The notes under the pieces: model-generated
The model's input: the letters and a program-made list of their open reading frames with translations, nothing else
What the model was told of the DNA's origin: nothing
Databases searched by the model: none
Source: Terriglobia bacterium
Lineage (GTDB): Bacteria > Acidobacteriota > Terriglobia > UBA7540
Assembly (NCBI GenBank): GCA_030041095.1
Contig: JASHON010000094.1
Location: 1-40,549 of the forward strand
Direction: 5' to 3'
Length of the DNA: 40,549 nucleotides
Shown: one piece after another, positions 1 through 40,549 of the stretch
Layout of the letters: each line of letters opens with the position of its first letter
How positions within the stretch are numbered: position 1 is the stretch's first letter
Made by a program: the position numbers and the translations under genes

Positions 1-165
1 ATCGTAGAGACGCTTTTTGGAAAGATGGCCCGCACGTTTCTTCGCCACATTCGAGTGCAATCTTGGGAAGAACTTCGCGACCGGATTATGAAAGGCATCG
101 AGGAAATCAATGCTGAACCGGTCGTTCATCGCTGGAAGAATTTTGACGCACTCCCAACAGGATAA
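1..165 (+). CDS. IS630-family transposase, C-terminal 54 residues (partial)
   Basis: Frame 1 is open from the first base to a TAA at 163-165. The peptide reads IVETLFGKMARTFLRHIRVQ and then a helix with WEELRDRIMKGIEEINAEPV. This is the typical tail of IS630-family DDE transposases, which ends in a tract like EEIN.xPVxxRWK (here VVHRWKNFD). The DDE catalytic core would lie upstream of the window. Only the tail is visible, so whether the element is intact or a remnant is unknown. Confidence 0.7.
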   Translation: MVETLFGKMARTFLRHIRVQSWEELRDRIMKGIEEINAEPVVHRWKNFDALPTG

Positions 166-197
166 CGTGGATATGTTTTAATGAAACGATATACTAG
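1..197 (+). mobile_element. Right end of an IS630-type insertion sequence (partial)
   Basis: The window opens inside a transposase reading frame that stops at 163-165. About 30 bases later comes an AT-rich stretch ending in ACTAG at 193-197, which resembles the ends of IS630/Tc1-type elements. The left end is outside the window, so the matching terminal repeat and the TA target duplication cannot be checked. The right boundary is an estimate. Confidence 0.5.
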
Positions 198-369
198 ACG
201 TATTCATCTCGGGGAATCCGTGCAGATGAGTCAATAGGGGTTTACATTGCGCCGGCAACAACTGCTCGTCGATCGCGGTCTCTTCTCTGGGTTCAATCGG
301 GCTTCCGAGCCGCCTCCGGGCACGGTTCGGTTTGCGCTGTAGCCGATGAGGCTTATCAGAACGACACAG

Positions 370-416
370 AAAATAAAAAGGCTGCACTCACCGCCCCCTC
401 CGCAGTGAATGCAGCC
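370..416 (-). terminator. Rho-independent terminator of the PEP-CTERM gene
   Basis: Read on the minus strand, GGCTGCATTCAC (416-405) pairs with GTGAGTGCAGCC (391-380), a 12-bp stem with one G-T pair. The loop is 13 nt and is followed by the U-tract TTTTTATTTT (379-370). It lies about 70 bases past the stop of the minus-strand gene at 485. Confidence 0.85.
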
Positions 417-484
417 CAATGTGGATTCAAGAGATCAGTTAAACAAGGCCGCCACACAGCAAGTGTGCCGGGCTTACTCGCCTC

Positions 485-1144
485 TTATTCAACAGCCCTT
501 GCTCGTCGCCGGAAGATCAGACCCAATCCGATCAATCCGATTCCGAACAAGACAAGAGAACCGGGCTCCGGGGTGACGAATGCTCCCGCAGCCACCGTTG
601 CACTTCCCGACGTTCCCACCTTGGAGTTAAAAGCGATGGAATCGAAGGTACTGCCCAACTGATTGAGGGAGAACTGGAACGGTTCCGTCGTGTTGCCATC
701 CATCCACGTGCCGTCGAACTGAGGGGTCTGGGTGCTATCCTGCACTTCGGTGAGGGTCGCCGCTCCCGTAATGGAGAGACCACCCGGTCCCGTGAACGTA
801 AACGTCACCGTGGCGCCGTTCATGTTCACTGTGTAGATGCCAGAAGTGCCGGACGCAGACGCCTCAACAATACCGGTCGTTTCGATGGTGTACGTTCCGG
901 CAACATCAGCCCCGTTTCCGTTCAACAACCCGAAACCACTGAGCCAGTAGTCGCCGTTTACCAGCGACCCCAGCGCAACGTCCGCGGGCCCGCTGGCGCC
1001 CGTCGATGTGATGGTCACGTTCTGGGTGCTCTCGTCGAGCGCAACCTCAGACACCGTGTTGGCACGGGCTGTCGTTGTCGCCACCACAGCAGCGAACGCC
1101 AGCGCAACCATCACTGAAATAAACTTCAAGATTTGTTTCCTCAT
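485..1144 (-). CDS. PEP-CTERM sorting-domain secreted protein
   Basis: This 219-residue protein starts with a signal peptide (MRKQ, then a hydrophobic run to about residue 28, ending TARA). It ends with a PEP-CTERM signal: TPEPGSLVLFGIGLIGLGL followed by the basic tail FRRRARAVE. Proteins with this tail are exported and processed by exosortase (EpsH/XrtA type), usually in exopolysaccharide-producing bacteria. The middle is rich in Gly, Thr, Ser and Ala and predicts beta structure; I do not recognise a domain there. A GGAGAG ribosome site sits just upstream of the ATG, and a strong terminator follows. No exosortase gene is in the window, so it must be encoded elsewhere. The function of the mature protein is unknown. 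Confidence 0.85.
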   Translation of the reverse strand: MRKQILKFISVMVALAFAAVVATTTARANTVSEVALDESTQNVTITSTGASGPADVALGSLVNGDYWLSGFGLLNGNGADVAGTYTIETTGIVEASASGTSGIYTVNMNGATVTFTFTGPGGLSITGAATLTEVQDSTQTPQFDGTWMDGNTTEPFQFSLNQLGSTFDSIAFNSKVGTSGSATVAAGAFVTPEPGSLVLFGIGLIGLGLIFRRRARAVE

Positions 1145-1984
1145 ACTCTCTCCTGATGGAATTTGCCAAACCTCGGCGGCAGCGGCACGCCGTGGTCATC
1201 CACAGTGGTCCTTGGCCCCTCCCTCAATTTTTACGCGAGTGCCACTTTCCCCCGCCCGCAGCAGGACCCCTCCCAAACCAAATTACGACGATGAACTCAA
1301 ATCCCAACGCCCACGAATCCATTCCTTCGGTCCGTCGCGTCGGGTCTCAATTCGCTTGCAGCCTGTAAACGAGCAATTGGAATTCCATTGCCTAGAAGGC
1401 TGTCCATTGTCTGTATCTATTGAAAACACGATGGATAATTCGGATTGCCCCCTTCCCTGCAAATCTCCGCGCCGTCGAGAGTGGTAATCGTCAGGAACAA
1501 GTGGTAACTGCGTTCCACTGCAATACGAAAGCCTTGGTTTGCTGCCCTGTTTTTTGCATCGGTGCTTACCCCGCCTTGCGAAACTCGCAAAACGTGAATC
1601 TGCCGGGCCGGGACGGGTTTCGAACCCGCTCCCAGTCCTGGTTGGGAGCAGCGACTTTCACTCCTTGAATCTTACACGGCTCTACGCCGCGACCGCTTCA
1701 AGTGGCAGCCGTTTTCTCCAACCATGTTATTCAAAACGCTTAAGGTAATTGACGTGCCTGCACTTTTGGCTCGACAGCCGCGAGCCGCGAACGCAAGCGA
1801 ATGGGTGTGCGCAATGAGTAGGAGATAGTCCGGGATCGGAGGATGCAAAATCCGAGGGTTAAACACGCTCGACATTATGACGGAGGCAGACGGAGGGTTC
1901 TGTGAGCCGAAGAGCAGGCTGTGTTAACCGGCAATCAGCAATAAGTAACAACACTGCGGGGGCGAGAGGAAGGGTGGGCGCCGG
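1145..1984. other. Gene-free stretch between the PEP-CTERM gene and the response regulator
   Basis: No open frame here has a credible start or recognisable protein. Two nested palindromes stand out. CGGGTTTCGAACCCG (1614-1628) is a perfect 6-bp hairpin with a 3-nt loop, and GCTCCCA...TGGGAGC (about 1628-1649) is a perfect 7-bp hairpin. Together they imitate the variable arm plus T-arm of a tRNA on the minus strand, but no acceptor or anticodon stem can be built. The stretch probably also holds the promoter of the PEP-CTERM gene, which I could not place. Confidence 0.4.
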
Positions 1985-2761
1985 TCATGCCACGCGAGGT
2001 CTGTTCCGTTGCGGTTCCTGCACGGTCTCGCCAAGTTGATATCCTTCGCCGCGGACAGTATAGATCAGCTTTTTTGCAGATCCGCGGTCAATTTTATTTC
2101 GCAGGTAATTGATATACACGTCAACAATGTTCGTAAGTGAATTGTACGCAACCCGCCAAACGTTTTCTGAGATCGCAGAACGGGTCAAGCAACGCCCGGC
2201 GTTCACCAACAAATATTCCAGCAGCGCATACTCTTTTTGCGTAAGCTCAATCGGCCGGCCCGCGCGCTTCACTCTGCGATTTACGCGGTTCAGCTCAAGA
2301 TCGTCGTACCGGATTACGATTTCCTCGGTGGGACGCAGCCTGCGCATGAGCGCCCGCGCCCGGGCCGCAAGCTCAGCGTATTCAAAGGGCTTGACCAAAT
2401 AGTCGTCGGCGCCTAAGTCCAACGCGCGAACGCGGTCTTCCAGCTTCGTGCGGCCCGTCACCACCAGAATGGGATGCCAAGCGCCTTGCGCGCGCAAGCG
2501 AGCCAGCACGTCGAGGCCGTCTCCGCGCGGCAGGGTGAGGTCCAGGATGACGAGGTTGAAATCGAAGGAGCCGAGCCGTGCCTCTGCTCCTTCGCCGTCT
2601 CGCACCACTTCGGTGATGTAGCCGTCAAGTTCAAGTCTTTCCTTGAGAAACTGCGCAGAGATCTCGTCGTCTTCAACCAGCAGCACGCGCGAGCTGCGCT
2701 CGGCTGGTGATGGCGAAGGTTGCGGGATGGGCTGGGTGTCGGACTGCGGCTGTACGTTCAT
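1985..2761 (-). CDS. OmpR/PhoB-type response regulator
   Basis: This 258-residue two-component regulator has an N-terminal receiver domain (about 25-140) and a C-terminal OmpR-type winged helix (about 148-245). Visible receiver residues are the acidic pocket E30-D31-D32, phospho-acceptor D74 in VILDLTLP, T102 and K124 in LVKPFEY. The winged helix contains LTQKEYALLEYLL and ends in YTVRGEGYQL, typical of this DNA-binding class. A Pro/Ser/Gln-rich leader of about 24 residues precedes the receiver; a start further in is possible, but none has a clearly better ribosome site. No histidine kinase is adjacent, so it is an orphan in this window. Its targets are unknown. Confidence 0.88.
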   Translation of the reverse strand: MNVQPQSDTQPIPQPSPSPAERSSRVLLVEDDEISAQFLKERLELDGYITEVVRDGEGAEARLGSFDFNLVILDLTLPRGDGLDVLARLRAQGAWHPILVVTGRTKLEDRVRALDLGADDYLVKPFEYAELAARARALMRRLRPTEEIVIRYDDLELNRVNRRVKRAGRPIELTQKEYALLEYLLVNAGRCLTRSAISENVWRVAYNSLTNIVDVYINYLRNKIDRGSAKKLIYTVRGEGYQLGETVQEPQRNRPRVA

Positions 2762-3423
2762 GATGGGGATCTCCCTATGACATAGTTTTATAGTGAGATA
2801 TTAACGCATCGTATATCACCCACGCAAGAACTTTTTTAGGGGAATTTAATCGGGCGGGAATCGGACTTCCAGCTTGCTGGAACGCTTGCCACACCATTCC
2901 TGTTGAACCTCGTTATGGCCGGCTCGCTTCGGTTGTATTCATTCTACTTATCCAGGCCGGGATGATTTCGGGATTTCGCCGGCGCGGGAACGTTCATCAA
3001 GTTCATTCAGAATTCCTGGCATATGACTTATCCGTAAACATCATCACGTTCAGGCGTGACCTGCGTCACTTCGTCGCCTGCCAGCTCGGGGCTACACTGC
3101 GCCTGTGGCAAGCTTCCGAAGCGCCTTGATAACCCGGCGCATCAGTTCCGAATTCCTCCGCTTGCTCCCCAAGTTGCGCGCCTTCCAGGAGTCCCGTCCT
3201 TCGCCGCCTCGAGCTGGTTCTGCCGATTCGATCGAAAATGTGCCTGGAGTAATCGGTCTTCTCCAGAAAATCGGAGAACACCTTAGAGAAATCAGGGCAT
3301 CACGTCAAGGTGCCAGGGCGCAGAATAATGCCACGACCGGCTCCCTTGCCTGGAGCGCCGCCCCTTGCGACAATGCTCCTCGGAGTGCTTTTTTGCGTGT
3401 AACCCAATTCTGGAGGAAGGCAT
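2762..3423. other. Gene-free divergent region between response regulator and citrate synthase
   Basis: These 660 bases separate two divergent genes and should carry both promoters. The part next to the regulator (2780-2830) is AT-rich. A small palindrome GTGAC-CTGC-GTCAC lies at about 3056-3069. No open frame in the region resembles a protein. I could not assign promoter boxes with confidence. Confidence 0.4.
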
Positions 3424-4737
3424 ATGGAAAATGGAACTCTGAAAGTCGTGGACAGCCGAACGAACGCGAGTTATGAGCTGCCGCTTTTCAAAGGGACCAT
3501 TCGTGCCGCGGATTTACGCACGGTCAAGACGAGCGCCGATGACTTCGGCGTCATGAGTTACGATCCCGCGTTCATGAACACCGCGTCATGCCAGAGCGCC
3601 GTCACATTCATTGACGGTGACAAAGGGATTCTGCGCTATCGAGGGTATCCCATCGAGCAGTTGGCGGAAAAATGCAGCTTCCTGGAAGTGGCGTATCTGC
3701 TGCTGCACGGCGAGCTGCCCACGGAATCCGAATTAAAGTCGTGGATCGACGCCATCACCCACCACACGATGCTTCACGAGTATTTCAAGAAATTTCTGGA
3801 AGGTTTCCGCCTGGCATCGCATCCCATGGGGATGTTCGTCAGTGCCGTGGCGGCGCTTTCCACTTACTATCCGGAAGCAAAGAACGTGCTTGACCCCGAG
3901 GTTCGCAAGCTGGAAATCTACCGGCTGATCGGCAAAGTTCCCACGATCGCCGCATATACTTACCGGCACGGTCTCGGGTTCCCGTATGTCTATCCGGACA
4001 ACGACCTCGGCTATACTGAAAATTTCATGAATATGCTCTGGAAGATGGTCGAGCCGAAATATCGGGCTAACCCGGTTCTGGCCCGAGCCCTCGACATCCT
4101 TTTTATCCTGCACGCAGACCACGAGCAAAACTGCAGCACAAACGTGATGCGGTCCGTCGGCAGCTCGCTGGCTGATCCGTTTGTCTCCGTGGCCGCGGCC
4201 GCGGCGGCGCTTTCCGGCCCGCTGCACGGGGGCGCCAACGAGGCTGTGCTGAAGATGCTGGATGAGATCGGATCCAAGGATCGCGTGCCGGCCTACGTGG
4301 AGCACGTCAAGGCAGGACATGGAAAGCTGATGGGATTTGGGCATCGGGTCTACAAGCACTACGATCCGCGCGCCCGGATCATCAAGTGGACGGCCGACCA
4401 GGTGTTCAAGGTGACCGGAAGTAATCCCAAGCTTGATATCGCATTGGAGCTCGAGCGGATTGCTCTGGAAGACGAGTACTTCGTCAAGCGAAAGCTTTAT
4501 CCGAACGTCGATTTCTATTCCGGGATCATTTACCAGGCGCTGGGATTCCAGCCGGCAATGTTTACCGTGCTGTTTGCAATCCCGCGGACGGTAGGATGGC
4601 TCGCGCAGTGGCAGGAGCTGCTGCAAGATTCAGAGCAGAAGATCGCGCGGCCGCGGCAGATTTACGTGGGGCACGAAGCGCGGGATTTTGTTCCCATCGA
4701 GAAGCGCGGCGCAGCGGCAGCGCCGCCCGCGCGGTGA
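3424..4737 (+). CDS. gltA: Citrate synthase
   Basis: This enzyme condenses oxaloacetate and acetyl-CoA to citrate, the entry step of the TCA cycle, in the cytoplasm. At 437 residues it has the usual length for hexameric type II bacterial citrate synthases. Active-site regions are visible: HADHEQN (H233), GPLHGGANEAV (H268), GFGHRVYKHYDPR (H307) and YPNVDFYSG (D363). H268, H307 and D363 correspond to the His-His-Asp catalytic set. The N-terminus contains the type II pattern with YDPAFMNTASCQSAVTFIDG. The ATG is preceded by TGGAGGAAGG, an excellent ribosome site. It is first of three TCA genes in a row, with icd 169 bases downstream. The C-terminus ends in a short Ala/Pro-rich tail. Confidence 0.96.
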   Translation: MENGTLKVVDSRTNASYELPLFKGTIRAADLRTVKTSADDFGVMSYDPAFMNTASCQSAVTFIDGDKGILRYRGYPIEQLAEKCSFLEVAYLLLHGELPTESELKSWIDAITHHTMLHEYFKKFLEGFRLASHPMGMFVSAVAALSTYYPEAKNVLDPEVRKLEIYRLIGKVPTIAAYTYRHGLGFPYVYPDNDLGYTENFMNMLWKMVEPKYRANPVLARALDILFILHADHEQNCSTNVMRSVGSSLADPFVSVAAAAAALSGPLHGGANEAVLKMLDEIGSKDRVPAYVEHVKAGHGKLMGFGHRVYKHYDPRARIIKWTADQVFKVTGSNPKLDIALELERIALEDEYFVKRKLYPNVDFYSGIIYQALGFQPAMFTVLFAIPRTVGWLAQWQELLQDSEQKIARPRQIYVGHEARDFVPIEKRGAAAAPPAR

Positions 4738-4906
4738 GGCTGCAACGCTGGCATGGATGCGCCTCTCTCACCGGGTCCTCACGCACCCCTTAGCAATGCT
4801 CCGCTCGCGCAAGCGAATTTGTCCGCTGGGGAAAAGGGGCGAGGGCGTGTGGCAGTAGGGGTCGTCGCAGAGTTTTTAGAGCGAATATCACAACCTGGAG
4901 GTGTAA

Positions 4907-6157
4907 GTGGAAGCATACAACGGTGTATCGGTACCTGCCGGCGGGCAGGCCATCGAGGTGCGAGACGGGAAGTTCATCGTTCCGGATCATCCGATCCTCC
5001 CTTTTATCGAGGGCGACGGCGTCGGGCCAGACATCTGGCGCGCGTCGCGGACCGTGTTCGATGCCGCAGTGAGAGAAGCTTATGGGGGCCAGCGCCGTGT
5101 AGTGTGGTATGAAGTTTTTGCGGGCGAAAACGCCTTCGGGCGCTTCAAGGAATGGCTGCCGCAGGGAACGCTGGATGCCATCCAACGGTTTCATATCGCC
5201 ATCAAAGGGCCGCTGACCACGCCGGTAGGAGGCGGAATCCGCAGTTTGAACGTCGCTTTGCGCCAGCTTCTCAATCTCTACGTTTGCTTGCGCCCGGTGC
5301 GTTATTTTCCGGGTGTTCCTTCACCCGTGAAACACCCGGAACGGCTGGATGTGGTCATCTTCCGGGAAAACACGGAAGACGTTTACGCAGGGATCGAATG
5401 GCAGCAAGGCACGCCGGCGGCGAAGCGGGTGATCGATTTCCTCAACCAGACGATGGGCAAGAACATTCGCGAGGATTCCGGAATCGGCATCAAGCCGATC
5501 AGCGTAACGGGCTCAAAGCGCCTCATTCGTCGCGCCATTCAATACGCGCTGGATAACGGGCGGAAGAACGTTACGTTGGTTCACAAAGGCAACATCATGA
5601 AGTTTACGGAAGGCGCATTTCGCGATTGGGGTTACGAACTGGTGAAAGAGGAGTTCTCCGAAGTTTGTGTGACGGAGGCAGAGGCAGGGACCAAGCCGGG
5701 TAAGGTGATCGTCAAGGACCGGATCGCCGATTCCATGTTCCAGCAGGTGCTGTTGAGGCCGGACGAATACGACGTGATCGCCACACCAAACCTCAATGGC
5801 GACTATCTCTCCGACGCCTGCGCCGCGCAGATCGGCGGCCTGGGTATGGCTCCCGGCGCAAATCTGGGCGACGAGCACGGCGTATTCGAGGCAACCCACG
5901 GAACCGCGCCGAAATATGCCGGCCAGGACGTCATTAATCCATCCAGCGTCATTTTGAGCGGTTCACTGATGTTCCGGTTTATGGGCTGGAAGGAAGCTTC
6001 TGACCTGATTGAGCGTGGAATTACTGAAGCGATCCGGCAGAAGCGCGTGACTTACGATTTGCATCGCCAGATGGAAGGAGCGGTGAAGCTGAAAACCAGC
6101 GAGTACGCGCAGGCGATTATCAGCAACATGAACGGGAAAGAGGCCGTTCACGGTTAA
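4907..6157 (+). CDS. icd: Isocitrate dehydrogenase (NADP-dependent type)
   Basis: This 416-residue enzyme decarboxylates isocitrate to 2-oxoglutarate. It starts at a GTG preceded by GGAGGTGTAA. Numbering matches the E. coli enzyme closely: S113 and N115 in the substrate loop [11 protein letters not shown]119, R129, R153 and Y160 ([10 protein letters not shown]), with a Lys in [14 protein letters not shown]. The coenzyme region [11 protein letters not shown] plus a Tyr and Arg in VTYDLHRQM matches the NADP-binding set of bacterial type I enzymes, so NADP is the likely cofactor. S113 is the residue phosphorylated by AceK in enterobacteria; no AceK is visible here. It lies between citrate synthase and malate dehydrogenase on the same strand. 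Confidence 0.95.
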
Positions 6158-6261
6158 TCTGGTTACCAGGCGGGGCAGCGGCCTCTGTTTTTGTCCGCGG
6201 CTTGTGTCAGCGCTCCGGCGAAAGGATGGTCAACGGCGGGAGCTAATCCAAGGAGGCACCG

Positions 6262-7224
6262 ATGAGAAAGAAGGTTACGGTTGTCGGCGCGGGGAACGTT
6301 GGCGCCACGTGCGCGCTTCGCATCGCAGAGAGGGAGCTGGCGGATGTCGCGCTGGTTGATGTGATCGAAGGAGTGCCGCAAGGCAAGGCGCTTGATTTAC
6401 TTGAAGCAAGCCCGATTCGCAAATGTGATATCGAAGTGACTGGCAGCAATGACTACGGCCCCACGGCCGGGTCGGACATCGTTGTTTTGACCGCCGGTTT
6501 CCCCCGCAAACCCGGCATGAGCCGCGACGACTTGCTCTGGGCTAATTACGAAATCGTGAAGAACTCGGTGGAGCAGGTGGTCGAAGGTTCGCCGCAGAGC
6601 ATTTTGATGGTGGTCACGAACCCGCTCGATGCCATGTGTCATGTGGCGCAGCGCGTCAGCGGCTTTCCCAAGAACCGGGTGATGGGCATGGCGGGCGTGT
6701 TGGATACGGCGCGCTTTCGCACGTTTGTAGCGCAGGAGCTTGAGGTGTCTGTGGAAGACGTGGTGACGATGGTGATGGGCGGACACGGCGATTCCATGGT
6801 GCCGCTGGTTCGCTATACGAACGTTGCCGGCTTGCCGCTTACCGAGCTGATGGATGCCGAAAAAATCCAGGCCATCGTCAAGCGCACGCGGCAAGGCGGC
6901 GCAGAAATCGTGAAGTACTTGAAAACGGGCAGCGCCTACTATGCTCCTTCAGCGGCGGTAACGGAGATGGTGCAGGCCGTATTGCTCGACCGCAAACGCG
7001 TCCTCACCTGTTCCGCTTATCTTGAAGGTGAATACGGCATCCGCAATTTGTTTGTGGGAGTGCCCGTGAAGCTGGGGGCGCAAGGCATCGAAAAGATCTT
7101 TGAAGCGAGGCTCACGGGGGAAGAGCGCGCTGCGCTCGAAAAAAGCGCCGGCGCGGTGAAAGAGCTTGTGGACGTCCTGGCGCCCAAGCTCGGCTCGCCC
7201 GGAGCGGCCTCAGCGAAAACGTAA
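6262..7224 (+). CDS. mdh: Malate dehydrogenase (LDH-like type)
   Basis: This 320-residue enzyme oxidises malate to oxaloacetate, which the neighbouring citrate synthase uses. The Rossmann motif [12 protein letters not shown] is at residues 7-18, with D33 ending the second strand, as expected for NAD. R82 and R88 ([12 protein letters not shown]) and R151 bind the dicarboxylate. D148 and H175 ([10 protein letters not shown]) form the catalytic pair. An Arg in the mobile loop (R82) indicates malate rather than lactate specificity. The ribosome site AAGGAGG is seven bases before the ATG. It closes the gltA-icd-mdh block, and the next gene converges on it from the other strand 93 bases later. Confidence 0.95.
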
Positions 7225-7317
7225 CGCCTTGGCGGCAACGGGAACGGACGAATTCAATCTGGCGGCGGTTGACAGATCTGAAGCCGGCAGGCTGCCCGCC
7301 AGATTTTCCCCAACATT

Positions 7318-8562
7318 TCATTGGAGCGGCTTGAGCGCCGCCGGGTCCGCGCCCGTTTGCGCCTCCTGAAGCATGTGTGCGCCCAAGAGGTCCCAGCTTA
7401 CAAAGTGACCCGCAGCCGTCGGCGCACCCGTCTGCGGGTTGTAATTCTCGTTCATGCCGCCCGTTGCCTTGAGGTCTCGCACCAGCAGCGTCACCGTTTC
7501 CTCGGCCAGTTCGCTGGCCTGTTTACGAAAACCGTAATTCATCAGGCCGTGCATTAACAGGTCATTCGAAATCACCCAAACAGGGCCGCGCCAGTAACCG
7601 CTGTGCGGATTGTAATCCGGCTCATCGGCGGCGATCGTGCGGATGCCGTAAGGAGCCCAGAATTCTTCAGGGTTCAGCAGGTGCTGCCGAATCATGCGCT
7701 GCGCTTGTTCCGGCGTGGCAATTCGCGCCCACAGAGGCACGAAATCGGTCCACGTTTTGATGCGAACGAACTGGCCGGTGCGGGAGTCGATGTTGAGATA
7801 AAGCCCTTCGGAAGGATCCCACATAAGCTTCTGTACCCGCCGTCTGAGAGCAGCGGCTTTTTGGCCGTAGCGCGCCGCATCTTGTGGCTTGCCGAGCGCG
7901 AGCGCGATCAGCCGCATAGCCTCGTATTCGCGATCGATGTAGCACTGCAGATCCACGCCTTCCGTCACGTCAGCGGGCGAATTCGAAACCGCCGGATTGT
8001 TGTCGACTCCGCTTTCTACGCCGTCGAACCAACGGAAAAGGCCGTTCGGCGCCCGCCTCGCGTTCTCCCAGAATTGAAGGGTAAGGGCAAGCCGCTTGTA
8101 ATAAGGCCGAAGCCACGTTGCGTTGCCGATAGTTTCAGAAGCGCGCCACGCTGCCTGCGCCAGGAAAGGCTTGCACATTTCGGGCAACGCCCAAAATCCA
8201 TCCGGAGCGATTTCGCGCGGCACGTAGCCCGGATCATCCGCGCGCGCGCCAACAAAGTCCAGAAAATCCTCGACGGAATCAGCGAGCGGGCGACCGACGT
8301 GATCGTAGCTGAGCGCTACCCCCATGAAGTAAGTATCCCAGTCAAAGAGCTGGAAATAGGGTCCGCTCGGAACGAGGTATTCGTGCCTCAGCAAGCCCCG
8401 GGGTGGCTTCACAATGTCGCGCTTTGCTCCCGTGGTCCTCAAAAGCTGCGCAAGCTGGCGGGCGTTGGGCGTCGCGCCAAAGCCGGTGGCAACCATCATG
8501 AAGGCGAGCGCCGTGAACGCACAGGTTTGCCTGACAGCCCGCCTAACAAATCTGCGAGACAT
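7318..8562 (-). CDS. Secreted glycoside hydrolase, GH63-like (alpha/alpha)6-barrel
   Basis: The frame is open from 8847, but I place the start at 8562 because a signal peptide begins there (MSRRFVRRAV, then a hydrophobic run ending GFGA); the upstream extension has no protein-like character. The 414-residue product has motifs of GH63-type enzymes such as mannosylglycerate and glucosylglycerate hydrolases: FDWDTYF (74-79), ESGVDNNP (D187, probable general acid), YWRGPVWVISN (323-333) and NENYNP (E372, probable base). Substrate is uncertain; an alpha-linked glucoside or mannoside is likely. No strong ribosome site precedes 8562. Another in-frame ATG at 8667 has a better one but would give a leader unlike a signal peptide. 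Confidence 0.75.
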   Translation of the reverse strand: MSRRFVRRAVRQTCAFTALAFMMVATGFGATPNARQLAQLLRTTGAKRDIVKPPRGLLRHEYLVPSGPYFQLFDWDTYFMGVALSYDHVGRPLADSVEDFLDFVGARADDPGYVPREIAPDGFWALPEMCKPFLAQAAWRASETIGNATWLRPYYKRLALTLQFWENARRAPNGLFRWFDGVESGVDNNPAVSNSPADVTEGVDLQCYIDREYEAMRLIALALGKPQDAARYGQKAAALRRRVQKLMWDPSEGLYLNIDSRTGQFVRIKTWTDFVPLWARIATPEQAQRMIRQHLLNPEEFWAPYGIRTIAADEPDYNPHSGYWRGPVWVISNDLLMHGLMNYGFRKQASELAEETVTLLVRDLKATGGMNENYNPQTGAPTAAGHFVSWDLLGAHMLQEAQTGADPAALKPLQ

Positions 8563-8737
8563 CGTTCTGTACCGAAACGTTAGGCCCACGAATCCTCGAG
8601 CAGGATTTACAATCGCCGCATTTCGAGGAGGCGGCACGCACGCGCCGGGTGAGGGGGTCATTTTCATCCTTCGGGGTGCCGCAGGGCGCGATGGGTTGCT
8701 GTGGCAAGCGAAGAATCGATGCATTCTCCCCCTTTGC

Positions 8738-9709
8738 CTATTGTGACCATTTCGTCGGTCGCCGGTCCCATCGGTGCTTGCGCAATTCCTGATGGAGCGG
8801 AGCGGGAAGCGGGCCCGCGTCAATCGCGGCGGCATTGGCCTCAACATTTGCCAGCTTTCGCATGCCGGGAATCACCGTCCCGACAGTGGGATTCGCCAGA
8901 ATAAAGCGCAGCGCCAGCTCCGGCAGTGTTGAGCCGGCCGGAACGAGCGGCTTCAACGCCTCCACGCGGTCTACGGTCAAACTCAGGTTTTCAGGCACAA
9001 AGTACGTGTTGCGCCAGTCCCCTTCCGGCCACCGGCTGGATTTGGTCAGGGATCCTGTCAACGATCCCTCATCGAACGGCACACGGGCAATCACCGCAAC
9101 GTCCTTTTCCCGGCATGCGGGGACGAGACCGTCGTCCGGGCTTTGCTCGAAAACGTTGTAAATCACCTGAACGGCATCCACCACCCCGGCACGAACCGCT
9201 TCAATTCCGTTCCAAGCTTCCCAACGATTCATGCTGATGCCGATCGCTCCAATCAGGCCTTGCTTCTTCACTTCTTCGAGTTTCCTGTTCCAGCGGTCGT
9301 CGGCGAGCCATGCGTCTTCCCAAGTGTGAAGTTGAATGAGGTCGATGCGGCTGACACCCAGATTGCGCAGGCTGCGATGGATGTAGTCTTCGATGTGATC
9401 CGGCGGGAAGCAATCTTCGAGTGTGAACGTGCGGCGGCTGGGCCACTGCAAATTCTTTGGCGGAATTTTCGTTGCGGCATAAAGGCGTGTGGAGGGATGA
9501 GCGCGAATCAACTTGCCCAGCAGCCTTTCACTGTGCCCCTCGCCGTAAGCAAACGCCGTATCGAAAAAGTTGACGCCCAGCTCCACGGCTCGCTCGAGCG
9601 ATCGGAGGGACGCATCGTCGTTCGAGCCCGTCCAGCCGCCCATGCCCCACATTCCGTATCCGAGCTCGCTGACGTTCCAGTTTGTCCTTCCAAAACGGCG
9701 ATATTTCAT
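8738..9709 (-). CDS. Aldo/keto reductase
   Basis: This 323-residue TIM-barrel NAD(P)H-dependent oxidoreductase has the full catalytic tetrad: D50 (FFDTAFAY), Y55, K81 (ATKIPP) and H128 (LIQLHTW). The C-terminal cofactor part carries the ALRFILANPTVGTVIPGMRK pattern, in which Arg and Lys contact the NADP phosphate. The N-terminus MKYRRFGRTNWNVSELGYGMWGMGGW is typical of the YajO/Tas-like branch. The substrate cannot be told from sequence. The glycosidase gene follows on the same strand, so the two may be co-transcribed. Confidence 0.9.
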   Translation of the reverse strand: MKYRRFGRTNWNVSELGYGMWGMGGWTGSNDDASLRSLERAVELGVNFFDTAFAYGEGHSERLLGKLIRAHPSTRLYAATKIPPKNLQWPSRRTFTLEDCFPPDHIEDYIHRSLRNLGVSRIDLIQLHTWEDAWLADDRWNRKLEEVKKQGLIGAIGISMNRWEAWNGIEAVRAGVVDAVQVIYNVFEQSPDDGLVPACREKDVAVIARVPFDEGSLTGSLTKSSRWPEGDWRNTYFVPENLSLTVDRVEALKPLVPAGSTLPELALRFILANPTVGTVIPGMRKLANVEANAAAIDAGPLPAPLHQELRKHRWDRRPTKWSQ

Positions 9710-9733
9710 AGCAGGCTCCGCATGTTTGGGAAT

Positions 9734-10015
9734 TCACTGGCGCTTTCCGCCGGCGACCAATCGCGCGATCAACACCAGGGCCACCGCACCCACCGTGGCT
9801 GCAGCGAGACTGTAGATGAAGCCGCCGCCAAAGATACCCAGTTTCAAGAAAATCCATCCGCCCAGAACTGAGCCCACAAGCCCGATCAGCAGATTCCCGA
9901 TACAGCCAAAGCCGGAGCCGCGTCCTAAAAGGCCCGCCAGCCAGCCGGCCAGCAGGCCGATGATGATCCATCCGATGAGAGAAGTCCTGAAATAGACCCC
10001 AAAGACGTGTATCAT
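9734..10015 (-). CDS. YeaQ/GlsB/YmgE-family small membrane protein
   Basis: This 93-residue, Gly-rich protein has three hydrophobic helices. Helix 1 is SLIGWIIIGLLAGWLAGLL. Helix 2 is GCIGNLLIGLVGSVLGGWIF. Helix 3 is the SLAAATVGAVALVLIARLV segment. This matches the transglycosylase-associated (GlsB/YeaQ/YmgE) stress-response family of the inner membrane, whose biochemical role is not settled. The first eight or so residues are atypical, so an internal start is possible. It is divergent from the efflux operon, with 198 bases between them. Confidence 0.85.
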   Translation of the reverse strand: MIHVFGVYFRTSLIGWIIIGLLAGWLAGLLGRGSGFGCIGNLLIGLVGSVLGGWIFLKLGIFGGGFIYSLAAATVGAVALVLIARLVAGGKRQ

Positions 10016-10103
10016 ACGCGTTCGATTTCTCCTGAGCCGATCATATTATCACGGGTAACAAAATGGGCGCTGCCGCCGTCTAACAAGTTGGTGAAGACCC
10101 TCT

Positions 10104-10132
10104 TTGCTTTACTGCAAAGCGGTTGCTAACAT
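10104..10132 (+). promoter_or_regulatory. Possible sigma-70 promoter of the export operon
   Basis: TTGCTT (10104-10109) and TAACAT (10127-10132) are 17 bases apart, about 80 bases before the first adaptor start. The match to consensus is moderate, so this is only a candidate. Confidence 0.3.
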
Positions 10133-10213
10133 TTTGCTTCTGTGGAAGTGACAAGAGTGGAGGAGGCAGCTAGCGGCGAGCGTTGAGCCGCCCATAGGGT
10201 CGCAAGGAGTGCG

Positions 10214-11587
10214 ATGCGCGCGGCTGGCTTTGCGTCGCCAACACTGGGCACGATGAAGCTGATTCACCAGAGTACGGTGACAGAAGCGCCCCGGCCTGCC
10301 GTCCATCCACCACTTTCTCCGGTCATTTCTCCCCCTCTCCCGCCGAAGACGCGAAAGACCAAGGGATTTGCGCTTGGCTTCGTGGCCGCGGTTGGTCTTG
10401 CCTTAATCGTCTGGGGTCTTTTGACCCGAGCCCGGCAAAGCCGTTCTCTCACCGGACCTATCCTGCAGACTGCCACCGTGACCCGCACCACTTTCATCCG
10501 AAGCCTTCGCCTGACCGGAACGTTGGAGGCAGTGAATGCCTTAGGTATCCCAGCGCCGCAGACCATTGGAAGTGGCAGTGACGGACAATTGGTGCTCACA
10601 CGTCTGGCGGCTTCGGGCACGCGCGTCAAAAACGGCGACTTGGTCGCGGAATTTGATGACGAGACGCAGATACAGAATTATCAAACTGCTCAGTCCACCT
10701 ATCAAGGCTTGCTGGATCAGGTCGCGGCCAAAAGGGCGGACGAAGCAGCGGCGGAGGCCAAAGACAATACAGATCTCAAGACAGCAGAGGATGCGGTCGC
10801 CAAAGACCGGCTGGAAATTCTTAAAGACCCGATTCTCTCGCCTAACCAGGTGCAAACCAACGAACTGAACCTGAAAGAGGACCAGGGGAAGCTCAAGGAG
10901 TTGCGCTTGAGCTATGCGTTGAAGCGCCAATCCGCCGCTGCGGGCATTCGCGACTTGCAAATTCAAGCCAGAGCGCAGCAACTTGCCATGGCTCAAGCGA
11001 AGGAAAACGAACAGAAGATGACGGTGCGTTCGCCTGCGGATGGCATTGTCGTGATCAACACCACGTGGAAAGGGAACACGATGGGCCCGTATGAGGTGGG
11101 GGATTCCGTCCGGCCGGGCGCCCCGTTCATCCGAATTGTGAATCCGAACCGGATGGAGGTTCACCTGAACGTGAACCAGTTGGATGCGCCCTACGTGAAG
11201 GTTGGCGAACCCGCGGTGATTCGGATGGATGCCTATCCGAAATTACGTTTTTCGGGAACGATTGAAAGCATTTCTCCGATTGCAGAACCTAGTGACTTCT
11301 CTGACAAATTGCTCACTCTGGCGGCCGTCGCGCTCGTCGACGGCCACGATCCGCGATTGATGCCGGACCTTTCCGCCTCCGTCGACGTCCAGCTTGAGAA
11401 GCTTTCGCGCGTTCTGCTGATTCCGCGTGATGCGATTCTTCGGCAAAACGGCCGTGCGTACGTTCGGGTAAAGAGCGCTCTTGGTTTCCAGAAACAAGCG
11501 GTAACGGTCGGCTCGCTGAGTGATACGCAAGCGGTCATTGAAAGCGGTCTGAGAGCAGGAGATTTGGTGGAGCGCAAGGTGAAGTAG
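10214..11587 (+). CDS. HlyD/MacA-type periplasmic adaptor 1
   Basis: This 457-residue membrane-fusion protein has a short Pro-rich cytoplasmic leader and one N-terminal membrane helix (about residues 55-75, containing FVAAVGLALIVWGLL). Next come a lipoyl-like half motif, a long Ala/Gln/Lys-rich coiled-coil hairpin (about 140-270), the second lipoyl half (MTVRSPADGIVV) and beta-barrel domains. Such adaptors bridge an inner-membrane transporter and a TolC channel. The start at 10214 is chosen because AAGGAG stands before it; 10253 is an alternative ATG. It is the first of three adaptors in the operon. The substrate is unknown. Confidence 0.85.
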   Translation: MRAAGFASPTLGTMKLIHQSTVTEAPRPAVHPPLSPVISPPLPPKTRKTKGFALGFVAAVGLALIVWGLLTRARQSRSLTGPILQTATVTRTTFIRSLRLTGTLEAVNALGIPAPQTIGSGSDGQLVLTRLAASGTRVKNGDLVAEFDDETQIQNYQTAQSTYQGLLDQVAAKRADEAAAEAKDNTDLKTAEDAVAKDRLEILKDPILSPNQVQTNELNLKEDQGKLKELRLSYALKRQSAAAGIRDLQIQARAQQLAMAQAKENEQKMTVRSPADGIVVINTTWKGNTMGPYEVGDSVRPGAPFIRIVNPNRMEVHLNVNQLDAPYVKVGEPAVIRMDAYPKLRFSGTIESISPIAEPSDFSDKLLTLAAVALVDGHDPRLMPDLSASVDVQLEKLSRVLLIPRDAILRQNGRAYVRVKSALGFQKQAVTVGSLSDTQAVIESGLRAGDLVERKVK

Positions 11588-11620
11588 CGCCGTCTGCTGG
11601 CAGTCCGCTGCGGCGTTTTT
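11588..11620 (+). terminator. Possible weak terminator or attenuator between adaptors 1 and 2
   Basis: CGCCG at 11588-11592 pairs with CGGCG at 11611-11615, with a smaller CTGC/GCAG pairing inside, and is followed by TTTTT. It begins directly after the adaptor 1 stop codon. The stem is short, so read-through is likely. Confidence 0.35.
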
Positions 11621-11716
11621 CCAAGGCTAGCTCCGCCTGGTGGACCGTCGCTGCGCGGAAACGTCAAGTTTTTTTCGATGCAGGGTACGAGCAGGCCGGC
11701 TCGATGGGAGGGATCC

Positions 11717-12967
11717 ATGGCGAAGCGCAGCAAACGGCGTTGGATAGGAGCGGGAGTATTGGCCACTGCCGTTGTGGCGATCGGATTAGGGACCACGCGT
11801 TTCGGTCGCTCTTCTCCCCGCGTTCCCACAGTGGTCGTCACCCGGGGCGTCTTCACAAAATACCTGGAGCTGCGTGGTTCCTGCATAGCACTTCGCTCCA
11901 TCGCCATCCGCGCTCCCCGGCAAACAGGCTCTCAAATCCGCATTTTGAAGCTCGTGCCCAACGGTTCCATCGTCAAGCAAGGAGAAGCTGTGGTGCAGTT
12001 TGACGCTTCAACCCTGGTCCAAACGTTGCACAAGGATGAAGTGACCTTGAATCAGGCGCAAGCGGCCATTGGCCAGGCGAAAGCCAAGGCGCTTCTGACC
12101 GGGCAAAAAGACGTCACCGCCGTTATGAAAGCGCGATACGCGCTCGATCAGGCGAAACTTAGCGCAAGCCAGCAAGCCATTCTTTCCAAGATTCAGGGAG
12201 AAGAGAACGCGCTGGCGGTTGCCGACGCGCAGCAAGCGCTCGTCCAGGCCCAGCAGCAGCTTAAATCCGATCAAGCGGACGGAGCAGCCTCCGTTCAGGA
12301 AAAAGTCGCGCCGCACGATAAAGCGGAGTTTGACGTTCAACAGACCGAGAAACAAATTGCCGCCTTAGCGGTGAATGCGCCGATTGGTGGCGTCATCACG
12401 CTGCTTCCCAATCCTCCCTGGAGGGACGATGCGCCCACCTACCGGCCCGGCGATCAAGTTGGCTCGGGAACGCAGGTTGCGGAGCTGCCCGATCTTTCCA
12501 CGCTCCGAATGGACGCGCGCGTGAGTGAAGTGGACCGGGGAGAGCTGCGACCGGGCGAGGCCGTGAGGATTCGCGTGGATGCGGTGCCCGACCGTGTATT
12601 TACCGGCAGCATTGAGAGCATCAGCACGCTCGCGGAGACGGATTTCTCTTCGGGCTGGCCACCGGCGCGCAATTTCGACTTGCATGCGAAATTAGATCAG
12701 ACGGACTCGCGGCTGCGGCCGGGCATGAGCGTAACGTTGCGGATTGCCGTGGCAAAAGTGCCGAGCTCGATTTTGATTCCCGCTGTGGCGGCTTTTCCGG
12801 TGTTGGGTGAAACCGTTGCTTATGTTGCGGAAGGGTCGAAATTCGCCGAGCGAGTGATTCAGGTTTCCCGGCCCAGCGACGGCAAGCTGGAAGTCCTTAG
12901 TGGGTTGATGCCGGGAGAGAAAGTGGCGCTCAGCGTTCCCCCGTCGGGCGCAGTCCTTAGCCGCTGA
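11717..12967 (+). CDS. HlyD/MacA-type periplasmic adaptor 2
   Basis: This 416-residue adaptor is paralogous in layout to its two neighbours. It has an N-terminal membrane anchor (residues about 9-28, WIGAGVLATAVVAIGLGTT) and a first lipoyl half with IRILKLVPNGSIVKQGE. A long Gln/Ala/Lys-rich coiled coil follows (about 95-215). The second half contains LAVNAPIGGVITLLP, then beta-barrel segments ending ALSVPPSGAVLS. I chose the ATG at 11717 over 11678 because GGGAGGG stands seven bases before it and the protein then begins MAKRSKRR, a normal anchor start. It lies 129 bases after adaptor 1 and 7 bases before adaptor 3. Confidence 0.85.
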   Translation: MAKRSKRRWIGAGVLATAVVAIGLGTTRFGRSSPRVPTVVVTRGVFTKYLELRGSCIALRSIAIRAPRQTGSQIRILKLVPNGSIVKQGEAVVQFDASTLVQTLHKDEVTLNQAQAAIGQAKAKALLTGQKDVTAVMKARYALDQAKLSASQQAILSKIQGEENALAVADAQQALVQAQQQLKSDQADGAASVQEKVAPHDKAEFDVQQTEKQIAALAVNAPIGGVITLLPNPPWRDDAPTYRPGDQVGSGTQVAELPDLSTLRMDARVSEVDRGELRPGEAVRIRVDAVPDRVFTGSIESISTLAETDFSSGWPPARNFDLHAKLDQTDSRLRPGMSVTLRIAVAKVPSSILIPAVAAFPVLGETVAYVAEGSKFAERVIQVSRPSDGKLEVLSGLMPGEKVALSVPPSGAVLSR

Positions 12968-12974
12968 CCGTTGT

Positions 12975-14285
12975 ATGAGGAAACCCGTGTGGATCGTTAT
13001 CGCGGCGGTCCTTCTCGCTTTTGCGGGTTTGGAGGGCTATGCGAGCTTGCGGCGTCTTCGCGGCCCCGTGCAGACGATTCCCACAACGCTCGTTAAAGAA
13101 GGCAACGTCGCCCTGAAGGTCTATACCACGGGCACTTTGACGGCGAAAAAGATTGCGCATCTTGTCGCGCCTCGCGTCTCAGGAAGCTCGCTCGCAATCA
13201 TCAAGCTGCTGCCCGAAGGGACAGCGGTGAACGCGGGCGAAGTGGTGATGGCGTTCGACCCCTCGGCGGAAGAGTACAACCTCCAACAAGCACAGGCGCA
13301 GCTTCAGGAAGCCGATCAGCAGATGATGGAGGCCAAGGATAACGCAGCGGTAGAGGAATCACAGGATCGCTCGGGACTGCTGGCTGACCAATATGAGGTG
13401 GATAAGGCGGAACTGGTGGTGAAAACCAACCCATTGTTAAGCGCCATCGATGCCCAGAAAAATATCCTGGCGCTCGATCAGGCAAAACGTGCGCTGGCCG
13501 AGCTTAACGCGGACGTGAAATCTCACGCTGAGACCAACGAGGCGACGCTCGCCGTGGACGAGCAGAACCGCCAGAAAGCCCTGTTCGCCATTCAACAGGC
13601 GGAGTCGAATCTCAAGAACCTCGCGGTGCGCTCGCCCATTAACGGCGTGATGGACTTGAAGGAAGACTATTGGGCGGTGGGCGGCTTTATCACTCCCGGC
13701 ATGCAGATACCCCGTTTCCACGTGGGTGACTCGGCCTTTTCGGGCGTGACGGTAGCAGACGTGATCGATCCGGGCCGTCTCGAAGTTCGCGCTTCCGTCG
13801 ATGAAGCTGATCGGGGCGACATCCGCATCGGCCAGAGCGCTCAGGTCCAGGTGGACTCACTTCAGGGGAAGGCTTTCGAAGGAACGATCCAGACGATTTC
13901 CGGCTTTGCTTCAAACGGGGGCATCTTTGCTGACGTTGGAGCCGTGCCGAAGTTCAGCTTGACCATCCGATTGACACAGCCGGCGGCGGATCTTCATCCC
14001 GGCGATTCGGTCCACGTGGTCATTTACGGCAATCCCATCAAGCGTGCGCTCTTCGTTCCGCCCCAGGCCATTTTCCAGCAATACGGCAATCCGGTGGTGT
14101 TTGTGAGGGAGAATGGCAAGTTCTTGGCGCGGACGGTGAAAATTCGATACCGAACAGCCACTGAAACTGTGATTCAAGGCGTATCCAGCGGAACGGTGGT
14201 GGCGCTGGCGGATCCCAGGGAGAAACAGGGAGCCGCTTCCGGGCCGTCGCAAGGGCCGGCCACATCACTTTCCGGAGGCGGGTAG
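12975..14285 (+). CDS. HlyD/MacA-type periplasmic adaptor 3
   Basis: This is the third membrane-fusion protein in a row, 436 residues. It has an N-terminal anchor (PVWIVIAAVLLAFAGLEGYA), a first lipoyl half with VSGSSLAIIKLLPEGTAVNAGE, a Gln/Ala/Glu-rich coiled coil (about 95-215), a second half with LAVRSPINGVMDLKED, and beta-barrel domains. It follows adaptor 2 by 7 bases and ends one base before the permease start, so translation is probably coupled. The last 20 or so residues are a Gly/Ser/Pro tail. Three different adaptors for one permease is unusual; they may form a mixed ring. Confidence 0.85.
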   Translation: MRKPVWIVIAAVLLAFAGLEGYASLRRLRGPVQTIPTTLVKEGNVALKVYTTGTLTAKKIAHLVAPRVSGSSLAIIKLLPEGTAVNAGEVVMAFDPSAEEYNLQQAQAQLQEADQQMMEAKDNAAVEESQDRSGLLADQYEVDKAELVVKTNPLLSAIDAQKNILALDQAKRALAELNADVKSHAETNEATLAVDEQNRQKALFAIQQAESNLKNLAVRSPINGVMDLKEDYWAVGGFITPGMQIPRFHVGDSAFSGVTVADVIDPGRLEVRASVDEADRGDIRIGQSAQVQVDSLQGKAFEGTIQTISGFASNGGIFADVGAVPKFSLTIRLTQPAADLHPGDSVHVVIYGNPIKRALFVPPQAIFQQYGNPVVFVRENGKFLARTVKIRYRTATETVIQGVSSGTVVALADPREKQGAASGPSQGPATSLSGGG

Positions 14286-14286
14286 C

Positions 14287-15579
14287 ATGGCCGGCGCTCG
14301 AATCCTGGCATCTCCCGCGCCCTCACACCGGAGGGCCCCCGTTATCCCCGAAGTGGGGCTGGCGCTTGACAACCTGCGCGTCCGAAAGATGCGCTCGTTT
14401 TTAACGATGCTGGGAATGATCTTTGGTGTGGCCGCTGTCATTTCCATGCTCTCGATCGGGGCCGGAGCGCAAAAACAGGCGATGGCCTACATCGAGCAAC
14501 TCGGCGTCGATAACCTGATTGTCGAAGCCAAGGAAGCGAGCGGCTATCAGAGCCTTCAAAAAGTTCGCAGGCTCTCCCCAGGACTCACCTTCCAGGACCT
14601 GCGGCTCATTCGATCCAACGTCGCCGGCATCGCGCTTTCGACCGCTCGCAAACGGTTTTCACCCTCGAAAATGATTCCGCGGCCCACGGGCGCCACACCT
14701 GCCATTTATGGCGTGAACCCGGATTATGAGCAGATCGCGAGTCTCAGGGTGGTTTCGGGCCGGTTTTTCACCCGGCAGGAAGCGGCGCGCTCGGCTCCCG
14801 TTTGCGTGCTCGGACAGGGGGCAAAAACGAGCCTCTTTGGACCTGAAAACGCCATCGGGCGATATGTGAAGGCAGACGATCAGTGGTTTCACGTGATCGG
14901 AGTGGCCGGGTCCGAGTTGGCGCTCCAGGCGAATCTTCCGGGGCTGCCAAGGCAAGACTTAAACAATCTCGTCTACGTGCCGCTGGGCTCGGTCATCTAT
15001 CGGCTGGCGGATGCGACGTCCGGATATAAGGACGAAATTGATGGCATTTACCTGCAGATGCGCCATGGAGCTGCCATCAACACCGCGGCGGAGATCATTC
15101 GCGGCATATTGAACGCGACGCACCACGATGCAGGTGACTTCAGCGTGATCGTACCGGCAGCGCTTCTGGCGCAGCAGCAGAACACGCGCCGCATTTTCAA
15201 CATCGTGATGGTGGCCATTGCCTCCATCTCGCTGGTGGTCGGTGGCATCGGCATCATGAATATTATGCTGGCCACCGTCCTCGAGCGCACTCATGAGATC
15301 GGCGTCCGGCGGGCGATTGGCGCGCGGCGCGCGGACATTATCCGGCAATTTGTGACGGAGTCGACGCTGATCTCCTTTGTAGGCGGCACCCTTGGAATTG
15401 GCTTCGGCTTCGGGATCTCCCGCCTCATCGCGTGGCTGGCGGGTTGGTCCACCATCGTCACTGCAAGCTCCATCCTGTTGGCATTTTTGGTGTCGGTCTC
15501 CGTCGGCCTGGCCTTCGGCATCTATCCCGCGACGAAGGCGGCGCGGCTCGATCCGGTGGAAGCGCTTCGATATGAATGA
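14287..15579 (+). CDS. MacB/FtsX-type ABC transporter permease
   Basis: This 430-residue inner-membrane protein has the MacB layout without its ATPase. TM1 lies at about 38-58 (SFLTMLGMIFGVAAVISML), followed by a large periplasmic core (about 60-300). A C-terminal FtsX domain (about 306-430) adds three more helices. It carries the family signature GGIGIMNIMLATVLERT, then HEIGVRRAIGAR, and the ending YPATKAARLDPVEALRYE. Such permeases are mechanotransmitters that need a cytoplasmic ATP-binding partner. No ABC ATPase gene is in this operon or elsewhere in the window. The gene is tightly packed between adaptor 3 and the TolC-type gene. Confidence 0.9.
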   Translation: MAGARILASPAPSHRRAPVIPEVGLALDNLRVRKMRSFLTMLGMIFGVAAVISMLSIGAGAQKQAMAYIEQLGVDNLIVEAKEASGYQSLQKVRRLSPGLTFQDLRLIRSNVAGIALSTARKRFSPSKMIPRPTGATPAIYGVNPDYEQIASLRVVSGRFFTRQEAARSAPVCVLGQGAKTSLFGPENAIGRYVKADDQWFHVIGVAGSELALQANLPGLPRQDLNNLVYVPLGSVIYRLADATSGYKDEIDGIYLQMRHGAAINTAAEIIRGILNATHHDAGDFSVIVPAALLAQQQNTRRIFNIVMVAIASISLVVGGIGIMNIMLATVLERTHEIGVRRAIGARRADIIRQFVTESTLISFVGGTLGIGFGFGISRLIAWLAGWSTIVTASSILLAFLVSVSVGLAFGIYPATKAARLDPVEALRYE

Positions 15580-15647
15580 GCCCGCGTTTTTTCAGTGGTG
15601 AACGGCCAGCGCTTTTCAATCCTCATTGAACATCAAAGGAAAGCACG

Positions 15648-17270
15648 ATGAAACGTTCAGCGATGTTGGTGGCATTGTTTTTGATCTTTGCGGCGCGAGG
15701 AACATCGCAGACGTTTCCGGAGCCGCATTACTTCAGGCAGCTCTGGACGACGCCGCCGCCCTTATCGAGCGTTCCCGGGCCCAAGGCCTTGCACGACTAT
15801 ATTGTGAGCGGTAAGCTCCAACTTACACTCGATGATGCCGTCAGGCTGGCTCTTCTGAATAACACCAGCATCCGCATGAATCGTCTGCAGGTGGACCAGG
15901 CGCAGGTTAATGTCCTAGGGGCGTATGCTCCCTTTGACCCGTCCTTGACCGATAGCTTTACCTCTTCACGCAGCGCCATTCCCGCCACGAATACGTTGCA
16001 GGGAGCTACAACGACAAGTTCCTATCAGCAGTTCTTTCAGTCTCAGTACTCTCAGACGTTCCAGACGGGCACGAACTACACGATAGGATTCGACGGGAGC
16101 AAAGGGGTCACCAACAGTACGTTCTATTTTCTCAATCCTTATCTCTCCTCGACGCTGACTTTCCAAGTAACACAGCCTTTGCTGCGCGGGCGCGGGCTGT
16201 TCGCCAACCGCGCGCCCATCATCATCGCGCAGAAAAACCTGGCGCAGTCGCGATCGAACTTCGAGGCAAGCGTCGATAGCACGCTTCAGCGGGTGACGAG
16301 CGACTATTGGAGCGTGATCGAAGCCCAGGAGAGCCTCATCGTGGCCGAAAGCCAGCAGGCGGAAGCGCAGGCGAGCTACGAGCACGATGAACGGTCGCTC
16401 AAGCTTGGCGCGATCTCCCCGCTGAATATCTACCAATCGGAATCTCAGGTGGCCCAGGTGAAGGTGCAGGTGATCCAGCAGGAATACGTGCTGAAGCAAG
16501 CTGAGGCGCAGCTTCGCCAGGATATCGGAGCGGATCTTGATCCTTATGTGAACTCTCTTCCGCTCAAGTTGGTGGAAAATCCGAATCCTCAGGGCAAGCT
16601 GCTCACCGTTGATCCAGCCTCGATCCTGAAAGAGGCGCTTGAGCGGCGGCCGGAAATTCTGGCGCTTCGCGACAAACTGGAAGCCGACGAAACCACCATT
16701 CGCTACCAGCACAACCAACTGCTGCCGAATCTTTCCCTCCAGGGAACGTATGCGTCGAACGGTATTGGAGGCGATGAGTTGCTTCCCGGCCCTCCGCCGG
16801 CTCTGATCACGGGCGGGTTTGGAAGCAGTCTGAGCCAGTTGTTCAGATTCAAATATCCCACCTACGGTGTGGGCCTGACGCTGACGCTGCCCATCAAGAA
16901 TCACTCCGCGGAAGAGGCGTTGGGTGAGGCAATGGTGGCGAGAGAAGATGACTTATACGCAATGCGCCAGCAACAAGAGGCCGTTCAGTTAGACGTCACC
17001 AACGCCATTGAACAGCTCGAAGAATCCAAGCTGGCGCTGGCGGCAGCCAAAACTTCGCGCGATCTTGCCCGAAAGAATCTGGCGGCGCAGCAGGAGGAAT
17101 ACCGGCTGGGCAGCTCTCAGGTCTATTTTGTTCTGGCTGCGCAGACGCAGCTTGCCACCGCAGAAGAGAGCCTGGTCCAGGCGGAAGTGGGCTATCAGCT
17201 TGCGGTGGTGAATCTGGCCTATGCCGAGGGAACGCTGCTCAACCACTTCAACGTCACCATTGCCCCGTGA
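15648..17270 (+). CDS. TolC-family outer-membrane efflux protein
   Basis: This 540-residue protein has a signal peptide (MKRSAMLVALFLIFAARGTS) and two related halves rich in long Gln/Ala/Glu helices, as in TolC trimers that form an outer-membrane barrel and periplasmic tunnel. The first repeat begins near LTLDDAVRLALLNNTSIRM, and the second half contains a DKLEADETTIRYQHNQLLPNLSL region. The end matches the family pattern LAYAEGTLLNHFNV. A GGAAAG ribosome site precedes the ATG. It completes the export operon as the exit duct for the three adaptors and the permease. Confidence 0.9.
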   Translation: MKRSAMLVALFLIFAARGTSQTFPEPHYFRQLWTTPPPLSSVPGPKALHDYIVSGKLQLTLDDAVRLALLNNTSIRMNRLQVDQAQVNVLGAYAPFDPSLTDSFTSSRSAIPATNTLQGATTTSSYQQFFQSQYSQTFQTGTNYTIGFDGSKGVTNSTFYFLNPYLSSTLTFQVTQPLLRGRGLFANRAPIIIAQKNLAQSRSNFEASVDSTLQRVTSDYWSVIEAQESLIVAESQQAEAQASYEHDERSLKLGAISPLNIYQSESQVAQVKVQVIQQEYVLKQAEAQLRQDIGADLDPYVNSLPLKLVENPNPQGKLLTVDPASILKEALERRPEILALRDKLEADETTIRYQHNQLLPNLSLQGTYASNGIGGDELLPGPPPALITGGFGSSLSQLFRFKYPTYGVGLTLTLPIKNHSAEEALGEAMVAREDDLYAMRQQQEAVQLDVTNAIEQLEESKLALAAAKTSRDLARKNLAAQQEEYRLGSSQVYFVLAAQTQLATAEESLVQAEVGYQLAVVNLAYAEGTLLNHFNVTIAP

Positions 17271-17294
17271 GGGGAGAAAGGGAAAGAACCTCCG

Positions 17295-17639
17295 ATGAAG
17301 TCGTGCGTCTTCTGCCGGGTCGCCGGACGCGAGGCCCCGGCGGCGATGATTTATGAAGATGAAACCGTGGTGGCGTTTGAAGACATTCATCCGCAGGCTC
17401 CGGTCCATCTGCTCGTCATTCCCCGCCAACACCTGGAATCTCTAAACGACATAACAGCGAACGACGAAGGTCTGCTCGGTCACATGCTTGCAGTCGCGGC
17501 CCGGCTCGCCGGCGAAAGAGGGCTGGGAAAGGGAGGCTATCGGACGGTGATCAACAACGGCGCTGGCGCGGGCCAAACGGTTTATCATCTCCACGTCCAC
17601 GTGCTCGGTGGAAGGCCCTTTCACTGGCCGCCAGGGTAG
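17295..17639 (+). CDS. HIT-family protein (HINT-like nucleotide hydrolase)
   Basis: This 114-residue cytoplasmic protein has the histidine triad HLHVHVLGG (H98, H100, H102). The N-terminus CVFCRVAGREAPAAMIYED is typical of HINT-type phosphoramidases, which release AMP from small adenylated compounds. C4 and C7 may bind zinc together with His residues further on, as in many bacterial HIT proteins. It starts 24 bases after the TolC-type gene and may share its transcript, although its role in export is doubtful. Confidence 0.92.
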   Translation: MKSCVFCRVAGREAPAAMIYEDETVVAFEDIHPQAPVHLLVIPRQHLESLNDITANDEGLLGHMLAVAARLAGERGLGKGGYRTVINNGAGAGQTVYHLHVHVLGGRPFHWPPG

Positions 17640-17730
17640 ATATTTCACCCCGCCGGCATCGTTTTTCGCTGTGCGTCGCGCGGAGCGGCAATCAACCACC
17701 GCAGGCGCAGTCCCAGTGCGTTGTGGATTG

Positions 17731-17864
17731 ACAGGCTGCGGAAAAACTCAACGCCGCCGCGAATGGTGCGCCGGCATCTTGCCGGCCTCCGTTGAATTCA
17801 AGCGAGTTGCCGGCTGGAAGCCGGCGCTGCGTCAACTTCCCAAAAGACTTTTTCCGCAGCCTGT
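17731..17864. repeat. MITE/REP-like composite inverted-repeat element, 134 bp
   Basis: The ends are a perfect 16-bp inverted repeat: ACAGGCTGCGGAAAAA at 17731-17746 and its complement at 17849-17864. Inside is a second palindrome: GCGCCGGCATCTTGCCGGC (17768-17786) against GCCGGCTGGAAGCCGGCGC (17809-17827), 16 of 19 positions complementary. No coding frame is seen in it. A one-ended variant of the outer repeat occurs at 31619-31634. Confidence 0.8.
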
Positions 17865-17994
17865 TGAGCCGTGATTGGGGCAGCCAGGTGGGCGCCTCAG
17901 CGACGCCGAGCGTTTCCACCACCCGGTCGCCGCGTCTCTCTTCACGCCAGCCGCGGGCTGTGTTGCAGGAATGCGATCGGATTGCCCCGTGGCG

Positions 17995-18351
17995 CTACGA
18001 GTTGTCCAGCTTGATCGTCGCCACGTGGATGATGTCATTTCTTGGATCGAGAACGCCGGTGATCGTGACACTCTTTCCATCGTAGTGCGATGCCTTGGTC
18101 TGAGCGTCGAGCTCGTACCTTGCGCCCGTGCTGATGTCTTTCAAAACGTACGTGCTGCCTTTCTGGATGATCTTTCCCAGGAAGACTTCGGGCTGCCCCT
18201 GCTTCGAATTCTGTTGAGGCGCGGGAGAACTTTTTGCATCCTGACGGCCAGTTATTCGGCTTTGCGATAGAGCGGGCTCAGGCGCAAGCGTCACAGCATA
18301 CGCGATCAGAGTGGCAGCGAAGAATGCGAGAGGGACACGAAGGGCTTTCAT
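17995..18351 (-). CDS. Small secreted protein, DUF5818-like
   Basis: This 118-residue protein has a signal peptide (MKALRVPLAFFAATLIAYAV, cleavage near ALSQS), a Gln/Ser/Pro linker, and a small beta domain: FLGKIIQKGSTYVLKDISTG, then YDGKSVTITGVLDPRNDIIHV. This resembles DUF5818, an OB-like fold common in Acidobacteriota exported proteins. AGGAGG stands before the ATG. The function is unknown; it is probably periplasmic or released. It stands alone on the minus strand next to the inverted-repeat element. Confidence 0.75.
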   Translation of the reverse strand: MKALRVPLAFFAATLIAYAVTLAPEPALSQSRITGRQDAKSSPAPQQNSKQGQPEVFLGKIIQKGSTYVLKDISTGARYELDAQTKASHYDGKSVTITGVLDPRNDIIHVATIKLDNS

Positions 18352-18772
18352 CAGAGCAACCTCCTGCCTGGAGTCACCCCTCCGCCCCGGAGTTGGCTCC
18401 GCGCATCAGCGCCAACCCCGAGGAGACGAAAAAACTGTAAACTCCTTCGTGCAACTCAGATTCCAGAGTCCACTTGCAAACTTAAGCTCGTGCTTTGTGT
18501 CCTTTACGTGCATTCGAGCGATGCCGGGTCCGAAGAGAATTTGGAGCCCCACGAGTAAATTCTTCCGGGGCAAATGGCGAAGCTTTCGCGGGAGTGCTGA
18601 CGTTTGCACCCTGGCGTGGCGCAAGCGCCTGTTAAGCTGCCCGTCAATCTGCCCGTTTTCGGGCCGAGAGAGCCAGCGCCCGCAAGCCGGTCCGGAACAA
18701 CTCTCGAGTGCCCGTCATCCCGCCCAAATCCGATCAGTCAGGGCAACTGAGTTCGCTCCAGCCCGAGGCGTT
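18352..18772. other. Gene-free stretch
   Basis: No frame shows a credible start and recognisable protein. It separates the DUF5818-like gene from a degraded serine hydrolase fragment and may itself be decayed coding DNA. No terminator or promoter could be assigned. Confidence 0.35.
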
Positions 18773-19230
18773 TCATGGGCGCTCTGCATGTTTCTCGTGG
18801 CCGCCGAGTTTCTTCACTCCAAAGCCGTCGGCGAAAATCACTTTGCCGTCCTGTACCAAACCGAGTGCGACTCCCTGGACTCCCGTCTCCCTTTGGCCCT
18901 GCTCGATGAAGCGAGTCAATTCGGCGATCCGCGTTGGATCGAGCGTGTTCGCGTTTTTGCCGGCAAACGACTCCCGAGTGTAGCCCTTGGGCAGCAAGCC
19001 GTCGAAAACCAGCGCCACTTGGCTTAGGCGTTTCTCCTCCACGGCTTGCCCCAGGTCTTCGATGGCCACCGTCCAATTCGATCCCGAGTAAAGGACGATC
19101 GCCGTGACATCGCGCTTTTCGTTGGGCGAGGTCAGGTATTCGTAGGCGCGGCGTCGGCTCCAGCCGTCTTTGTCGGCGAGATCGTGACTCACTTCCACTG
19201 GCCACTTCGCTCCGGGTTTGTAGGATGAAA
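18773..19230 (-). pseudogene. Fragment of a secreted serine hydrolase (class C beta-lactamase-like)
   Basis: On the minus strand the frame contains KWPVEVSHDLADKDGW, then RDVTAIVLYSGSNWTVAIED. It then runs to IEQGQRETGVQGVALGLVQD and KVIFADGFGVKKLG, the pattern that comes just before the catalytic Ser-x-x-Lys of class C beta-lactamase-like hydrolases. The frame breaks off at once in HEKHAERP and a stop, so the catalytic SxxK, YxN and HxG motifs are all missing. At the other end it is cut by a stop shortly upstream. No good start codon is seen. It is a remnant, probably broken by the rearrangements that made the adjacent kinase array. Confidence 0.6.
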
Positions 19231-19260
19231 CTTGGCGACACCATTCGGCACAAGTGTTGC

Positions 19261-19289
19261 TTGACTCGTCATCGGCCGTGACTTATGAC
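19261..19289 (+). promoter_or_regulatory. Sigma-70 promoter of kinase 1
   Basis: TTGACT (19261-19266) and TATGAC (19284-19289) are separated by exactly 17 bases, 30 bases before the GTG start. Almost the same sequence stands before kinase 2, which supports it as a real, co-duplicated promoter. Confidence 0.75.
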
Positions 19290-19318
19290 GAGGCAACGTT
19301 TGTGAGGGTTTTCCCATC

Positions 19319-21622
19319 GTGATCGGTGAGGCGGTTTCGCACTACCGCATCCTCGAGAAACTCGGGGGTGGCGGGATGGGTGTGGTCTATAAGGCCGAGG
19401 ACACCAAGCTGGGCCGGTTCGTCGCCCTCAAGTTCCTGCCTCCGCGTCTGGCCCCAGGCCCTCAGTCCCTCGATCGCTTCCAGCGTGAAGCTCGCGCCGC
19501 CTCCGCCCTCAATCATCCCAACATCTGTACCATTCACGACATCGATGAATACCAAGGCCAGCCCTTTATCGCCATGGAGTTGCTGGAGGGGCAGACCCTC
19601 AAGCATCGCATAGGGGAGAAGCCCCTGAAGAGTGATGAGCTGCTTGATTTCGCCATCCAGATTGCCGACGCGCTGGACGCGGCCCACCAAAAGGGCATCA
19701 TTCATCGGGACATCAAGCCGGCGAATATTTTCATCACCACCCGCAGGCAAGCGAAGATTCTCGATTTCGGCTTGGCGAAACTCGCCGGGAGCGCTGGCGT
19801 CCCGCCCGCCGTTCGTGGAGACGGTAAAGATGCGGGCAAGATGCCTGCTCTCCCAGGCGACACGCCCACCGCCTCCATAGACCACGAGCATCTCACCAGC
19901 CCGGGCGCCGTGATGGGCACCATCGCCTATATGTCACCTGAGCAAGCCCGAGGCGAAGAACTGGACCCGCGCACAGACCTGTTCAGTTTTGGCGCTGTGC
20001 TGTATGAAATGGCCACTGGACACGCTGCGTTCGATGGCGCCACCGGCGCGGTAATCTGTCACCAGATTCTTGCTGAAGCTCCAGCGCCGCCGCTCCAGCT
20101 CAATCCGAGTCTGGCGCCCAAGCTTGAAGAAATCATCCTGAAAGCGCTGGAGAAAGATGTTGACCTCCGCTATCAGCACGCCTCAGAGATCCGCACCGAT
20201 CTGAAGCGCCTGAAGCGTGACACGGATTCAGGTCGGGTTGCTGCTGAGAGCGCGGCCACCCCCGGGGCAACCGCCGGCAGCGTCCCGGGCGCACTTCATT
20301 TGCCGCACACGCGGAAGCGTTCCAGGCTCATCGGGCTGCTGGGAGGGCTGGCACTCATCGCGGTGGCCGCGGGAACCTGGCTGATGCTCAGCCGCAGCGC
20401 CCCCAAGCCACCGGGCCCACTGCGAATTGTGCCCTTCAGCGGCCTTTCGGGTCGTGAGGGTCAAGCGGCATTTTCGCCCGACGGCAGCCAGTTGGCTTAC
20501 TTGTGGAACGGCGGAAGTGGGGATACGTTCCACATCTACGTCAAGCTCATCGGCGCCGGCGCTCCATTGCAACTCACTCACGACGCGCATTCTGACTTCG
20601 ACCCGGCCTGGTCGCCTGACGGACGCTACATTGCCTTTCTTCGGTCTGGATCGAGCGGCAGCAGTGAAGAAGTGATCTCCATTCCGGCTCTGGGCGGACC
20701 GGAGCGCCGTCTCGCCGAGATGGATTTGGTGGGGGAAGGGGACCGGTTTCTAACCTGGGCTCCGGATGGCAAATCCTTGGCTATACAACTGGGGCGGCCA
20801 TCAGCCATTGTCCTGGTTTCTGAGGAGAACGGGGAGAAGCGCCAAGTCACGCAGCCCCCCGCAGGGGGTTGGGGTGACTCGGACCCGGCATTTTCTCCTG
20901 ACGGGCGGCGGTTGGCGTTCGCTCGTTGGTCAAACCCGGAGGGAGCCGACATTTATGTGCAAGACCTCAATGGCGGCGAGGCGCGTCGATTGCTGGCGGA
21001 CGGGACCGTGATTTCTGGGCTGGCGTGGACGCCGGACGGCCGAGCCCTTATTTTTTCTTCAGCGCGCTCCGGCCTTCGGACGCTGTTGAAGGTTTCGCTT
21101 TCCGGAGGCGACGTCGAGCCAGTGCCCGGGGCCGGCGAAAATGCCTTTTCGCCTGCGGTTTCGCCGCACGGGCGTCTACTGGCCTACACGAAAGCCCATT
21201 TCAACGTCAATATCTGGCGCATCCGAATAGGGCCTTCAGGAGGGGGAACAGGCCGGGCCACAAAGCTGATCTCTGGGGCTAGCGAGCAGGACGACAGCGA
21301 GCTTTCTCCTGACGGCCAGAGGATCACGTACAAATCCGATGCCTCGGGATACTTTGAAATCTGGGTGGCCAAAGCGGACGGGTCGGACGCGCTCCAATTG
21401 ACATCTCTCCGAAGCTTCTCAGGCACTCCGCGCTGGTCTCCAGACGGCCGCTGGATTGCGTTTGACTCTAGGCCAGGCGCGCAGTCCGGTGTGTTCGTGA
21501 TTGGCGCGGAAGGAGGAGCGCCACCGCCGCGTGACTCCCCCGGAGATGGACGCTTTTGTGCCAAGCTGGTCGCGCGACGGGGGGTCACTCTACTTCTGCC
21601 GAAGCAACGCTGGAGATCTTGA
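19319..21622 (+). CDS. Membrane serine/threonine kinase 1 with PD40 propeller (frameshifted)
   Basis: Residues 8-300 form a PknB-like kinase: Gly-rich loop [10 protein letters not shown] (15-24), K38, HRDIKPAN (129-136) and DFG (149-151), with SPEQ standing in the APE position (206-209). A membrane helix lies at about 337-357, then extracytoplasmic PD40/TolB-type propeller repeats with SPDG(R/S) turns. The activation loop is enlarged by a repeat-derived segment (about 157-182, GSAGVPPAV...GKMPALPG). The start is GTG at 19319, as in kinase 2. Near 21520 the frame shifts: the original reading continues in another frame to 22070, so the last 30 or so residues given here are aberrant. The kinase domain itself appears complete. 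Residues 1-233 nearly match kinases 2 and 3. Confidence 0.85.
19787..19854. repeat. REP-like palindrome inside the kinase 1 activation loop
   Basis: GGGAGCGCTGGCGTCCCGCC(CGC) at the left is complementary at 18 of 23 positions to the right end, which finishes GCCTGCTCTCCC. It encodes AGVPPAV...DAGKMPAL in frame. Matching copies sit in kinases 2 and 3. Confidence 0.75.
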
Positions 21623-22070
21623 GATCTGGAAAATCCCTGTCGAGGGCGGAACAGCCGTGCAAGTGACCCGGACGGGCGGGTTCGAGGCCAGGGAGTCCCG
21701 GGACGGAAAATGGCTTTATTTTAGCAAGCCGCCCTCCCTTCTGGTTGGTGAGAAGGCTAAACCTGGTATCTGGAAGATGCCGGTCGGGGGTGGAGCTGAA
21801 TCGCTGGTCCTTGGCAGGGAAACGTACCGGCTTTGGACAATCGCGGGGCAGTTTCTCTACTTCGTGGACGCGGAAGCCAGGCCTCATGCGACGCTTAATC
21901 GGCTGGACTTGAGCACGGGAGGGATCCGCCAGGTGGCGCAGCTCGAAAAAGATCCGCGCATGGTCTCGTCCGTGACCGGCTTGTCCATAGCTCCCGGCGG
22001 CGACTGGGCCATCTATCCGCAATTTGACGATGTGGCGTCGCGCATTATTCTGATCGAGAACTTTCGTTAA
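21501..22070 (+). pseudogene. Displaced C-terminal part of kinase 1 propeller
   Basis: This frame reads [20 protein letters not shown], then [20 protein letters not shown], and continues to IILIENFR. It is a direct continuation of the PD40 repeats of kinase 1 and ends much as kinase 2 does (VLIKNFQ). The join falls in the run GGAGCGCCACCGCCGCGTGA near 21521-21535, where one extra base (or two missing ones) would explain the shift. The ATG at 21501 is not a natural start. Either the gene is broken or the base is a sequence error. Confidence 0.8.
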
Positions 22071-22173
22071 AGACGCACCGCCAAAGATCGGCCAAATTGC
22101 TCGCACTTTCGGATGTGGAGAAGCCATTTGGTGGGCGGTAAGACCATCGGCTAGTTACCTACACTGGAGGTGG

Positions 22174-22452
22174 GTGTTGTCTTCGTCCTCCAAGTCAATT
22201 CAGGTCAACCAACAGACTAAAGATCGTGCCACACCCGGCAGCCAGAATGGAAGTTTTGAACTGCCTCAAAGTGCCAGCCTGTTTCTTGCGGGCTCGATGG
22301 GGGATCACGTTGGCGGTTTCATCCAGGTTACCTACGAGGGTCAGGCGGATCATTTCAGCCGGGACAACACCGACATCCGTATGGCCCGAGCCCGCCGAGC
22401 GCGCGCTCCCAATGTTCTGCGCTCCCGTAGGCCGCCTCGCTTCGACCGATGA
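22174..22452 (+). pseudogene. Fragment of an exported/outer-membrane-like protein
   Basis: The frame includes GSQNGSFELPQSASLFLAGS, then GDHVGGFIQVTYEGQADHFS and DNTDIRM. This recalls a family of acidobacterial outer-membrane proteins of unknown role, with FxAGR..DHVGxFxQxTYD...FSxDNTDIRYA. After DNTDIRMA the sequence turns into Arg/Ala-rich nonsense and stops. There is no signal peptide or clear start. I read it as a short internal remnant. The family match is from memory of the pattern and is tentative. The flanks (22071-22173 and 22453-22503) hold nothing recognisable. Confidence 0.4.
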
Positions 22453-22503
22453 AGCCCTCATCGCGCACGGGCCCGAGGTCAGCTTTCGCATTCCGTTCGT
22501 TCA

Positions 22504-22995
22504 TCATTCTGCCGCCACTTTAGGAGCAGAGAGCTTTATCTCTTCGCCGGTCTCAAGCAGGCTCTTCAGACCGCTAATGACAGCCGGCCACCCGTTGTTG
22601 ATACCCCTAAATGTGTTCGGGTCTTTCTCGAGATCCTCGGGCAATAGGTTTTCATGAATCAGACGGAGCTTGACGTGCGGACCCATCGGCGTGAGTTCAA
22701 AGGTGACGCGGGAAGGCGCATCGCGCTTTTGAGCGACTTCCGGCTCGTCCTTGGGGTTCCAGGTATAGACCAACTTGCGGCACGGTTCACAGACCAGTAC
22801 CTTGCCAGCATGATCGCCATGCTGTTCCATCCCTTTTGGCGGGAGGATGCGAACCGTTCCACCGGCCTTCAATTCGAGTTCGATTCGAAAACCGAACCAA
22901 TACTTCTCGCTGAAATCGCCGCTCGTCAATGCTTCCCAAAGTTTTTCCGGCGTGGTGCGGATGTACGTTGCATAAACGAATTCTGTTTTCTCCAT
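22504..22995 (-). CDS. SRPBCC / AHSA1-family protein
   Basis: This 163-residue START-like protein begins with FVYATYIRTTPEKLWEALTS and contains YWFGFRIELELKAGGTVRI and RVTFELTPMGPHVKLRLIHE. It ends with NGWPAVISGLKSLLETGEE. This is the AHSA1 (Activator of Hsp90 ATPase homologue 1-like) layout, a helix-grip fold with a hydrophobic pocket; ligands are generally unknown in bacteria. It lies five bases after an ArsR-type regulator gene, a very common pairing, and the two form one operon. Its expression is probably controlled by that regulator. Confidence 0.92.
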   Translation of the reverse strand: MEKTEFVYATYIRTTPEKLWEALTSGDFSEKYWFGFRIELELKAGGTVRILPPKGMEQHGDHAGKVLVCEPCRKLVYTWNPKDEPEVAQKRDAPSRVTFELTPMGPHVKLRLIHENLLPEDLEKDPNTFRGINNGWPAVISGLKSLLETGEEIKLSAPKVAAE

Positions 22996-23000
22996 AGTCC

Positions 23001-23324
23001 CTATCCTTTCTTCTTTCCTTCAAGATTTCTTTTCAAATCGCTCAACGCCTGAAGACGGCCGCGTTCGAATTTGCTGATCCAGCGGTCGGCAATTTCGTTG
23101 ATCGGCACTGGATTAATGAAATGAAGCTTTTCTCTGCCTTGGCGTTTCCACGACACCAGATTTGCGCGTTCAAGAACCGCAAGGTGCTTGGCGACTGCCT
23201 GACGGGTCATCTTTAACCCCTCGCACAGCTCTCCCAGCGTCTGCGCATTTTTGCCGCGCAAACGGTCAAGGAGTTGCCGGCGGCTTGCATCCGCCAATGC
23301 CTTGAAAACGACGTCATCGTTCAT
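23001..23324 (-). CDS. ArsR-family transcriptional regulator
   Basis: This 107-residue winged-helix repressor begins MNDDVVFKALADASRRQLLD and has the recognition helix region ELCEGLKMTRQAVAKHLAVL (about 32-51) and the wing ERANLVSWKRQGREKLHFIN. It lacks the Cys motifs of metal-sensing ArsR proteins, so it probably answers another signal, as other ArsR-AHSA1 pairs do. It is first in an operon with the AHSA1 gene. Two perfect inverted repeats lie directly upstream and are probable autoregulatory sites. Confidence 0.92.
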   Translation of the reverse strand: MNDDVVFKALADASRRQLLDRLRGKNAQTLGELCEGLKMTRQAVAKHLAVLERANLVSWKRQGREKLHFINPVPINEIADRWISKFERGRLQALSDLKRNLEGKKKG

Positions 23325-23334
23325 CTGAACGATA

Positions 23335-23384
23335 GGGAACAGATCAGTTCCCCATGGAGGGATGATATGGAACCTTATGGTTCC
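23335..23384 (-). promoter_or_regulatory. Two palindromic operator-like sites upstream of arsR-type gene
   Basis: Site 1 is GGGAAC-N6-GTTCCC (23335-23352); site 2 is GGAACC-TTAT-GGTTCC (23369-23384). Both are perfect inverted repeats sharing the GGAAC word. They lie 11-60 bases upstream of the regulator start. Site 2 has the AACC-N4-GGTT shape that I associate with operators of ArsR-AHSA1 operons. Confidence 0.6.
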
Positions 23385-23803
23385 CTGTCAAGCTTTTTTT
23401 GCGACGGGCTCGTGTGCAGGACTGGAGGCAGTCTTGAAGCTCTTTTGAAACTCGGATACAGACACCTGACGAGGAAGCAGTGCGTGCTCACGGTGGCAAA
23501 TAGTCCCTGCCCCATCGGCTCGGTTACCGGTAGCTGGCGAGAACCGCCCTTGTATTAAACAGCGATCGGATGCGCAGAATCGCTGCCCGCGGTCCGCCGC
23601 CCAGAGCTGATCGATCTGGGTCAGTTTCATACGGCGATTCATGGTGACCGTGCGGCGTGATGCCCTTCACTGAAAAAGCGGCGACGGCGATAGGCTGAAG
23701 GCTCGCCGTCTTCCCTCGGACAAGTTCCTTGCAAGCGTTGTCACCCAGAGTATACTGGCTGCCGGCAGTTGTACCAAAGCGAAAGAGTTCGGCGAAGGTG
23801 GAG
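23385..23803. other. Gene-free stretch between ArsR operon and mutarotase-like gene
   Basis: No convincing protein is encoded. The sequence separates two divergent transcription units, so it should contain the promoter of the plus-strand gene. I could not place -35 and -10 boxes. Confidence 0.3.
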
Positions 23804-24865
23804 ATGAGGAAACGCCTTATGTGCTTGACCTTAGCCGCGGCACTGATGTGCGCTGCGTCGATTAGTGTTGCGGTTGCCTCGGGAGCGTCTGCATCCAAAT
23901 TCCCGCAAGTCGAGATATCAAACGCTCAAATCCGCGTGAAGTTGTACCTTCCCAATGCGAAGAATGGATACTATCGCGGTACGCGGTTTGACTGGTCAGG
24001 CACGATTGGCAGCCTGGAATACCATGGTCACGAATATTATGGACCGTGGTTCGACAGCGTGGATCCGAAAGTTCACGACTACCGGTTTTTCGGGAACCTG
24101 ATCATCGCCTCGCCTTGTTCGGCGGACTCAGGTCCCGTTGACGAATTCCAGACCAACGGGACAGCTCTGGGTTGGGATGAAGCCAGGGTGGGCGGGACAT
24201 TTATCAAGATCGGGGTGGGCGTGCTTAGAAAGGACGATGCCAACTATGACTTTGTGAAGCAGTACGAGATGGTGAACCCAGGTCGATGGACGGTGGAAGC
24301 GCATCGCCACTCCGTTGAATTCATTCAAGAATTGAATGATGCGTCCTCGGGCTATGGTTATATCTACCGGAAAGTTATCCGGCTCGTAGCGGGCAAGGCG
24401 GAAATGGTGGTTGAGCATCACCTTAGGAATACTGGCCGCCGAACCATTCAGAGCTCCGTGTACAATCACAATTTCCTCGTTCTTGACAAGCAGGCTCTCG
24501 GACCCGATTTCGTTATCACGGTTCCGTTCCAAATTCGGTCGCCCAACCCACCCAGGAAGGAACTTGCCCAGATCCGCGGAAATCGGGTTGTCTACTCGAA
24601 GGTGCTGCAGAACGAGGAGGTTGTGGAAACCCTGCTCGAGGGTTTCGGCGATAGTCCACGAGACAACGAGATCCGGATTGAGAACCGGAGAGTTGGCGCC
24701 GGCGTGAGGATAACTGGGGACCATCCGCTCTCGAAACTCAACCTGTGGTCGATCAGGACCGTGCTGGCAGCGGAGCCCTTCGTGGCCATGACAATTAAAC
24801 CGGGCAGTGAATTCGTTTGGAAAACCACCTACGACTATTACACGCTTCCGTCAAACAGCAGGTAA
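23804..24865 (+). CDS. Secreted protein, galactose-mutarotase-like fold
   Basis: I place the start at the ATG at 23804, where a signal peptide begins (MRKRLMCLTLAAALMCAASI) after AAGGTGGAG; the frame stays open further upstream without protein-like character. The 353-residue product is beta-rich: LPNAKNGYYRGTRFDWSGTI, then LEYHGHEYYGPWFD, VEHHLRNTGRRTIQSSVYNH and, at the end, FVWKTTYDYYT. The pattern suggests the aldose-epimerase/galactose-mutarotase beta-sandwich, which binds sugars. This is inferred from pattern, not from a named family. It is probably periplasmic. It has no obvious operon partner. Confidence 0.7.
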   Translation: MRKRLMCLTLAAALMCAASISVAVASGASASKFPQVEISNAQIRVKLYLPNAKNGYYRGTRFDWSGTIGSLEYHGHEYYGPWFDSVDPKVHDYRFFGNLIIASPCSADSGPVDEFQTNGTALGWDEARVGGTFIKIGVGVLRKDDANYDFVKQYEMVNPGRWTVEAHRHSVEFIQELNDASSGYGYIYRKVIRLVAGKAEMVVEHHLRNTGRRTIQSSVYNHNFLVLDKQALGPDFVITVPFQIRSPNPPRKELAQIRGNRVVYSKVLQNEEVVETLLEGFGDSPRDNEIRIENRRVGAGVRITGDHPLSKLNLWSIRTVLAAEPFVAMTIKPGSEFVWKTTYDYYTLPSNSR

Positions 24866-25357
24866 GCTCGCGGCGACAAGCACGATTCCGTCGAATCGCA
24901 GATTGAGTATGGGGAAGCGGGTCAAGGCTGCCTCGCCCGCCATCTGAGGTCGCGGACTGAGCGTGATAAACCTCAGGGCATCCAACAACGGATCGAACAC
25001 GGTCAGCGCCACGTTGGACAAAGAACTCAATTTCGGCCCACCTGAGCCGCAGCCGGGCGGCTGGTTCGCACCTTCGCGGACTACTCGTGCGTTGTCGCCG
25101 AGGGTATACCCATAGCTGTTGGGAGCACCCGACCATCCAACAAAGATTAGCGAGTTACTTGGCGATTTCCCGCCAGCAACCGACAACCGCACCACCTTGC
25201 GCCGGGCGCCTTTGGAATACAGGACTTAAGATCTGGCGCCAATCACCGTCCAAAATGAGCTGCAGGCGCAGGCCCTGCCCAACCCAAAGTCCAAAACGAA
25301 AGGCCGAAAAGCCCGTATTCGTTTGTTACTGTTCGTTTGTTGCTGTTCGTTTGTTGC
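24866..25357. other. Gene-free stretch before kinase 2
   Basis: A minus-strand frame (24851-25195) is open for 114 codons, but it has no ribosome site, no recognisable domain and no partner; it may be decayed coding DNA. The right end contains the 14-bp tandem repeats described separately. Confidence 0.3.
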
Positions 25358-25359
25358 TT
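25318..25359 (+). repeat. Three tandem 14-bp repeats upstream of kinase 2
   Basis: TTCGTTTGTTACTG, TTCGTTTGTTGCTG and TTCGTTTGTTGCTT follow one another without gaps. The last unit runs into the -35 box of the kinase 2 promoter at 25358. Kinase 1 retains only a GTGTTGCTTGACT remnant of this context. Confidence 0.85.
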
Positions 25360-25386
25360 GACTAGGCATCAACTGCGACTTATGAT
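25358..25386 (+). promoter_or_regulatory. Sigma-70 promoter of kinases 2 and 3
   Basis: TTGACT (25358-25363) and TATGAT (25381-25386) are 17 bases apart, 30 bases before the GTG start. The stretch from -10 to the start codon is nearly identical to that of kinase 1 (GGCAACGTTTG, then GAGGGTTTTCCCATC). Confidence 0.8.
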
Positions 25387-25415
25387 GGGGCAACGTTTGG
25401 GAGGGTTTTCCCATC

Positions 25416-28241
25416 GTGATCGGTGAGGCGGTTTCGCACTACCGCATCCTCGAGAAGCTCGGGGGTGGCGGGATGGGTGTGGTCTACAAGGCCGAGGACA
25501 CCAAGCTGGGCCGGTTCGTCGCCCTCAAGTTCCTGCCTCCGCGTCTGGCCCCGGGCGGTCAGTCCCTCGAGCGCTTCCAGCGCGAAGCTCGCGCCGCCTC
25601 CGCCCTGAATCATCCCAACATTTGCACCATTTATGACATTGACGAATGCGAGGGCCAGCCGTTTATCGCCATGGAGTTGCTGGAGGGCGAGACCCTCAAG
25701 CATCGCATCGGGGCGAAGCCCCTGAAGACGGATGAGCTGCTTGATTTTGCGATCCAGATTGCCGACGCGCTGGACGCGGCGCATGCGAAGGGGATCATTC
25801 ATCGTGACATCAAGCCGGCGAATATTTTCGTCACCACCCGCAGGCAGGCGAAGGTTCTGGATTTCGGCCTGGCGAAACTCGCCGGGAGCGCCGGCGTTCC
25901 GCCCGCCGTTCGTGGAGACGGTCAAGATGCGGGCAAGATGCCTGCTCTCCCAGGGGAGACGCCCACCGCGTCCATAGACCACGAGCACCTCACGAGTCCG
26001 GGCGTGACGATGGGGACGGTGGCTTACATGTCTCCGGAGCAGGCGCGGGGCGAGGACTTAGACCCGCGCACGGACCTGTTCAGCTTTGGGGCTGTGCTCT
26101 ACGAGATGGCGACGGGGCGTACACCCTTTCCCGGCAGCACGTCGGCGGCGATATTCGGCGCGATTCTGCACGAAGCCCCCACGCCGCCTCTGCGACTGAA
26201 TCCGCAGTTGCTTCCGAAGCTGGAGGAGATCATCACCAAAGCGCTGGAAAAGGATCGCGAGTTGCGCTACCAGAGTGCCGCCGAAATGCGCGCCGATTTG
26301 AAGCGGTTAAAGCGCGATACGGATTCAGGGCGGGGCGTTCCTTCGCTCCGCCCAGGGCAGACCTCGGCGGGTGAACGCGACGTAGGGGCAGGCCTTGTGC
26401 CTGGCCTCGGTTCCGGCAGCGAGAGCGCGAGCCGTCAAGATGCCGGCGCTACGGGCGATAGCTCCGATTCGCAGATGATCGCGGGCCTGGTGAAGCGCCA
26501 CAAGAAGGGCATCCTCGCACTGATGGCTGCCGGGATCGTGATCGCTGCCGCCCTCATCTATGCCCTCTATCGCGCCGCGAGCCATGCGCCGGTGTCCCCC
26601 GCCGGGCTGGAATTTACGCGTGTGACGGACAGCGGCGACGTCCAGGTCGCGGACATCTCACCGGATGGCAAGTATGTGGCCTACGTGCGGGAAATGGGAG
26701 GCAAGCAAAGCCTCTGGCTGAAGCAACTGGCCACGGACAGTGACGTCCAGATTGCGAGCCTGGGCGAGGATGTTTGCCCCGGCCTGGCGTTCTCGCCGGG
26801 TGGCAGCTACGTCTATTTCGTCCGCCAAAACGCCCTGAAACCTAGCGGCAATCTTTACCAGGTGCCGTTCCTGGGCGGAACTCCCAGAAAGATACTGGGG
26901 GGGATCTCCGGCCCGCCCGCATTTTCGCCTGATGGTCAGCGGCTCGCCTTTGTGCGGGGGACCGCGGCTGGCGAGGACAGCTTCTTGTTGACCGCCTCGC
27001 TGGATGGCTCTGGCGAGCGGGTGTTGGCATCCTATAAGCAGCCCGACTTCATCATTCCGGCCCGCGTCGTGTGGTCTCCGGATGGCAAGACCCTCGCCTT
27101 CGTTCACCGGCGTACCCACGCGGTTTTGACCACCATCGCGGCGGAAGGTGGCGAGGCCCAGCCGGTGGCGGGCGCAACTTGGCTCCTGATCGGGGATCTC
27201 GCGTGGCTCCCGGGAAGCCGCGACCTGGTCGTGTCGGGCTTTCAGTTAGGGTCCTTTTCCTTTCAGCTTTACGAAGTCTCATTGGAGGGAGGCGGGGCCC
27301 GGCAAATCATTCACGACCTTTCGAGGTACACGGGAGTTCGGGCGAGCGCGGACGGAAAGACGTTGCTGGCCCTCCAGGAGCACATTCTTGCCACCCTCCA
27401 GGTCGCCGCGCCAGGCAAAGAGTCCCAAGCCAAGACCTTGAGCGCCACGAACCAGACCCGCGACGGCCAAGCCGGCTTGGCATGGACGCCTGACGGGAAA
27501 ATTGTCTATTACTCGGTTTTTAACGGACGCTACAATCTTTGGGAGATGGGAGCAGACGGCTCGAACCCCCAGAGGCTCACCAACTACGAAGGATCCTCGA
27601 CTTCCATTTACCCCGTTGTCTCTCTGCCAGGCGGCTTCATTGCCTTCCAGCATTTTGATATAAATGGGGTCAACATCTGGCGAATGGATATGGACGGTAG
27701 CAACCTGAAACAGCTTACCCACGGTAAGGTGGACCTCAGTCCCGCCGTGTCGCCGGATGGCCGGTGGGTGGTTTTCACACGGGCTGAGAGCGGCAAGTAT
27801 TTTCTGATGAAGGTTCCGAGTGAAGGCGGCCCAGCCTCTGAGTTGACGGACTACGGCTCGGAGAATCCATCCGTCTCCCCGGACGGAGAGTGGATCGCCT
27901 GTTTTTACTTTCCCAGCCCAGATCAACCAGTCAGCCTGGCGATCATCCCTTTCGCGGGAGGCCAACCGGTCAAGGTTTTCCCGCTGCCCGCTACTGCCGG
28001 GACTCCCCGCCATGACATCCTCCTTCATTGGACCCCCGATGGTCGAGCCATCGCTTTCATCAACAGCGTGAATGGCGTGGGTAATATCTGGGAACAGCCA
28101 GTCGCGGGCGGTCCGCCGAAGCCTATGACGCATTTCACTTCCGACGAGATTTTCTGGTTCGACTGGTCCCGCGATGGGCGCCTCGCCCTCTCACGCGGCA
28201 CCGACACCACCGACGCGGTGTTGATCAAGAATTTTCAATGA
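25416..28241 (+). CDS. Membrane serine/threonine kinase 2 with PD40 propeller
   Basis: This 941-residue protein has a PknB-like kinase (8-300) with K38, H129-R130-D131, N136, D149-F150-G151 and SPEQ at 206-209. A low-complexity linker (about 303-355) follows, then one membrane helix (about 365-386) and a long extracytoplasmic PD40/TolB-type propeller with repeated SPDGK/TPDGK turns. The activation loop has the same repeat-derived insert as its paralogues, and the linker carries a second repeat-derived tract (GAGLVPG, DAGAT). It starts at GTG 25416 behind its own promoter and overlaps kinase 3 by four bases. The kinase face would phosphorylate cytoplasmic Ser/Thr targets; the propeller is the probable sensor. 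The ligand is unknown. Confidence 0.92.
25884..25951. repeat. REP-like palindrome inside the kinase 2 activation loop
   Basis: This is the same 68-bp in-frame sequence as in kinase 1, beginning GGGAGCGCCGGCGTTCCGCC and ending GCCTGCTCTCCC. It differs from the kinase 1 copy at only a few bases. Confidence 0.75.
26380..26450. repeat. REP-like sequences in the kinase 2 linker
   Basis: GGGGCAGGCCTTGTGCCTGG (from about 26390) is a palindromic tract coding GAGLVPG. A GATGCCGGCGCTACGGG half-palindrome, coding DAGAT, lies near 26438-26454. Kinases 1 and 3 have different sequence here. Confidence 0.6.
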
Positions 28242-31072
28242 TTAACGGGACGATTTCGCACTACCGCATCCTCGAGAAGCTCGGGGGTGGCGGGATGGGT
28301 GTGGTCTACAAGGCCGAGGACACCAAGCTGGGCCGGTTCGTCGCCCTCAAGTTCCTGCCTCCGCGTCTGGCCCCGAACCCTCAGGCCCTCGAGCGCTTCC
28401 AGCGCGAAGCACGCGCCGCCTCCGCCCTCAATCATCCCAACATTTGCACCATTCATGATATCGATGAATACCAAGGGCAGCCGTTTATCGCCATGGAGTT
28501 GCTGGAGGGCGAGACCCTCAAGCATCGCATCGGGGCGAAGCCCCTGAAGACGGATGAGCTGCTCGATTTCGCGATCCAGATTGCCGACGCGCTGGACGCG
28601 GCGCACGCGAAGGGGATCATTCATCGTGACATCAAGCCTGCGAATATTTTCGTCACCCCCGGCAGGCAAGCGAAGGTTCTGGATTTCGGCCTGGCGAAAC
28701 TCGCCGGGAGCGCCGGCGTCCCGCCCGCCGTTCGTGGAGACGGTCAAGATGCGGGCAAGATGCCTGCTCTCCCAGGGGAGACGCCCACCGCCTCCATAGA
28801 CCACGAGCACCTCACCAGCCCGGGCGTGACGATAGGGACGGTGGCTTACATGTCTCCGGAACAGGCGCGGGGCGAGGACTTAGACCCGCGCACGGACCTG
28901 TTCAGCTTTGGGGCTGTGCTCTACGAGATGGCGACGGGGCGTACACCTTTTCCCGGCAGCACGTCGGCAGCGATTTTCGGCGCCATTCTGCACGAAGCCC
29001 CCACGCCGCCTTTGCGACTGAATCCGCAGTTGCTCCCGAAGCTGGACGAGATCATCACCAAAGCGCTGGAAAAAGACCGAGACCTGCGCTACCAGAGTGC
29101 CGCCGAAATGCGCGCCGATTTGAAGCGGTTAAAGCGCGACACCAGTTCTGGCCGGTCCGAAGTGGCGTCCTCACCGCCAGCCGCAGGGGTGGCACACGAG
29201 GCGCTGCAGGAGCCAGCGTCGGATTCCGTCCTCGTCGCCAACGTTATCAGGCGGCACAAGGAAGCTGCGATCGGGGTTGTTGCCTTGGTGGTTGCCCTGG
29301 CTGGGCTCGCATGGTTCTTCCTGCGCAGCACTCCTCAAGCTCCTTCAGCCGAGTTAAAACAGACGCGCTTGACCTTCAACTCCAGCAAGGACGCTGTCGT
29401 GACCGACGCCATTTCTCCCGATGGCAAGTACTTGGCTTACTCCGATCCGGCGGGAATTCATGTCAAGCTGCTCTCGACCGGCGAAGAGCGCGTGATCCCA
29501 AGGCCGGCCGGAGTCCCCTCCGACGCGGGGTGGGATGTCGTATCGTGGTTTCCCGACGGCACGCAATTGCTCGGTACCACATCGGAACCGGGTGGGCGCC
29601 AAAGCATCTGGACGGTCTCGGTGCTGGAGCAATCTCCGCGCGAGCTTCGCGAGGGCGCAGGAGCTTGGGAGGTCTCGCCGGACGGGATGCGCATCGCCTT
29701 CTCTCCCGAGTCCGGGCCCTCGGGTGAAGCTCGTGAAATCTGGGTGATGGGCAGCCAGGGAGACAGCCCACAGAAGGTCCTCGCGCTGGGAGCAAATGAT
29801 TGGCTGTACGCGGTGCACTGGTCGCCGGACGGACAGCGCCTGGCGTACCTTAGGATCCAAGGCATTTGGGACGTGCACCAGACGTCGATCGAGACCTGCG
29901 ACCTAAAAGGGGCGAGCCGGACAGTGCTTGTGCGGGGAGCGGAGGGGTGGCCTGCAGGTTTTGACTGGCTTCCGGACGGGAGAATCGTCTATTCGCGGAA
30001 GGAATCGTTGCGCTCGAGTGACGAGAACCTTTGGCAAATTGGGACTGACACCCGTACAGGCGCACCCACCGGCAAACCGAAACGTATTACTCACTGGGCT
30101 GGATCTTACGTCCATGGACTGAGCGCCAGTGCGGACGGGAAGCGGCTGGTGCTCCGAAAGGCGAAACTTCAGGGGCAGGTTTACCTGGGAGAGCTCGCGG
30201 CAGGAGGGACGCGCATGAATCCCCCTCGGCGGCTGACCAATGACGACGCCTCCGATATGCCCAGCGCATGGACGCCCGACAGCAAAGCCGTATTGTTCCA
30301 ATCAGACCGTGACGGTTCCAGGGGGATTTTCAAGCAGGGAGTCTTCGAGAACACTGCCGAGCCCGTGGTCACAGGATCACGGCATAACACCGGGGCTCCG
30401 TTCGTCAGCCCCGATGGCGCCTGGATTCTTTACTTGGAGCGTCCGAAAACGCACGCCAATCCCACCCCTCCGGATCGCCTGATGCGAATCCCTGTGAGCG
30501 GCGGAGTACCCCAGTTTGTGCTGGAGACGCGGAATGGTCGGGGCTACGGGTGCGCTCGGGTGCCGTCAAGCCTCTGTGTGCTCCTCGAGGCGAGCCAGGA
30601 TGAAAAACGGCAGACGCTAACGGCATTCGACCCACTGAGGGGCAGGGGCAAGGTCCTCAGGACCATCGAGCAAGGCCCCTCGACGCTCCACGGAGCCGCG
30701 TCCCTGGCCGCGTTATCTCCCGATGGTTCAACCTTTGCGATTCCGAGATATGGCGAGGCCGAGATTCACATCCGCTTGCTTTCGCTCTCAGGTGGCTCGG
30801 ACCGCGAGATTACGGTGAAGCGCTTGCCGAACCTTGCTTGGGGCAGTCTTGACTGGTCTCCTGATGCGAAGGGGCTTTACGTGAGCTCCGTCTCGCCTCA
30901 AAACAGGACGCTTCTCTACGTGGATTTGAAGGGGAATGCCCGGGTGCTGTGGCAGCTCAAAGGATCGGGTGGTCTTGATAATTTTTGGGGCATACCTTCA
31001 CCAGACGGCCGCTACCTCGCCATAGCGGGCAGTGCCATCGACAGCAACGTGTGGATGCTGGAAGGTTTCTGA
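28238..31072 (+). CDS. Membrane serine/threonine kinase 3 with PD40 propeller
   Basis: This 944-residue paralogue starts at ATG 28238 inside the kinase 2 stop (ATGA overlap), so it is co-translated. The kinase domain (about 8-300) has the same K38, HRDIKPAN and DFG residues and the same activation-loop insert. It begins [12 protein letters not shown] instead of [12 protein letters not shown]. The linker (303-340) is unlike that of kinase 2. The membrane helix is at about 343-363, followed by a PD40-type propeller that differs strongly from kinases 1 and 2. It ends ...[20 protein letters not shown] and EGF. Kinases 2 and 3 may phosphorylate each other or form mixed dimers; this is inference from the overlap only. 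Confidence 0.92.
28706..28773. repeat. REP-like palindrome inside the kinase 3 activation loop
   Basis: Third copy of the 68-bp in-frame sequence, from GGGAGCGCCGGCGTCCCGCC to GCCTGCTCTCCC, at the same codon position as in kinases 1 and 2. Confidence 0.75.
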
Positions 31073-31163
31073 GCAGTAGCGAAGGCCTGTCCCGATTCGG
31101 GGGTTGTAGGGCTCGGACTTTTTTCCTTAGCGTTGATCCAGCGTCCAGGAGGCTCCTCCCACC

Positions 31164-31247
31164 ATGATCGGCGAGGCGGTTTCGCACTACCGCATCATCG
31201 AGAAGCTCGGTGGTGGCGGGATGGGTGTGGTCTATGAGGTCGATTAG
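31164..31247 (+). pseudogene. 27-codon stub of a fourth kinase
   Basis: From the ATG at 31164 the frame reads [20 protein letters not shown] then GVVYEVD and a stop at 31245-31247. This is the exact N-terminus of the neighbouring kinases, cut just after the Gly-rich loop. A ribosome-like AGGAGG lies at about 31147-31152. Sequence after the stop is unrelated, so the rest was lost by deletion or insertion. Confidence 0.85.
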
Positions 31248-31992
31248 CTTGCACGCTCCCACTTGACGTAAAAAGTGTCTTATTTGTCCCCACTGTCTCG
31301 CTAGGATGTGAAATAGTGTAACCGGACCGTTGTCTGTGGTGAGGTGTGGACGGGATGCGGCCGATAGCGGTCAAACGCTGAAAGGAGATAGCCTACAGAG
31401 CGGAGGGCGGGTATCCCGCTGCTTCAGGAGCAGGCAATAGGCCGCAGGTAACCGGCACGAAGCATAATGCGAACGGCAAAGAGCAAAATGACCCGCGAAA
31501 GTAGCACGATGCTGAGAAACGCTTTCAACGAATGTCCTTCTGAGCGCAGCGAAGAATCCCAGCATTTGTTTTCGAAGAGATGCAGAGGTCTCTCGCCTCA
31601 CTCAGCAAGGCAGCCAGGCTTTTTCCACAGCCTGGTAGACGAATGACCCCACAGGGGCAAAGATTAGAAATTGGCCCGCTCAGCTTAAAAATAAGAATTT
31701 TTTTTGACGAGCGAAGCCGTTAAGTTACGTGGAATGAGCCCCATGAGAAAAACTTAACCAAAAACGAAGCCGTGAAAGCCGTTATATTACTGAAAATAAA
31801 TGTAGTTACTAATTTTCAAAGCCGTCAACTCATTGAAAAATAAGGCGGCAGGCTTCTAATCTAAGACCAGCCGATTAGAGCTGTCCCTCACGTTCATCTC
31901 CGCGATACCGCCAGATCGGGATTCAACCAAGCCGCAACCTGCAGACGACACAATGTCACGATATTCCCGGGACCCGCAAGAGCCAGGGCTGA
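31248..31992. other. Gene-free, repeat-rich stretch after the kinase array
   Basis: No frame is credible. It contains a REP-like TGTCCTTCTGAGCGCAGCGA sequence (31533-31560), a CCAGGCT-N8-AGCCTGG palindrome (31614-31635) that includes a variant of the 17.8-kb element end, and an AT-rich part (31685-31850) with repeated AAGCCGT words. The sequence right after the kinase stub looks foreign to the array and may be a scar of an inserted element. Confidence 0.5.
31714..31830. repeat. AT-rich tract with four AAGCCGT repeats
   Basis: AAGCCGTTAAGTTAC (31714-31728), AAGCCGTGA (31767-31775), AAGCCGTTATATTAC (31776-31790) and AAGCCGTCAACT (31819-31830) lie in the same orientation in AT-rich DNA unlike its surroundings. 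The function is unknown. Confidence 0.6.
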
Positions 31993-34900
31993 TCAGCGGC
32001 CCAGCAACTTATTGGCTTCTGAGATCGCCGAATCGAGGTTTTGCTCGCCTGTTCTTGCCTGCCCATCGAGATATTGAAAGACGTTGACTTCTGCCGGAGT
32101 TGGTCTGGCGTAAGCGAGATCCACGTCTGCGGCGAGGTAAGCCAAGTAGCTGTGGAGCTTTGTTTCATAAACGAGGCTTCCTTCGCTTGACTGGATCCGC
32201 ATCTCGACCATGTTGTCGATGGCCTGATCAAGGTTTCGGAGTGTGGCGCTCGCTTGAGCTTCCGTCAGGTGATGTTGGCTGAGTGCCCCCTGCAGCTTGC
32301 GGCGTGTGGCCATGGCGCGATTGATGGTTTTGTCGAGCACGTCGAGGGTGGCGTGAATTTGCAGCGCCAGCGCCAGCCGTGCTGCCAAATCCGCTTTGCT
32401 CGCATCAAGGCGTGGATCGAGGGCGACGCGAAAGTCTCGCCGTATGACCTTCCCACCGTAATCGAGCATGGCTGTGTATTCGCCCGGAGTAACGAGCGGT
32501 CCTTCGACGCTATCGGGAAGACCTCCGGCTGCAATCGGTGCACGGAATCCTTCCACTTCAGTTGCACTCGGATACCTCAAATCCCACTGAAAGCGATTCA
32601 TGCCGGGCGCGACCGCCGTCAGCTTTTTCTCCGCTTCTCTCATTCGTTGGGCTGACGGCTCTTCACTTGCATCTGCGGCGCTGGATTTCGGATGATTCCT
32701 GGCTTTCAAGTGCAGCTTGAAACTCCGGACGATCTGGCCGTTGGCGCTGAGGAGCGTCAGCGTTGCCGGTGTTTTCCCGTCGTAATTATTGGGGAGATGA
32801 AAGAAGATGGTGGCGCCGAAGGGCGGGTTCTGGCCGGCGTTGACGGGCTTGAAAGCACCGCTCTCGGGGCGGCCGTAGGCGTGGCTCAGCCATGCCTCTT
32901 GAGGGGCAAACAGCAAGGCCGCATCGCCTGCCACTGACGGGCTCTTGGTGAGTTGCTCGAGCAGCGCCACGTTATCCAGCACCCAGAATGAGCGTCCATG
33001 AGTTGCAATCACCACCTCGCCCTGGCGCGAATTGATGCGAATATCCCGCACCTGTTCTCCTCGAGGCAAATTGAGCGTCAGCGGCTGCCATTGCGCTCCG
33101 TCGTCAAGGCTGACGTATACCGTGCTCTTGGCGCCGAGAAAAAGTAAGTTCGCGTCGCTCGGATCCTGCCGGATGACGAATGCATATTCATTCTGCGGCA
33201 AGCCGCTGACGATCTCGGTCCAATGCTGGCCGTAATCCGTGGTCTCATAGACGTAAGGCTGGAAGTCGTCCCACATGTAGCGCTGCGCCGTCAGATACGC
33301 AGTCCCCGCCGCCGTGTGTGATGGCTCGATCGAGCTGATTTCAGCCCAGGCCGGCAGCGACGTCGGCCGCGCCGCCTGCCAGTGCTTGCCGGCGTCCGTC
33401 GTGACGTGCACCAGGCCATCGTCGGAGCCAGCCCAAATCACATTGCTATCCAGCGGTGAAACGGCCAGCGCAGAAAGCGACGGATAGATTTCCGCTCCCG
33501 ACTGGTCCAAATTGATCGGTCCTCCGGTTGGCGCCTCCGTGCTTGCCACGTTCCGGGTGAGATCTGGACTGATGCGCTTCCACGTGCGGCCGAAATCCAC
33601 GCTCTTGAACACGTATTGGCAGCCAATGAGCAGCTCGTAGGAATGCAGCTCAACGCTGATCGGGCCAATGGTCTTTGGCTTGACGGGCGCAAACAGAATC
33701 GGATGCGTCCAGGCGAAGCGGTACTTGAGCTCGCCGGACGATGCGCCTTCCTGATAATCGGGCCACGGGCTGATTTCTTCATACTGGCCGGTGGCCATGT
33801 TGTACTTCATGAAAATGCTGAAGTATCCGCTGCCAAACGTGACGTTCGGATTTCCAGGTTCCGGAACTGAAAAAGTGCTTTCACCGTAGGCGACGCTACG
33901 CCAGGAGGATAGCGGAATCGATCGCGATCTCGTGGCGCTGGGCCCCTCGAACGAGCCTTCGTCCTGTTGGGCGCCGTAGATGTGAAAGGGAAACTGATCG
34001 TCAAGATTGACGTGATAAAACTGGCCGGTAGGCTGGTTGTGCTCGTTGCTCCACGTCTTGCCGCCATCCGTTGAGACGGTTGCGCCTCCGTCGTTCCCTT
34101 CAAGCAGAATGTTCGGATGGTCTCGATTGATCCATAATGCATGGTTATCGCCGTGCGGCGTTCTCAGCTTCTTGAACGTCTTCCCGCCGTCATGCGAAAC
34201 CCACAGCGCATCCACTTCAGGCGCGTAGACGCTATTCGGATTCTTCGGGTCCACATAGATGGTCATGTAATAAAAGGCGCGCTGGCGGAGCATCCACTGT
34301 TTGTTTACAGGCTGCCAACTCTTGCCGCTGTCATTCGAGCGGAAAACGCCACCGTGTTTTGCCTGCACGATTGCGTAAACAACGCTCGGTTGGCTGGCGG
34401 CAACGGCCACACCGATTCGTCCCAGCACGCCTCCAGGAAAGCCCGGGTTGTGCGAAAGGTTGGTCCAGTGGATGCCGCCGTCGGAGGTCTTGTAGAGTCC
34501 GCTGCCCGGTCCACCGCTCCAAAGCCCCCACGGCGTCCGATAGGCCTGCCACATGGCGGCGTAGAGCACCTGCGGGTTGGCCGGGTCCATCGCCAGGTCG
34601 ATCGCGCCAGTTTGATCGTCGATGAACAGGACCTTATGCCAGGTCTTGCCACCATCGGTTGTCTTAAACACGCCTCGCTCGGGATTCGGCTTGAAAACGT
34701 GGCCCATCGATGCGGTGTAGACGATGTTCGGGTTTTGGGGGTCAATCGCAATGCCGCTGATGGTATGGGTATCGCGAAGTCCGGCATAGCGCCACGTCTT
34801 GCCGCCATCCGTGGATTTGAAGATGCCGTCGCCCGTGATCATGTCGCCACGAATATCGCTCTCGCCCGTGCCAGCATAAATCACCGCAGGATTCGAAGAG

Positions 34901-35223
34901 GCAACAGCGATGGCGCCGATGCTGGCACTTGAACCGGGCAGCTTGCCGTCCGATATGTTTTTCCACTTGATCCCGTAGTCCGTGCTTTTCCAGATGCCGC
35001 CGTCCACAGCGCCCATGTAGAAAAGATCGGCGTCTCCGGCCACGCCGCTTACGGCCACCACGCGGCCGCCAATGTAAGGCCCGACGGATCGCCATTGGAG
35101 CTTGGACATTAGCGCTCCTGCCGGGACCGAAGCCGCGGGTGGCGCCGCAAGAACGGCGGGCGCGCACACGGTTGTGAGAACGAGCAAGCTGCAAAAAGCC
35201 ACGATGCGCGAGGAGGGTGTCAT
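31993..35223 (-). CDS. Secreted Asp-box (BNR/sortilin-like) propeller protein
   Basis: The ATG at 35223 is chosen because it begins a signal peptide (MTPSSRIVAFCSLLVLTTVC, cleavage near VLAAPP) after AAAGGGGAG; the frame extends 31 codons further upstream. The 1076-residue protein has about eleven Asp-box repeats (S/TxDxGxxW), for example STDGGKTW, TTDGGKTW, TSDGGIHW, SNDSGKSW, SVDFGRTW, TTDYGQHW and SLDDGAQW. These form one or two beta-propellers up to about residue 750, followed by a beta domain and a helical C-terminus with few Cys. Such proteins are often called glycosyl hydrolases by annotation pipelines, but no catalytic residues are evident. A binding or scaffolding role outside the cytoplasm is likelier. 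Confidence 0.88.
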   Translation of the reverse strand: MTPSSRIVAFCSLLVLTTVCAPAVLAAPPAASVPAGALMSKLQWRSVGPYIGGRVVAVSGVAGDADLFYMGAVDGGIWKSTDYGIKWKNISDGKLPGSSASIGAIAVASSNPAVIYAGTGESDIRGDMITGDGIFKSTDGGKTWRYAGLRDTHTISGIAIDPQNPNIVYTASMGHVFKPNPERGVFKTTDGGKTWHKVLFIDDQTGAIDLAMDPANPQVLYAAMWQAYRTPWGLWSGGPGSGLYKTSDGGIHWTNLSHNPGFPGGVLGRIGVAVAASQPSVVYAIVQAKHGGVFRSNDSGKSWQPVNKQWMLRQRAFYYMTIYVDPKNPNSVYAPEVDALWVSHDGGKTFKKLRTPHGDNHALWINRDHPNILLEGNDGGATVSTDGGKTWSNEHNQPTGQFYHVNLDDQFPFHIYGAQQDEGSFEGPSATRSRSIPLSSWRSVAYGESTFSVPEPGNPNVTFGSGYFSIFMKYNMATGQYEEISPWPDYQEGASSGELKYRFAWTHPILFAPVKPKTIGPISVELHSYELLIGCQYVFKSVDFGRTWKRISPDLTRNVASTEAPTGGPINLDQSGAEIYPSLSALAVSPLDSNVIWAGSDDGLVHVTTDAGKHWQAARPTSLPAWAEISSIEPSHTAAGTAYLTAQRYMWDDFQPYVYETTDYGQHWTEIVSGLPQNEYAFVIRQDPSDANLLFLGAKSTVYVSLDDGAQWQPLTLNLPRGEQVRDIRINSRQGEVVIATHGRSFWVLDNVALLEQLTKSPSVAGDAALLFAPQEAWLSHAYGRPESGAFKPVNAGQNPPFGATIFFHLPNNYDGKTPATLTLLSANGQIVRSFKLHLKARNHPKSSAADASEEPSAQRMREAEKKLTAVAPGMNRFQWDLRYPSATEVEGFRAPIAAGGLPDSVEGPLVTPGEYTAMLDYGGKVIRRDFRVALDPRLDASKADLAARLALALQIHATLDVLDKTINRAMATRRKLQGALSQHHLTEAQASATLRNLDQAIDNMVEMRIQSSEGSLVYETKLHSYLAYLAADVDLAYARPTPAEVNVFQYLDGQARTGEQNLDSAISEANKLLGR

Positions 35224-35593
35224 GGTTTTGCTCCCCTTTCCATCGAGAATTGCGACAGCAGGCAGATTGCCTGAGCTGCGCCGGTTGGCAAGCGTGCTCA
35301 TGGCCGTTTCATTCACGTCTTAGAGAAGCGGAATGCGCTTTGGCACAGCATCAAGCAAGGGAAGGAATGATATCACAACCGGCGGGGTAAGTTATTGTGG
35401 AGGCTGTCCTTCGGGGTGTCGTACTTCGACTGTTTTCAGTGGTCCGTGGTTCTTGCCTTCTGCGTGTTCCCAAGCGTCTATGTTGAGATAAAGATTTAGA
35501 TAGCAGGCAGGAGGGCCGCGCCACGGGGGCCGAACCAAAGCAACGGCCGAACCTCGCAAGCCCTCCGATCTGCAAGGCCAATCACTTGTACCC
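35224..35593. other. Gene-free stretch between the propeller and Spy-like genes
   Basis: These 370 bases lie upstream of the propeller gene and should hold its promoter. No convincing frame, terminator hairpin or promoter pair was identified. Confidence 0.3.
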
Positions 35594-36196
35594 TTACGGG
35601 TTAGGAGTCGAAGCCGGCTTTTGCGGCCCCATGGGACGCCGCATACGATGCCGCCCGAAGCCGTGACGAAATTCCATCCGCATGTTCTTCAACTTGTTCC
35701 ACTGATCTTCAGTCAGAACGTTGCGGCTGTTCAACATCGTCTGCACACGCTCTGTCTCCAGCGCAGCCTGCGCCTGCGACACCTTTTCAACCTGGGCGAG
35801 TACTTGGGCCTCATCCGGATGGAAAGTCCGCAACATCGGCCCAAGCATCACCCGCTGCTTTTCAAGGTCTGCGCGAAGGTCGATCGTCTTCAGACGGCTA
35901 TCCAGGCTGATTTTTTCGAGCTGATCTTTTTGCTGATTGGTCAAGCCGATTCTCTCGGCAATCTCGGGATTCATCCACCACGCGTGCATGCCTCGCCGGT
36001 GGAATCGCATCATCGGGCCGCCAAACCTCCCCGGTCCTCTCATCATGTTTCCATGCGCGCCCTGCGCACGGGCTCGCCACATGGGCGGGCCGGGCGCGGC
36101 AGATGGCGCGGGGCCGGCATCCTGCGCCTGGACGGCGGCCTGGGCGATCAAGATTGAAGCGAAAGCGATCAAAAGCACAGTCAGCGTTTTTTTCAT
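35594..36196 (-). CDS. Spy/CpxP-like periplasmic protein
   Basis: The ATG at 36196 gives a normal signal peptide (MKKTLTVLLIAFASILIAQA) and stands eight bases after GGGAGGG; the open frame extends 20 codons upstream. The 200-residue product is Met/Arg/Gln-rich. It has the LTxxQ motif twice in variant form, IGLTNQQKDQLEKI and VLTEDQWNKLKNM, flanking a helical region, which is the pattern of Spy/CpxP-type periplasmic chaperones and stress sensors. A Met/Gly/Arg-rich segment near 40-75 (NMMRGPGRFGGPMMRFHRRG) could bind metal. It may take part in envelope stress; no CpxRA partner is adjacent. Confidence 0.8.
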   Translation of the reverse strand: MKKTLTVLLIAFASILIAQAAVQAQDAGPAPSAAPGPPMWRARAQGAHGNMMRGPGRFGGPMMRFHRRGMHAWWMNPEIAERIGLTNQQKDQLEKISLDSRLKTIDLRADLEKQRVMLGPMLRTFHPDEAQVLAQVEKVSQAQAALETERVQTMLNSRNVLTEDQWNKLKNMRMEFRHGFGRHRMRRPMGPQKPASTPNP

Positions 36197-36392
36197 AATC
36201 ATTTCCCTCCCATCAGCATAGATCGGACCGGCTGCAGGTTCGACATGGCTTTGCACGTCGCCCTACGCGAGCCAGACCTCCCAGAGAAATTATCGGACAG
36301 CCGCGGCCTGTTGACTGTAAAAGTCTCGCAAATTCTTTCGCGGCTTCTCGCCTGGCTGCAGCTACCCAATGCGGACAAAAGCCGGGGTCGTG

Positions 36393-37538
36393 CTACCCCG
36401 GCTGACGCGCTTCAGGCTCGACAATGCGGGTGGCAAGCAGCCAGGCGACTCCGGCCGTCATGAGCGCGCAGAAGCTGGTAACGGCTACATAGCCCCAATG
36501 CTGATAGAATACGCCACCCACAAATGCAGCCACTCCGATCCCTAGTTGCGAGGAGACGCCGCGCACCGCCATGAAGGCTCCCCGTTGCGAATCTGGAATG
36601 AGCTCCGTCATCAGCGCGGTGACGGGACCCTGGCGCAGAGCCGCTCCGAGGCTGGTCAATCCAAAGATCGCTAGCAGAGTGGCGCCCCAGGGGAAAAAAG
36701 GCATCACGGCAATGGCGGTTGCCATCAAAAGGCATCCGGCAATGGCTACCGTGCGCTTGCCCAGACGGTCGGAAAGCGCTCCGCCCATCGGCGCTCCCAG
36801 GACAGCCACAATCCCCGCCAGCATGAAGACCCAGCCAATGCCTCGCGTCGTCAAGCCGAAACGGTTATTAAGCCACGCGCCGATGTAAGTCATAAAGCCG
36901 ACCAAGCCGCCGGAAACGAGAAACGCGACCGCGACACCGGCGCGGAGGTCACGTTGTCTCAGAAAGCCTCGAAACACGGTCGTCCACTCGCGGAGCCGGT
37001 TCGTAGCCGGTGTTCTTTCCAGGCGATCCTTTTCCAATCCTGCCGAGAAGCAAGCCACAACGCAGGCGAGGGCGGCAAAGAAGAGAAACGATCGCCGCCA
37101 GCCGAAATGGTAGGCAATCTGGGCTCCCGCAGGCACGCCGATGATGGGCGCAGCGAAGTAGGCGATGGAAATCCAGCCGATGGCGCGCCCCCGTACCTCG
37201 TACTCAAAATGATCGCCGGCATAGGCGATCGAACACGTGGAAATGACGCCGGCTGCAGCGCCCGTCAACGCGCGCGCCACCATGAGCTGGGCGAAGGTAT
37301 GCGTCCGAAAAGCCATGAAGGACGCCAACGCAAAAACGCCGGCGCCTGCCAGCAGAAATGCCTTCCGGCCGTAGAGATCTGAAAGCGTGCCGGAAACGAA
37401 ACCTGCCAGGGCCGCGCCCGCCGAATAGACGACCACGAGCAGGCCAGCGAGCTGAATGGTGATCCGAAGGGAACGGACCAGCGCCGGCAGCAGAGCCGCA
37501 AGCACCTGGTTATCCGCAAGGCCCAAGAACAGGAGCAA
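36393..37538 (-). CDS. MFS transporter (DHA1-like)
   Basis: This protein of about 381 residues has roughly 12 membrane helices. It carries the MFS signature between helices 2 and 3 (SGTLSDLYGRKAFLLAGAGV) and a second copy in the C-terminal half (GGALSDRLGKRTVAIAG). An antiporter-like region with ALTGAAAGVISTCSIAYAGD is visible. Such proteins export drugs or small metabolites by proton exchange; the substrate is unknown. The frame given begins at a TTG that cuts into helix 1. The in-frame sequence upstream (VDFRVIAILF) completes the helix but contains no ATG, GTG or TTG before the next upstream stop, so the real start is unresolved. Confidence 0.85.
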   Translation of the reverse strand: MLLFLGLADNQVLAALLPALVRSLRITIQLAGLLVVVYSAGAALAGFVSGTLSDLYGRKAFLLAGAGVFALASFMAFRTHTFAQLMVARALTGAAAGVISTCSIAYAGDHFEYEVRGRAIGWISIAYFAAPIIGVPAGAQIAYHFGWRRSFLFFAALACVVACFSAGLEKDRLERTPATNRLREWTTVFRGFLRQRDLRAGVAVAFLVSGGLVGFMTYIGAWLNNRFGLTTRGIGWVFMLAGIVAVLGAPMGGALSDRLGKRTVAIAGCLLMATAIAVMPFFPWGATLLAIFGLTSLGAALRQGPVTALMTELIPDSQRGAFMAVRGVSSQLGIGVAAFVGGVFYQHWGYVAVTSFCALMTAGVAWLLATRIVEPEARQPG

Positions 37539-37745
37539 GAAAAGGATGGCGATAACTCGGAAGTCTACGGAAGGAGGCGGATGGGGAACCGTGGCACTTG
37601 TTTTTCGCTCGTTGTCCGTATTCCCTCAACAGCCAATGCCGGGATTCTTCTCCGTCAGCCGGCGGATCAGAATGACCCACTTCCAAAGGGTTCTTTAGCG
37701 ATCCGCCCGGGTTTGCTACGTGCCGCTCCGGTCGGCGCCCAACCG

Positions 37746-38135
37746 TCAGCGTTTTTCATTCGGCGGATTTTGGCCGTCAGCGGCCGTGGAATCATCGTCT
37801 TCGAAATGATGGAGATCAAGCTTCGCGGCAGCGTGATCGGAAATATCCATAACGCCCGCCGCCGCAATTCCAATTGCCACGACAAGGGCGTCGCTGATTT
37901 CATGCTTCGTGACGCCGATCGACAAGGCCTTCTTGATATGACCTTCCAGGCAACCTTCGCATTTGGCCACGGCAGAAGCCGCGATGGCGATCAGTTCCTT
38001 CGTTTTCAAATCCAGCGTCGTCGGGGTGTAATAACTCTCTTTATAGAATTTCAGATAGATATTGCGAAACCTGCGCTCAACCAGGCTCATCGAAGCCGGC
38101 TCCGATCCCTTCTTCTCCTGTTTCGGCATGTCCAA
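37746..38135 (-). CDS. AhpD / carboxymuconolactone decarboxylase-family protein
   Basis: This 129-residue all-helical protein has the AhpD-like redox motif KCEGCLEGHIKKAL (CxxC then His four residues later) and the family pattern LDLKTKELIAIAASAVAKCE, then GVTKHEISDALVVAIGIAAA. The CxxC...H centre reduces peroxides or disulfides in AhpD; related proteins have other roles. The tail is rich in Asp, Ser and Pro. It lies between the MFS gene and the histidine kinase on the same strand, with gaps of about 200 bases on each side, so co-transcription is uncertain. Confidence 0.9.
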   Translation of the reverse strand: MDMPKQEKKGSEPASMSLVERRFRNIYLKFYKESYYTPTTLDLKTKELIAIAASAVAKCEGCLEGHIKKALSIGVTKHEISDALVVAIGIAAAGVMDISDHAAAKLDLHHFEDDDSTAADGQNPPNEKR

Positions 38136-38351
38136 TTACGCTCCGTGGGGTTCTGATTGCGCCAAGGCACTCGATGCGGGAGCGACCCATTCGTGCCGGC
38201 CGCTCGACGCGTTCATTTCCACGCGGCCACGGACCTTAGACGTTTCAGCTCGGCCCGCATTCCGGTTGCAGGCTGCTCGCGTCCTCCATTTGCTGTCCTG
38301 CCATGAAGTTTAGCACACGTTCGCACGAAGATTGACCGCTCGCCCGGTCCC

Positions 38352-39698
38352 TTAGTCGGAGATGCGAGCCGGTTCCATGGGCGATTCGTATTCGCGGACG
38401 ACCAGCTCCGGGATGACGACCGAAACCGACGTGCCTGCGCCCATGCGGCTTTCTACCTGAAGGGAACACTGATCGCCGAACAGGACTCGAAGCCGCTCGT
38501 TGACGTTGCTGATTCCGATCCCCGACGCGTAGATGGCCTTGAGCTTGTCCTCAGCGATCCCCACGCCGTCATCAGAGACGTCGATCTTTAGCCGATGCCT
38601 TTTGCGGGTGGCGCGCAGCGTAATCGTGCCTCCCTCAATCTTGTGAGCCAAACCGTGCCGGATGGCATTTTCGACGAGCGGTTGCAGGATCATGCTGGGA
38701 ATCATCACCGATTCGGCCTGTGGCTCGACCTGCTTCACGAAATGCAGCTTGTCGCGCCCAAAGCGAACCACTTCGATTCCGACGAAGTCGTCGATAAACT
38801 CCAGTTCCTCTTTCAGAGGGACAAAATGGGCCTGCACTTTGAGGCGGCGGCGAAGAATGCGAGAAAGCTTGAGCAGCACGCTGCGGGCTGTGTCCGGATC
38901 GTGGCGGATGAGTGAGGAGATCGTGTTGAGCGTGTTAAAGAGAAAATGAGGATTGATTTGACTGATGAGGGCGTCCATGCGCGCTTCGAGCAACATCCGG
39001 TGCTGATCCTCGAGCTTTCGCTCGATGCGCGCGCTGTTCCAGATCTTGATGGGGATACCGACAGCCACAACGGTGGTGAGGATGATCAAAACCTGAATCC
39101 AGAATTTCGGCGAGCTCAGGTAGAAGAGGTTCCGGCTGCCGGCCATGTGGCCCGCATCAATCCGCATCATCTCGAGCACCACGCACATCAGCGCGAATAA
39201 TACTTGCCAGTCGAGCGCCGGCTGCCTGAACCGGAGTTTTATGGAGCGATACAGGCTGAGGTCGATGAACGGGCTGAATTGCCAGATGGATTCCTTGTCA
39301 GGACATAACCACCGCGCCAGGCCGGCAACGAGCGCGTAAATCACAGCCATGAGCAACGCGAGCACTTCATGGCCGAGCAGGACTGCGGGCAGGCTGACCA
39401 ACAAGCCCACCACCAAGCCTACAATCGCTCCTCCGAGCAGCCCCCCGAGCACCGTGATCTCAAGGCTAAGGTCCAGTCCGCGGTAACCGGCAATGACGCG
39501 GGCCAGAACGCACAAGGCGAACGGTACGCCGAGGAACAGCGCGAACTCCAGCTTCTGGCCCGGAGAACGCTGCTCGACGAAGAGGGCTCTCTTGAAACGG
39601 CCAAACCGGACGATGATGCTGGCGAGCGATGCAATGACGCCCAGCTTGATCAGCAAAGTGAGGAGGATCGTTGTGGAGCCGCTCAGTGGAGCTTGCAT
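38352..39698 (-). CDS. LytS/YehU-type sensor histidine kinase
   Basis: This 448-residue membrane kinase has about six N-terminal helices (10-220) with a Gly-rich GGLLGGAIVGLVVGLLVSLP segment as in 5TMR-LYT sensor domains. Next comes the His_kinase domain of the LytS class with the phospho-accepting H251 in QINPHFLFNTLNTISS. The ATPase domain has the N-box PLVENAIRHGL (N344), DDGVG (376-380) and GIGISNVNERL. LytS kinases normally pair with a LytTR-type regulator; none is in the window, and the OmpR-type regulator at 1985-2761 is of a different class. It is probably a sensor of envelope state or a small metabolite. It is well preserved and likely functional. Confidence 0.92.
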   Translation of the reverse strand: MQAPLSGSTTILLTLLIKLGVIASLASIIVRFGRFKRALFVEQRSPGQKLEFALFLGVPFALCVLARVIAGYRGLDLSLEITVLGGLLGGAIVGLVVGLLVSLPAVLLGHEVLALLMAVIYALVAGLARWLCPDKESIWQFSPFIDLSLYRSIKLRFRQPALDWQVLFALMCVVLEMMRIDAGHMAGSRNLFYLSSPKFWIQVLIILTTVVAVGIPIKIWNSARIERKLEDQHRMLLEARMDALISQINPHFLFNTLNTISSLIRHDPDTARSVLLKLSRILRRRLKVQAHFVPLKEELEFIDDFVGIEVVRFGRDKLHFVKQVEPQAESVMIPSMILQPLVENAIRHGLAHKIEGGTITLRATRKRHRLKIDVSDDGVGIAEDKLKAIYASGIGISNVNERLRVLFGDQCSLQVESRMGAGTSVSVVIPELVVREYESPMEPARISD

Positions 39699-39794
39699 GA
39701 CTGAACTCGTCCGCCTCGATCGGCGGAGCCTCGCATGGCACGGCCTTGCCTTCGGGAATTGTATCAGTTCGTGATATCGCTTTGCGAAATCTCT

Positions 39795-40549
39795 TCAGTT
39801 GCGACTTTTCCGAGCCTCGGCGGCGATGTTTTCGATCAGCATTTCAGGCGGCATGTCGTCGCGGGCCGGGAGATCAAGTTTCGAACCGAGCCGATCGAGA
39901 ATCTGTCCTGCAATCTCGCGGCGCACATTCACGGAAAGCTGGTCACGGCGCAGCAGGAAAGTTTCGATCAGCTTCAGATCTTCAGGAGTGACGCGCGCCA
40001 GGCTGGCGCCCGCGAGACTGGACCGGTTGGCTTCGCCTTCACCGTAGATCCTGTGGACCGACTGTTCCCACGGCCAAACCGTTTCACGGACGACGACGGT
40101 CCCGGCAACATAATCGCCCAGCCGGCGGGCGTGCCGGTTCAGCAAAGCGCAGATGACGCCTACGGCATAAATGCCGGGAATGCTGTCGACGATGCGCAGC
40201 AGATTGCGTGCGATCGAATCCATGGCGTGGACGGGCCGGCCGGATTCTTTGACGACGCGCAGGCGCATAAAGCGCTTACCGGGTGTTTGGCCGTTCCAGA
40301 CGGCCTCAAAGAATGCAAAGTAGGCAAAAATAACGAGGAAATAAAACAGTGCCAGGACTGCGGCGGCCCACGTGGGTGCTGGCGCCGGGCGCGTGGGCTG
40401 CGGCCTGAACAGCACCGTCAACAGGATGCCCGCCACCGCGACCACCGCAATCTGGATGAGCGTATCGAGAGCGAGGGCCAGAAAACGGCTGCCAATGCCG
40501 GCAACCGGCAGCTCGAGAGGAATCATTTCCGGCGTGTTGATGGTAAGAT
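39795..40549 (-). CDS. RDD-family membrane protein (N-terminus beyond the window)
   Basis: The frame runs off the window end: before the internal Met at 40526 it reads TINTPEM, which continues naturally into IPLELPVAGIGSRFLALALD. This is the usual start region of RDD proteins, so the true start lies outside. At least 250 residues are visible, with three or so membrane helices (about 20-40, 57-77 and 120-150 of the visible part), the RDD Arg and Asp residues in GSRFLALALDTLIQ, and FWNGQTPGKRFMRLRVV-type sequence (VWNGQTPGKRFMRLRV). The C-terminal 80 residues are soluble. RDD proteins are of mixed function (transport, ion homeostasis); the role here is unknown. Confidence 0.85.
   Translation of the reverse strand, partial: LTINTPEMIPLELPVAGIGSRFLALALDTLIQIAVVAVAGILLTVLFRPQPTRPAPAPTWAAAVLALFYFLVIFAYFAFFEAVWNGQTPGKRFMRLRVVKESGRPVHAMDSIARNLLRIVDSIPGIYAVGVICALLNRHARRLGDYVAGTVVVRETVWPWEQSVHRIYGEGEANRSSLAGASLARVTPEDLKLIETFLLRRDQLSVNVRREIAGQILDRLGSKLDLPARDDMPPEMLIENIAAEARKSRN

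Follow-up and report, generated by a model that had tools for sequence, protein, structure and literature searches.

REP-type inverted palindromes in the activation loops of three bacterial protein kinases, a probable site of recurrent insertion

The kinase locus and its inserts

In a 40,549-nucleotide stretch of DNA from a Terriglobia bacterium (contig JASHON010000094.1, analysed whole and here termed the window), three genes encode proteins that combine a protein kinase domain with PD40 repeats (Table 1). All three belong to the Hanks-type kinases (PF00069 E 9e-43 or better in 3/3) and their HRD, DFG and SPEQ motifs are invariant across a 32-row alignment; the reading frame of K1 is broken within the PD40 propeller.

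Table 1. Positions of the kinase genes, their inserts and the related repeats within the window
Feature	Position	Strand	Description
MITE-like intergenic unit	17731..17864	.	19-nt terminal inverted repeats, 95% complementary; no predicted gene there
Kinase K1	19319..21622	+	Pkinase then PD40 beta-propeller repeats; Pfam PF00069 E 1.9e-43, PF07676 E 9.4e-37
K1 activation-loop insert	19787..19854	+	68-bp imperfect palindrome (REP-type inverted dimer); hairpins 19793-19809, 19832-19848
Kinase K2	25416..28241	+	Pkinase and PD40; PF00069 E 4.5e-44
K2 activation-loop insert	25884..25951	+	same palindrome as K1; hairpins 25890-25906, 25929-25945
K2 linker 3' of kinase domain	26385..26454	+	remnants of two repeat types (16 residues); hairpin 26431-26447, 1 mismatch
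Kinase K3	28238..31072	+	Pkinase and PD40; PF00069 E 9e-43; 5' start overlaps K2 end
K3 activation-loop insert	28706..28773	+	same palindrome as K1; hairpins 28712-28728, 28751-28767

A first-pass annotation of this DNA had described an in-frame, imperfect 68-bp palindrome between DFG and SPEQ of each kinase, retained through gene duplication, and both descriptions proved accurate: the inserts lie in frame in K1, K2 and K3, each beginning at residue 157 of its reading frame. The three copies share the same ends (GGGAG...CTCCC), the same length and the same plan of two hairpins separated by 22 nt, and they encode one peptide, in which 13 residues are followed by either K or Q and then by 10 further residues. 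When folded as DNA, the K1 insert gave a z-score of -3.00 (0/200 shuffles equally good), the K3 insert -1.90 (8/200) and the K2 insert -0.88 (38/200, such that K2 alone would fail), as compared with -4.18 (0/200) for the intergenic copy of the window; the z-scores of the kinase copies indicate a palindrome that is real but decayed. The linker of K2 gave -1.24, with 22/200 shuffles equally good, and is therefore a degraded remnant at best.

The insert peptide was found in 0/80 named relatives, on which ground a conserved kinase motif was rejected as its identity. The activation loops of those relatives span 43-55 residues in 77 of the 79 that were measured, as compared with 61 in K1-K3. For uninserted loops the median is 50 residues in the same bacterial family (90 kinases) and 48 across all untyped kinases. 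Since uninserted loops are shorter than 61 residues by that much, the net gain is approximately 11-13 residues, and not the 25 or so that had been proposed. Two of the 80 relatives possess long loops (61 and 62 residues) that carry no typed insert, which counts against the explanation favoured below. The loop of one of the 80 (L092) resembles a decayed GAGLVPAQGRPQGAP insert and was caught by no label. In structure predictions the loop is disordered (pLDDT below 50) both in K1, with its insert (residues 154-196), and in a relative that lacks one (residues 151-190). The first-pass annotation had also proposed that a mobile repeat in this loop could alter kinase regulation, an effect that is at present hypothetical.

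Intergenic repeats related to the insert

The core of the MITE-like intergenic unit (17770-17825) is an inverted REP dimer of a common type, with the same plan as that of the kinase inserts; the earlier claim that the words of the palindrome match those of intergenic repeats near 17768-17827 was thereby borne out at the level of dimer architecture. A search of the window for two hairpins at 22-nt spacing returned four matches (at 17770, 19793, 25890 and 28712) and no fifth, and 0/100 shuffled sequences gave any; chance was accordingly rejected as the origin of this plan. Across the genome the dimer pattern matched 128 times, as compared with 0 for its control and with only 1 match in a genome of the same genus (G001). 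Sites carrying the GGCAAGATGCC half and its arms (GCNGGCAAGATGCCNGC, at most 2 mismatches) numbered 255, against 11 for the reversed control, and those carrying the GGCGTCCCGCC half and arms numbered 239, against 46, many of the 239 being related forms with other loops; when no mismatches were allowed, the GGCGTCCCGCC search returned 2 sites only, both within the K1-K3 kinases. One short palindrome is therefore present in this genome in many copies, as is typical of GTAG REPs and REP dimers. Among perfect-core hairpins sampled outside the window, 0/94 distinct examples fell within genes as predicted by a simple codon score. The expectation that copies would be found outside the kinases was thus amply confirmed, and the opposite pattern, with the peptide in all distant homologues and intergenic copies absent, failed to appear in either of its parts.

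Inverted hairpin pairs with a spacing of 22 nt are common to all three kinases and to 52 distinct sampled intergenic dimers, and the hairpins of the kinase inserts are identical to the consensus of those 52 at 28-29/34 positions. The 22-nt spacer, in contrast, agrees with that consensus at only 5-6/22 positions, which is about chance, and was absent from every non-kinase copy among the roughly 100 dimers listed for four genomes, which were a subset of all matches. The proposed kinship with the repeats of the same genome therefore holds for REP-dimer architecture and does not extend to the spacer. No exact parent copy was thus found, and direct descent of the insert from the commonest intergenic dimer was set aside as unsupported. 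The divergent spacer, the GGGAG ends in place of GTAG and the lack of a parent copy all weigh against the explanation favoured below. The kinase copies have GGGAGC where the intergenic consensus has GTAGC; since the GTAG tag is missing, the insert is named here as REP-derived rather than as a canonical GTAG REP. The genome encodes eight Y1_Tnp genes, four of which (L228, L229, L231 and L232) have a REP hairpin or the MITE terminal repeat within 300 bp. A REP-associated Y1 transposase may be what moves these repeats.

Other palindromes at the same site

Typed palindrome peptides were found in the activation loop of 25/115 kinases from the same bacterial family and in 0/10 from other families, with loop-inserted kinases in 13/19 of the genomes sampled. 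The 25 typed inserts derive from four unrelated repeat families: at the position of the K1-K3 insert, other genomes carry GTAGGGGC...GCCCCTAC, MLRSAQHD or CCCTCTCCC...GGGAGAGGG palindromes, each of which is a genome-wide repeat in a search of 25 genomes of the family (control 0). These kinases were sampled by similarity to the inserted K1, and the insert labels were regular expressions written after the loops had been viewed; the strict typed counts exclude 17 first-sample kinases whose repeat-like peptides were weak (LGxRGxGL in 14, LTPDPRS in 3), and two regions (L303 and L342) yielded no loop. Two measures were label-free. A count of strict palindromes found 13 in 14,082 bp of loop and 18 across the rest of those genes (400,209 bp; binomial p 9e-12), and 200 synonymous recodings of the loops gave a mean of 0.4 strict palindromes and a maximum of 3. 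The strict measure counted none of this genome's own kinases (0/14), K1-K3 included, which argues against the favoured explanation. A further kinase (L393), encountered by way of a palindrome and outside all kinase counts, carries palindromes in three loops.

Interpretation

The reading that we favour, at a probability of roughly 0.8, is that REP dimers joined the activation loop by in-frame insertion, and that this disordered loop, which tolerates changes in length, is a site of recurrent insertion and turnover. The ancestor of K1-K3 would have received in its loop, in frame, two REP hairpins in inverted orientation, like those that abound in the intergenic DNA of this genome, and the insert would then have been duplicated together with the kinase gene; over time, the loop may gain, lose and swap palindromes from whichever families a genome carries. 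Palindromes landing in frame just past DFGLAK would survive because the loop is exposed, disordered and tolerant of length, and their concentration there is probably owed mainly to such tolerance and less to targeting or advantage. A stronger version, in which the loop acts as a landing pad where unrelated mobile palindromes are inserted or exchanged faster than tolerance predicts, and the cell exploits their variety to give paralogues of the expanded kinase sets in this family distinct switching or substrate choice, is in our view doubtful.

The density of the palindromes bears directly on this point. Exact GTAG palindromes number 10 in 8,958 bp of loop (11 or 10, according to the loop limits used), approximately 460 times denser than in the whole genome: 1,116 per Mb of loop, 117 per Mb of kinase reading frame and 2.4 per Mb of genome, the last being 276 palindromes summed over 113.58 Mb from 25 genomes. 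That excess is more than simple tolerance readily explains, and counts against it. Together with insert starts that often fall 2-3 codons past DFGLAK (TTGAC-GTAGGGG in L242, L255, L324 and L269), it suggests a target preference, in which palindromes are attracted by the machinery of the element or by some feature of the DNA that encodes DFGLAK, and tolerance merely permits them. Such a preference is nevertheless unlikely: the site is shared by repeat families unrelated to one another, palindromes are found as well in linkers and in other surface loops of these kinases, the common start points may be inherited among paralogues, and the kinases were selected by similarity to an inserted query.

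The tree of these kinases points to rapid turnover. On a quick tree in which 57/111 inner branches are unsupported, insert type changes 21 times for 25 typed rows, and neighbours of the same genus carry different inserts (K1 and L258, SH-aLRT 99; L237 and L255/L324, SH-aLRT 99). Turnover this fast between close paralogues and neighbours, and the concentration of palindromes in a regulatory loop, would also fit selection for loop diversity, with inserts favoured in expanded kinase sets because changes to the loop limit cross-talk among paralogues or alter switching. A neutral loop would show equal turnover, however, and palindromes are also present in linkers to which no role has been assigned (juxtamembrane, N-lobe loop and MetRS linker), so that this possibility seems decidedly slim. 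We give similarly low odds to a single old palindrome per lineage, the core of which was replaced through exchange with intergenic copies, in place of repeated new insertions. The outer arms GTAGGGGC/GCCCCTAC are common to six core types, and K1 groups with L258 inside K2/K3 despite the different insert of L258, which fits a swap or conversion among K1-K3; against this, no arms are common to any two of the REP dimer, MLRSAQ, SPSGRG and GTAG types, and some loops (L283 and L298) hold two palindromes. An ordinary origin of the loop peptide as protein sequence, with its REP likeness due to chance or GC-rich codon bias, is highly improbable given the window and genome matches, their empty controls and its absence from the relatives, even though its spacer likeness is at chance and the K2 fold unremarkable.

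Comparison with known systems

In-frame REPs are already known from the Rickettsia RPEs and from Opitutus, and the Rickettsia elements lie in frame in the genes of working proteins, to which they typically add 20-30 residues. The K1-K3 inserts resemble them as in-frame insertions into a protein-coding gene, and differ in that the hosts here are Acidobacteria-like and that several unrelated families occur in one loop. In the guanylate kinase of Rickettsia conorii, Abergel and colleagues reportedly described in 2006 an in-frame palindrome within an enzyme, with its excision bench-tested; that enzyme is a nucleotide kinase, and the site is not the activation loop of a protein kinase. Literature searches found no REPs in kinase activation loops.

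The repeats themselves most resemble GTAG REPs, their dimers and REPINs (Di Nocera et al. 2013, PMC3733652; PMC3116915), which in the available portions of those papers are described as short, high-copy palindromes, mostly intergenic and sometimes genic and in frame, with a GTAG tag on intergenic copies and inverted heterodimers whose spacers are similar in length and different in sequence; the kinase copies differ in having lost the tag. In the available part of PMC3733652, the only mention of Acidobacteria concerns TIR-associated transposases, and protein kinases do not appear among the REP-bearing genes. RPE-4 and RPE-6 carry a CGTC tag (same source), which is absent here, where the intergenic copies carry GTAG and the kinase insert ends in GGGAG...CTCCC. 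A precedent for recurrence comes from two Xanthomonas species, X. campestris and X. oryzae, in whose homologous recB genes different REPs occupy about the same place (PMC3733652). The likeness is that of different repeats at one position; the difference is one of scale, with one gene in two species there and the kinase loop in 13/19 sampled genomes here. If the favoured reading is correct, the switch loop of protein kinases draws new sequence from selfish intergenic repeats, and one repeat gives way to another fast enough for inserted and uninserted sister kinases to be compared within a genus. The long-standing question of whether proteins merely tolerate in-frame palindromic elements or make use of them would then become directly testable with paired enzymes.

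A REP-type palindrome translated within three kinases

Each of the three kinases encoded in the window (K1, K2 and K3, all of which combine a Pkinase domain with PD40 propeller repeats) carries an in-frame 68-bp segment that starts at residue 157, has GGGAG...CTCCC as its ends and encodes a peptide of 24 residues with K or Q at one position, which bears out the first-pass annotation of a REP-like palindrome translated within their activation loops. The insert consists of two hairpins with 22 nt between them, a plan that also fits an intergenic repeat, and that is matched four times in the window (by the three inserts and that repeat) and in none of 100 shuffles. The kinase palindromes have decayed, as their DNA fold z-scores reach only -3.00 (K1), -0.88 (K2) and -1.90 (K3), versus -4.18 for the intergenic copy. 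Beyond the K1 stop at 21622, the PD40 propeller runs on in another frame, reflecting either a frameshift or an assembly error; past the kinase domain of K2, the linker retains traces of two kinds of repeat, GAGLVPGLG and RQDAGAT.

Features of the window and of sampled loci (L-numbers)
Feature	Position	Description
K1	19319-21622	kinase with insert in activation loop
K2	25416-28241	kinase with insert in activation loop
K3	28238-31072	kinase with insert in activation loop
Intergenic repeat	17770-17825	two-hairpin plan
MITE-like unit	17731-17864	19-nt terminal inverted repeats flanking a REP dimer
K1 propeller	21501-22070	continues in another frame
K2 linker	26385-26454	repeat remnants
Kinase of G021	L393:2775-4199	repeat-like peptides in three loops
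Methionyl-tRNA synthetase linker (source genome)	L072:1501-1517	palindrome
Methionyl-tRNA synthetase linker (G003)	L410:1229-1256	palindrome
DNA polymerase B-like gene	L408:575-2500	GTAG palindrome

Intergenic copies and origin of the insert

Throughout the 4.88-Mb genome (207 contigs, the window being contig C78), the hairpin sequence GCNGGCAAGATGCCNGC has 255 matches at up to 2 mismatches (reversed control, 11). The dimer pattern, in counts that include a few perfect dimers on both strands, is matched 128 times there, once each in G001 (same genus) and G024, and not in G011, with a control of 0 in all four. Among sampled stretches outside the window (62% predicted coding), none of 94 distinct perfect-core hairpins lies inside a predicted gene; intergenic copies, which the earlier check called for, are abundant. 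At up to 2 mismatches, with second-pattern loci included, 9 of 114 loci fall in predicted genes; four of these are doubtful, and the others are the three kinases, the K2 linker and a linker of methionyl-tRNA synthetase. The intergenic consensus contains the GTAG tag (GTAGC), and the dimers often lie within a MITE-like unit that has CAGGCTGCGGAAAAACTC as its ends; the ends of the unit in the window are found again around many dimers genome-wide. The kinase insert matches the 52-dimer consensus at 28-29 of 34 hairpin positions and at 5-6 of 22 spacer positions; the two thus have a common architecture, with no exact parent copy of the insert found among the dimers so compared.

The nearest named kinase relatives belong to Acidobacteria and Terriglobia, and the insert peptide occurs in none of the 80 examined; the source genome is probably Acidobacteria-like. 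Their loops span 43-55 residues in 77 of 79 measured (the others, 61 and 62), and those of K1-K3 span 61; the net gain is thus approximately 11-13 residues, and the original figure of about 25 was an overstatement. Intergenic abundance, the same two-hairpin plan and absence from named relatives together uphold the reading of the insert as a mobile repeat, most likely acquired through a single REP dimer insertion in the K1-K3 ancestor and then copied. Because AlphaFold2 assigns pLDDT below 50 to residues 154-196 of K1 and 151-190 of L085, a relative without the insert (the rest of the kinase being mostly confident), the insert is predicted to extend an already floppy loop.

Unrelated palindromes at the same site

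What is new here is that unrelated palindromes recur in the activation loop. In kinases of the same bacterial family, the stretch immediately behind DFGLAK encodes peptides of other palindromes (VGAGLVPAQGRPQGAPL, VGARHGVPL, VGAGFKPAP, VGAIHESPL, MLRSAQHDI..VTLSASEGSR and PSPSGRG), whose DNA is partly a perfect palindrome (for example, GTAGGGGCGATTCATGAATCGCCCCTAC in L261). All of them are repeated genome-wide: GTAGGGGCN{8,36}GCCCCTAC totals 276 over 25 family genomes (control 0 there), the MLRSAQ core reaches 168 within a single genome (control 0 across all 27), and CCCTCTCCCNNNGGGAGAGGG reaches 83 (control 0). The type found in the kinases is one carried by the same genome. Genome G000 has 197 matches to the AAGATG hairpin at up to 1 mismatch, the highest of 27 genomes (next 80), and none of the CCCTCTCCC... 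type; in G001 the latter is matched 11 times and GTAG palindromes are absent, and its kinase bears the CCCTCTCCC type. In the G021 kinase, VGAIHESPL precedes helix C, VGAGLVPAL..GRPRGAPL precedes HRD, and the activation loop contains PSPASGRG..GPGEG.

Using labels written after the loops were inspected, palindrome peptides were typed in the loops of 25/115 family kinases (19 genomes) versus 0/10 from other families, with at least one in 13 of the 19 genomes. A label-free count of perfect inverted repeats (arms of at least 10, spacer up to 8) across 194 kinase genes gave 13 in 14,082 bp of loop versus 18 in the other 400,209 bp (p 9e-12), or 13 versus 15 with identical sequences merged per genome; such palindromes occurred in 11 of 100 kinases obtained by genome search, in none of the 80 named ones and in none of the 14 from the source genome. 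Synonymous recoding of the loops yielded a mean of 0.4 palindromes (maximum 3 in 200). The observed palindromes outside the loop fall mainly about 50-65 residues before DFG (N-lobe) and 160-206 after it, between the kinase domain and the membrane span. The family kinase ORFs (204,774 bp) contain 24 exact GTAG palindromes, 10 of which fall in 8,958 bp of loop, versus 276 in 113.58 Mb genome-wide; in 23 of the 24 the reading frame begins with GTA, and another frame would give TAG.

When mapped onto a kinase tree built without the loop, many of whose deeper forks lack support, the nine insert types of the 25 typed kinases need 21 changes versus 23-25 in shuffles (19 without 17 weakly typed rows); inserts are thus inherited slightly and change often. 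K1 pairs with the G001 kinase L258, whose insert differs, inside the K1-K3 group (SH-aLRT 99), and L237 (G010) and L255 and L324 (G023) are same-genus neighbours with unlike inserts (SH-aLRT 99).

Palindrome density in the loop is far over the genome average and, by a rough estimate, also over that of intergenic DNA; tolerance may therefore be supplemented by targeting, core exchange or selection. Of the genome's 8 Y1 transposase genes, 4 (L228, L229, L231 and L232) lie within 300 bp of a REP or MITE end, an adjacency that points weakly to candidate machinery. The L229 gene has a REP hairpin or MITE end on both sides.

Palindromes in other genes

Of 46 GTAG palindromes in 40 stretches of three genomes, 10 lie within predicted genes, one being a kinase with repeat-like peptides in two further loops; Pfam assigns others to methionyl-tRNA synthetase, a TRCF-like protein, a MutS2-like protein, DNA polymerase B and MnmE. 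The DNA polymerase B-like gene also encodes a repeat peptide, GSGLGTRDSGL..PNPEPRTPNPE, the like of which is present in several kinase loops. The methionyl-tRNA synthetase linker, upstream of the tRNA-binding domain, is a second shared landing site, and carries unlike palindromes in two genera. A published account of REP-bearing genes (PMC3733652, section 15) lists many repair genes and tRNA enzymes, and the gene set found here agrees with that list.
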